From: Chondrosia reniformis
Taxonomy: Eukaryota > Porifera > Demospongiae > Chondrillida > Chondrillidae
Direction: 5' to 3'
Assembly (NCBI GenBank): GCA_947172415.1
Contig: OX359202.1
Span: 4,388,899-4,452,898, forward strand
Length of the DNA: 64,000 nucleotides
Positions 1-64,000 of this stretch are shown one piece after another. A program made the translations under genes and the position numbers. The notes beneath the pieces were generated by a model. It searched no databases, was not told the DNA's origin, and saw only the letters and a program-made list of their open reading frames with translations. How positions within the stretch are numbered: position 1 is the first letter of the stretch; every line of letters starts with the position of its first letter.

Positions 1-378
1 AGTGACACATGCATCCCCTAATATACAGCTTAATATTATATATCAATTTTCATTTTACCCCCCAGTCCCAAGTTCTGCATGCAGCGCTGGTACGTATGTA
101 TAGATTCAGTTTGAGCAGAATTATCTTGAAGTTTGATTAACTATTGAAACAGGCTTTTTACTAGATTCCTACATATACTTTATGTAAGGAATGACATAGA
201 TTATTCCTTGTGTTTATAATAAGAATGCTTTATACTGATGAGGATCATTGGGTTAAAACTTTCAATTTGTGGAATTAGTAGAATATAGTTGTTGAGGCTC
301 AATACAGCTAGTACGTATACTTTATTGAGGAGTACCTTACTAACAGTGCCCTCCTCTGTGTTCCAACTACGTACTTAG
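1..378. other. Upstream or intronic sequence of the TPR gene
   Basis: No coding exon or RNA gene is visible here. The stretch is AT-rich and ends in an acceptor (TAG at 376-378) that opens the first recognisable exon of the TPR gene. Because that exon begins in mid-protein, this is probably an intron and the gene starts before the window. Confidence 0.5.
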
Positions 379-3300
379 GAGTCCCAGGGCTCGTACTCTG
401 GTGAGAGTGTTGGGCCTTTGGCTAGAGCACTGCAGAAGTATAGAGATGCAGTTGGAGTCTCTCCCACTAACCATCTGGCGCAGTATCACCTGGGTAGACT
501 GCTGCTACTTGTGGGCAAGTCACCCGAGGCACTGCCGCACCTCAAAGCTGCTGTGGCAGCCAAACCTGGCCACACTGAGTCAAGGTGAGAATCTAGTAGT
601 TGCATAGTGTGTATTGAAGTGAGAGGCAAGCAGGAATGAGGATCAGTGTAGCAATTGTAACCTAATGGTACACACTGGTAGTTGAAACCAGCTGTCCTGG
701 ATTTGATTTCCAACAATTGCTTCTTTGATAAACCTAATTCACTGGAAATTATTATGCCAAACCAGCCAAGTGACCTCAGTCTAATCTTGGCTGGGGGACC
801 GAAGTCCTATTAAATTGGCAACCAGTGATCGCCGCTTCTTTCCTATTTTTTTCCTCTTCATGATTGTATATTTTTGATTATCAATGCAAATGTTCATAAA
901 TGAAATTTATTTCAAGTATGTACGTACGTACATATGTATATATGCAGACTGTGCTTGGGGATTGCCATGGCAACTGAGAAGCAGTCTGTCCCAGAGGCTG
1001 CCGTGCTGTTGAGGGAGGGCCTGGCAGAGTACCAGAGTTGTGCTAGTGAAACTGCAGAAACTAAAGTTGATGCAACAAGAGGGACTCTTTTGGCTGATGA
1101 CTTTTGGAGACAGTCAAACTTACTAATTTCAAAGGGATTCATTGAATTAGCCAGGCTTGGAGGCCGTAATTGGTTGGATAAGCAAACCTGCCTACTGCTA
1201 GCCTGTCGGTTTGTCTGGACTGTTCCCTTTCACCACAGAGGGACAACTTACAAGCAACTCCTCTGGTACTGGGCAGAAGCAAGGTACGTATGCATAATCT
1301 AACACACCATTTTTTCAACAAACTATACGTACGTACTTTACAGTAAAAGGCCTATAGGGAACTAAATGAGAGCTTTAGCTGAGGATACAAGAGGTTTCTC
1401 CTCCGTCTTCTCCACTGGGCCACGTACATACGTGCATCTGTACAGATTTGTCTGTACATATACGTACTAGGTATACACATACGTACGTACGTATACGTAG
1501 TTCATCAAGACATACGTACGTAGGAGAGTCGGTGAATCTTATGGAGTTTACACTTATATCTAGTGGGTCCAAATGTTTTAGGTACATGTAAATATGTACG
1601 TATATTCAACTGTACATGTAGCAAAAGTTCAATACAATTCTATTTCTTATCCAGCAAGATGTTTCATTGCTAATCTCATAGTACATACGTATGTACGTAC
1701 ATGTATGCATCATAATGTACTATAGTGAATACTTTGACCTCCCCTTGTGTATATATGAAAATAGCTTGACATATACGTACGTCCGTACATATATGTAGAC
1801 TGTTTATTCTTTGAATTCACTTTGAATGGCCTTATGAATGTTGCTGCAGATATATATTACAAAGGTGTAGCCCAAAAGATGTGAGTCTTGAGTTGTGTTG
1901 CACCTTCTCATCACTGCTGGATCACGTGGACATTGATGCTACACAGAGGCTGAGCGAGATGAAACTCAATGTGAGTATATATAGACATGTATGTACATAC
2001 ATATGTACGTAGACAATTAGAGGACTTAGAGAGCACTGATAAAAAGACTTATACAGAGATCATTTCCTTCATCTCTGAAGCTCTTACATTTCGACCCTGG
2101 AGGTATTCTCAGTCACTGAAGAAGACCCCCATGGTCAAAATGTCTGACTAAAGTTTAACAGCACAACTGCATCTCTAGATGCTCAAAGGATGAACCTTCC
2201 AAAAGACAATATAATATACTTCTAAAACACTAGTACTCTGTAAACCTCTCACCTAAACATACATATTTATTACCTGCTCTCTGTACATATGTTCTTGTAG
2301 ACTTGTCGAGATCGTGTAAGCCAAGACCCGTGGTCCAGTGAGGCACTCTATCTCTTAGGTCGAGCACAGTCTAGTTGCTTTGAAGCAAAGGAAGATGATC
2401 CTGAGCTGTTAAACTCCGCTGAGAAGAGCTTCAGGGCAAGCATTGCTTGCGAGGGAAAGTCTTCAGCACAAGATGGAACTCCTAATGGTCTATCTACTCA
2501 GGAATGGTGGAAGAAGAAAGTTGCAGGAGATGTAAAGAGCAATACTTCAGCAGCAAAAAATGTATCTTCAACCCCAAAATCTGGATCAACAGCCAAGACA
2601 GGGGCTAATCCTCCAGTTGCTTCTGTAAAGAAAGGGCCAACTTCACAAAAGGCTCCAACCAAGCCTGTAGCATCCAGCAAGTCCTCCTCACAAGCCACGC
2701 CTACTGGCAAAATGGCTTCCAACACCAAAACTCCTACAAGTGCTACAAAGGGTCCTGTAGCCAAAACTCCTATAAGGAAGGGTCAATCAAGGCCATGTGA
2801 CACTAAGGCCAAGAATGTTGCTGCAACTGCAGACACAAATGCACAACAGAAGCAAAGCATTACATCACCTAAGCCAACCACTGCTTCCTCCCAGCCTAGT
2901 CAAACACAGAAGGAGGCAAACCCGACTATCCCAGATAGTGCTGCAAAGAAGAAAATAGGAATAATTAACAAGAAAAGCTATAATCCAAGACTTGGGCTTG
3001 CTAGAGTACTCATAAAGAAAGGAGGTGCCTCAGTAGACGAAGCTGTAGATCTCTACAAAGAGGTCATCTCAATGGCTCCACATGTTCATGATGCATACAT
3101 TGAACTGGGGGAGGTGCTGGTCAAGAAGAGCCCCCTAGAGGCTGTAGAAATCTATTCAAAATTTCCCTTTTCTTCTGAAGAGAGTTTTGATGATGGCTAC
3201 TTGTATGGTGAGATATCACGCATACTGTTAGCAGAAGAAAAGTTTGGTGACCCTTGGCTCCAAAGGAGTTTGATAGCGCTTGGTAGGGTGTTGGGTATTG

Positions 3301-3440
3301 GAGTTCTGGAGAAGCAATTTGCTGTTTTAGAGGCAAAGTTTCAAACCAACTTGCTCAAAAATGTAACAGCTGGGATACATGGAAAGCCAGTCGATGACAG
3401 TAGTCTACAAGCATTCTTCAAATACAAGTGCTGGATTTGA
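379..3440 (+). CDS. TPR-repeat protein, 3' part of gene
   Basis: Four exons join in one frame: 379-584, 948-1283, 1850-1970 and 2301-3440 (TGA), all with GT-AG junctions; 1803 nt, 600 residues plus stop. The 5' end lies outside the window. The first exon has a TPR-like helix pair (LAQYHLGRLLLLVGKSPEAL, then HLKAAVAAKPGH), and a second recognisable helix pair begins SEALYLLGRAQS in the last exon. A Lys/Ser/Thr/Pro/Ala-rich low-complexity linker of about 150 residues follows, then a conserved-looking C-terminal block with TPR-like sequence (DEAVDLYKEVISMAP, AYIELGEVLVKKSPLEAVEI) ending in FFKYKCWI. TPR proteins are usually assembly scaffolds; I cannot name the orthologue. The linker could be a disordered hinge. 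A SINE copy and a hammerhead-like repeat sit in its introns. Confidence 0.75.
651..728 (+). repeat. tRNA-derived SINE copy (degenerate)
   Basis: Shares a block with the copies at 13254, 8026 and 16556: an ACCAGCTGTCCTGG segment followed by a B-box-like TTTGATTTCC and an AATTGCTTCTT end. The A-box part is decayed. It lies in an intron of the TPR gene. A downstream segment (about 750-850, CCAGCCAAG and AACCAGTGATC) recurs near 21300-21520, 56570, 57580 and 63800, so it is probably the SINE body or tail. Confidence 0.5.
2116..2144 (+). repeat. Hammerhead-like Penelope-tail motif
   Basis: Reads CTGAAGAAGACC, a short loop, GGTC then AAAATGTC. This is a degenerate form of the CTGANGA-stem II-GAAA hammerhead core seen more completely at 43485. 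The flanking TCTAGATGCTCAAA and GATGAACC match the terminal inverted repeats of the element at 51152-51276. Intronic in the TPR gene. Confidence 0.5.
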
Positions 3441-3784
3441 TAACATTTTGTAGTATAACTTGCTAACTTTGTGAAGCTGAATATTTTTCATTTGATTATT
3501 GTATCTCATGAATATGTTTACTTACATGTAATGTGTTGTGTATTAGTATATACGTAATTACGTATATATGAGAATATGTACATGTACATGTATGTCAAGT
3601 GGATATAAAATATACATTTTTCCCATCCATATATATGGAAATTTATGATACATTATATTTATAATAACACTCAAATCAGCTGTAAGTTTTTAAATATTAC
3701 TTTATATATAATAATATAATATTGTTATAATAAATGAAAAATAAAATCCATATAAGAAATTTAAACACTATGCAATGTTAATTA
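3441..3784. other. Convergent 3' intergenic region (TPR gene / NOP2)
   Basis: Very AT-rich spacer between two tail-to-tail genes, with TACGTA-containing palindromic stretches near 3550-3580. It must hold both 3' ends. The only clear plus-strand poly(A) hexamer is at 3729-3734. No gene seen. Confidence 0.7.
3729..3734 (+). terminator. AATAAA poly(A) signal for the TPR gene
   Basis: Canonical AATAAA about 290 nt after the TGA of the TPR gene, with another ATAAAA stretch just downstream. It lies close to the NOP2 stop codon on the other strand, so the two 3' UTRs may overlap. Confidence 0.4.
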
Positions 3785-5611
3785 TCATGTATTTGTGTCC
3801 TCAACAACTGGTTTTGGAATTTTATCTGAAAACTTTTTCAACTTGGCAACAAAAAAGCCATCCATATTGTGTGTGTGAGGATAGAATCTCCTGCAGGAAC
3901 TAAGTGATGGGTGGAAACGACTTTGCCTAAATTTTGTAAACCCCTCCACGCCAAATGATAGCCCAGTAGGAACAATCTTAACATGTCGCTTCTTCAGTGC
4001 ATATTCAATAACAGACTCATTCTCCTCAGTCAATACAGAGCAGGTTGAATACACAATGTAGCCCCCAGTCTTTGAGGAAGCGGACACAGAATCTATTGCT
4101 GACAATATCAGTTCCTTTTGGATGTGGGAACAACGCAACACATCCTTCTCTGACTTGCTTGCCTTGGCCGACTGATCCTTGGCAATTACACCAGTCCCAC
4201 TACAGGGTGCATCTAGAAGCACTCGGTCAAAGCCTCCAATCACCTTTGGAAACTCCCTACCATCATAGCTGCAGACTACAGTGTTGGTGACACCCAGACG
4301 ATGGATGTTTGCTACCAAAGCCTTGGTTCTATCCTTCTTTGCATCATTTGCAAACACAATTCCAGTGTTCTTCATAAGCGCAGAGATGTAGGTGGTCTTA
4401 CCTCCAGGGGCAGCACACATGTCCAAGACCCTCTCATTCTCTTGGGGTGCCAGTGCCATTACTGGAAGCATGGAGGAGGCACCTTGCAGCATGTACTGAC
4501 CAGCAAGGTATTCAGGGGTGGCCCCTATTGGCACACGACTGTCATACACCACCAGGCCTACTTTGGACCAGTCACCAATTGGGTCTAGATTCACACCTCT
4601 GTTTATAAGGGATTGTGCAAGATCCCTTCGCCTGGTCTTTAAGGAGTTTGTTCTAATAGTCACTGGTCTCGCCACTTCATTAGCATCCAAGAACTCTACC
4701 AATTCTGACAGTTTCATCAACTCTACAAACTTGTTTGCTAGATATTCGTTATAACTATAGTAAGTCATTATGTCCTGGATGAGCAGACTTGAGTATTCTG
4801 AGCGAGATCGCCCTGGCTCCCTCAGCTTCTTAAAGTTGCAGAGAACATGCACAACTTCTTGTATCCTATGACCAATTTCCTTCAGTTCCAACGTTTCTTC
4901 TGCAAGCTCTTGAGCTGTAGGCAAATGAAAGATCTCTTCTTTTGTAATATTATCTTGTAACTCAGCCTGTTGCAATTCTTCTTGTTTCCTCTTTTTTCTA
5001 TCCAGTTTTCTTGATTGGTCTTCAACTGGGAGTAGATCTGCAGCATCTTCTTCTTCTTCAGAATTAGAATCTTCAGAAAACTCATCAGGTAGCATCATAT
5101 CATCATCATCGTCATCAATATCATCATTGTCATCAACCTCATCGTCATCTTTATTCAGTGCTTTGTCTGAATCCTTAATTTTGTCAGGGTAGTTTTGTTC
5201 TGCAAACAAATCTCCTAGTTTACCAACCAAAACATCATCATCTTCTGAATCCGAGTCCTTTCTATTCTTCTTTGATCGCTTCGATTTGGGTTCTCTAGCT
5301 TGCTCCTCTTCTGAGAGCTCAATATCGCTTTCCTCTTCCTCACTTGGAACTTCTTCGTATTTCTTTGGCGTCCGATCCTTAGTTTGCTTTTTCTGTTTCG
5401 CTTTTTTAGTAATAGTTGTTAAAAGATTGGATTCTTTAAGTTTAGTTTTTGCTGCTCTCTTTTTAGCTCTTCGCAGTTGAGTTGCAGACGGTTCCTTTCG
5501 CTTTAAACTTTCTTTCTTTAGATGCTTTGGTACTTCTGGGTTTCCTTGCTTCCGCGTCTTTCTTCCAGGGCCCCTCTTCCCTAGCTCCCGAAAATCCTTT
5601 TTTCTCCCCAT
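3785..5611 (-). CDS. NOP2: NOP2/NSUN1, 25S/28S rRNA (cytosine-C5) methyltransferase
   Basis: Intronless 608-residue reading frame from ATG at 5611. NOP2 (p120, NSUN1) methylates one cytosine in large-subunit rRNA in the nucleolus and is needed for 60S ribosome assembly. Residues 1-230 are lysine-rich basic blocks alternating with long Asp/Glu runs, typical of the NOP2 N-terminus. The NSUN catalytic fold follows: VARPVTIRTN entry, S-adenosylmethionine loop LDMCAAPGGKTT (D397), DAPCSGTG with Cys470, and the catalytic YSTCS with Cys524. The two-cysteine arrangement is the hallmark of RNA m5C methyltransferases. The C-terminus has the family's RFYPHTHNMDGFFVAKL motif. The start is the first ATG after the open frame begins and gives a normal basic N-terminus. 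Its upstream neighbour starts 179 bp away on the other strand. Confidence 0.95.
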   Translation of the reverse strand: MGRKKDFRELGKRGPGRKTRKQGNPEVPKHLKKESLKRKEPSATQLRRAKKRAAKTKLKESNLLTTITKKAKQKKQTKDRTPKKYEEVPSEEEESDIELSEEEQAREPKSKRSKKNRKDSDSEDDDVLVGKLGDLFAEQNYPDKIKDSDKALNKDDDEVDDNDDIDDDDDDMMLPDEFSEDSNSEEEEDAADLLPVEDQSRKLDRKKRKQEELQQAELQDNITKEEIFHLPTAQELAEETLELKEIGHRIQEVVHVLCNFKKLREPGRSRSEYSSLLIQDIMTYYSYNEYLANKFVELMKLSELVEFLDANEVARPVTIRTNSLKTRRRDLAQSLINRGVNLDPIGDWSKVGLVVYDSRVPIGATPEYLAGQYMLQGASSMLPVMALAPQENERVLDMCAAPGGKTTYISALMKNTGIVFANDAKKDRTKALVANIHRLGVTNTVVCSYDGREFPKVIGGFDRVLLDAPCSGTGVIAKDQSAKASKSEKDVLRCSHIQKELILSAIDSVSASSKTGGYIVYSTCSVLTEENESVIEYALKKRHVKIVPTGLSFGVEGFTKFRQSRFHPSLSSCRRFYPHTHNMDGFFVAKLKKFSDKIPKPVVEDTNT

Positions 5612-5790
5612 GATGCTAACATGCTATTGAGCATGCGCAATAGGTGCCAAATTATTTAGCGGGTAATTTAAATGGCTGGATATTTCGCCACCAATGTTGT
5701 CATTGAAGTTCGAATAATTACCTTTCTCTATTAATTTGATATTTATTCTCATTCTCTATTTTATAGGTTTTGGAATCAGTTGTCGTATAT
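5612..5790. promoter_or_regulatory. Shared bidirectional promoter, NOP2 / meiotic candidate gene
   Basis: The start codons of two divergent genes lie only 179 bp apart, so both must be driven from this stretch. It contains GCATGCGCA at 5631-5639, resembling an NRF-1 half-site palindrome, and a CCAAT at about 5691. There is no obvious TATA box. Site function is inference. Confidence 0.55.
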
Positions 5791-8700
5791 ATGTTTAGTC
5801 ATGCGAGTTGTAATTCTAAAGATACTATGTTGCTTTCAATTGCTTTGGAATTTGGAGGTGATAATGTCATCAGTAGGTTTAATTAATTGTTAATAAGACG
5901 TTGTATGCTCTACAATACCTGTCATTGTTTAGTGAAATTAAATGTAACTTCATCAATGCTCAACATTAATGGACTGGAAGAATTGAGAAGCATATTCTGT
6001 AAGACTATCAGTAGTAGTAGTAGTAAGCATGAATAACTAGTTTTTTGGATACATTCAGCAGGGAGGCCAATTTTGGAACCGTACAAGAGTGACATAAATA
6101 TTGAGGTTGATGGTGAAGCTATTGAGGAGCCTGCAAAGCTGGAGGTTTCATGTCTCCTTCCATCTGTTCAAAATCACCTGTTGAGTGAAGTGGTGCCACT
6201 TCTGAAGAGACACATTAAACTATTGTATATCACCCATCCTGGGGTAAGAAGAACAATACACATACGAGACTCTACCAGTGTGTATCAACGAGTACAACAT
6301 CCAATAACTTATACATACGTATGTACGTACTTGTAGGTAATATTTAAACTCTGGATTTATAGTCCCACATCTACACCAAATGCATGGGAATATCCCCAGG
6401 AGGACCAATCCTTGAATGAGAATGCCCTTATTCCTAATACTGTACATGTGAGCAGCCAGTGTGTGATTGCAGGGGAGGCAGAACACTTCTTTGATATAGA
6501 CAGGTAATCAACACATAGCTACTGTGCTTACCTCGGTATGATGGCATGGGAGTAACCCCAAGTTTATAAATATGAATAATGTAATGAGGATTTTTTAATG
6601 TATTGTCAAAGTTAATGATACATTTTCTGAACTTTTGGAGTATCACTGGTAAGACCCCAGGGTTGAAATGTTCAAGAAAAAACAATTCTCTAGACATATA
6701 CATACATCATCTTAAAATTGTAAATATGAATGTGTATGTATTACGTATGTAGTTGATTATTGAATCAGATGATGATCATAGATAGCTCAGAGAATGCATA
6801 CTTACAACACTTCTCTCCATCTGAGAATAGATGTATATATCCTATAATATTTCAGGTTCCCATTCTCATTTTAATATGCAAAGAATGGAAACTGAATGTT
6901 GTATCCTATAATTATTATATTTCCTATTTCAGCTCACCAGATGCCAGTTATAAGCTACGGTTTCAAAGTGGAGCAACATACAATCTCTTTACAAAATACA
7001 AATGTACTGATTTAGAGGGACAGTACAGTTTGAGTGCTTCCGTCAGCCTGTCGCCTCCAGTGCTTCCTTCTAACAGGAGAAAAGGAGCCAAGAAGAAATT
7101 ATTGCCAGCCGATTTATGTATCACAGAGGTCAAGGTATGTACATCTGCCATGCCCATGTTAAATGCACTATAATACTCTATAGTTAATTGAGCTGAACAC
7201 TTCTCATTTGATAGGTAATTACCTATGGTCCCCAGGGTCTACCTCTTTTCTCAAAAGCAGTTTCTCCAACTCATTTAGCAAACTCCATCTGTGACTGGGA
7301 AAACTATAACATGAGTTTAGAGCCTTACATCACAGACAACCTTAAACCTCCTCTGGGCGCCCTCTTCACTGTAAAGCAGTCGGATGGAGAGAATTTGGAG
7401 AAAAGACAGCTCATAGTGATTCTGTTCATCACTGCAAAAGATGTGGAATGTTCTAGCTTGGATACTGACTTACGTATGTAGGTATATGATAATATTTCAT
7501 CATGACATTCTGCAACTCTGGCAGCAATGCTATTCAGTATGTGTTGTGCATACTGATAAGGATATCTAGTTGCATGTTGTTGTTTACTTGGTAATACAGG
7601 GACTGTTGAGATATTTAGGTCAAACTTTAACAGCATTCTGACAAACTGTAGTGGTCGATTTAGGTTGGCAACTCATTCGGTTCTTAATCGTGTTCTTTAC
7701 AACTATCAAAAATATCAAGAGGTAGGTATTCAGTACAGTATATATGTACATAACATACTTACATGCATGCATATATACCTTGTACGTATGTGTGATCAGT
7801 TAATGTATGTACACTTAGTAATGTACTCAGGTATGTCAGAGGTCCATTGGTTTAGATGGAGCCTCCCACAGGATGTGAGCTGGGCTGGGTCATAGACTGT
7901 CAGCTGATTCTGACTAATTGAATCACCACTAATGTACATACGTACGTACATATATTATCTATACTAAATGGAGGCTAATTAGTTGGAAGTTAGTGTTAGA
8001 GGGAAGCATGATTATGCATTGCTATAACAATTTTAGTTTAGTCTCTTATGGAACACTGCATGGTTGCTTATAGACCAGCTGTCCTTGGTTCAGTTCCCAG
8101 TAATTATATACGTATTTGTGTCTTACCTCATAAAGTTTGAAAATTTATATTTATCAATGTGGTTTAATTTTTACTTCATGTAAGGTATTAATATGGAATA
8201 CGTATATATGCAAGTTTGTACTGTATATACATACGTATGCCTGTGTATAAATAAAAATAATCACTTAAAAGTATTGCCTATCATCATAGCCTTTGCACGG
8301 CTCAGTGCAATTAACTCCCTTTTATTTATGTACGTATAAGGTTAATATACAATTAGTGACAATAGGTCATATTCATATGCATATGTGTTTGTATAGGTAT
8401 CTACAACTCTTAATGAATCCCTTCCAACTCTGAGTGCTGCAGTTACGTCAATCTTCAAGAGATCATCAAATAGTTACTTTACATCAAAATGTCTTTTCTT
8501 GCTGGAGGTAAATGTTCTTGGGTACTGCATGTGTATGCAATAATTGTGCTTGCCACTCCTTGTACGTTTCTTCATTATGTGATGTAAATGGTTGTGGTAT
8601 AACTGTGTCAACACCTGTATATACATTTGAACTTTATTGATTTGTCCCTTATATGTATGTATGTAGTTGAATTCGGAACACTCCAAAGAGTCTGAGTTTA

Positions 8701-9739
8701 GTGAAACCCTCTTATCTAAACTCTTCCACCTTTCAAAGAAGCATACAACAATGAAGAAAGCTCATCCATGTAAAGTCATAAAAAAGGTTTATGAATATGT
8801 ATTATGTCTACTTATTCACATACATACGTACTTTTGCATATACGTAGAGAACTTTTAGGCTAATACTACAATTATTTATGTATTCAGGAAGTTACAACCA
8901 AATGTCTTCCTGTGAGAGCTAGTACTAGTACTGATCCACCTGTGAGTGATGGTATGGACGACCTGGAGACACAGCTGCCTGATGACAGTCACATTAGCAA
9001 GCCTTGTGTACGAACTTATCTAAGTAAACACTATGCTTGCAAGCGAGCCCGTAGAGAAGGTCCTCCTTTAGAGCCCAAAAGAGTGAATGCGGCACCTCAC
9101 ATCATAGACTTTACATCGGGTGACTACCGTGATGACCATGACTTCAATGTATTAGAATCACTATTTACATTAGAGGAAAGTTTCCATCCTGAAGAAGAAC
9201 CTGATAAAATCTCTATGCCACTCTCTGTTCAGAGTGAGACATCACAGAGCCTTCTTTTGCCAGTGGTTAGTCCACTATCCTTTTCTCCACGTTCAACTGC
9301 TGGTGACAAGAATGACATTTTGAGGAGTGATGATGATGTACAGTCTGAGCACAGTGAATGGTCGTGTGAAGATCTCATGACTACATTCAGTGGTCTATCC
9401 TTTGATACAACTTCTGAAGTTAAAGAGGATCTGGAGAGCCCTTCACTTTCAGACATTGAATGGGAAGTGTCAGCATTTCAAACAACCCAGTCTTCCTCCA
9501 ATTTAACACAGCCTGAAACTGCAGGCTCTCCATCACTGTTCAGAGATGTGGGCAGTGTAGCAAAAGAGGCCATCGAGAACATATACATGGATAACAAGGA
9601 TGAACTAAGAAATGATTTTGATGCTCTCAAATCAATTGATTCCTTATTTGAAAACATTAACAATCAAGAACAAAAAGATAGAGAAATAGAGTTGAATGAA
9701 ACACAATGGAAAATAGAAGATAACGACTTCCATTGGTAA
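5791..9739 (+). CDS. Candidate TOPOVIBL-like (topoisomerase VI subunit B-like) protein
   Basis: Ten exons join in frame: 5791-5872, 5933-6022, 6059-6243, 6337-6503, 6933-7134, 7215-7473, 7600-7721, 8397-8507, 8667-8786, 8888-9739; 729 residues. No catalytic motif is visible. The middle block (SNFNSILTNCSGRF, then LSAAVTSIFKRSSNSYF, SKCLFLL, and ETLLSKLFHLSKKH) resembles my recollection of the C11orf80/TOPOVIBL family, the B-type partner of SPO11 in meiotic break formation. The last exon is an acidic, Ser-rich disordered tail ending in a short amphipathic stretch with two tryptophans (TQWKIEDNDFHW), comparable in place to the REC114-binding peptide at the TOPOVIBL C-terminus. The alternative is an unrelated conserved protein. 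Exon 3 could start at 6062 instead. A SINE copy sits in intron 7. Confidence 0.5.
8026..8110 (+). repeat. tRNA-derived SINE copy (degenerate)
   Basis: Contains ACCAGCTGTCCTTGGTTC and CAGTTCCCAGTAATTA, matching the B-box half of the copy at 13254. Further downstream (about 8280-8330) ATAGCCTTTGCAC and GTGCAATTAACTCCC recur near 21555 and, reversed, near 56305 and 63700. Intronic. Confidence 0.45.
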
Positions 9740-9763
9740 TTGTCACCATATTACTATACAACA

Positions 9764-9769
9764 AATAAA
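9764..9769 (+). terminator. AATAAA poly(A) signal
   Basis: Canonical hexamer 25 nt after the TAA of the TOPOVIBL-like gene, so the 3' UTR is very short. Confidence 0.7.
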
Positions 9770-10115
9770 ATTTTATACAATACGTATATTGTATATACGT
9801 AATACAGTTAAATGATTGTTGATATTCGGAGTCCTTCTGTGACTATCCCCATAGCTACACCTACAACACACCCCCACACAACAATCCAGTCTAAATGTCT
9901 GAAGATTAGCTTGAACATGACTTTCTGGAGTTTTCTCTTTGTCAAATCTTTAATTCTCCACTCTAAATATGATTCTATGTCTCTTCTCAACTGCTCACTA
10001 TCTACCTGTGTTTATAAAAGAGGCACACACAAGATACAACTTCGGCAAACATTGTATGGTATTAGTATACAGACATGCTAGTATACTGTAGGCTGCTAAA
10101 TAGGCATTGCACGCT
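9770..10115. other. Intergenic spacer
   Basis: Open frames here are short and have no recognisable protein features. The spacer leads into the Penelope-like element remnant. Confidence 0.5.
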
Positions 10116-10221
10116 GTTTTGCTTAAACCCTTAATGTAAGGTAAGCAGAGGACTCGTTCTTCCTTGTTTAAGTCATCATTTTTTTCTTATTTAATGTTCT
10201 TCTTAAGGGTTTAAGCAAAAC
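10116..10221. repeat. 19-bp perfect inverted repeat
   Basis: The 19 bases at 10116-10134 (GTTTTGCTTAAACCCTTAA) are exactly reverse-complementary to 10203-10221, enclosing a 68-bp T-rich loop. The right arm directly precedes the GIY-YIG fragment, so the hairpin may mark the 5' boundary of a truncated retroelement copy or be a separate small element it landed beside. Confidence 0.7.
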
Positions 10222-10830
10222 CATATGTATACAAAGAGTTTGCAGACCATTGAAAGGGAGAATTACACGTAAGACAACCAATTCTCAGTATGGAGAGTGA
10301 AGGGTGTTGGTCCATACTGAGAAGGATAAAGACACCACTACCAGAGACACAGAAAACAGGAGTCATATATGAAATACCTAGTAGATGCGGACAAGTGTAC
10401 ATTGGTGAAACATGTAAGACCCTCAATTATAGGATGAAGGAACATTCAGTACAGAGGATTGACACCAATAATTCCTTAGCTGCACATGTCAAAGAAGCCT
10501 CACATGACATCTCCTGGGAGAATGCTAAGGTATTACAGGGAGAACAGCACAAGATCAGAAGGAAGATCAAGGAGGCTGTACTAATACAGAGGACACCTTG
10601 CATGAACATGGACCTAGGAATGAACTTGGATCCTGTGTATTTGGAATGACATACTTAATTAACACTACCACCTAATTTAATATTTGGCACAATTTTATCC
10701 ATTATATTATCACCCACCACCTGCCATCCACAACATCTATATAAACACACTTGTGTTCCTCTTTATTATTGCTGATGAAGACCTTAGGGTCAAATGTTAC
10801 GTTATTATTGCTGTAGCTCTATAATCATCA
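10222..10830 (+). mobile_element. Penelope-like element 3' fragment with GIY-YIG endonuclease
   Basis: The frame 10290-10649 encodes a GIY-YIG nuclease domain: VIYEIPSRCG, QVYIGET, the conserved Arg in LNYRMKEH, and a downstream Glu in KEAVLIQ. This is the endonuclease at the C-terminus of Penelope-like retroelements. Upstream in other frames are relics of the linker that normally joins it to the reverse transcriptase; the reverse transcriptase itself is absent. A hammerhead-like motif follows at 10772. This is a 5'-truncated, probably dead copy between two host genes. Confidence 0.75.
10772..10797 (+). repeat. Hammerhead-like motif at the Penelope-like element tail
   Basis: CTGATGAAGACC-TTAG-GGTC-AAATGTT: a CTGATGA box, a four- to five-base-pair stem II and an A-rich box. 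The core GAAA has lost its G, so self-cleavage is unlikely in this copy. Its place 120 bp after the GIY-YIG stop fits the known association of hammerhead motifs with Penelope-like elements. Confidence 0.55.
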
Positions 10831-11079
10831 ACTAATAGGTGTACATGTATCTTTTAAGACTAAGGAAATTGTACATTGATTAATCAATCAATTTTCAGAG
10901 GAATGCCCCATCAGCCACAGGCTGGTCTACCTGGGGGTCCCTGAAGTTACAAAAAACACAATAGGGGGAGGGGGTTACCAAATACCTCAGCCTACATTAC
11001 CTTAACATATGCAACAATTACAGTATGTTCAAGCAAATTATAGTACAGTAAGCCAGCTTGTCATAAATAAGACAATGCA

Positions 11080-12307
11080 CTAACTGACTTGTTGAGTATC
11101 TGATAGCTCCTGAGTGACAAGAGGAGCTGACTCAGCACATAAACTCAGTAAAATTGGTTTCAACACTGGATAAACTGTGTCCTGTGTAATACCAATTTGT
11201 CTAAGGTCTTCATTTTCTGGTTGAGTGAACACATGACTTAATCTTGAATATATAAGTTCTTCAGATTCACTTGAAGCAAGTGCAGTCTCTACATTTTCCT
11301 TAATTTGAATCCTTGTAGAGGCATTGCTAACTTGCTGTGTCATATATCTTGTTAAGAATTCTGAATCCAATAACATATTTAACACTATGTCCTTAAGGAG
11401 CAACCTAATCTGTTTGTATCTCCCACCAATAACCCTGAAAATAGATCAAACAGAAATCAGGAATATGAAAGTAGTTTCTGTGATCCCTCTTTCAATGAAA
11501 CTCAATATACGTGCATAATATAATGTATATGCTGATTATTTATATTTTATGGTTAACCAATTACACCTATCTAACAATACACACATTATGATCATCAGGA
11601 TTCTCTAATTTGTCAAATATAGAATTTCTAGTTGTTTTCTGGGTGACCTAGTTTACAAATTATTGACCACATTGTCCACAACACAAGTAACCGCACAGTC
11701 TTACCCTGTTCCCGGTAAACCAACTCCGTAAAACACAAGAACAGTTGCTAATAGATTGCATAAACCACTTAGAAAACCAAATAGACCTGCATTGACGATA
11801 AATCCTGCCGCCTGTAGTACAGGGTCATTTAAGTCCTTCGCTGTACTCTTCCCAATAATTACCAGAAGTATTCCAGTACACAGAATGAAAAAGGTTACAA
11901 ACATGCTTAGAAAGGACTTATTGATTACTATCTTTTTACACGTTCTGAGACATCTTCGCCCTCTCCTGTTACGTTCGGAGCTATCTCGTTCATTGTCCAC
12001 CACTCCTGATATCAATCTGCCATCCACTTCACTTATAAACGCCCTTTCCGACGGCCTCAGAAGAGTAGCCTAAATTTTAAAGAACAGTAACTTAGCACAG
12101 ATAACTCAATTATACAATTTAATACAACGGAATTGTATTATACCTGCAGCTCGCGGATGTGCAATCACAGATGCAGTGACAAATACAATAGATTTTAAAC
12201 TTATTCTGTGAGACCGATACTTCAGATGTTAACCAACATACCTTTAAATCTAAACTGGTTCCTTTGTCTGATATCAATAAGGTGTGTTTCTCGCTCTTTG
12301 CTGGCAT
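11080..12307 (-). CDS. Orphan two-transmembrane-segment protein
   Basis: Three exons on the minus strand: 12307-12242, 12069-11705 and 11434-11080; 261 residues. The first ATG in frame gives MPAKSEKHTLL. A basic region (NRRGRRCLRTCKK) precedes two hydrophobic segments, about SMFVTFFILCTGILLVIIG and AGLFGFLSGLCNLLATVLVF, joined by a short polar loop. The C-terminal 110 residues are soluble, helical-looking and Glu/Gln-rich. I recognise no family. The basic stretch before the first helix suggests the N-terminus is cytosolic. Its start faces that of the Artemis gene across a 285-bp gap, so the two may share a promoter. Confidence 0.7.
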
Positions 12308-12592
12308 TTCATCAATATGCTCTGTTCGCAAGCGAAGACAGATGGACACTTAAAGTGGGCGTGTCGATTAATATAATGGCTGACAGCTGTTAATCATTGC
12401 ATTCCATTGTATCGGGAAAGGTACGTACGTATGTTCCCATAATCAGCTCCTTGGACTAGTTGATTATTGTGTTTCATTTCCATCAGATATTCCTCGTTGA
12501 GTTGATGTATAACTAATTATGAATCGAAAAATTGATCTATATCCCTAATCCTGGTAATCTGGATTTGATTTGTCCAATTTCTTTGATTAAGA
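12308..12592. promoter_or_regulatory. Shared bidirectional promoter, orphan membrane protein / Artemis
   Basis: 285 bp separate the two divergent start codons. It contains the TACGTACGTATG run common in this genome. I see no TATA box and no strong named site. Confidence 0.45.
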
Positions 12593-15500
12593 ATGAGCAC
12601 ATTCAAGGGCAGAGTGATGGAAATACCGGGCGTGATAGTGGACCATTTTGCGGGCAGCAATTTAAAGTTTGGACAGATATTCTTCCTCTCTCACTGTCAT
12701 AAAGGTTAGAATTACACAGATTAATCAGTTATGACTGTATGACTAATACACTTACGATTATGACTTTGAGGTCGATTATCCATACGCGCGCTGTCTGCTC
12801 CTCCGTCAGAGCTAGCACTATCTTTTGGTTTGTCACATTTTGTAAACAGACTTTTAATTGTTTAAGTATTTACTGTAAACACACCACTAATTGACACACC
12901 TCTCACACCTACTTATGTGCACGTGTGGCTACACCGGTCCCTCAGCATTTGACATACGTATTCACATATTTTAGACCACTGATGAAGATGACTAAGATCT
13001 AGAATGTTTTTTCCTTTTAAAAGTTTCTTTGTTTGTGTTGTACTAAAAATTAACTACATAATATTATGTACTTTAAGTAGTGTACTCAATAGCTTTTTGG
13101 CATATTCTGTTTGTAGCTTTATGGACTGTATTTATGTATATTTTTGTAGATCATATGGAAGGTATAACGTCCACCGTTTTTCTACAAATCTTGAAGAAAA
13201 GGTACATGTACAGAGAATCACCACCAATTAGTAAATGAAGAGAACTTTTCTGCAGTAATTGTAGCTCAGTGGCAGAGCACTGGTTGTCATAACCAGCTGT
13301 CCTAGATTCAGCTTCCAGTAATTGCTTCTTCCACTTCATGATGTTCTATACTGATTATAATTACTTGTGCTTTGATTACCACTTTGATTTTACATGTAAC
13401 TCCTTTATGAAGACACATTCTGTACTAATGGAATCCATTAGTACCAATTTACGTAAAACCTATTTTCAATAGAAACTCTCACTTGTACTGTTCAGAGGTG
13501 ACCAAAGCTTTACTGCAGTGTGATCCAGAATGTGATCAACTTGTCCCATACCTTGTAAGTAATATATCAGCAAATGTAACTAATGTAAATCAATGTATAT
13601 ATCCAGTATAATTTAGTGTAGCCAATTCTATTTTAGGAATTTCTCTTTCCATTTTCATTCTCAATGGTGCCTATCTAAGATTGAAAAGCATTGGTTACCT
13701 GTCATTGTGATTATCAATTTTACAGGCTCTCAAATGTAATGTATACTTTAGGGAGGTGTGTAAATACTTTTTCTGCTACTTTCTAATGTGTATACGTATA
13801 TGTGACTTGTAAACCAAACCTGGTTGGGCCATCTTTTTTCTGATTTCAGGTCTTTGTATGGCATATCACAATAATATATGTAAATCCTCAAATATTGTGG
13901 CTATCCATTATACTCTGCGTGGAGCCATATTTTGTTCAAGTAACTTAAATTATTAGAGAGAAATTTATTCCACTTGAAATTTTTCCATAAGCGTTGCATG
14001 AACTATGCCAGACATATATCAACCCCAGACTACACATTTAGTGCCTTAATGTGGTATATATGTATACATAAACAAGGGAAGTACTTTGGGGCAGAGACTG
14101 TACAAGTTGTTGGGAGTTGATATTCAGGCAGTGAATGTACAGCCAATCTGCCTTGTTGCTGTTTGTACTAGAAAGACTTGCCAATGGAAGATCCAGTGAC
14201 GCTGAGCCATCCTGAGTCAAACAACAGCTATTTCACAATCACTCTACTACCAGCTGGACACTGCCCAGGGTCCACAATGTTAGTGATCACTGCATGTACT
14301 AACCTGTGTTGCTATAGCTACGTACTTGACTTACAAGCACTTACCAAATATGGGGCCGGTCTATATAACATCACATTCTACCCAAGTACATGCATGTTTA
14401 AAAGGGATTTGTTTTTTTACTACCGTAATTCGGGAAATTTTCATGTGATACATTTTTGTGTTGAAATTTTTCGTGGTCTAAACCAACCGCGCTTTTTGAT
14501 TTGCACGAACAAATGAATGAACGAAAACCACAAAAATATTTTGCAACAAAAATTTCACCAAGTACGGTATAATAAATAAATGTATGGTAGTTGAAATGAC
14601 TGATTGAGTGATGACACCTTGGTAATTAATTGTTGTGAAGCATGTGTGTATGTGTCCTGTGACAGTAATAGAGTAAGGATTTAACTGTAATTTCTTATTT
14701 ACCAGACTATTTTTTGATAGTCCATCTGGTTATTCTTTGAATGTTAGAATTTTTTATTTGCCCCAAAGGCTCTCTTTAGCAACTGTCTATGCGACCATAT
14801 TTGCCAAAGAAGACCTTTCATTTTAAAGATAGACTATATAATAGATACTGTATAGATTGGGGCTATTATCACACCTTGCTTTGGTATCTGTCATTAATAA
14901 TAGCAGTGAAATGTACTGTAATAAGAGTTGTGTGAGGAATTGTCAACTATTTTGGGAAGAATCTGAATAGTGTCTAATTATGTGGATAGTGTGTGCTCTC
15001 AACGTCCTTAACTTCAATTAAGACTAATGTTGTACATATTGCTTTAATATTCAGTGTTTTTCGATAATAATATCTTTCAGTACTCTGTTGCTGTATGTAC
15101 GTAAGTCAAGGTGTGTTTACATAATAACAGTCTTGTTGGAGGTAATATCACTTATGTAGTTAGTAAATAGCAACTTACATATTTATTGGAGGCATTGTGC
15201 TTTGATCTATTGTACTGTATTGCTACCATGTGTGTTGCTTAATGTATTCATATGTCCTTAGAACTACTCTACTCTTTATATGTATCACTTGTCCTTTGAT
15301 CTATTGTACTATATTGCTATATCCTTTGAAATACTCTACTCTTTATATGTATCACTTGTCCTTTGTACATACTGTATTGTTGTTATTATAGAAATGTTTG
15401 CATTTTACAGGTTTTTGTTTGAAAGTAATGATTGCAACGTACTGTATACAGGTTTGCTTTGACACATATGGCTTAGTGTTCTTTGGAGTACATATGCTCA

Positions 15501-18500
15501 TGATGATGGTGTCAATGTCTATTAATGTAGGGGATTTCAGATTGAGATTAGATGACATTAGGAAATTGAATGCCCTACACTCCAATGGAAAGTATGTTTT
15601 CTAATTGAATGTGTTCAATAAGTTGTATACCATGTTACTCCTCTTTACTCTTACAGGGTAATTCCCCTGGATGCCCTCTATATAGACACTACATTTTGTC
15701 ATCCCAAAGTAATGAATCTTCCTACTCGAGTTAGTGAATTCAATTCAGTAATTCACAATAGCTAATAGTGTTATGTATTTTTAAATTGGAATAAAATACA
15801 TCCCTACGTTAACACATAGCATTTGAATACATTTTCAATGAATGAAAAGTAAAGTACACATCAGTGTACTTTATAGCCGGAAATATTGGCAGTACAAAAA
15901 TTTGGCATTTTTGCCGCCTCAAAATTTGGCTATTTTAAATTTAGTGATTCTGTGCTAGACTGCCAGCTTGCTAAATTTAATTCCTTGCCAATATTTCCTG
16001 GTATACGGTATAATAGACTGTACAGTATGAGGGAATCGTATCTGAAACATATAATCCTCTTTTCCTTGATCAATCCCATCTCTAGGATGAGTCAAGGGAA
16101 AATATTCTCTTACTTATGGAAACGTGAGTTTTCATCTGTTACCTAGGTTACCATCACTCTCATTCATCTTCTCCCTCACACCACAGTTGGCTATCAAAGA
16201 GTAGTCGTCATGTTGTTCACCTTGATTGCAACAGTTTTGGTTATGAGCACATCTATCTGGGAGTCTTCCAGAAGTTTAACACAAAGGTCTGTAGGTAGCT
16301 GGGTTACTAGTGGGGTGGATTACTAGTGGGGTGGATTACTAGTGGGGTGGATTACTAGTGGGGTGGATTACCAGTGGGGTGGATTACCAGTGGGGTGGGT
16401 TACTAGTGGGGTGGGTTACTGGTGGGGAGGGTTACTGGTGGGGAGGGTTACTGGTGGGGAGGGTTACTGGTGGGGAGGGTTACTGGTGGGGAGGGTTACT
16501 GGTGGGGAGGGTTACTAGTGGGTAGAGATACTGTACAAATTAGTGCACATCTGAAGTGAGAGAGCACAGAGGAATGTCACTACAAGAATTAGTAGTTATC
16601 TATCCTCACTCCTGGGTTTGATTCCCAGCCATTGTTCTCCTTTTATAGTTTCTCTCTAATATGACTTATGTAATAGTTGTGGTTGGATTATCACTTCAAT
16701 TATCCTAATATAATTTCATATTTGCCTCAATTTACTATCCTAATACTGAAAGGTCCACTTGAGTGAATGGAGGTACAGGGCTTATGGCAAGGTGCCAGCA
16801 GTGCAAGAGTGTGTCACTGTGGATGGTGGTGATACCAGAGTGCATGCATGCAGAGCACTAGTAAGAAATTTACAGCATTAATGTATAGAGGATAAAGATT
16901 TGAAGCCAATCTTAATCTTTGATATCTTCATCATTACCCCACCTATACTTATGTCTCCTACGGAGCACAATGAGACTCTAGTTTCCATTAAGTAAACTTT
17001 GATATGATAATACGTATGCAAATGATGCTGCTTTCTACATGCTGTAGAAAGGACAAAAGTTTGGTAAAGGTCTTCCTTGTGGTGCTCATGGGATTGGTGA
17101 CAACCATCCTCATGTACTCAGGATAAAGCCATCCACCCAATGGTTTGCAAGACACACAGCAAAGTTCACCACTGCTGTAGTGTAAGTCTTCTCTTGTGTA
17201 TTCCCTTTGGTATCTTGCCTATTGATTATACCACTATATACCTGTTTCGTACCATTAATAGCTATTTTTATGTTATTACATATATGCAGATATGTTAATA
17301 CATTCAACATGTACAGAGTGCTACATTCTATGCATGCCAGCTTTAGTGAGGTGAGTTGAATTTGCTGCCCATGTAAACATACGCATATAAAGATTAATAG
17401 TATAGAGGTTCCTTGCTATATACGTGCGTACTTCTGATGATTCAATTAAGTTGTTGGCATTCCTGTAGTACTGTAAAGCAATTCACAAGTTTCAGAACAT
17501 TTCAGTCCATAGACATCAGCTAAAAATCATAAATAGAAGTTGACACATTGATTTAAAACAGAAACATAAAATGACGTGAAGTTGCATTCTAGTTCTAAAA
17601 TATGGAATTTGATTAAAATCAAATTGAAAAAAATGGATGCATATGGCTTCTAAAATCTTTCTCTTCCATGCATACATCCACTAAAAATGAAGAACCATGC
17701 ATCTACGTATCCAGGCCAGATGGAATACCACTCTCTGGTTCTGCTAAATGCCAACATACCACCTGCTTATGCCAGCGGTGGTAATGGGTGGTGGTAGCCA
17801 TCGAGCCTTTCATATGCACATATATATAAATGAAATAGATGATTTCGTGGTTCATATGCAAGTTCTATATTTGACTACTGCTTTCTGAGCAGTTAAATTT
17901 TACAGCATATTGTAGAGTTTTGAAGATATCATGTAAGCTCATATGTGGACAGCTTGAATTAAGACACTTTGTGTATACGTACAGTCAATGTCTGCTTATG
18001 TGAGATAAGTGATTCATTTCAACTGTAATTGTAATGTGCAGTATGTATCAGAGAGAGCAGTAAGGATGGCCTTAAAACTGTCATATTAATATCTACATTA
18101 TGTACCTTTGCATATCTTATCTATATTACTATATGTATATATACTATATTGTGTATCTTATATGTATCTTTATTAGATACGACAATTTGCCAAATACCTC
18201 CAACCGAAAGTTATTGTGCCCTGCGTGGTGACAGGTTGGGACAATAATGTGATGGATGTTACAAAGAGGCTGAGAGACTGCATCCCTATGGCAGCCAGCA
18301 GTCATAAGCACCCTTCAATTAAGAGCTATGAGAGAGCCAACTTTGTAGAAGGAAATAAAGAGAAAAAAGTAGCATTGAATAAACAGTGGTCATCTGGAGA
18401 TGACACAGAATCAGAATATGCCACAGAAAGTGGAAGTGAGAATGAAACTGGAGAACAAAGAGCCATGCACAGTGAATATACTCCTAATCCTTTGGAAAGT

Positions 18501-18914
18501 GATGGAGTCTGGACCTCCAGTGAAGAAGAGGAGGAACAGAGCCATGGTAGATCTTCTGGCCATCAGACCTCTTTGGATCTGTCGCCTCCCATCACAAGAA
18601 GCACATTGGATACAGTTCCAGTCGCAACCCTAAGCAATAATGCCAAGCAATGCAGAGATAGTAACATGTCTAAAACCAAAGTACCACAACTTGAAGAGAC
18701 GAAATGCAATTCTAAGAGTCAAAATGCTTTTAACCACTGTTATATAGATCTGACTTCGGACCAACCATCATCTCAGGATTCCTATTACAGTGGAAGTACA
18801 ATTATTGGAGATGTTAGTCCACTCCCGTCCTCTCAAAGTAGTAGCAAGTCTTGGTTACCACAAACACCTGGAACCAAAATTACTAACAGATCTCTAGCTT
18901 TTGAAGACTTGTAA
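12593..18914 (+). CDS. DCLRE1C: Artemis nuclease (DCLRE1C, SNM1 family)
   Basis: Thirteen exons: 12593-12704, 13150-13201, 13473-13554, 14172-14278, 15411-15451, 15531-15591, 15657-15729, 16086-16123, 16187-16286, 16753-16860, 17048-17181, 17290-17350, 18177-18914; 568 residues. Artemis opens DNA hairpins and trims ends in non-homologous end joining. The metallo-beta-lactamase/beta-CASP fold is complete: SHCHKDH (H34, H36, D38, H39), LLPAGHCPGS (H112), LYTGDFRL (D133), YIDTTF (D162), and HVLRIKPSTQWF, whose His (about 280) matches the beta-CASP metal ligand. The order and spacing match vertebrate Artemis rather than Apollo or SNM1A. The last exon ends in a long acidic Ser-rich tail with SQ dipeptides (SSQDS, SSQSS), the type of site PIKK kinases phosphorylate. 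Introns hold a SINE and a 16-bp minisatellite. Confidence 0.93.
13254..13330 (+). repeat. tRNA-derived SINE head (best copy)
   Basis: GTAGCTCAGTGGCAGAGCAC is a textbook tRNA A-box region, and a degenerate B-box (AGATTCAGCTTCC) follows 35 bp on, ending in CAGTAATTGCTTCTT. It has no proper acceptor stem, no CCA site and lies in an intron of Artemis, so it is a SINE and not a working tRNA gene. Confidence 0.65.
16301..16522 (+). repeat. 16-bp minisatellite in Artemis intron 9
   Basis: About 14 tandem units, first GATTACTAGTGGGGTG and then GGTTACTGGTGGGGAG. The change from GGGGTG to GGGGAG along the array shows spread of a variant by local duplication. It lies 15 bp after a splice donor and is G-rich on the coding strand. 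Confidence 0.9.
16556..16645 (+). repeat. tRNA-derived SINE fragment
   Basis: Holds a good B-box (GGGTTTGATTCCCAG) and a degenerate upstream part; similar to the B-box half of the copy at 13254. Intronic, directly after the 16-bp minisatellite. Confidence 0.4.
16895..16987. repeat. 93-bp dispersed repeat, copy 1
   Basis: Nearly identical to 38638-38729: both run from GATTTGAAGCCAATCTTAA through CTTCATCATTACCCCACCTA to GGAGCACAAT and CTCTAGTT. The family is not recognised. This copy is in Artemis intron 10. Confidence 0.8.
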
Positions 18915-19323
18915 ATGGTGTACATGTAACTGTATATATGAATAAATCATTTTAATATTATTATGTATTTTATTATTATGTATTATATTATTATTTTAAT
19001 ATTATTATGTATTAATATTATTATCAAATTATGCTAACTCTGTTCGACGAGAGCTAGGAAAAATGTAGGAAAATATGTTTCTGATCTGAAGTGACACAAA
19101 CTTTTTTAATTAAAAAAGTTGACATGCATGATTTATGTTTTCAAATTCCATCTTTCTATTGAAATTAGTTATATTACGTAGTTGCATCTCTAGCTATGAT
19201 TCTATATTGTGTTGTCCTAGACAGAAGCAAATTAAATTAGGGATATTCTATAGATTGGGAAAACATTCTTAATTAATTGCAATTGTTTGTGAACAGCAAT
19301 ATTGTTGTGTTTATATATTTCCA
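18915..19323. other. Convergent intergenic region (Artemis / collagen)
   Basis: Tail-to-tail spacer. The first 110 bp are TTATTATG-type low complexity that includes TTTATT on the plus strand, usable as AATAAA by the minus-strand collagen gene. No gene seen. Confidence 0.6.
18941..18946 (+). terminator. AATAAA poly(A) signal for Artemis
   Basis: 27 nt after the TAA stop, so the 3' UTR is short. AT-rich simple repeats follow. Confidence 0.7.
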
Positions 19324-20544
19324 TTATTTAGTGCAGACTGCACAGGTTGAAATTCGATTATCTTGATATGGTTGACATGGCAGCTCCGAATTTGTGCATT
19401 CCACTGAGAGATGAAATACAATTGCTGGATCTGTGTTTGCACTGGTCCCAGGGACAGTCTCTATGTCAGCATCTACACAGATAGTAGACCTACGACCTAG
19501 TCTGTCATCAGCTAAGTGATCACTCATCATGTAGCCATATGCATAGTACTCCCTACTCCACCCACTAGGGCACAGGTAGCTTGCTTGTTGAACAAAAATA
19601 GCTGATCTGGTTGGCATGTGACACACTACACAGGGCATATTATGATTATTCAATGATGACCGAGGGAGCCAGCCTTCATATTCTACCCCATGCAAACCAC
19701 CTCTCCAATAAGTACGAGAAGACAGGTATTGTGGATTATCAGGAAGACACAAGTAGTCACTTGTTCCTCCTTTAGCATTGTATTCACTCCCAGCTGCTCT
19801 ACCACTGTAGAGTGCCACAGCTCCAGATGGACAGTCATCACTACCCCATCTAATGTATGTAATTCCTGAATTAGTGTCACCTTTTACACCTTTCAATCCA
19901 ACTGGTCCTCTAAGACCTTGTGGACCAGTAGTTCCTCTATCACCAATCTCTCCTTTCTGACCTTTGTGCCCTGGATATCCCAGTTGACCTCTCTCTCCTT
20001 GTGACCCTTGTATGCCAGGTGGACCTTGATCACCCTGATCACCTTTGATCCCTCTCCTCCCCTCGTTTCCCTTTTCTCCCTTGGGTCCTGGTCTGATGGA
20101 GCACTCTCCTCCCAGTTGGTCAGTATCATTACATCTCAGAGTTTGTCTCAACTGTTCTTGTACCACTTGTGTCAATGCTTGAGCTATCAAGGTACTGATA
20201 CCAGACAGTTTTTGAGATGGCAAGGAGTCAGTATCTGTAGACCTTCTCTCACGACTTGTACCCTCTTGCATTAGCTTTCCAAGAAGTAGTTCAAGCTTAT
20301 TGGTGTTCTGAGCTAGGAGAGGCTCTTGCTTAGAACAGGAACAGGTCTTCACTTGTTCTTCGAGTACCTTTACTCTGGTTTTGGTGTCTGATAACTCACT
20401 AGTCAGGTCATTTAATATTTCTGACTGTTGATCTACCTTAAGTTGCAAGTTCTTCACCAGTGAGATTAAGTTAGAATCAGTCACTGCACTGCTTCCACTG
20501 AAGAAAGTGAATGCAGTAAGTAGAATCACAACAAGCCTCATCAT
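19324..20544 (-). CDS. Short-chain (spongin-type) collagen C4-like protein
   Basis: Single exon, 406 residues. Signal peptide 1-20 ([18 protein letters not shown]). An alpha-helical coiled-coil-like segment with a CSCS cluster lies at about 25-75. A dibasic RERRS site near 100 could be processed. The Gly-X-Y triple helix spans about 152-222 (GPKGEKG through GLKGVKG). The C-terminal domain of about 180 residues ([56 protein letters not shown]) is the hallmark of sponge short-chain collagens, whose type member is the freshwater-sponge C4 gene. These secreted proteins form spongin and attachment material. The even number of conserved cysteines suggests disulphide pairing. A decayed copy lies 2.2 kb upstream. 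Confidence 0.92.
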
Positions 20545-22743
20545 TTTGTAGAAATTATAAAGCTGCTTTTACTAGCCAGTTGGGGGTACTGTATATACGT
20601 ACATGTCGACAACAGTATATCCGGAAACTGTAATAATATTACCAATGAGCACTAATATGTGACATCGTATTATATATACATATAGTAAGTGTATATAATA
20701 CTATCAAAAAGAATCCTAACTATAGTGTCATGAAGCCTTTACGTAGTAGCAAGATAATTTATAGTGGTTAGTGAAACCATATATGTGCATATGGTTAGTG
20801 ATGACAGTCAGTTAATGTAGATTATTGTTGGGGTATTCATACCTTCATAATAATTGAAAGCTTAATTTCTGCTTTTGCATGAGGTGTCCATTTTCTCCTC
20901 CTAATTGAATAGTTGTGTGTTTGTGTATACATAGGTGTATGATACAACATAGTACAAATGTTTGTAGATAATTTACTGTTTGATGTATAATAGAATGAAT
21001 TGTTCTTAAATGACAAGTTTAAGAATGTCTCTTAACTGTGTCAAACTTATATTTGAGGTGGTTTAGTCTTTTTAGGTACGGTTGATGAAAAAACCTTTGG
21101 TTGAAATGTTGATTCTAAAGATTGTAGTGTGCTCTAGATGCTCACAGTAAAAAGGATATATGTTTTACTTGAAAGGGAGTGACCTTTTGCAAGTAATTGT
21201 ATTAAGTTGTTTGTATAATCTGTACGTATGTAGTAGTAAAATACCATATGGAAAATCACTGCAGTATATTACACCAAACCAATAGAGGGACCTATATATA
21301 TATATATGTTGGTCTCATGCTGGGGGTCTGATTAAAAATGACAACCAGTGATCACCTCTCAGTCATTCAAAATGACAAAAATCTTCAAAAGAACCACAGA
21401 CAGCTGTTTTTCCTCATCAGTGTGGTATACTTCTGATGGTGAGTTAGATGTCTTCAGCTAATTAATCAACCAATTGGACTTCAATCCCCAGCCAAGATGA
21501 GACCTTGGTCCCTTGGTTGGTTGGGAGTGATTTTCTATAGTATATACATACGTATATCATAGCCTTTACACATGTATTGTGCAATTAATTAACTCCCATT
21601 TTACTATATATGTATATATAGACAAACTACTGATTTTCATAGTGCATACGCATTTGTGTGTTAATGTCATGCATTTTGGCCTATACTGTACTTAGAGTTG
21701 CTTGTATACATAATGATATATACTGCACCTCTTGTAGGTACGGTCTATTGGCTTCAATCTGTTAATCCCACATAGTAATGAGACACTAATTACATAATAA
21801 ATTTCTTTAGTGGCAGTCTCACGGTGTATAAAGTACATATTTATCAATGTTAAGATTCTAAGTTGAAATTTGTACTACCGTTATACATCTACAAAATCAT
21901 GCAATCGTTTATAGTTTATTTACCAATATGCAACCAAAACTAGCAAATGACTTGAAGTTGTGGACAGTATAATTGTACTGTAACGAATATGGATAGTGTG
22001 TGTACCTACATAAAATATTGTACAATTGTGTATCTTTTTTATGACTAGATTTGGTTAAAATTCTCGGCAATTTTAATTCAAAGTTCCTATTACGTATATG
22101 CTCCACTAATCGAATATTTCAAGCTAGATATGAGTCATAATTGGGGGATCTAAACATTAGCTAAAACATCTTATGTAATGTGCATTGATATGCTGTACGT
22201 TCTTCCTATTTATGTTTATTGATTTATGTATATACTAAGTTAATTTCAATATGCACAACATTTTCATGGGCTTCTAGAAATGCTCGCATTGTATATGTAC
22301 AAAACATATAAAATACATATTAATCATTCACACATTAAAAACTGAAATCTGTTGTTGTCATTCATATATATATCTGCTCCTTGGTCACTAAAATTATTTT
22401 TTAGCTTCTTAGCTAAATATATATTTATTTCATAAGTAAAATATGGCAGTGCCCACGTGTTTCTGGTGTTACAACCTCTCTAGATCTTACATGGATAGAA
22501 TTTATACACTTCTTCGATCTTTGTATTATCACTCAACCCTCCCAAACTGTAATATCTTATTTTACTCTTAACGACAACAAACTTGATGGTGGCATTGAAT
22601 TTAAATGCTAATACTATATATATATATACTATGTATGCTATATACAGTATATATGCCATGTATATATGCTATATATACACAGTATGAATTTTATTTTTAA
22701 ATAAATGATGGATGTGTACATATTTATTACAGTTCACTTAATT
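20545..22743. other. AT-rich intergenic region with repeat debris
   Basis: No supported gene. It holds a decayed palindromic element (21040-21150) and SINE-tail pieces near 21290-21350 and 21470-21620 (GACAACCAGTGATC; CCAGCCAAGATGAGACCTTGGTC; ATAGCCTTTACAC). Beyond 21650 it is AT-rich with TATATA microsatellites. Confidence 0.6.
21040..21150. repeat. Decayed hammerhead-like palindromic element
   Basis: Reads TCAAACTTATATTTGAGG, then TTTAGTCTTTTTAGG, then TTGATGAAAAAACC-TTT-GGTTGAAATGTT, then CTCTAGATGCTCA. The same order of parts occurs at 51130-51276. The hammerhead-like box is TTGATGA in place of CTGATGA, with a four-base-pair stem II and GAAA kept. Confidence 0.5.
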
Positions 22744-23950
22744 TTAAATGATTATTTTATTACCAGTGTACATGCTTGGTTGACTAACGATATAGATTGC
22801 ATAGAGATTACAGCTTTTCAGTACATGTATAATTCTAATCAAATCTTTTGTTAGATTGTCATTTTTCTTAGTGCACACAGCACAGGATCCTCCCATCAAC
22901 ATATGGTGAACATGGCAGCTCTGACTTGGTACATTCAACTGAGTGGAAATGGGCTAGTGATGGGTCAGTGTTAGCACCAGTTCCTGGATCAGCTTCTGCA
23001 TTTGCATCAACACTTGATGGTGGATCTACGACCTTCTCTATTGGAACATATACTCCATCACTCATCATATATCCATAGTACTCCCTACTCCACCCAGGTA
23101 ACTTGCTTGTTGAACACATGGCTTATCTGGTTGCTACATAACACACTACACATGGCATGTTGTCATACGTAGTTAGCTCGAGGTGATGAAGTTGGCCATC
23201 TCTGATACTCCACTCCATACAGAGGAGATCTAGATGCAGCTACATTCCACTTGGTACCAGCTGCTCTACCACTATACAGTGCCACAGCTCCAGATAGACA
23301 GTCATCACGACCCCATCTAATGTAGGTACTTTCTGAATTAGTGTCACCTTATCACCAATGTCTCCTTTCTGACCTTTGTACCCTGGATATCCCAGTTGAC
23401 CTCTCTCTCCTTGTGACCCTTGTATGCCAGGTGGACCTTGATCACCCTGATCACCTTTGACTCCTCTCTTCCCCCATCTCCCTTTTCTCCCTTGAGTCCT
23501 GGTCTGATGGAGCACTCTCCTCCCAGTTGGTCAGTATCATTGCATCTCAAAGTTTGTCTCAACTGCTCTTGTATCACTTGTGTCAATGCTTGAGCTATCA
23601 AGGTAATGATGCTAGACAGTTGTTGAGATGGTGAGGAATCAGTATCCGAGGACCTTCTCTCACGACTTAATGATTCTGGGAGAATATTGTCAAGAGATTA
23701 TCCTATTTCCTTAGTTCTGTGAGGAAGCAAAAAATTGGTCTCTTTAGAACAGGAACAATAATTCTTATTTTCTTCCAACACTTTAATTTTTTCTTTCAGT
23801 ATGCCAACTCAATAGTCAGTTTATTGAGCATTTTACTTAATATTCTCAGCTTCTGTGATGAAAATTTAACAGTACCTTTTAAGTGCTCTGTGTCAGTATG
23901 ACCAACAAGAATATTAATACCAATTAGAGTAAGAAAAAAGGTGATCATAA
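22744..23950 (-). pseudogene. Short-chain collagen pseudogene (tandem copy)
   Basis: Reads as the neighbouring collagen gene broken by several frameshifts. An ATG at 23950 opens a signal-like segment (MITFFLTLIGINILVG). The pre-collagen helix and Gly-X-Y region follow in shifting frames (23601-23344 and 23515-23240). The C-terminal domain is shortened and resumes in another frame at 23119-22868 (PGWSREYYGYMMSDG, ELPCSPYVDGRI). Much of the domain between is missing or diverged, and reading continues past the normal CTK end. Identity to the intact copy is high in the collagenous part, so decay after tandem duplication is fairly recent. Confidence 0.85.
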
Positions 23951-24839
23951 TGCCATAAAAGACAATATATTAGACTAAGTGCTATGAATGCTATGTGTCT
24001 AGCTAGCTATATATATAGCTATTTTTATACTTTGCTGTACATATGTAAGTCTTCAGTGTTTCTAAAGATGAACTTCAGATTAAGGCCTATACTATAAGGT
24101 CGGGAGCTATCATTTGGCAGGTTTCTATATAGGTATTTAAATATATACATACATATGTATACAGAAGCACTATACAAATCATACACTGTATATATACATG
24201 TACGTATAGGTACATATAAGTATGTTAACTTGCTATTGCATATACATACGTATATTATATCTCAGAGTACTATAGATGACAGGTACCATTATGAGAACCA
24301 CATATATATGCATGTTTTTTAATTAATCTGACACACGTATACATATATATAACTATAATCACTATATAAAATCACTGTATACGTACAGTATATGTTGTAT
24401 ATGTAGGTATATATATTAGTATGTTTACTGAAAAATGTAATGCACCTACAGTACATTTATATGTTATTATATCTCAGAGTACTATAGGTGAAAATAGATG
24501 CATGACAGGTGCCATTAGATGTTTTCAATTAACCTGACATAACATATATGTATAAGGACTTTGCATTATATATTTCTTATACTCACATGCAATTCTAGGA
24601 AGATATAAAGGCTTCATGATTGATGCATGCGCAATATATATATTCTTTGTATATTACAGTATGTGGTTCTTCAGCTCATGATCAGTTGGATGTACTTATA
24701 TGGTTTCTAAACAATAAATGGAAGAGAAGACTTTAGAAAACAGATGCAACCAACAGAACTCAAGATCCATGCTCTGATAGATCTGTATTTGACTACTGCT
24801 TTCTGAGTAGTTAGAAGTGATGTGTATAGTTATATTAAG

Positions 24840-24915
24840 TTTCAGTATGCCATTTCTGCATGGTTAGCCTTACCATATGATCACTGTCTTGTTTCGTTAC
24901 TTTTTCTAGATGTTC
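24840..24915. repeat. Dispersed repeat, copy 1
   Basis: TTCAGTATGCCA, TTAGCCTTA and ATCACTGTCTTG, then TTTCGTTACTTTTT. The same order of words occurs at 32681-32750 and 51309-51365, both in introns of the receptor genes. Family unknown. Confidence 0.65.
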
Positions 24916-25134
24916 CATGGCCAATCACTGTTGCAGGTACTGCCATCCATACTTCTACCTTCATTTTTGAATGCTTTCATTCAACTTTTTATATTGTGTC
25001 ATTAACAAACCTATAATTCATAAGGAGTATAATTAGACTGGTCTATATCTAATGAATCTGGTGGAGTTTTATGATTGCCTACGTATACCTTTCTCATATA
25101 CTACTCTCACAGTGATGACATATGATTGTTGTTG

Positions 25135-25655
25135 GTGCAAATGTAAGGGTTCAAAGAAATGGTTTCAAGAGTCACTAATGAAAGGTGCTATTCCTAGTAA
25201 CAGAAGCAGTCACATTTCTGCATGTGGAAAATTAATATATCTAGGTTCTTCCCAAAAGAGTTACAATTGCATGCCTCAGCAGCAATGTTCACTCCATGTT
25301 TTCCATCTTATACTTATTGTAATATATTAAGGTGCAAGTGTATATTATTGTAACACTGCAGTGTTATATATAGATTATGTAATATACATACACAGCAGTG
25401 TTATAGCACATTGTGCAAATCATAGGGTTCAAATAAATGGCTTCAAGAGTCACTAGTGAAAGGTGTTATTCCTAGTAACAGCAACAATCATTTTAGTATG
25501 TACTGTATGTGGTAAAATTAATATATAATAAGATTAGTAAGTCAGTGTGACTGCATGGCAGAATATATAGTCCCAAGGACTCTTCCCAAAGAGTTACAAT
25601 TGAATGCCTCAGCAACAATGTTTACTCCATGTCTTCCATCTTATGCTAAAATGTA
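25135..25655. repeat. Pair of ~190-230-bp imperfect direct repeats
   Basis: 25135-25325 and 25425-25655 share GGTTCAAA(G/T)AAATGG, TTCAAGAGTCACTA, TATTCCTAGTAACAG, AAAGAGTTACAATTG and TTTTCCATCTTAT-like ends. A local tandem duplication is likely. The open frames here do not look like protein. Confidence 0.75.
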
Positions 25656-26303
25656 TAACTATATATTTGTTTTAATCCAATTGAGGTGCAAGTACATGTG
25701 TAATTGAATCATTTCTATACATGACAGCTTGTTTTGATGTAAATGAGTCATTCTTAGTATGTATGTATATGGCAGGTTGTTCTAATCCATGAATAGGATT
25801 GGCTCAATTATATACATCAGAAAAACCTAAAAGAAGCTATGGTAAATTCATATGCATCAGTAGTAAACTATATTCCAAGCTGCATCAGCTTCTTTTAGTA
25901 AATTGCCTTACCACAAAATGTATACTCTTTAAAAATTTTACTATATATGGTGAGAGTCATTTCCCACCTTGAAGGTAAATTGATCAGGAGACTATATATA
26001 TATATGATATCATGATAGCTTTTGTAGGGTTTTATGGAGGCCCTCTTTCACTTGATTGAGAGATATAGGTATTTAGCTAATATAGGAAGTTCCTATTCTT
26101 AGGTGTGTTATATTTAACTACATACAAAATAGGTTGACTAGAGCTGAAGTCATTTTGTTCTGGTAGTTTAAGAGTGACAAATTAAACGTTTAATCTGAAA
26201 TAGAATCGAAGCTGTATACACTAACTAATGTGTATTCAAAGATAAGTGTTCTTCACTTAAGACTCATGCAGAACGTTATATACTAGAATACATACTAGAT
26301 GCG

Positions 26304-29300
26304 ATGAGAAATCTCACTGTCCTTTCATTTCTGGCAATATTTGCTTTGGTGCACGTGTTTCAATCGTTTGTTTCAGCAGGAAATGCGAACAGTAAGTGAC
26401 CATTCTAATCTGGTATGTCATTAGCTAATGATGAATGTTTATGGGGTTTAACTACTATTATATATGAATGCTAATTGTGTTCAAAATAAAGAGAAATTAC
26501 ATATATATACAGTACAAGTTACAATATACTAAGGTAAATTAATCTAAATAAATAAATAATTAAATAAACAAGTAGTTCGAGTTTAAAAAACTCGTGGGGC
26601 GCCAGGCGCCCCTAAGTAAACTCGAACTACTTGGCTGCTTCTCATAGATATCCGGTTAACCGATTTCCGATCGACTCTTGTTGGCCGTCAATTTTTCAAG
26701 GCCATATCTCGCAGAAAACGTTTTTACGCAAGCTTTACGTTACATAGTATTAGTAAGGGTGGTTTTTAAGTCCATTTCGTTCGTTCACTGTTCTACGCTA
26801 AGGAAGAGAAAGCTAATTTTAAGCTAGAAAACGAAAGCTAGCCGAACGTCCGCCATTTTTTGACAGATATATACAGTACAAGTTACAATATACTAAGGTA
26901 ATCTAATATAAATAATATAATATAAATAAATAATTCATATGGCTCCAAGAAAGGACCTAGAAACAAAATGGGCATATCATCATAAAGTTTAGGGTATAAA
27001 ACTCATTTTAAATTGAAGGGATTTTTTATTTAGGCCTCCGTTTGTTAGAAAACGGAGGACAAAGTCTGCATATAAAATGCCATAGGACTATAGAAAACCT
27101 ATAGGAAATTTATATTGAAACCAAGTGTTATATTCATAAAAATTTTCAATTGGTCAGATCACTTTGAAACTAACATATATCATGGTACATGTCTATGACA
27201 AACATCTGGCGAAATTTTGTTTAATTAAAATTGCAAAATAATCGAGATATAATAAAGAATTCAAGGTTATGATTGTGCAATCTGGTGATGTATTATGATG
27301 TTTTGTATTGCGTCACCGACACCCTCGTATGTCGCTCCCTTGTGTACAAGTTACAAAATGGTCTCTAACCCTGTTGATTATGCCAATGCATGCAACCAAC
27401 CGTCGGTGTTCTTAGCTCCCTCACAAGGCAAATCAAATCTGCTGTGGTTATTAGCTGAGACCCCTTTAATACTGGAGCCTTTGTTGATATATGGCATGCA
27501 GATGCATCATCTTCAGTCTATACTAAGGTGTGAAAAGGTAATTGGTAGGCCATGTGTTCTACCTTGCAATTGGATGATCTGTATCAACTACTACTCTCTA
27601 TGCAGTAGTTGAGGATTTCAAAGCCTGCAACAGTACTAGTGTGACTAAAGTCTTGTACTGTTTAAAATACTGATTATCCTAGGGGTCACTTGGATCTCTT
27701 TAAATTTGTAACTTGCACTGTGTAGCTAGTACTTGATTGTAATTTTAATATTACATAGTCACTTGGATCTCTTAAATTTGTAACTTGTACTGTGTAGTAC
27801 TTGATTGTAATTTAATATTTTATATATTTGCTAGTAACTTGCACTGTGTAGTATATATATATATATGCAAGTGACTCCCAAGATAATCACGCTGAGGTAT
27901 ATAATATAATACGGATGCAAATGACTCCCAAAATAATCACAATCAGGTATATTAAACGCTACAAGACTTTAGCCACACTGAAATTCTCAACTGCTGCATA
28001 CAGAGTAGTAGTCTCTACAGATCATATAAGGTTAAACGCATGGCCTTCCAATTACCTTTTCACACCTTAGTATAGACTGAAGATGATGCATCTGCATGCC
28101 ATTATCAGCAAAAATTCCAGTCTTATGCAGGGGATCTCAGCCAATAATCACCGCAGATTTGACTTGCCTTGAGTGTGAGCTAGGAGTACCGTTGCTTGCT
28201 TTCATGCATTCACATAAACAACAGGGTGAGAGACAATTTGGTAACTTGCACACAAGGGACATTGTTCAGGAAATAAATTAAAGGCCCCAGCCTTTATGTT
28301 CCTTGTGTGCAAGTTACCAAATTGTCTCTCACCCTGTTGTTTATGTGAATATGAGGTGTTAATTGATAATACATTGAATAGGGCGGCCATGTTTTTTTTC
28401 GGCCATCCCTACTTATAGAGTACTACCGTACTCTATGATATACAAGACTACGAACAGGAAGCCATACGTTAACATAATTTCTGAAAACAATATAGGGGCG
28501 CCTGTGGCGCCCCAAAAATTATGTAATTAAATAATTCATATGGCTCCAAGAAAGGATCTAGAAACAAAATCAAGACTGACAAAATTTTGCTCAATCACTA
28601 ATTGGAAGCAACTTCAATGATTCATCAATTTAAGATAGTTTTGAAGTATTTAAAAATAGTATAGAAAAGATATTTCTCTTGGTGCAAACAGGCAGCAGCT
28701 ATTAATTGACAGACTTTTACATATATAAGACAGCTTTTGGTGCTAAAGATGGCACAGAAGCCTCATATATACACCTGTAAGGTCTGGAGTACTGAGGTCT
28801 ATCGTTCAGCAGCACATATCATGGCCTTTCGTATATGTTATTTTATATAGCCTTATCAAATGTATAGTATATCATGAACTTTTCCCAATTTACAGATCCT
28901 TCTAATGTTACTTGTCATGTGGGAGAAAATTTGGAAAATATCATAACATTTGCCCCTGTTATAAACATTCCTATTGGTTGTGATGTCTGTGTAGAATTTG
29001 GTGATAATGCCACACTTGCGTCACTCTTCTGTCAACCAGTAACTACAAGATTATCAGTGGACTGTGTCATCAAAAGTCCTGAAGGATTGACTCCAAATGA
29101 GCTTACCGAAATTTATGATGGTTTCCAAGTGGCCTCTGCTAGTCGGATCTCTATGTTTGGACTTCTAGCAAATCCTGAAGATCCTGCTCCACCAAGAATA
29201 CTTGGAGATTGGACATGTACCTGCAACAACTCTGATATAACAATAATTAGTATTTCAAGACTTGGTCCATGCCGTAAGTTAATTAAGTATGTGAATCTAT

Positions 29301-32300
29301 AAATTTTGTAGTAATATGGTGTTGTTTGAATTAATCAATGGTTGACTTGACAAGATTTGAACTAAACATCAAATTTTCATCAGCACAGATTGAGAGCATT
29401 AATTAATATATAGCCACTTTATAACTTTATAATAATAATACTAACAATTTATATATGTAGTTATGAAGTTGCCTTGATTATGTTCCATAGAACAGCTGAG
29501 ACATATAATTCTAGCCTCAGGACTGCTTAGAGAAGCATTCTAGTATATACAAGCAACTCTGCTCTATCTACATACCCTATGGACTTAACAATATTATAAG
29601 CCTATATAACATTTTGAAGCTGAAAAAGGATTTATTAATTTTGGATCTTTACAATCACCTATGCTTGAGCTCCATTCTAAAGTCAACAGACAATCATAGT
29701 CATACTAGTTACCTGTGACCCAGAAAAATTCCACTGTACAAGAACTTGTGGTGCATGGCTTTCTACTTATATTATTGATTAAAGATCGATGCACACACTT
29801 CAGCCAGCCTATATATACCCAGCAAAAACTTACAAACAGGGTTATTAATTAAAAACTTAGAAAACAATTCAGACTGACATAACAACTTTCCTCTTTTAAC
29901 TGGATATCTAAATTTAATAAACATCCGACCCCATAGTCATATAGATTCATAAAGCTGCTCACACAAATGCACTACCAAGTGTATGCATGCCTTTTTATAT
30001 AGATTTCTATAAATTCAGCCTACAAGCTTCTTTATAGTGTTAGTGAATAATGTTATTCCATATATTGGATCCAAGTCCATGTTGAAGCATATAGTCTTCT
30101 TCATTGCAAAAGACATAATCAGTTTAATCTATATAAGATTACTACATAACTGTATTGTTGTGTATATGTAGGTAAGTCCATAAAGGGGAAACAATTAAAT
30201 ACTTAATATTGTATATACAGACTGTAAACATTAAAATATGATTAACATATTTCCATATTTATAGGGGCTACTACAGTACCTGTCATTCGAAAGACTACTC
30301 CTGGAACACATATCAATAGGTCAATGGAGGACATTTCAGTTAATGTTGGTGAAGATGTCCACATCTCCTCAGGACAGAGAGCTACCATAGTGTGTGACCT
30401 GGAAGAACGAGGTTATCCACCAGCAGTAATACATTGGACCAGGCCTGACCATGCAACATTTTATTTGCATCACAATGAGATTGTAACATCTGAAAATGCC
30501 GTGAAGATTTCATATGTGACAGAAGCATTTGAGGGAACTTACTGTTGTATTGCCCAAAATGATGTAGGAATGGATGAGGCTTGTACCAAGGTGTCACTGC
30601 TTACTCCACCACCTCTACTTACTGCAACAACAGGTATATACAGCTTTATAGACCCAGTAATGCATACTCTACATGTATTATATAAAATAAACATTTTTTA
30701 GAACATAATCTATGCATTACATACAGTATACATATTATATAGGCCTCTGCAGCTACCTACGTATAAAGGTTATTCATCACAATATCAATCTGATTATATA
30801 TGAGTAACTGTAGACTGCATTAATAAATAGTAATAGTTTAAACAAGGTTTGGTATAAGGAAGTTTGACTGTATTGCGTTTGACTCATGTCAGTTGCTATG
30901 AACCTTTCCAATGATCTGCCAATTATGGACTTCTAATACAAGTCTTAGAGTTGCCAATTGCAAGTGAATTCATCTGGTCCTACCAGTAGAATGAAGGTTT
31001 TCCGATTTTCATATCACTGATCATGATGTATGCATTATTTTGCTCTTCTAAAGGCATTAACAGTTTGGATTATTTATATTAACTCAGATTGTAGTGAATT
31101 AAGATAAATTAGATTGATAGTGAAGATTGCTCGACAAATGAACTCAGTAAATTTATATAGTTTTGCATCATCACAAACAAAAAACGTACAGATTGTACAT
31201 GCATCAAGAATTTAGTAGATTTAGTTATTATATATTTTAAAATATATATATTCTAAGAATGATGTACGTATATAATATTTTTTTCAAGGTTGTCCTAGTG
31301 GAATGTACAATTGTATATTGACTGGAAGGTGTGTAGATATTGCAGTCTTATGTGATGGAATTAATGACTGTGGAGATACTGATCCTGGATCAGATGAGGT
31401 GGAAGCTGTTTGTAGTAAGTTATCAATGTGTGGTGACAGGTGTATATCTCCATTCTTTCACTGATACTGATATATATGTATATAGTGAAACCTTATTCTG
31501 GAATACCACGTTATGTGAAAGTTGCAATTGGTTTATCAGATACTGTAAGATTTCCTGTCAATGTGATGGTGTATCTTGACTGTCAACAATTTGCTCAATT
31601 ACTATTTGGAAGCAACCTCAATAAATCATTAGTTTTGTTCATGTGGTCAATTCAATGGGTTCATGGAAATAGAATATTTTTTATAGATATCCCTGAATAT
31701 GGGGAGCAAGTGTATATAATTGACAGAATTAGGATAGCCGATGATGCTGAATATAGCACCGAAGCCTCATACACCTGTGAGGTCTGCAGTATAACTGAGC
31801 TCGAGGCCAATTGTTCAACGGCTACCACACATATCATGGCCTTTGGTATGTCATTTTTATATAGCCTTATCAAATGTATAATATATCATGAACCTTTCCC
31901 AATTTACAGATCCTCCTAATGTTGCTTGTCATGTGGGAGAAAATTACATAACATTTACACCTGTTATTAACATTCCTATTGGTTGTGATGTCTGTGTAGA
32001 ATTTGGTGATAATGCCACACATGCTTCACTCTTCTGTCAACCAGTAACTACAAGATTACCAGTGGACTGTGTCATCAGAAGTCCTGAAGGATTGACTCCA
32101 AATGAGCTTGCAGACATTTATGATGTTTTCCAAGTGGCTTCTGTTAGTCAGATCGCTATGTTTGGATTACTAGCAAATCCTGAAGATCCTGCTCCACCAA
32201 GAATACTTGGAGATTGGACATGTACCTGCAACAACTATGATGGAATAGCAACTAGCATTTCAAGACTTGGTCCATGCCGTAAGTACTGAATTAATTCCAT

Positions 32301-35300
32301 CCTATAAAATAGGCCTTATCATGCATATTGAAGATGTCTTCTACAGTAAATTGTCGTTCATAAATTATACCTTCAAAAAGTAACGTGACGTTTCAAATAT
32401 TATAACCGCTATAATTAGATATATATCAATGATTAGATATATCAAGGGAAGCACATATATATTTGCACTTGTATATTGTAAATGTCAACGTTTTAAGCAT
32501 AAAGAAATATTCTATATAATAATAGTTGCTGTTACTTATGTACGCTCTTCTAAATCGGCTAAAACATGTCTCAATATTTTAATATGTTCACAAAGTGCAT
32601 GATTAAGGCCCAATTCCGAATCTCGTCTAAATCTTTTCGATGGTTCATCTTTGAATAATTTTGAGCGAAGTGATGTGAATTTCAGTATGCCACTTGGTTA
32701 TATACCTTTATCACATAATCACTGTCTTGCTTTGTTACTTTTTACAGATGTGCTATTTATGAATGTTTTCCATATATTTTGCATTTGTATTACTATATAT
32801 ATGTATATATAGAGAGAGAGAGCGAGAGATTTTCCTAAATGCTGAATCCTTCTCTCTATATATATATGTATAGCAAGGAAATAGACAAAAGTGTTTTAAT
32901 ATATATTTCTCTGATATATAAGTACATGTTAAAAATAATATTTTTATATCTATAAGTGGATTATATACGGCTCATTAGTGAAAATAGCACTAACTCAAAT
33001 GAAGGGACAGTTGAAGTGTTTTTTGAGGGTGTTTGGGTAAAGATATGTGAGGAGTCTTGGGACAAGCAGGTGGCTGAAGTGGTGTGTAACCAGCTTGGCT
33101 ACCCAAGAGCATTAAGTGCAACAACAAGTGGTTACATTGAAGGAGGGGATGGTGTTGCTTGCTTGTTTGGAATTAGATGCAGAGGAAATGAAAAGGAATT
33201 AAGAGAGTGCCAACAAAAGAATTGGAAGCATACAATCCCCTCCAAGCAATATGCTGCTGTTATATGTCAACTGCAAGGTATGTATAGTTGTAGTATGCAG
33301 CTGAATGCATATACATATATATTAATGTAATTATAATGTACGTACAATGTCATATATGTATGTATATAATCAAGTATATAGTACACAGTGCATGTTACAA
33401 AACCTACGGATAGCTATATACAATGAAGTTTAATGAGTTAGCGAAGTTATTGAACAACAAGAATTAATTTTCTTTAAATAGAATGTATCAATCCATGCAT
33501 AGCTCTTCATTAGCAATATATACAAAGGGAAAAGGCCATCTATTATCCAACATCGTTATACTTTATAACAATGCTATGTATAAGCTCAATAAGAATTTGT
33601 AACCCAGTATAACAGTAGCAATGAATCTATACAGTATATATAAATATAATCCAATTTATATATATGTGTCTGTTTTATGTATTCAGTTTTACCCATGACT
33701 AGTGATGATCAAGTAGTCTTCTCTCTTATTGGACTGCTGGTATTTGCTTTGCTTATAATTATCCTTTCAGTTACCCTAGTGTTTGTGAGATGGCAGCACA
33801 AAAAGAAACTAAGGTATATATATATATATATATATTGTGTATATATACGTACAATATTACTGCCACTAGCTGTTAAAGCTGTATGAAAGAAATATGTATA
33901 TTATATGGAAAGAATTCAACATTATATGTATCCATATATATACATGCAGTTAAAAGCATACATCCAATTGTTTAATTTTCACTTGATTTGATATACAAGG
34001 GCTGGTAAACTGAAAAGATTTGAATTAAGAGACAGGAATAAAAATGTAAGTTGTATATCATTAATTATAAGTATATTATATTAATTAGATTACCTTAGTA
34101 TGTTGTAACTTGTACTGTATATAGGAACACCTGCCTTTGGTGGGCTTATATATATATGTATATACCTGCTATAGCGATCTAAGCACTATATACATTAGCA
34201 ACAAAAAGCAAAAAGTAATACCAAGGTGGCCATTTTAGCAGGAGCGATAATTAAATTCCTTCCTTAATTAGGTCTCCCTTTCTTAGTAAATGGTGGGCAA
34301 GTTCAAAATTACACAGTATTTTAAGCCATTTTGATTCTAGACTACCTGAACTTATTTAGGACTTCTGTCAAATTGAATAAATACTTGTGCTGAATGCATG
34401 CTGACTTCATATTTCAGCTTTAGTCCTTACCTTTTGGCTATAACTATATATTATGCATTATATATGAACCAAGGAATGTGGGGAAATGGGATTGATGGGA
34501 CAATGCTTTGATCTGGCCAAGATGACTCATTCAATTAAAATGAGCATTTGCAGATTTAATGTTTGTATATATAACTCCCCTACACAGTGTTGAATATACT
34601 GCTACATCACTATTAACATACTATTCAGTTCTATTCAGCACTTCTGGTTGAGTTGGACGAGGATTGGGTGTTTTCGAGAGATGATGTCACAATCTTGAGA
34701 AATATTGGTTGTGGTAACTTTGGTGAAGTCCAGTTAGCACTTATTCCACATGATATTAAGAATACAAGAGCACAAAAGCATTTCAGGATGAGTGAGAAGG
34801 ATAACTCAGCTCTAAGTTCCAATTTAGTAGTGGTTAAAAGGCTTAAAGGTAAGTACGCATATAATATACGTACATGCGTGTACATAGCATTTTCATCAGT
34901 TAAAGCAAATTAATGTAAATTATGAACTAAGAGATTATCATGCAGTCATCCTTCTTCACTAGTGAAAAGGCTTAAGGGTAAGTAAATACGTAAGAGAGAT
35001 GAAGGGTTATTGAACTTCAGCAACATGAATTCATAATGATTGCAACAAGCACTCCCAATTCCTCCATAATATACATACATGCGTGTACATAGCATTTTCA
35101 TCAGTTAAAGCAAATATATTGAATTATTAACTAAGAGATTATATATATTTAGATGGGGGCAATATATAGCGTGATTAAATATTATAATAATATACATATA
35201 TACAGGCATTAATGTGTGTATTATATATATATGCATGCGCAGGAACATACTCAATTGAAGAACAAATGGCCTTTGTAAAAGAGTTCAGAATCATGCAGAG

Positions 35301-37733
35301 GGCATGCAGTGGGGACTGTCCAAACATAGTGCACATTCTTGGATGCATTAGAGGTGAAGACCTTGCAATAGTTTTGGAGTACGTTCCATTGGGTGACTTA
35401 CAGAGTATGTTGAAAAAATGGAAGGAATTGGTAAGGTCCACTGCTATATGACCATCTATAGTATTATACAGTACATTAAATATATACAGTACCCGCTAAA
35501 ATAAACGCTCACTCGATCGAGCTAGATTGTTAAGGCTATTACTCGCCGAGACTCTTCAAAACCTCGCTAGAAGTCTCGACAAAATCTCGACCTTGTAAAT
35601 CGCCAATCGAGTGAAACAGCGAGTGGTATATGAATCGTCACATAATGGGTAATAACTGGAACGCTCTTTTCTACTTATAGTGTGTGGTATATATTTAAAG
35701 AAGCATGAATAAATTTACACCATTAATATGCGTTAACTCTCAAGCCCTGTCAAGGCACTCGTTAAAATTCCTCGACTTTTCCTCGCCTCGAATACCACTC
35801 GTTAGCACTCTTCTCGCCTAGTGCTTCGCTCAAAAATCTCGATCAAGTAGGTGTTTCTTTTAGCTCATACCTTATATGCATAGAAAAAGTCAATTTCTGA
35901 GGAAAATGATTCACTCAAAAAGGAGCCATCATTAGCTGTGGAAGATGATAATGAGATAGATCCAGGGGAAAATTTATACATTTCACACAGACCTGATATT
36001 CACTGTGGAAAAGACAATACAGACCTTTACTACCAAACATTGTCCATCGACAATGATGACTTGATTTCTTTTGCCTACCAGATAGCATCTGGAATGGTTA
36101 GCCATAATAGCTTAAGTAGAAATACATAGGAATTATTTAAGTAATTAAATATATTTTGTTTAATTAGGAGTATCTCTCAGGTCTTGACATCATCCACCGT
36201 GATTTGGCTTGCAGAAATGTTCTTGTGGCTTATGACAAATTATTGAAGATAACAGATTTTGGGTTGTCTAGGGAAAGTGAAGGAGCTTATGCATCCACAT
36301 CCACTATAGGTATGCCAATTAGATGGCTGGCACCAGAGTGTCTCACTGAGAAGCAGTATTCTGAGAAATCAGATGTGTGAGTCACATGTTTATATACTTG
36401 TTTGAGTGGAATATTTTGTTTGACATCTTTATATATATACTACATTACATATAAACACTGATTGTTGAGATGAACTAAATTTCAGTATATAAATTGAGTA
36501 AATTGTTTTAAAACTAATAGATCATGTATACACATGTATAACGATAAGTATCATTTATGAATATTATATAATTAAATGGTGTCCAACTAAAAATATTCAA
36601 ACGAATATACTGAGTCTTACAGTAGGTTTATGGTCAAGAGTTATAGTGCAGCCAATACAAGCAACTTAAGAATTAAATATTTTACTGAATGTTTTGTGTT
36701 ACACATGTACAGTTCAGTTTTAACAAACAGGAGTCTGCATTATCATGCATCCTATTATATTAAACTTGGTCAATTATGACACCTCTTGAAATATTCACTT
36801 TGATCAAATTAATAAATACAACATTTAACCCTACTCAGGTAAAAGGCCTAATAATTGACCAAATTAATACCAAACTATTATGTCTAATAATTACCACTCT
36901 ATTGCATCCTATTACATATAGGAATAAATGTGTAATTTGTATAATATATTAATAGGTGGTCTTTTGGAATTTGTTTATGGGAGATCTGCACCTTTGGTAC
37001 GTATACACTTATGCACACACATTGTTAATTTTTTTGACATATATACGTATACATAATCATAGAGAGATATTGAGATATATAGAAAACGAGATATACATAC
37101 GTATATAGGTAGCTATGAGAAGTGAGACCTTTTCCTACATATATCTATATATATATTATTGTAACTTGCACTGTATATATTAGGGCAGAAGCCATATCCT
37201 GATTTTAGCAACAGAGATGTGTTAATAAAAATTCCAGAAGGTTACAAAATGGAAAAGCCAAAAGGATGCAGTGACACAGCGTAGGTGTCTAAAGTAGATC
37301 AAATATTCTGCGTGTATAATTAATAATTACCGTATGGCGCCAAATTTTTATGGAGTGCAATTTCAAGGTTGAAAACTCCACGAAAAATGCAAAAATTGTG
37401 TTCCTTGAAAATTTGGTACCATACAGTAGTTAACAATCAAATCTTATTATGTTAATTAATAGATACAAGACCATGTGTAATTGTTGGGAAATGGATTTAG
37501 AGGAACGACAGACCTTTGCAGAAATCAAGCAGAATTTTGAGCGACTAATAGCAGAAAAGCAAGAGGTTAATTACCTTGATTTGAATGTCATCTTGTCTGA
37601 TCAGACTTGTGCAACTGAGAGGTCATTGGATAAACCAAGTGATGAAGAAACCCCATCAGCCACTGGTGAAGTAGCTATATGCTTTGCAGCTGAATATCCA
37701 GAAATTGAACCAACTAACGTGAGCAATGTGTGA
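26304..37733 (+). CDS. Receptor tyrosine kinase with Ig-like, LDLa and SRCR ectodomain
   Basis: Sixteen exons close in frame (1140 residues): 26304-26391, 28896-29273, 30265-30633, 31289-31414, 31486-31845, 31910-32278, 32957-33277, 33687-33813, 34000-34045, 34629-34848, 35243-35430, 35884-36096, 36168-36376, 36956-36996, 37184-37280, 37463-37733. Order: signal peptide; Cys-rich Ig-like domain A; I-set Ig (residues about 160-275, TYCCIAQND); LDLa (CDGINDCGD); divergent Ig-like; second copy of A; SRCR (564-670); membrane helix (685-707, LIGLLVFALLIIILSVTLVF); kinase. Kinase motifs: GCGNFGEV loop, VVVK lysine, HRDLACRN, DFG, PIRWLAPE and CWEMDLEERQTF, all of tyrosine-kinase type and apparently active. 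A 71-residue acidic insert (its own exon) lies before helix E. Ectodomain exons are all phase 1-1, as in exon shuffling. Ligand unknown. Confidence 0.88.
26575..26870. repeat. GC-rich hairpin insertion in kinase intron 1
   Basis: AAGTAGTTCGAGTTT pairs with AAACTCGAACTACTT around a GGGGCGCCAGGCGCCCC core at its left end. CpG-containing sequence follows, unlike the AT-rich surroundings. A near-identical 33-bp AT-rich word (ending ACAATATACTAAGGTAA) lies on each side (about 26501-26535 and 26869-26903), as expected for an insertion between duplicated flanks. Confidence 0.6.
27332..28350. mobile_element. Long foldback (inverted-repeat) element
   Basis: The left arm (about 27332-27695) is matched in reverse complement by 27912-28260. 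Shared words in order include CTTGTGTNCAAGTTAC, CAAATCTGC, GCAGATGCATCATCTTCAGT, ACTAAGGTGTGAAAAGG and CTAAAGTCTTGTA. The loop carries two direct repeats of a GTCACTTGGATCTCT unit. A third partial arm (28295-28350) pairs with the end of the right arm. A direct repeat of about 45 bp (CATATGGCTCCAAGAAAGGA within it) at 26930-26970 and 28527-28570 brackets the block. No transposase is seen, so it is non-autonomous. Confidence 0.75.
28570..28850 (+). pseudogene. Decayed Ig-like exon in the receptor kinase gene
   Basis: Matches the live exon 31486-31845 in patches: GACAAAATTTTGCTCAATCAC, TTGGAAGCAACTTCAATGA, ACAGAAGCCTCATATATACAC, CACATATCATGGCCTTT. It has lost frame and its donor (live copy CTTTG|GTATGT, here CTTTCGTATAT). 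It precedes exon 28896-29273 just as the live exon precedes 31910-32278, so a two-exon block was duplicated and one exon died. Confidence 0.75.
32681..32750. repeat. Dispersed repeat, copy 2
   Basis: Same words as at 24840: TTCAGTATGCCA, CTTTATCACATAATCACTG, TTTGTTACTTTTTACAG. Lies in the intron before the SRCR exon. Confidence 0.6.
34835..35150 (+). repeat. Imperfect tandem duplication of an exon end and intron
   Basis: AAAAGGCTTAA(A/G)GGTAAGTA with its splice donor occurs at 34836 and again near 34965. GCGTGTACATAGCATTTTC and AGTTAAAGCAAAT also occur twice (about 34876 and 35082). The second donor-like site may be a cryptic splice site, but it lacks an upstream exon. Confidence 0.7.
35495..35870. 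repeat. CTCG-rich foldback insertion in kinase intron
   Basis: A CpG-rich block (many CTCG/CGAG words) within an AT-rich intron. Its ends are roughly complementary: GCTAAAATAAACGCT at the left and GTTTCTTTTAGCTC at the right. Internally CGAGTGGTATA pairs with ATACCACTCG. This looks like a MITE-type or foldback insertion. No coding capacity. Confidence 0.5.
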
Positions 37734-38121
37734 AAATGAAACCATCTGTGCACTTGCCATTGTCATTATAATTTATAGACTGCAGCTGCAAGCTAAATAC
37801 ACTTAATTCCTACAATGTTAATATTAATATATATATACTCTTGATATTAACTATGTATAATACTGGACAATCCAGAGACAATAACTTATCTTTTATATCT
37901 CCATTAGTGAAATTTAATCATTCAAGCAACCATGCAACTGGAGCAAACTATTTGGTTTGGTTTGGTTTGGTAAGCTTATTTAAACAGGGAAAGCCTTTAG
38001 CCAGTGGCTACTATTCTAGGCACCCTGTAAAATACAGTAATACAAAAGGACAAAAACATAACAGTTCTGAGATTCAAATAAGTAAGAGTCATGCAGATTT
38101 AATAAATATAAAAGGAAAGGA
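37734..38121. other. 3' region of the kinase gene and spacer
   Basis: Must include the kinase 3' UTR. No AATAAA is obvious close to the stop. It contains a (TTTGG)n-like run near 37953. The one open frame here looks random. Confidence 0.5.
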
Positions 38122-38406
38122 TCATGTGTGTGAGTCAAAATAATCGTGTGCAGTCCTTGAGAAATTCTTTAGTGATCCAGAATCACGTAGTGAGGCAGGT
38201 AGAGACCGCCACAGGGATGCACCTCGAAATGAAACTGCATGCTGTCCAAATGTCGTCCTGACCGCGGGAAGGTTGATGAGGTTATTCCTTCGTGTGTTGT
38301 GGTGGTGGGAGGGGAGACGGAAGAGGGATGAGAGATAGGGAGGAGCAAGTGAATTGAGACACTTGTAAGTTAGCTCCGCAAGATGAAGTCTCCTACGGTT
38401 GTGCAT
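38122..38406 (-). mobile_element. LINE (non-LTR retrotransposon) ORF2 C-terminal fragment
   Basis: The minus-strand frame has the tail typical of many LINE reverse transcriptases: LTYKCLNSLAPPYLSSLF, TRRNN, FRGASLWRSLPASLRDS and a SLKNF end. Only the last 95 residues are left; the catalytic FADD-box region is absent. It is GC-richer than its surroundings. A dead fragment. Confidence 0.8.
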
Positions 38407-39616
38407 GTATTTTTCATAAACTTGACATATACTGTGTTCTTACATAATCTGTTCGGTGGCCATGTTTTCCAGCCATCCCTAGGCCTGACATGCATGACTT
38501 CTAATGGTATAGGATAGCATTGATTAATCATGTAATAGAGTCGTTCCTACGTATGTAAACATGTACATGTTTGTACACATATACGTATACCAGGAAGACC
38601 AGTATAACTAAGTATATAAATGGACACATGTAAGTTTAAGATTTGAAGCCAATCTTAAGTCTTTGATATCTTCATCATTACCCCACCTACTTATGTCTCC
38701 TATGGAGCACAATAAAACTCTAGTTCCCATCAGCCTCCTTGTTGGGTTTGTACTCTGGAAAGTCACTGTCATGCAGCACAACCTTCACCAAATTGTTCAG
38801 CTAGCTTCTCATATTATGTCTATATACCTTGCAATTGAGACTTCACTTTCTGAAGTATTGATATTAGTTATTTCTGTGATTGGCAGTCAATATTCATAAC
38901 CAAACCAATATGAGCTCCATTAGCACATATCACATAGGCAAAAGTCAGTAGGTGGTACAGTTATGCAAATCTTGGCACCTTGAGTGATTGGAAATCATTC
39001 CTCAATGCGAGAACAACCCTATACAGCACTGTGATGGGTTGGCACAGTTGTCGCCTTTCATTCTCCCTGAATGCTCAAGGCACAACTTTGTGCTGGATGC
39101 TTCTCTGGATCTGTTGACTCATGAGGGATGTATACATCCCCCATTGAGGTAAAACTATTTAACTACTATTCAAGGCACCTTTAGATATTACAATATCACA
39201 CACTGCATGACTGTAAATGTTAATTTTATGTTGATACTGTATTTTATTTTCTACGCCAGTGATGTTTAGTTTTCATATTTATTGTATATGACTTTAAGAA
39301 AGCTAAAAGTGATTGGAAACCCTCTCCTCCGTGGTGTCCCCATTTACGATCTATTAGACTATTAAACACAAGACACTTTTGGTCATATCTGGGATTTACA
39401 TGAAGTCCCCTTTAGGTACTGTGAACTAGATACACCCTCCGCTGCCTCCCAGAGGAAGGTGCGATGCATGTACTCCAGCAGAAAAGTCTGCTGTGTTGCT
39501 TACAGTACTAGTTGTACTCGTTATGAAGCTAAATTTCTTTAAATAGAGATGGTTCGAATTTTTCCAACAAACGGAAAGGATCCAATAGTCCGTTCTGTTC
39601 GCCTAGAATTCGTCAG
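38407..39616. other. Intergenic region upstream of SYVN1
   Basis: No gene supported. Near 38450-38490 GGCCATGTTTTCCAGCCATC resembles 28385-28415. A dispersed repeat lies at 38638-38729. The rest is unremarkable. Confidence 0.55.
38638..38729. repeat. 93-bp dispersed repeat, copy 2
   Basis: Counterpart of 16895-16987 with a few substitutions and a two-base indel. Confidence 0.8.
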
Positions 39617-39635
39617 CCAATCAGAGAAGCCCACA
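39617..39635 (+). promoter_or_regulatory. ER stress element-like site of SYVN1
   Basis: CCAAT, nine bases, CCACA. The animal ERSE bound by NF-Y plus ATF6/XBP1 is CCAAT-N9-CCACG, so spacing is exact and only the last base differs. It ends 45 bp before the SYVN1 ATG. Vertebrate HRD1 is induced by the unfolded-protein response through such a site. Confidence 0.55.
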
Positions 39636-39680
39636 GTTATAGATATTGCGTAATCTCTAAGAGCGTTTTTAACTTACAAA

Positions 39681-42600
39681 ATGGCTTTTCTGAGTAGATT
39701 TCTCTTTGCCTCTTCGACTATGGTTCTAACAGCGACCGTGATTACAAATGCTTTTTACCAGAAGAAACAATTCTATCCATCCGTAGTACATCTCACCAAC
39801 TCCAGTCCCAGCATGGCGGTAAGTTGACAGTCCCAGCGATCGAGTGCTTTGTTATTGGAATGTCCGTTCCCTACTCTAGGTGATATATATGCAAGGACTC
39901 GTCCTGGTGTGGTTATTTGGACTCCTTCTGAGGAAGATTTTCTTTGGTGTCTTGAGGTCTCCAGAGGTAGAGGTAAACGGACTGTGCATCGCTACTTATT
40001 ACGTAGATAAGGGCCCATCAGGTATACACCAGAACTCCCACAATCTACAACGATGCACTTATACTATGTATATACGTGTAGCTACTTCTTACTCAAATAT
40101 TTGCTTCTCATAACTTATCTGACTTGCCTCCATTTAATAACCATTTTAACCCGTTACTGAACCTGTGTCCTAAGCCCAAGTATACTTTATTCTGTTAATT
40201 TTCCATACCTGGTACTCCCCCCATCACTTTTCTCTTCTTGCACGTAGCATATGGTGGATGAGTTTTGGTATGCTGTTCCTGAAACATGTCTCCTCTTTGC
40301 TGCTTTTCGAGAGAACCTTTCACCATTCTTTGTGACAACATTAACTTTTTTGTTCTTTTTTAAAGCTTTTCATTGGCTCGCTGATGCAAGAATAGATTTT
40401 GTTAGTAAGCCGTGTGTATGTGTACATAAGTGTAACAGAATGGCCATGAATCAGCCTTCAGCTTTAATTAGCTAACCAGGTTTTAATATTAATGATTGTA
40501 AGTATGACTTTTTCCACTCAAAACTCAATCTACATATATATATATGCTATGAATATCAAACCACTTAAAAAAACCTTGCTTCAAGTTTTACATGCAGCTC
40601 TGATAGTGTGCTAAACCATTATTTTCCTGTGAAGTGTTTAATTTAAATTGGTCTGGTATTATAATGAAATAAACAGAACTACTATAATACATATTACTTC
40701 CTCAGATGGAGCGTTCTCCTGTGATCACAAGAAAGTTTCATGTTCGAGCGATTGCCATGTTGATATTTCTCATCTTTGTGGATGGTGCACTGATAGCCAA
40801 GTCGGCAACTGGAGTGCTGACAGCTAAACCTTCTGTGGAAATGGTCTTTGCTTTAGAAGTGAGTCCCAGCAGTGTCAAGCTGTTGCCATACTAAGCTAGC
40901 CTACATGAGAAGTGGTTACATACATACCTGGTATTTGCAAACTGTACACAAACTGCCTGCCTCTATCACTAATTACATTGTAATGAGATAACTGGTATGC
41001 ATATGTAGGTCAACAAAACAATCTCATTGGTTCCATTTTATGATGCTCATAGTGCATTTGGATATATAGATTCCTCTTCTCTTGCAGTATACTGTTCTGT
41101 TGTTACTTGCCCTGAGTGTCTTGGCCAAGTATGTTCTGAACACAATTGATCTTCAGAGTGAGAATCCTTGGGACTACAAGACTGTTTACATGGCATACGT
41201 TCAAGTTGTTTTAGGTGAGTTGGTTAGCAAGTCCTGTGTAGGAGCTAGCCAGTTCTCCTGTGTGGGAGTTAGCCAGTCCTCCTGTGTAGGAGCTAGCCAG
41301 TCCTCCTGTGTAGGAGTTAGCCAGTCCTCCTGTGTAGGAGCTAGCCAGTCCTCCTGTATAGGAGTTAGCCAGTCCTCTTGTGTAGGAGTTAGCCTGTCCT
41401 GTGTAGGAGCTAGCCAGTCCTGTGTGGGAGTTAGCCAGTCCTCCTGTGTAGGAGCTAGCCAGTCCTCCTGTGTAGGAGTTAGCCAGTCCTCTTGTGTAGG
41501 AGTTAGCCTGTCCTGTGTAGGAGCTAGCCAGTCCTGTGTGGGAGTTAGCCAGTCCTCCTGTGTAGGAGCTAGCCAGTTCTCCTGTGTGGGAGTTAGCCAG
41601 TCCTCCTGTGTAGGAGTTAGCCCGTCCTCCTGTGTAGGAGCTAGCCAGTCCTCTTGTGTAGGAGTTAGCCTGTCCTGTGTAGGAGCTAGCCAGTCCTGTG
41701 CGGGAGCTAGCCAGTCCTCCTGTGTAAGAGCTAGCCAGTCCTCCTGTGTAGGAGTTAGCCTGTCCTGTGTAAGAGCTAGCCAGTCCTCCTGTGTAGGAGC
41801 TAGCCAGTCCTCCTGTGTAAGAGCTAGCCAGTTCTCCTGTGCCTTGTTTGTGTGTCTTTGCAGGTTTCCTAAAAATGACTGCCTTCTTTGGATTTATGAT
41901 ATTTATGGCCAAAGTTCACATCTTTCCATTGTATATTACAAGGAGGGTCTTCATGGCCATCAGGTTAGTTTAGTGTGCTTCAGGATTCCAAGTACTGTGT
42001 ATTGTGAGGACAGTAATGACTCCTTCCCTTGGTTAATTGTAGGAATTTCAAGAAGAGTGTGCAAGATATTGTTCTGTCAAGGAAAGCGATCTATAACTTG
42101 AATAATCTGTGAGTTATACCACTATTAAAAGTATACGTTTGTATCTGAGTATTTAAATTCTTATCCCTCCCCCTTGGTGTCTGGCCATGTCCCCACCCCT
42201 CCCCCTTGGTGTCTGGCCATGTCCCCACCCCTCCCCCTTGGTGTCTGGCCATGTCCCCACCCCTCCACCTTGGTGTCTGGCCATGTCCCCACCCCTCCCC
42301 CTTGGTGTCTGGCCATGTCCCCACCCCTCCCCCTTGTTAACTGGCCATATCCCCACCCCTCCCCCTTGGTGTCTGGCCATGTCCCCACCCCTCCCCCTTG
42401 GTGTCTGGCCATGTCCCCACCCCTCCCCCTTGTTAACTGGCCATATCCCCACCCCTCCCCCTTGGTGTCTGGCCATGTCCCCACCCCTCCCCCTTGTTAA
42501 CTGGCCATATCCCCACCCCTCCCCCTTGGTGTCTGGCCATGTCCCCACCCCTCCCCCTTGGTGTCTGGCCATGTCCCCACCCCTCCCCCTTGGTGTCTGG

Positions 42601-44986
42601 CCATGTCCCCACCCCTACCCCTTGGTGTCTGGCCATGTCCCCACCCCTACCCCTTGGTGTCTGGCCATGTCCCCACCCCTCCCCCTTGGTGTCTGGCCAT
42701 GTCCCCACCCCTCCCCCTTGGTGTCTGGCCATGTCCCCACCCCTCCCCCTTGTTAACTGGCCATATCCCCACCCCTCCCCCTTGGTGTCTGGCCATGTCC
42801 CCACCCCTCCCCCTTGGTGTCTGGCCATGTCCCCACCCCTCCCCCTTGGTGTCTGGCCATGTCCCCACCCCTCCCCCTTGGTGTCTGGCCATGTCCCCAC
42901 CCCTCCCCCTTGTTAACTGGCCATGTCCCCACCCCTCCCCCTTGGTGTCTGGCCATGTCCCCACCCCTCCACCTTGTTAACTGGCCATGTCCCCACCCCT
43001 CCCCTTGTTAACTGGCCATGTCCCCACCCATCCCCCTTGTTAACTGGCCATGTCCCCACCCCTCCCCTTGTTCAGGTACCCTGATGTGACAGCTGAGGAG
43101 CTGCAGTCTGGAGATGCCATGTGTGTTATTTGTAGAGAAGAGATGACAGAGAATGCCAAGAAGCTTCCTTGCAAGCACATCTTCCACGCAGCCTGCCTGC
43201 GATCCTGGTTCCAAAGACAACAAGTCTGTCCCACCTGTCGTATTGATGTCCTCAGCAAAACAGCAGAGCTGCAAGCAATTCAGCTTCAGAGGGAAAGGGC
43301 AGTTCAAAGAAGACTGCAGAATCAACAGGCTGATAATCCTATCAGACAAAATGGCGGTCAGTCTAATAGCACAATCAGCACTGTACTCCAAAACTATATT
43401 TGTGATAGAATAATGATTTCTTCTATTTGTCTAGCATATATTTTGGAAGGATCATCTTTCGACTTTTAGAGCATCTAAGCATCACTGAAGAAGACCCTCG
43501 GGGTCGAAACGTCTGGCGCTCAGGAGAGACTACAAAGCTGCATCTTTAGATTCTCTAAAAGTCGAAAGATTATTCTTTCAAAAGATATATTTGTGATTTA
43601 TGTACGTATGTGTATTCCTTTTCTGTAGAGTTTCCGCAAATACCTCAAAATTTACAACAGCTCTTTGCACCCCAGCCACTGATCCCTCAACAAGAACCTC
43701 CAGCAGAGAACACTGAGAATGCTCCAGAAGACAAGAATGATTCAAAAGACAAGGAAAATGGAGGACCACCACAGGACCAACCAAACTTTTCCTTATTAGG
43801 AAGCCTTCCTCCCTTTTCAAGCGGCTTCCAGACATTGGATCCTAAGTTAAAGGATACTCTGTCACAAAATGGATCATTTCCTCAGTTGCCACCAATTCCT
43901 CCGCATTTACTGCCTCTGGGTGAGGAGTGTGTATATTCATACTTGGGTAGTAAGTATGTATGTAGCTCACTGTAACTGTATTGCCTTTATAGGAGCAATG
44001 CCTACTGATCCAAAATCATTAAGATTGAGTCTTCTCACTGATGAGGAGTTGATGAATCTTGAGGGAGAGGAGAGGAAGAATGTTGAAGCAAGGATTGCAG
44101 TTCTGAGGAATATCCAGCTCTTACTGGACTCTGCGGTTGCTCAAGTGAACCAGTACTATGTAGTAACAGGAAGGTTAGCTCACCACGTTATTCCCTCAGA
44201 TTTAGTAGTTTATTAATGGCCAATAATGACTGTCTGATAGGATGTACAAAAACAACAAATATCTGACTATACAGTTACATGATTCAGACTATAGTAAAAG
44301 ATGATGATAATGATATTTATGATCTCCATGAAAGGTGGAATTCCCAGAAACATCTGTCTGGCCAAGGAAGGAGAAAACTCTCATATCCTCATCTAAAGCT
44401 CTCCTATTGGCCTTTTAATCTAAAGTAGATGTAGCATGTTCAAAAATGATGTTACATTATTTGTGCAATTTTTTCATAAGATCTTTGATAAAACATGTCA
44501 GCTAGATATTTCACTGTTCCGTTCAAAGCCATTTTATCCACATGCAGCTTGCCCTTTCAAGACAGACTGGTGTTGACTGACTTGATGAAGACTACAGCCA
44601 CAGGCTATAATAGACCAACTAAAAAGGTAGCAAGTTCAATGGGATCTGCTGCTCCTGGTCCCTCCTCTACTTCCACCACTTTGGAAACCACACCCACTAC
44701 AGCCACACCCCCTCAGAAGATTAATGTGCAAGCTAGTGAAGATGTGACACCCTCAGTCCCCCTCCACAGGAGTATGACCTGGAGCCCTCAGACTCCCAGC
44801 ACACCCTCCGTGTTTGGTAGCGTCTTGGAAGACAAGGACAAGGCTGACGAGTCTCAAGATGACCAGCCTGTCAAGAGGAGCATAAGCATGCCACCTAGCT
44901 CTGATGCTGAACTCAGGCAGAGAAGGCTTGAAAAGCTGGAAGATATAAAAAGAAGCTCGTCGCAAGGAAATTCAGAGGAGAAATGA
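39681..44986 (+). CDS. SYVN1: SYVN1/HRD1, ER-associated degradation E3 ubiquitin ligase
   Basis: Eleven exons, 673 residues: 39681-39818, 39880-39972, 40248-40400, 40706-40858, 41088-41214, 41864-41963, 42043-42108, 43076-43356, 43629-43919, 43993-44173, 44548-44986. HRD1 retrotranslocates and ubiquitinates misfolded ER proteins with SEL1L. The N-terminal half is multi-spanning with family motifs FYPSVVHLTNSSPSMAV, WYAVPETC, FHWLADARIDFVMERSP and DLQSENPWDYKTVYM. The RING-H2 finger is CVICREEM, LPCKHIFHAACLRSWF, QQVCPTC. Then come a Pro/Gln-rich stretch, a conserved helix (LTDEELMNLEGEERKNVEAR, LRNIQLLLDSA) and a C-terminal AELRQRRLEKLE that also ends the vertebrate protein. Introns 5 and 7 are filled by minisatellites; intron 8 holds a palindromic hammerhead-like element. 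Confidence 0.95.
41223..41840 (+). repeat. 24-bp minisatellite in SYVN1 intron 5
   Basis: About 26 units of 24 bp (AGCCAGTCCTCCTGTGTAGG then AGYT), with 21-bp variants, grouped in higher-order sets. Each unit holds CTCCTGTGTAGGAG, able to form a five-base-pair hairpin, and GCTAGC. Unit length is a multiple of three with no stops, so long frames appear on both strands; they are artefacts, since the exons on either side splice cleanly around it. Confidence 0.95.
42164..43070 (+). repeat. 32-bp C-rich minisatellite in SYVN1 intron 7
   Basis: About 28 units of 32 bp: GGTGTCTGGCCATGTCCCCA then CCCCTCCCCCTT, with a GTTAACTGGCCATATCCCCA variant interspersed. It is almost pure pyrimidine over half of each unit; the minus strand has repeated runs of four or five G. 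The array ends five bases before the acceptor CAG of exon 8, so it supplies that exon's polypyrimidine tract. Confidence 0.95.
43454..43570. mobile_element. 117-bp palindromic element with hammerhead-like core
   Basis: Terminal inverted repeats of 25 bp (43454-43478 and 43546-43570) match at 24 positions. Between them, 43485-43513 reads CTGAAGAAGACC, loop, GGGGTCGAAACGTC: a full CTGANGA box, a five- to six-base-pair stem II and GAAA. SYVN1 intron 8. Related to 51152-51276. Confidence 0.75.
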
Positions 44987-45100
44987 ATTTTTGCGGGATG
45001 TTGCACAATGAATGGTCGTTTTTCTTATGATTCATTTATGGAAATTAATATTACAATCATTTGGTTACGTAACGTATGGAGGCATACTAATTGAATAACA

Positions 45101-45428
45101 ATGGCCGACAATAGGACCGCGAGCGATACAAAGTTGCATTCTCTGGCTGAAGGGAGGGAGGCCTTTGAAAGTATGATATAAGTGTATTAACATGCACTAC
45201 TTAGATATCATCTTATTAAAGAACAAAATCTATCCTCATTTTTGCTACTGTGCAGTTGTAAAGGAGATATCTCGGGTACTGGGGACCGGATTGGATGACG
45301 AAACACTCAGAATATGTATCCAACTTTGTGAAGCTGGTGTTAATCCTGAAGCACTTAGTCATGTTATAAGGGAATTAAGGAGAGAGGCAGCAACCTTAGA
45401 CGTTAGTTTGTCACGTCAAACACTCTGA
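45101..45428 (+). CDS. MZT1: MOZART1 (mitotic-spindle organising protein 1)
   Basis: Two exons, 45101-45170 and 45256-45428, encode 80 residues. MZT1 binds the N-termini of gamma-tubulin complex proteins and helps recruit and activate gamma-tubulin ring complexes at microtubule-organising centres. The family core is clear: [22 protein letters not shown] sequence (after splicing [14 protein letters not shown]), then [20 protein letters not shown] and RELRRE, matching the human protein of 82 residues almost end to end. The N-terminus is Asp/Arg-rich and variable as in other species. The start lies only 114 bp after the SYVN1 stop on the same strand. Confidence 0.93.
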
Positions 45429-45807
45429 ATGGATACCATTATTATATCTATATATCTATACATATACATATACGGTATTGCTGTTTCATTACGTAGATTT
45501 CAGCTGATGTATCCAAATGAAGCTGTACAATGTGCATGTTTGCATTTTAAACATCTTCATATTTGTTTTCTTTTGTACTGTATCCAGATCCATATAAACT
45601 ATATAAATTATAATATCTGGTACTACATGTCATATGGCAGAATTTAATATTAGTAAAGGACTGGTTTTTGAAGTTACTCTACACATACTCTAAATTAGTG
45701 TACTTAAAGCTTATAATTAAAGTTCTAATTATTACAAGTTTAAGCGAGGGTACAATTGGACGAGGGAAAAATGCGCTCCCCCTGGGGAAACCCCTTTTTT
45801 TGACGAT
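45429..45807. other. Spacer between MZT1 and the NLR-type gene
   Basis: AT-rich, with a short TATACATATACATATACGG run. It must carry the MZT1 3' end and the NLR promoter. No gene seen, though an untranslated first exon of the next gene is possible. Confidence 0.5.
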
Positions 45808-48800
45808 ATGTCCGTTGAAGGAAGTCAAGGAGGTTTGCTATTGGTTGTAAACAGTTATGGACATGGAGTACAGGGTTTAGCTCCTTTGCCATTTGCCGAT
45901 GAAGGAATAGTTGATTATGTGAAAACATTTTGCGGTCACCTTTCGTTTCGATATTGTAGAATTGCCAGTGATTGTACGAAAGAGACGTTCAATACACGCC
46001 TGAGCGAATTTATTAGCCAATGGCCACAGCGCTATAGCGACGAAGTCTCTAAATATTTCATGGTATTTGTGTTTGTGGGACATGCTGGAGGTGACTGTCT
46101 GTACATGAACAATGGCGAACAAATCCGCTTTTACTCCGATGTTGTTGATCACTTTGCGAGATACCTACCAAATGTTCTGAAGATATTTATTATTGAAGGC
46201 TGCCGAAAAGCAAATGCCGTTCTGAAGGTCCCAGAGCATTCCAACTGTGTCTTCTTATTCTCTACTCTGCCTTTTTGTATAGCTTTTTGGGGATGCGACC
46301 ATGGCCGTTATGCAATTGCATCATATCTGTTGAATGAAGAATTAAGAACTAACACTGGTACCCTGGAAGTGGTTGTTACCACTGTCAATGAAAAGATGAG
46401 GCAGCTCTACAATAGCGATCAGGCATTTCAGTACATTGTGAACAATGTGCCTCCAGTGATTCTTTTCAGACGACAGAAGAGTGTGGAGATTACTGATGAG
46501 CTAAAAGAGATGTTGGAGGTGTATACCAGGAACATGGATGCCTTTCGGCAAGGTTTGTAATCATGTTTCTGTTAGATGCACTTCCTGTGTGATAGGTTAA
46601 ACAGTAGTAGCCATGAATTTTCTGAGCTCTACAGAATGCTATAATCCACTATCCAACCTACTGGCTAGCAATTAACTTTATATTCTTCATTGCAATGGCT
46701 GTATAGTATATTATTATAATATATTTTCATGATAGAACATCCGGAGATTGTGAGAGAGCATTGCAAACAGCGTGGCCAATTAGAGTATACTTTTGAAGGA
46801 CCATCAATCAGTAAAGAGAGAGGTGAGTAGATAGACACGGTGTAAAGTGCGACTACAAACATATTCCAAACATGAAATTGTAATTATGTGGTAGTGCACT
46901 TCATATTCTAAAGACAAAGTCCCTTCTAAAAGTATTGGTCCTTGTGTAATATTTATTGTTCATATTATAAAGTGGAATACCATATAGTTACATTATATTC
47001 ATATTATATACAACAAGGTACATCAGGCATCTGCAACATTGAGTTGCCATTCTACATGCTTGCGTCATCTAGAAATTATAGTTATAATTTGATTGGTTTT
47101 TTGACCATGGAATCCCTACATTAGAACCACGGATATGATAGGTAACAACAAAATTATAAGTCTGATTTTAATTTACTATAAACTAGTATCTGTATTGTAT
47201 TAATAATTCGTTTGATTCCAACCAAATGATTTTACAATAATTTGTTACTAAATCATTACTGACGTTTCGACTATATGCTATGGCCTTCATCAGAGTACAG
47301 CAAAACTAAATCTAAAGAAGTCTATGGTATTTGAACCAATTGTGGTGGATTAAGTTGAGCATGCTGTACATTAACCAATGTGTATTAGCCTCTTAATTAT
47401 TCAAGAAACTGTGAGTGATAATATAATAATGCCATTGTTATGCATGTGATGTTTAGACCAAGATCTTGGATTAAGGCATAGAAAAAAATATTCCAGCTTA
47501 GTAATGACTCAAGATGATATATGTGAGAAGAAAGACAAAAAGAAGGAAAGCAGTGAGTAAAAGTGTAGTTTATTTGCACTGCACAAATATTATACATTTT
47601 GTGTGGTAGATTGTATTGATCATGAGATGTTCTCCAATTAAAAGACAGAACACCTCACAATCCAATAGTGGTTTTAGAACAATTTGAAGACATCTTTTTC
47701 TAAATTTGATTTGGTACATTTCCTTCAAAATGAATGATATTGTCATATACTCACTGCTATATGTAGAAATGTAGAGGAGGGGATTTTCAGTAATATACAT
47801 GGAAAAGCAAGCACCAATGCTAAAAGTTTTAATGTGCTTGAGTAAGCTAGCCTGGTAAAATCCATAGCTCTAAGTTGTATAGCTAGTCATTAGAGTTAGT
47901 ATGTCACTGTACAATAATAGAGGGAAGAGAGGGATTTATACAAGTTAGGCAAAAAAAACCTTCCTCTATATGCATCTCTGGTGTTCCACACATGCACATG
48001 CATCTTTTTGTGTAGGAAAATTTAAAGTTTCCAGTTGGCAGTGTTACTCAAGATTTCTGTGTGTAATTGTTTTGGCAGTCCTTGTAACAGCATGCATATG
48101 GTGGTGCTATCCATCATGTGATGCTAAGGTTGGGATATCCATATACGATTATAAGCATGTCGTTAATGCATGTACTACTAAATGTACATATTACGCATCT
48201 TGTATGTCTTATTGTATTCAGGTACTAAAGGACTATACTAGCCTACTAAGATCCATTTATCAGAGGAAGACACCGATAGAGGGTGATCCACGTCTGAGTT
48301 ATGTGCCGGTAGAATTAAGGACAATGGATCCAAACTATTGTGTGAAGGTTGCTGAAAGCAAACACTATAAGCAGAGCAAGGAAGATGCAGAGCAGGTCTT
48401 TGTAGAAAACATGTTTAAAGCTAATACTGAATTGCTACCTTCAGATGGATATTTAAAATCAATCAATCAATCAATAAAATCAATCTCTAGCATACTTCTG
48501 GATGATGTAAACAGTATGATAGCATTGATAGGTGCACCTGGAATTGGTAAAACCACTCTACTTCACCACGTGCTCCACAGCTTAGGTTTAGATAACTCCA
48601 CCCTACACTTAAGGTATGATTTAATTCTCTACTTTCCACTGAGAGCCAAGAGAGTGCAAAATGCCAACGACTTGATTGAACTCTTGCAATATTACCAAGG
48701 AAATATTGATTATGAGTGTTTGTATAAGAAGCTGCTTAATAATTTGGGGGATCGAGTATTGTTTTTATTTGATGGCCTGGATGAGGCAGGTTCTCTTCTT

Positions 48801-51800
48801 AGAAGAGAAACTTCCTATTTTAACGAGTTGTTGCAGGGTCATCTGCTATCAAATTCCACAGTTGTAGTTACCACACGCCCTGTAGCCTATCAGCACTTGT
48901 GTCGTTATACAAATAATTTCTATGCCATCCAAGGGTTTTCTGAGTTGCAGATCTACAAGTATGCCGAACAATATTTTTCTTATGATAGTCATCTAAGTGT
49001 AGAGAACTTCATCAAAGAACTTGAATCCAAACATGACCTTTATGCTGCAGCATATATTCCTGTCAATTTGCTGGTATTTTGTCAAGTGTTTTCTCATAAC
49101 AAGGGATCTCTTCTACCAACTATTACTGCCAATTACAAGGAGTTTTTTCTTCATCTCCTCTCAAAGCACATTGAGAAACGAGATAATTTAGTAATATCTT
49201 GGCCTGTAAATGCCGACTTCAGGGATTTACCTCAGAAGGAATTGGTCTTCATTAACAAATTAAGTAAACTAAGCTTCAATGGTGTTAAAGATCCTACTAA
49301 TAGATATTATGTATTTGAAAAAGAAATGGTGAAGGAAATATTTGAGCTAGAAGATATGGAGACATTTGATGGTAAAGGTTTCTTTGATGTTCAACTGGTT
49401 GATACTTCAAAATATTCACTAAAGCATCCTACCTTACAAGAATTTCTTGGTGCTCACTATCTAACTTGCCTAGATGAATTCGAGCAGGTGGAATTTTGGT
49501 CCACAAATGTTAACTTTCCTGCCATGGCTATGGTATTTCGTTTTTATTGTGGACTTTCTGGGATAAGGTCCTACGAAATGCAAAAGGTGTTATTAGCTAA
49601 GTTTAAGGCATTACCTAATAAAATTAAAATTACAAGTAAAGATTCCTATACCCTAATGGTACTACTTGCACTGCATGAATCAGACAACGACAAGCTTACA
49701 AAGGAGATTGTGCAATCACTCAGTAGCAATATTCAATTTAATTTGATACTTGGTCCCTATGAGTTGTTGATTATTTCGCATTGTTTGTCCAAATGTTTTC
49801 ATTTAAAAGAGCTTTATTTTAGTGGCCAAATTGAATCTAGTTGGTTGTTACAGATCTCAAAAATAGCCAAAAGTAATACAGCTCTACTTTCTCTTGGTTT
49901 GAATATGAAGTCATTGGAAGAATCCCGTTAGTTCTAAATGTACATAATGTATATCTGTGTACCTGTACAACCTTTATACTGTAAATGTTTAAATAGAGGC
50001 CTGGGCTTCTATTTTGTTCCTGTTATTTAGACCCAGTCTCAATTCAAAGCTGCATGACCTCTAAACATGTATGTATGTACCATATGTGTACAAATTTTCA
50101 TGGGACATAAATTTCCCGATTTTCACGAATCAACATGGGTTTGTGAAATTAAAAATGCACCCATACTTAGGCCTTTAACATGTGATGCAGAATGCCCAGG
50201 AAGACGATCAAGGATTACTTTAAGACTGCAGATGTTTTTGTTAAGGACTTGTCATCAATGTCTGAGTTCTCCAGCTGCAGATGTTGATACCACGTGCACA
50301 AAAGGAGTCAATCTTCAGGCACACTCGGGAATTCGTGAAAAATCCCCACTTGAGGGGCATTCGCGAAATATACATCCAGCAAAAATTTGTACGCATACGG
50401 TATATAAAGGTTGCCTTGTAACTATAAGTAACAATTTTAGAACATTACCAACATTTTTAAACTTACCGTATATTATTCAGATGCAAAAGCTCTCTTTCAA
50501 TCCACTGGATCTCTTGAGGAGTTAACAATATGGATTCAGTATGATGTCAGTGTATCAGCCCTTGTTTCAATTTTTTCACTAAAGCAATTAACTAACTTAT
50601 CAATTGATATTACTGGTCAACTTGAAAGCACTTCTCAAGTGAGTGTGTATCTGTGCATGTGTACTGTATACTTATAATATAAAAGAAAAGTACATGGCTT
50701 GATTTCACCAAAGACTAAGTTATAATATAATTCCCTCTGTCATGAGTAGTCATTTATGATCTCTAATTTTTTTTCTACATTGTTTATTAAATGTGTATTA
50801 ATATTTTATGTATATTAGGATGAGCAAGCATTTAATGAATCAGTTGAAAAGAATAAAAAGTTGAAACATTTGAAATTACTTCACAGTGCTATAGCTAGTG
50901 TTATTTTAAAGGCCCTGTTCTTCAGTAGCTCCTTGGAATCTTTGACATTATACAGTGAGTAACATTGGTGCTTTTCTGCAGTGTGAATAAATCTTTAATT
51001 CATGTGCAAGAACGCAATAGGCAGTGTGCAACAGGATATACGTACATGCCCCTAAACCCACTTATTATAGATCATATACGTACGTACAGTATGTATATAT
51101 ATGTAGATGATAAGGATGTCTTTCTAACTGCACCAAACTTATCTTTGAGATGGTTCATCTTTTAGTCTTTTGAGCATCTAGATACACAGTTGGTTCTTTA
51201 GGGATTCAAACGTTTTGACCCTGGAAGTCTTCTTCAGTGACTGAACCTAGATGCTCAAACGACTAAAAGATGAACCAAGTGATTTATATAGTTAAGTCAC
51301 TTATTCTCTATGGTTAGCCTTATCACATAATCACTGTCTTGTTTTGTTATATATACTTTACAGGTGTACTAGTAACTGTTTTGAGCATGCACTATCATCC
51401 TTATACTGCTAGCTTCAGTTTGAAGTGTTTTTATTTACTTTATTTTACATATACGTATATAGGCCCTGACCATTTAAAGAGAGAATATCTTGAGTTTTGC
51501 CTTAATATATCAAATTTGACCTATCTTGAACTGAAGTTAGCAGATCCTCTGCCTTTGTTGGAGGCCCTTAGCCTAAGCAGGAAAACAATCAGGAATGTAA
51601 CAATTATGTTACCCCAATGGCCAGAGGTAATTTAGTTAATTGAGCATTTTGGACTATATTTCAATTGGTTCTCATAAATGTATAGTAGACTCACACCAAG
51701 TGGATACCATTGAAATGCAGACGTTTGTGATATTCATGCAGTTTTGTATATATACAGTGTAATCTGGTTAACAAGTACTCCTTTTTAGTTCTCATTACCA

Positions 51801-52329
51801 GTAGTAAAGCGTGTTCATGTTAGCTATAGTCTCCACTGTATATACGGCTGTAGCTTGAAATATTTGTGGGAATAGTCAGTTATATAGTCAGTTGTATAGA
51901 TTAGTTGTCCAAAAATATGGTGATTAGCAGATTTTATCATTTTTTCTGAATGAGGAGGTTACGTATACTCCTGAGTGTTTTACTGGTCATAAATTAGTTA
52001 TAAGCTGTATTAACTGGCAAACTATTTCAATATGTTATTGTTAAAACCTTTTGTTGTAGGCACTAGACTCTGAAACGGAAAGTCAAAAATTAAAGGGTCT
52101 TTGTAGTGAAGTCAACGTAGAACATCTATCACTGGATGTTGAACATGATTGGAGAAACACTGTTAAAAGTGATTTGATAACCTTCAACATAGCTACAGCT
52201 GTTATACATGGGTTTTCTCAAAACAAAAGGTTAAAGAAACTCATTTTAAAGAATGTACCCGTAACACTTAAAGATTTCACAGAGAGAGAATTGGGAAGTA
52301 GACCTTTTACATATAAAGTCTTATTCTGA
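45808..52329 (+). CDS. NLR-type protein: caspase-like domain, membrane segment, NACHT, LRR-like repeats
   Basis: Eight exons close in frame, 1188 residues: 45808-46552, 46736-46822, 47457-47552, 48016-49926, 50481-50638, 50819-50954, 51463-51626, 52060-52329. Residues 1-248 resemble a caspase (C14) fold: FMVFVFVGHAGG carries His92, FIIEGCRK carries Cys132 in the place of caspase QACRG, and a p10-like part follows (CVFLFSTLPF, VVVTTVNEK). A charged linker (EKKDKKKES) precedes a hydrophobic helix at about 323-341 (FLCVIVLAVLVTACIWWCY). NACHT follows: Walker A GAPGIGKTT (about 481) and Walker B LFLFDGLDEAG, then a helical domain (LKHPTLQEFLGAHYL, a typical NLR winged-helix end). The last four exons give leucine-rich-repeat-like sequence (LEELTIW, LKQLTNLSI, LKHLKLL, LTYLEL). 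Likely a membrane-anchored innate sensor with a built-in effector; catalysis unproven. Confidence 0.82.
47261..47293 (-). repeat. Hammerhead-like Penelope-tail motif
   Basis: On the minus strand: CTGATGAAGGCCATAGCATA then TAGTCGAAACGTC. It has a complete CTGATGA box and GAAAC. Stem II is imperfect. In intron 3 of the NLR-type gene. Confidence 0.6.
51152..51276. mobile_element. 125-bp palindromic element with hammerhead-like core
   Basis: Terminal inverted repeats of 30 bp (51152-51181 and 51247-51276) match at 29 positions (outer words GGTTCATCTTTTAGTC and GACTAAAAGATGAACC). Inside, on the minus strand, GTCACTGAAGAAGACTTCC and GGGTCAAAACG form a variant of the hammerhead-like core. In NLR intron 6. 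Confidence 0.75.
51309..51365. repeat. Dispersed repeat, copy 3
   Basis: TGGTTAGCCTTATCACATAA and TCACTGTCTTGTTTTGTTA, as at 24840 and 32681. In NLR intron 6, just downstream of the palindromic element. Confidence 0.6.
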
Positions 52330-53797
52330 TGAAACTCCTAATGTAGTTTACTATGCATAGGTTTAAACTTTGTTTTTTAATTTGACCATCTGAGTCAACA
52401 CTTGAACAGTTGCAACTTAACTGATTTGTATATGAATCATGTAATATGAGACTATATACTAGTGCAGTTTATATGCGTAGACTCTTATAGTTAGCTAAGG
52501 TGGTAGTCATGGTATCTCTATAGCAACAAGATTGCGTTTAGGTTTTGTTGAGTTGTGCTGATTGTTGTTCACAATACGGTGCCCTCATATTATGTGCAAT
52601 ATACACAAGGCCTAGGGATAAGTTCATACTTAACTTATATACAGTAATTTTATACTGTATTATAGTGATTTATGTATGAATTCAATATATATATATATAT
52701 GTAATATAATAATATATATTTCATACGTATGTACGTATATATACTGAAGATTGGATATATACATGTAAGTATCACATGTACAGTTGACCACATATATACA
52801 AGAACTAATCCACATTTTATATGTACAGTGCAATGGAACAATTTTAAAATTTCAATTCAAGTTTGTATAAATTGCCAAAGATAGTCATCATGATGACAAG
52901 ACTGGCATCTGTATTTCTTCTACAGCTGCGAACATAGATATACATGATAGGAAGTGCTGCACAATTAAACATATATATGAATTCAATATGTTATGGTTAC
53001 AACCTTATAACTGTCGTATGGTATAGTTAGAGAGACTCACGATCATGAGTATATATATAGCTCATTAATTATATAAGTAGCTAGCCTTTCTGGAGACAAT
53101 TTTCTTCCCGTTTCTTTGACAATTGTGACCGTTTCTGCTATTCCAAGCCTGGCAATGCAAGCTAGTGCTATGCAAGTTATGATGAATCTGGCCGTCTTCA
53201 TCCTTAGTAAAGCCCCCCTCAACAGAGAGCGTGGACCATTCCCATCTGCTCTGTTAAATAGTCAGTAATTACTTAACTTCCCCCTGACTGCTTATTGTTT
53301 ATCAATAACCACACACAATTGAATTGTTTTGATTTGAACTGGTTAACACTTTATTTTGCTAGCTATGTATGTCACAACTGTTTTTTTTTCATTCCCTGAT
53401 GATGATCCCTGTATAGGCATCGAAACGTTGGAATAATAAATTGTAATAAATTGTTCAGCCTAGAGACAAATGATTAACTGCATGGATAAACCACCTAGCC
53501 ACACAGGCCTATTCAACTATAAGCATAAATATTACATGAATTTTTATTCTATATTATGTACAGTTTGTATTATATGTATATATAACTTTTATTAATTGAA
53601 GATTTACCACAATTTAGCATGTATATATATACACTCGGCAAAAATGGCAAGTGGTGGAACAATGATGGTTAAACAAGAAAACAAATGATTCACAATAGAG
53701 TTAAAATCCATGGTCATATTGGCCTAGATCAGCTGGCCTCACTTTAACAGCTAATATTCAGAACAAGGTTTTCATGTACGTAGCTGTAAGCACATCG
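52330..53797. other. Intergenic region between the NLR-type gene and MCPH1
   Basis: AT-rich, with TATATA and TACGTA runs at 52680-52800. No coding exon is supported. A hammerhead-like motif lies at 53396-53429. No AATAAA is close to the NLR stop. Confidence 0.55.
53396..53429 (+). repeat. Hammerhead-like Penelope-tail motif
   Basis: CTGATGATGATCCCTGTATA then GGCATCGAAACGTT. It has CTGATGA, a GATCCC/GGCATC-type imperfect stem and CGAAAC. Followed by an AATAAATTGT direct repeat (TAATAAATTG twice), a usual feature of short retroelement tails. Confidence 0.6.
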
Positions 53798-53861
53798 TGA
53801 CGTCACGCTTGCTGAACAGATTGGTATTGCATGGGCAATATCAAAATGACCAATGACGTCA
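53798..53861. promoter_or_regulatory. Two CRE/ATF palindromes upstream of MCPH1
   Basis: Perfect TGACGTCA at 53798-53805 and again at 53854-53861, 56 bp apart and 98-161 bp before the MCPH1 start codon. CREB/ATF-family proteins bind this palindrome. Use in this species is inferred. Confidence 0.55.
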
Positions 53862-53912
53862 TTTCAAAAGTGGTCTATAATTGAAGGGTCTCACCCATTC
53901 CCAAACTGCTCC

Positions 53913-53924
53913 TTTGGCGCGAAA
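53913..53924 (+). promoter_or_regulatory. E2F site in the MCPH1 promoter
   Basis: TTTGGCGCGAAA matches the E2F/DP consensus TTTSGCGCSAAA at every position. It lies 34 bp before the MCPH1 ATG, a usual place in cell-cycle genes. Confidence 0.65.
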
Positions 53925-53958
53925 CACAATTTTTCAAGCCCTGCCACCAGTTTATTCA

Positions 53959-56900
53959 ATGGATCCATACGATCTGCCTTCCACGCAGATACAGAGACCG
54001 CTAGCAGGTTTGTGTATAATGATTAGGAAGGTACAGACGATTCTTCAAAGGATTTTATCGATAATAATGTAGGAGTCATTGCTCTTATTGACGTCCGTTC
54101 TGGTGAAGGAGGGACGGAAAATAGGAGTGCTGTATTTTCAAGCAAGCTACACAATCTTGGAGCTACTGTGAGTTACTAATAAATGTAATATTTTTCTGTA
54201 AACCTGTGTTGATACATTCAGTATAAAAAGTGTTAACATTTGTATACGTACGTAAGATATAATCTATACTCTACTGTATATAAGATGTATGTACGTATGT
54301 TTTCAGATTTCAAAGAAGTTAAACAAAGATGTTACTCATTTGGTGGGTGTGATGGTAATATATACCTCTCAAGATGTTGATCTGATCTGATGACTTTTAC
54401 CTTTAGGTTTTTAAAGATGGACATGTGGGCATTTTAAAGAAGGCACAAGAGAGACGTCTTTCCATTGTATCTCCCTTGTGGGTAGAAGCGTGAGTCATGC
54501 TCCCTGTTCACTGTACACACATGAACACTGACCTACCTGTATAGGTGCTGTACTGAGAATGATCATGCAGCAGAGACTAAGTACCCAGTTATCGGGTTAG
54601 GAACTGAAACAGTTTTGGGATCAAAGCTGAAGAGAATCAAGTCAATGCAACCAAAGCCGTTTACTGAAATTGATATTCAAAAAAGTGTTGGTCAGTCAAT
54701 ATATGTGATTTGAGTATGTACGTATATACGTATATGTAGTAACCAAACAAGACAGTAATGTGATAAGGTACCTATGAATTTTTAAAAAATGCATTATTTA
54801 TTCAGGTCACAGGAAAAAGAGATCGGCTAATCTTGGCTCACATGTAGAAATGGTACGTTTATCTTATAAACATTACAAAATCATATAGCATGGATCTCTC
54901 TATATATATGTAGGCTTCTGTCTCGGGTAATCCTCCAATGGATAGACCAGACTCACCAGTAGACATGTTTGAAGGTGGAGTTTCTCTTTTTTGAAAACCT
55001 TTATTTAACATAGTTGAGATGTTAGCATATTTGCTTGCTTTATGTAGATGCCATTTTATCAACAGAAGATTTAAAAGACTTTGGTAAGCCAGGAAGTGTT
55101 ACTTTTTTCCATCTAATAACCATCTATATGTACATATACTTAAACTCTGTTTCTATTTCTGGTTGTACTACGTCTACAGAGATTGCCCTCACAAGTGTAG
55201 AACATCCAGACCATTTAAGTGACTTGTGGAAGGACACAGAACAAAACAACCTTGGTACTGACACTGCAACTGGTAAAGGTAGAGCCAGTCCGTGTGCCGC
55301 TGGCAAGAAGCGGTCTCCTGGTGTTTCAAAACAGGTAATGTATCTAAATTGTTCCCTTGATCACTTTTGAAATTTACCATGTCACCTACGTACATATATG
55401 TAACACTTAGGCAAAGAAAAAGTCGAAGAACTGTGTTTCTAAGAAGTGCAAAGTATGTATGTGTACATGTAGTACATTATTTTTGGCATAGTATTGTATG
55501 TACGTATATACGTATACAGGACATGTTTTGTTTTAAATACCTAAGGCTGCAACAACACATGCCATCTCAAAAGACCCAAAGAGTAAAACCCCTTCAATTA
55601 ATGGTGGAAAATGTCAATCTCCTTTAGCTGTACCTGTGAAAGTATCCAATTCTTCTGTGGAGAGACAGGCTTTTAGAGAAGTCAACCGTTCTAAGGCAAA
55701 AGCCAGAGTGAAGCAAGGGAATGCATTTAGTCAGGTAAGTTTGATGTACACTGCACAAAGGTGAATTACATGATGTACGTAGAACTTTGTACATTTCAGA
55801 AACCAACCATTGTTTTGACAAGTTGCTCAAAAAGGTAAGTCATGTGACTATCACATGCATGGGCACATTGATAAGTACGGTTTTGCCTGTTTACAGTGAT
55901 CAAGAGGTTTTCTGTTCAATTATAAAGAAATTGGGAAGATTTGAATTATCACCAAATGTCACTTCTCAGACAACACATGTTGTCAGTGGAGCAAGCCGCA
56001 GAACAATGAACATACTGATGGCCACAGCTCTCGGCTGCTGGATACTCTCCACTGAATGGGTGGGTCTGTGAGGTCAACTGGTTACGTATGTATACTATAT
56101 TCTACGTATGTGGTATTTGGCATTGGTAGATTTGGAAATCATTAGAAGCTGAAAGATGGATTGAGGAGAACCCTTTTGAAATGAAGGAAGAGTTTCCAAC
56201 AGCACATGTAAGTTATTACCCTTTGACTGAAATAGTTCCTCCCAAATAGTATTAGAATTTAGCTATTGGGAAATAATATATACAATAAGTGTAGTTAATT
56301 GACTTAGCCTGTGCAAAGGCTATAATTGTATATAATAACATTGATGATTAATAAAGTGACAATCAAAAAGAAAGAAACTGACCTGCTATATAGTTCTGGC
56401 TTATTAGTCAATAAACCTATGCAATGGCTATACGTATATAAGCAAATACTGGTATATAGGTACGTACGTATATCTATCTATTATTATCTATTTTACCCTA
56501 TGCATACGTACATATACGTACGTACATAAGCACTACAATGGAGGTGAAACAGTGCTAAGTTTCTGCCATTTAATAGGACTTTGGTCTCCCAGCCAAGATA
56601 AAGTTTGATTGGTTGGGTACTTTTATACGACGTACGTACGTGTAATGCAGTTCTCAGATTTACAAGATTAAATTCAAACAATCAAAGTTTCTCATTATGT
56701 TGAATTTCTACGTTTAATTGATCCTATAGTCTAGTCAAGTGTCACATTATTTTGATTAATAATTTAAATATGTAGCTACGTAGTTTTGGAATCTATGAAG
56801 AATGCACTCACTCAATTAAGCTCACATCCTTATATATTTGTCTCTGTACACTCGATCAGGAAACTCACATTGCAAGGGAAAGAGTTAAAGGTGTATATAG

Positions 56901-57966
56901 ACCTCTCCTATTCAAAGATGTCGGCTCCATTTTTGTCTCTCCGGGGGCAGTGCCAAATCAGGAAAAGTTGCAGGAACTAATTAAAGTAGCTGGTGGAAAG
57001 GTATGTAACTATAAGCTAAGTACACTTGAAAGGATCAACTTCAACAGATTATAATATAATATTGTCTATAGAGAAATTCTTGTCTTCTTTTCATTGATTT
57101 AGTAAAGACCAACATATATACGTATATATGTGTGTGCTGTTAGTGGTGTATCATTTTTGTCAATGTTTGTTTCCATGTACTGTATTTATGTACTTGTAAA
57201 TGTTTAGATTTGTGGTTCCAAGAGAAAGGCAAGTATCATAATTGGAGCTTCTCATGGAGCTGTCCTTTCTGTTACTGAACAGTGGATATTCGGTGAGCTG
57301 TACATATGTACATATATACTTGTGGTTCATATTGAGAGACGCATGCATGCCTTTCTACTAGGTTTTTACAATTCACTCCTTGTTTTCCTTGTGAGTACTC
57401 AGGCTTACTTAAGACTGTAGCATATGCCACAAGTATTTCATAAATATTTGAATGTAAAGTTGTAGACAGACATCCAAACTCACCATGCACCAAGGCGTAC
57501 CATATACTGATGAGTCTACTTAAGAAGGGTTAAACAACTGTCCATACTTCTTTGATAATTTTTATTGGGTAACTGGTTGCCATTAATAGGACTACAGTCT
57601 CCCAACCAATAACTTTGGTCTATTGTTTGGCTGAATTGATAATTTCAGTAATATATAATTATCTGTGTTTGTTTGTGCAATTAACCATGCATGTATTATA
57701 CGTATGTACTAGTTACGTATACCACACTCAAGTGTGATGCACAAATATCCGCTACATACAATGTACATACAGTATATACGTACGTACATATATTATGTAC
57801 GTAGAAACAAGTTCTTTATAATATACAAAAATAAATTAAATCGACTTTTTGTTTGTACTTGTGAATATTAGATTCAGTAATGGTGAACAAGACACTTTCA
57901 ACCTCATTGTATCCAGTGTTCTGCACTGCCTTGACTCAGCATGAAAGCCCATCTATGCAGCATTAA
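53959..57966 (+). CDS. MCPH1: Microcephalin, three-BRCT DNA-damage/chromosome-condensation protein
   Basis: Seventeen exons, 511 residues: 53959-54007, 54073-54167, 54307-54342, 54407-54489, 54545-54690, 54806-54852, 54914-54974, 55048-55083, 55180-55334, 55411-55452, 55546-55734, 55800-55834, 55897-56059, 56130-56207, 56860-57000, 57208-57292, 57872-57966. MCPH1 acts in DNA-damage signalling and restrains condensin II. BRCT1 (about 17-110) has KLNKDVTHLVFKDG and IVSPLWVEAC, followed by MQPKPF as in vertebrate MCPH1. A Lys/Ser-rich linker of about 150 residues follows. BRCT2 (about 325-405) has KPTIVLTSCS, TTHVVSGASRRTMNILMA and GCWILSTEWIWKSLE. BRCT3 (about 410-500) has LFKDVGSIFVSPG, SIIIGASHG and VTEQWIFDSV. 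Short for the family because the linker is short. Part of the gene is duplicated at 62.2-64 kb. Confidence 0.93.
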
Positions 57967-58100
57967 ACAATTATGGAAGTTTGATTGTTACACCGTTTGT
58001 TCCAGGGAGATGTACATACGTACATACATACATACGTAGATGTATGTTCTTTATACTAAGGTCTATATAGTTTGTATATTACTTGAATATTTCTTTAAAG

Positions 58101-58106
58101 AATAAA
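58101..58106 (+). terminator. AATAAA poly(A) signal for MCPH1
   Basis: 135 nt after the MCPH1 TAA, within the 291-bp tail-to-tail gap to the TRIM gene. Confidence 0.6.
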
Positions 58107-58257
58107 TTGTTTGATTTATTGTATACTTGCATATGTATTTCCAAATTTATACAGTATAAACACCTGTGTTACAGAGGTTTAATATTTAATATAGCATGTA
58201 CGTATACAATGTATCAAATTAACAGTTGGTTAGCATGAACATTGTATAAATAAGAGT

Positions 58258-60927
58258 TTAGAATGTCAATATTTCCTCGTTGGCGACATCAGCCACATAG
58301 ATAAACCCTTCATCATCAACAGCTATATTGCCAACCTCATTAAGAGATACATCTACATAACAGACTTCTTTTCCATCTGATGTGAAGATCTTAATGGAAT
58401 ATTGATAGTTATATATATGTCTACCTGTACCAGAGCGGTATGATACAAGTTTATAATTAGCGCATGTAACCACTATGTGTCCATGACTTGTGGCTGCTAT
58501 GGGGTAAGTCAAATTTTCACCCAAAGAGCGAATAAATTTCCCATTTTGATGAAACACCTGAATGCAACTATTATCTTTGCCAGCAACATACACTAAACCA
58601 TCAGGTGCAATGCAAAGATCCTGAGGTGATTGAAGTTGCCCCTCATCAGTCCTAGATGAGCCAAATGAATACAGGAACTCATAATTCTCCGAAAACACAG
58701 ATACTCTGTGATTGTTGCATTCAGCAGCAAACAAGTGTCCCTCCTTGTTAACTGCTAGTCCTATGGGTCCGTCGAGTTGACCTGGCTTAGAGCCTTTCTC
58801 CCCAAAGCTTCCGATGAACTCACCAGCCAGTGAATAGACATAGATAGAGTTACTATCATGGGCACAGGTTAGAAGATGACCTCCTTTGCTGATAGCCATG
58901 GAACCTCGAGGAAAGGATCGGAGTTTCTTGGTACTTTGCAAAGTACCACTTTGTTTGTCTAAAATCTTCATTTCATCTCCATTCATGACAATAATCTTTT
59001 TATCTACTAAAAGAAAACACTGCCCTCCCTGAATACGTGCTATAGGTTCTGCTGATACAACTTTAAAGCCAACTTGCTTCACTTCCAAAGGACTCCCAAC
59101 TATATCCTGTCCTTCAACGGTTACACTCAGGCAACAGTTCTCTGATAGAATCTGCTTGAAATGCACATAATATGTGCCATCTCCCTTGCCTGTCACTTTA
59201 CCCTCCAAAACAGTTGATGACTTGAGACCAGTCAGAACAGCAGAAACATTTTCTCTACCTTCACACTGCTTTCCTTTATTATCTCGTGTGATCACTTGGA
59301 AGGTGAGGGATTTCCTTCTTGCCCAAGAACGATATTGAATTGTGTTGTTGTGAATATCTACTCCTCTCATGATAGTCTTGCCAGGATAGGCAGGTCTTGC
59401 AATCCGTTTTACATCTGGTACTGCATCAATGGTGGCGGAACTATCAACTACTCTCAATTGAGACTTTTTAACTCCATCTTTGACTGTCATATCTTCCTTC
59501 AAGGCATTGCAGTCTACGGGACTACCTGCTATGTGATGATCACCGATGGTCACACTCAAGAGGTACATCTCTGCAGGGATACTCTTGAACTGCACTTCAT
59601 ATGTGCCATCTCTGTTGTCTGACACTTCACCAAGCAAGGCCACACCTGCTGTCACAGGACGAAGGACAGCCAGCACTTTCTCGCCTCTTCTGCAAACAGT
59701 TCCATTCTTGTCTCTTGTTGTGACAACCAGACTAAGTCGTCCTTCTTCCTCTAAACAGCAAGTACTCATCTTCATGTCTGTTATGACACAATTGGGTGGG
59801 TGTGCATTGTGGTGTACAGTTACAAGAGGTGACAAATGCTTAGCAATTTTATCTTTACTGAAACGGACTACTTCAACCGAAGGAGTGATGAGAGAGGAGG
59901 ATTGTAGACTTGAAGAGCTTGTACTCAATGAACCTGTGCGGGAGATTACCAACTTGGTCAGTGCTAGTCGCTCTTCTATTGTCCCCTTTCTGCTCACTTG
60001 TTCAGATAAATGAGAAAATTCTTGCATTTTCTTCAGTTTAGTCACTAATACCCTTTCATGCTCGTTAAGATTTCGTATTCCTTTGTCTACCGTTTCCTTC
60101 ACTTCAGCAACTATACTCTCACATTTGGCTTTTACCACGGCAAACATATATTCCCAAAATGTAGCAACCTCCTTCATGGCTGCAGTAGACTGCTGCTGGA
60201 GGCTTGCCTTCTTAGCTTGTACCTCTATGAGAGCTTTATCAGCAACTTTGATCTGAGCTTTCATGGACGACAAACATTGTGTGTAGGCAGCTTTATTGCA
60301 GTCTCCAAGCTGCTTATCAATGTAGGAAACGCTATGCGAGCGATGAGGTTCTATTGAAGAGCAAATGTGGCAAATAACCTCACTACAACTGTGACAGAAT
60401 AGCTTACAAGTCTCTCCATGCTTTTCGCATTTCAAGAAATCTTTCCTTCCTGTACCTCCTTCATTGAAAACATCTTCAAGGCTTTTCGGAGTGTGTTTCA
60501 TAAGAGCTCGAAATGTCTTATGACGATTCACACACTCTTGACAGATAAATTCATCACACTCTGAGCAGAAGCTAACGGCCGACCTCTCTTCTTTGTGCAT
60601 CTCCTCGCAGAGAATACCTACCTTTTTATGTTGATTGTTTAACGCCATTCTCAAAGCAAAAGGATGGTCGGAAAGACCTTCGGGAGGGATGGAGTACACT
60701 TCTTTGCAGATCTCGCACGACACTCTGTAACGAATCGCTTTCTGCTGACAATCTTCCTTTGAGCACAAGGCTAGCGAGTGGAGACAGGGTAGACATTTTA
60801 ACTCTTCTACGTTTTCTCCGCAACTGACACAAGAAAGACTATAGTCTTTGGCGGATAGGGGAGAACACGAACTAGAATTTACAAGAGGTACGGGAAGCTG
60901 AGCCATTTCACTCACTCGTGGTAACAA
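58258..60927 (-). CDS. TRIM-NHL protein with two filamin repeats (TRIM2/3/71-like E3 ligase)
   Basis: Intronless, 889 residues. RING finger 33-74 (CVSC, CLPCLH, CEIC, C3HC4 type); B-box 1 at about 107-145 (CEEMHKEE, FCSECDEFICQEC); B-box 2 at 167-205 (CEKHGE, LFCHSCSEVICHIC); coiled coil about 210-330; then two filamin/ABP280-type Ig repeats (about 370-475 ending HHIAGSPVDC, and about 510-620 ending QDIVGSPLEV), each with a DGTY motif; then NHL beta-propeller repeats from about 640 (GQLDGPIGLAVNKEGHLFAA, GQLQSPQDLCIAPDGLVYVA, VGNIAVDDEGFIYVAD). TRIM2/3/71 proteins ubiquitinate targets and the NHL propeller binds RNA or protein. Known members have one filamin repeat; two is unusual. A second ATG at codon 8 could be the start. 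Confidence 0.9.
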   Translation of the reverse strand: MLPRVSEMAQLPVPLVNSSSCSPLSAKDYSLSCVSCGENVEELKCLPCLHSLALCSKEDCQQKAIRYRVSCEICKEVYSIPPEGLSDHPFALRMALNNQHKKVGILCEEMHKEERSAVSFCSECDEFICQECVNRHKTFRALMKHTPKSLEDVFNEGGTGRKDFLKCEKHGETCKLFCHSCSEVICHICSSIEPHRSHSVSYIDKQLGDCNKAAYTQCLSSMKAQIKVADKALIEVQAKKASLQQQSTAAMKEVATFWEYMFAVVKAKCESIVAEVKETVDKGIRNLNEHERVLVTKLKKMQEFSHLSEQVSRKGTIEERLALTKLVISRTGSLSTSSSSLQSSSLITPSVEVVRFSKDKIAKHLSPLVTVHHNAHPPNCVITDMKMSTCCLEEEGRLSLVVTTRDKNGTVCRRGEKVLAVLRPVTAGVALLGEVSDNRDGTYEVQFKSIPAEMYLLSVTIGDHHIAGSPVDCNALKEDMTVKDGVKKSQLRVVDSSATIDAVPDVKRIARPAYPGKTIMRGVDIHNNTIQYRSWARRKSLTFQVITRDNKGKQCEGRENVSAVLTGLKSSTVLEGKVTGKGDGTYYVHFKQILSENCCLSVTVEGQDIVGSPLEVKQVGFKVVSAEPIARIQGGQCFLLVDKKIIVMNGDEMKILDKQSGTLQSTKKLRSFPRGSMAISKGGHLLTCAHDSNSIYVYSLAGEFIGSFGEKGSKPGQLDGPIGLAVNKEGHLFAAECNNHRVSVFSENYEFLYSFGSSRTDEGQLQSPQDLCIAPDGLVYVAGKDNSCIQVFHQNGKFIRSLGENLTYPIAATSHGHIVVTCANYKLVSYRSGTGRHIYNYQYSIKIFTSDGKEVCYVDVSLNEVGNIAVDDEGFIYVADVANEEILTF

Positions 60928-62190
60928 AAGTTAATATATGGCATGCATACCTTGTAAGGAGGTGTGAGCTATTCGAATGTTTTATCATAGATATAATAAC
61001 CTACTACACGTATGGTTTTAAGCTATAACAACTTCAATTCCATGACACCTAATTAAAATGTTATTTCAAGGCCAACAGAGTATTTAGTAGAAACACACAT
61101 GCACCCCAGAGTTGGCACAATTTGTAACTAGAATCTAGGAAAATCCAATTTACTTGATGTAATAGCTGATATCATATCTGAGGTTCCATATAAAATCTTC
61201 TTTTGAGGCTGTGCTCTCTGAAATGATATGTATGGAGAAGGTACACTGTCATGTTAGTACATGGAATATATAGTGGCATAACAGTTCCACACTGATGAGC
61301 CCTGAAGGAAAACGAATCATGATCAATTAACCAAATTCTTAACTCCTTCCATAACAAACTTTGTGAACACACCTCTAAACAATAGAAAATAATAATAATA
61401 CAAAGTGTAGCATAATGTACAGCTCCATATATTGTTAAAAGTAGTCATTGTATGTAGTTTGTGTCTTTGTGAAAGTTTCAACATGAACATTTTCAATTTA
61501 AAAAGCACTTTTGTTGTTTTCATGAAATTTTGTTTACGTGAACAGTATATATTTGTGTTAAACACTATAGCGTTTGTGTTATAGGGACTCTGTTGTTCAA
61601 GGTTTGTTTACGTACAGTATATATATACATAAAACAATAATTCATAATTAATTTGTAAAGTACGTATACGTATATTCATGTTAGCCAGTTTCCTCTGTAT
61701 ATGCAGGTGTCTATGAAATGTAGCTCACTTATAGGGCAAACCTGAATACTGAATACATTTGGTATATAAGAATTGTCCTCTAGCTGACCTTTACAATATC
61801 CCTTTAACCTTTAATAATAATATCATTCATACTTTTAAGGATTTGACTGTCATGTTCAATGTATTGAGGTTGTATTACTAAAGTTTGGTTGTAATTTCAG
61901 ATTCAGTTCATTGTCTTTGAGTACGTAGTAAGAGGATATTATTACAATTTGAACTATTCATAATGGTTCAAGCTAACTCTACTGAGGGTACACATCACTG
62001 AACATTCCACAACTGAAGGATCTGATTTGAGGAGTTATATTGTACTGCCTCCCTGCATGTTTATAAGGTTCATGGTACAAGGTTCAAAGGTCAATACTAT
62101 TGCCCCAATACATCCATGAGCCAGTGCTTGGTAGGTCCATGTGTGTGGTGCATAGGAGTGGCCAGGTCAACTGCAGTTGGCAAGAAATAT
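60928..62190. other. Intergenic region between TRIM and the MCPH1 duplicate
   Basis: AT-rich, no coding exon supported. It contains the TRIM promoter at the left end. Frames on the minus strand near 61170-61560 are short and featureless. Confidence 0.55.
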
Positions 62191-64000
62191 ATATGCATTT
62201 TGTATTATTCAGGCCACAGGAAAAAGAGATCTAATCTCATGTAGAAATGGTATGTTTATCTCATACATTAATATTACAAAACCATATAACATGGATCTCT
62301 CTAGATCTCTATATATAGGCTTCTGTCTCGGGTAATCCTCCAATGGATAGACCAGAGTCACCAGCTGCAGTAGACATGTTTGAAGGTGGAGTTTCTCTGA
62401 AACCTTTACTCAACATAGTTGAGATGTTAGCATATTTGCTTGTTTTATGTAGATGCCATTTTATCATCAGAAGGTTTGAAAGATTTTGGTAAGCCAGGAA
62501 GTGTTACTTTTTTCCATCTAATAACCAGCTATAGGTACATACTTAAACTCTGTTTCTATTTCTAGTTGTACTAAATATTGTTATCCCTCTACAGAGATTA
62601 CCCACAACAGCGTAGAACGTCCAGACCATTTAAGTGACTTGTGGAAGGACACAGAACAAAACAACCTTGGTACTGACACTGCAACTGGTAAAGGTAGAGC
62701 CAGTCCGTGTGCCGCTGGCAAGAAACGGTCTCCTGGTGTTTCAAAACAGGTAATGTATCTAAATTGTTCCCTTGATCACTTTGGAAATTTCGCCATGTCA
62801 CCTATATGTAACACTTAGGCAAAGAAAAAGTCAAAGAACTGTGTTTCTAAGAAGTGCAAAGTATGTATGTGTAGTGGCATAGTATTGTATGTACGTATAC
62901 AGGACATGTTTTGTTTTAAAAACCTAAGGTTACAACAACACATCATGCCATCTCAAAGGATCCAAAGAGTAAAACCCCTTCAATTAATGATGGAAAATGT
63001 CAATCTCCTTTAGCTGTACCTGTGAAAGTATCCAATTCTTCTGTGGAGAGACAAGCTTTTAGAGAAGTCAACCGTTCTAAGGCAAAAGCCAGAGTGAAGC
63101 AAGGGAATGAATATAGTCAGGTAAGTTTGATGTACCCTGCACAAAGGTACATTACATGATGTACGTAGAACTCTGTACATTTCAGAAACCAACCATTGTT
63201 TTGACAAGTTGCTCAAAAAGGTATATAAGTCATGTGACTATTACATGCACAGGCACATTAATAAATACAGTTCTGTCTGTTTACAGTGATCAAGGGGTTT
63301 TCTGTTCAATTATAAAGAAATTAGGAAGATTTGAATTATCACCAAATGTCACTTCTCAAACTACACATGTTGTCAGTGGAGCAAGCCGCAGAACAATGAA
63401 CATACTGATGGCCACAGCTCTCGGCTGCTGGATACTCTCCACTGAATGGGTGGGTCTGTGAGGTCAACTGGTTATGTATACTATATTCTACGTATGTGGT
63501 ATATTTGGCATTGGTAGATTTGGAAATCATTAGAAGCTGAAAGATGGATTGAGGAGAACCCTTTTGAAATGAAGGAAGAATTTCCAACAGCACATGTAAG
63601 TTATTACCCTTTGACTGAAATAGTTCCTCCCAAATAGTATTAGAATTTAGCTATTGGGAAATAATATATACAATAAGTGTAGTTAATTGACTTAGCCTGT
63701 GCAAAGGCTATAATTGTAATAACATTGATGATTATTAAGGTGACAATCAGAAAGAAAGAAACTGACCTGCCACTTTTGGCTTATTGGAACTTTAGTCTCC
63801 CATGGGCCAGCCAAGATAAAGTTTGATTGGTTGGGCACTTACGTATATACGACGTATGTACGTGTAATGCAGTTCTCAGATTTACAAGATTAAATTCAAA
63901 CAATCACGGTTTCTTATTATGTTGAATTTCTACGTTTAATTGATCCTATAGTCTAGTCAAGTGTCACATTATTTTGATTAATAATTAAAATATGTAGCTA
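62191..64000 (+). pseudogene. Partial duplicate of MCPH1 (exons 6-14 region), broken
   Basis: From about 62208 to the window end the sequence follows 54795-56780 with high identity in exons and introns alike. It begins at the exon 6 counterpart, without BRCT1. That exon has lost 10 bases, so the original frame meets TAG in CTCATGTAG. Later exons stay open: the exon 9 counterpart at 62595-62748 and the BRCT2 exon at 63287-63449 (Glu to Gly change in DQEV to DQGV), with splice sites kept. It could be a pseudogene or the body of a shorter paralogue starting from a later ATG; the 3' end is outside the window. Confidence 0.8.

Follow-up and report, generated by a model that had tools for sequence, protein, structure and literature searches.

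A caspase-fold domain in the probable effector position of a sponge NLR

In animal inflammasomes and the apoptosome, caspases are recruited by sensors through death-fold adaptor domains. Could a sensor carry its own protease instead? Bacterial metacaspase-NACHT-WD40 proteins, as presented in the available text of PMC3501461, run in one chain from a C14 protease through NACHT to a repeat sensor, an order also seen at the locus of the sponge Chondrosia reniformis described here. Their repeats are WD40 whereas those of the sponge are LRR-like, and the sponge protease resembles animal caspases in profile and fold. An earlier note on this DNA had named the NACHT or NB-ARC proteins with metacaspase-like effectors of bacteria and fungi as the nearest analogy. 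The bacterial half of that comparison is apt, but the fungal half is weak: a fungal NLR survey has the serine peptidase S8 in its table and names no caspase-type effector in its available text (PMC4986451). Nor does a caspase-NACHT fusion appear in the available text of this survey or of the corresponding cnidarian (PMC8260672) and ctenophore (PMC11797021) papers.

Among animals, the amphioxus LRR-caspase and TNFR-caspase hybrids join a receptor part and a caspase in a single gene with no adaptor, but in the available description they have no NACHT, and their caspase motif is QACxG as against EGCRK in the sponge (PMC2575513). In another demosponge, Dysidea avara, the legend of Figure 2A names CASc for NLRs, and transmembrane NLRs are reported (PMC12909245). 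On this partial source, a caspase domain in sponge NLRs is already known, and the Chondrosia case is a variant of it. The available text of that paper contains no discussion of the caspase position and no catalytic, S1-pocket or exon-swap analysis, and Chondrosia occurs in it 0 times. In the literature found for C. reniformis together with NACHT, the sponge is named in references only; an earlier description in the 2014 Amphimedon NLR study is possible.

Within the Chondrosia genome, the closest NACHT paralogs are Death-domain NLRs (NLRD) with the same NACHT body exon, and where those have a DEATH exon, this locus has a C14 protease exon followed by linkers and a helix exon. We lean towards reading the locus as an NLR in which a C14 caspase-fold protease takes the N-terminal signalling slot in place of DEATH or CARD, and which would be proximity-activated and adaptor-free.

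Gene model of the locus

The window, that is, the whole stretch of 64,000 nucleotides that was analysed, is C14:4388899-4452898 in a searched genome of 117,379,552 bases and 15 contigs. The eight exons proposed earlier do close in a single frame: the rebuilt model (45808-46552, 46736-46822, 47457-47552, 48016-49896, 50481-50638, 50819-50954, 51463-51626 and 52060-52329) has 3537 nt and 1179 aa with GT...AG junctions, and the motifs lie where they had been placed, with VGHAGG at residues 90-95, EGCRK at 130-134, Walker A at 482-490 and Walker B at 558-568. The exon count itself needs revision. Inside the former exon 4, 48129-48221 is an in-frame stretch of 93 nt with GT...AG ends that is probably an intron. 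Because the NACHT exons of the five closest paralogs (42-43% identity) start at the position of 48222, their alignment beginning at residue 2 of the exon that starts there, and because an acceptor lies at this position in all three paralogs inspected (L040, L052, L053), nine exons and 1148 aa are likelier, and the helix then forms a separate exon of 113 nt. The features of the locus are as follows.

45258..45425, + strand: MOZART1-like exon (PF12554, 78.6 bits), a neighbour outside the gene that gives its upstream boundary
45808..46552, + strand: exon 1, C14 caspase-fold domain, residues 1-248 (Pfam, PDB profile, fold search); ends in phase 1
46081-46083 and 46201-46203, + strand, within exon 1: codons of His92 and Cys132
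46736..46822, + strand: exon 2, linker, phase 1-1; in frame, with matching sequence after the caspase exon in two copies on C7
47457..47552, + strand: exon 3, lysine-rich linker, phase 1-1; in frame, consensus donor GTGAGT
48016..48128, + strand: exon 4 of the nine-exon model, hydrophobic helix at residues 323-341 (hydropathy 2.49); phase 1 to phase 0
48129..48221, + strand: probable intron (coding in the eight-exon model), GT...AG ends; NACHT exons of paralogs start at the position of 48222
48222..49896, + strand: NACHT body exon with Walker A and Walker B (PF05729; NACHT match at about 48516-48980)
50481..50638, + strand: LRR-like exon, LxxLx[LIV] motifs; matching exon in L040
50819..50954, + strand: LRR-like exon, in frame, LxxLx[LIV] motifs; no L040 match to it
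51463..51626, + strand: LRR-like exon, LxxLx[LIV] motifs; matching exon in L040 at E 0.004
52060..52329, + strand: last exon with the stop codon; L040 match of 37% over 67 aa, L052 match by eye

Exon 2 finds a likeness in L025 (54% over 24 aa), and among the paralogs none was found that confirms exon 3. The NACHT domain scores 77.7 bits with PF05729 (E 1.2e-21) and has both Walker motifs intact, the combination that serves as the criterion for an NLR; exon 1 is Peptidase_C14 rather than the canonical vertebrate-type N-terminal CARD, DEATH or PYD. The C-terminal exons deserve the name LRR-like given to them earlier in so far as they hold seven LxxLx[LIV] motifs, against 2.44 +/- 1.45 in shuffled sequences (at least seven in 17 of 2000 shuffles), but Pfam found no LRR in this C-terminal part, and no WD40 repeats matched there either.

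Fold, dyad and S1 pocket of the protease domain

Three approaches agree in placing residues 1-248 within the caspase fold, as had been proposed, and a placement outside the caspase clan was not seen. Exon 1 reaches 25.0 bits with Pfam Peptidase_C14 (cut-off 21.4). A profile of nine family sequences matches caspases in the PDB at 3.4e-8, a significance gained with the profile only, since the window sequence alone gave four PDB matches up to E 1, the best at E 0.64. A fold search with the predicted structure returned the caspase fold from a weak model (pLDDT 50.5). An NCBIfam scan yielded nothing relevant.

The family behind this profile comprises 15 rows in the genome, of which six partial ones (L018-L023, five with an internal stop) were left out of alignment and tree. 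The remaining nine copies form one group (100/97), and together with L048 and L049 they stand apart from L043-L047 (100/99), in a tree that is midpoint-rooted and in which L049 has a long branch. A genome-wide Peptidase_C14 scan returned 20 rows, including three of the nine members and one partial copy; it under-counts the family, as the window exon itself was missed. Outside this genome, a protein search with the single sequence, 198 candidates in all, came back with nothing but the protein of the window itself, and with the nine-sequence profile three of 2643 candidates fell at E <= 0.01, namely the window's own protein and sequences matching L012 and L017.

In the PDB profile match, the caspase dyad corresponds to His92 and Cys132, and both residues are invariant in all nine copies. 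The fold and the dyad are those of caspases (C14A) and of paracaspases such as MALT1 (C14B), as described in the available text of PMC4357240. The pocket around them is different. In the same partial source, the S1 residues of caspase-7 are Arg87, Gln184 and Arg233, and their MALT1 equivalents Asp365, Asp462 and Glu500. Aligned with the caspases of the same genome, of which the four canonical ones (L043-L046) all keep Arg, Gln and Arg intact, the window has Leu27, Glu130 and Trp161 at these sites and thus lacks the S1 triad of caspases. Every copy in the family has Leu or Val at the first site; the second is Asn in four, Asp in three, Glu in one and Gly in one, and the third retains Arg in a single copy of nine. 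Since all three Asp-binding residues are replaced, the canonical Asp-cutting chemistry that a caspase-like label would imply does not hold, and the protein is not a canonical caspase. The likeness to MALT1 is partial: the acidic residue two before the Cys is shared, Glu130 standing at the L4 position, but Trp161 lies where MALT1 has Glu500, and only one of the three acidic S1 positions is clearly matched (PMC4357240, available text).

The linker between p20 and p10 is also reduced, to 18-25 residues in the nine family members as compared with 35-74 in L043-L046, so the long cleavable linker by which C14A is recognised is absent. We infer a protease without preference for Asp at P1 and with little need for linker processing.

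Is the domain still an enzyme? The fused protein might carry a pseudoenzyme serving as docking or oligomerisation module, and some features would fit such a role: the S1 pocket is remodelled, the Gly following the catalytic His, structurally conserved in clan CD according to the available text of PMC4357240, is Ala in the window, L010 and L011, and recent duplicates show dN/dS of 0.55-1.17 by two methods, near 1. Against this stand the two dyad residues, retained in nine of nine copies while a truly dead caspase paralog in the same genome, L047, has lost both, and a dN/dS of 0.25 between the window and L010 (one method), where dS is 1.61 and near saturation. We regard the pseudoenzyme as quite unlikely. 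That the dyad stays fixed while the rest of the domain changes fast suggests retained function, and the preferred reading of a catalytic caspase-fold protease is taken up again below.

L047 (C13:5344600-5345700) and the intact caspase L046 are same-strand neighbours some 2 kb apart, an arrangement that might be expected for a decoy or inhibitor.

Probable joining of protease and NACHT exons

The earlier note had the protease domain built into the sensor. Linkage, slot, exon phase and an exon swap between sister genes bear on this and support it, short of proof, and it probably holds; the in-frame exons can be read directly from the DNA, and a single transcript would be expected.

In four of the nine copies a NACHT on the same strand begins 1.7-2.6 kb downstream of the caspase exon, in a fifth 11.2 kb downstream; the other four have no NACHT nearby. 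Counting 12 of 101 NACHT places, those near the copies on the relevant chromosomes, the chance probability is 0.0013 per copy and 3.5e-10 for four of nine, figures that presume even and independent placement, an assumption broken by tandem duplication. On phase, seven of nine loci have G|GT after exon 1, all but L031 and L032. As to the slot, three of the five closest NACHT paralogs were inspected and all have an upstream DEATH exon, L040 by score (23.6 bits, cut-off 22.6) and L052 and L053 by 87-97% identity. At the window locus six queries found no DEATH or CARD-like exon, their only match (E 0.25) lying at 58.3 kb. Between caspase and NACHT in L024 sits an exon with a weak CARD score (16.5 bits, cut-off 23.9), and this locus could be two genes.

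The same division might apply to the window itself, with a caspase-like gene of exons 1-3 ending in intron 3 and an NLR starting from its own ATG in the helix exon. An ATTAAA at 47637, 85 nt past exon 3, would be a possible end of the first transcript, read-through of the exon 3 donor reaches a stop within a few codons, and upstream of NACHT its reading frame stays open and offers an ATG ahead of the helix. Four copies moreover do without NACHT, and L028 has Death exons downstream instead. The hexamer is no surprise, however, because eleven of its kind occur in the 7.3 kb scanned, and exon 3 closes with a consensus donor. The nearest NLR relatives have an upstream N-terminal exon, for which the window offers no other candidate, and shared flanks on chromosome 6 put caspase and CARD-like exons in one slot. 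Two separate genes therefore seem unlikely, with a modest chance of being right.

These flanks come from two caspase-type loci, L029 and L030, and a CARD-like-type NLR, L036, which have both flanks in common and differ in the N-terminal exon. A stretch of 424 nt in L036, stopping 3 nt short of its CARD-like ATG, matches at 81-82% what precedes the caspase ATG in L029 and L030, and for the DNA that leads up to NACHT the match is 86-93%. Only L036 makes a clean comparison for the swap: L037 has the flank some 0.9 kb ahead of its CARD-like ATG, and in L039 it is absent. The CARD-like exons of this chromosome score 16.9 and 19.0 bits (Pfam cut-off 23.9), and the frame in L037 matches nothing. At the level of DNA, the comparison indicates that N-terminal exons have been exchanged in sister genes, and the cluster, with caspase and CARD-like exons in the same flanking DNA, would offer a direct view of the exchange of NLR effector domains. 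For the 5' flank of the window, no other locus showed a convincing match ahead of its N-terminal exon; beyond its own copy it matches a stretch reaching into exon 1 (partial copies on C5) and short pieces of 28-43 nt.

Altogether, exon 1 holds a genuine caspase-fold domain, probably functional and probably occupying the effector position in a sponge NLR.

Some further frames noted by eye, a Death-like one in L032 and CARD-like ones in L027 and L037, were unsupported by Pfam and were not counted. In L029 (C6:251501-261500) and L030 (C6:221001-231000), long runs of a PPQNV-type five-residue repeat lie between the caspase and NACHT exons, and in L029 the repeat is open in all three forward frames.

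Helix, putative mechanism and other architectures

The hydrophobic helix reported at residues 323-341 is there, with a mean hydropathy of 2.49 over a 19-residue window. Its N-terminal flank has seven basic and one acidic residue, its C-terminal flank three basic and two acidic. By the positive-inside rule, the protease would be cytosolic and the NACHT and LRR part outside the cytosol. A single spanning helix would thus part the sensor from the protease, against the coupling of the two, and the simple membrane tether of the earlier note becomes doubtful. Peripheral or activation-dependent insertion of the helix would avoid this conflict.

If the helix exon did make a genuine single-pass receptor, with a membrane between the protease and NACHT-LRR, this would agree with the hydropathy and the one-sided basic flank. 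NACHT domains, though, work with cytosolic nucleotide, and the linkers of L024, L029 and L030 showed no comparable helix with confident splice sites. Precedent exists in the NLRs with predicted transmembrane domains of Dysidea avara and, as cited there, Amphimedon (PMC12909245, available text). Even so, we consider the single-pass receptor very unlikely.

How might the favoured adaptor-free NLR work? A ligand would be recognised by the LRR-like C-terminus, upon which the NACHT domain would exchange nucleotide and oligomerise. The attached protease domains would then be clustered and activated by proximity without an adaptor, with little or no cleavage of the p20-p10 linker, since this linker is short. 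Substrates would be cut with a specificity other than the Asp-P1 rule of caspases, possibly after basic residues. Such a protein may serve an immune role, and it may also contact a membrane.

On a wider scale, an animal lineage may have rebuilt the bacterial metacaspase-NACHT design, N-terminal exon exchange putting in place of adaptor domains a C14 protease that is catalytic and has an S1 pocket unlike that of caspases. The products would be protease receptors of a single chain that need no adaptor, and one of them would also have a helix that interacts with membranes. We offer this tentatively, holding it at slightly less than an even chance. If true, a sponge NLR with built-in protease would be an animal NLR able to skip adaptor recruitment. 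The presence of DEATH, CARD-like and caspase versions in one genome would provide a natural comparison of the two designs, and the altered S1 pocket leads to a sharp, testable prediction on cleavage specificity.

The caspase module is found in other settings as well. On the minus strand of L028 (C6:1427501-1437500), two Death exons (41.2 and 29.9 bits) lie downstream of a copy of this caspase exon, with no NACHT nearby; therefore the module occurs in more than one architecture. On the minus strand of L032 (C6:116901-126900), a caspase-like exon has a tandem array of near-identical frames downstream, and the one frame tested is a fibronectin type III domain (35.8 bits). In the window itself, at 41070-43466, open frames with tandem in-frame repeats of the VSPPLPLGVWPCPHPS type run into a RING-finger frame, which by eye resembles a ubiquitin ligase of the synoviolin type; the repeats may belong to introns or to coding sequence.
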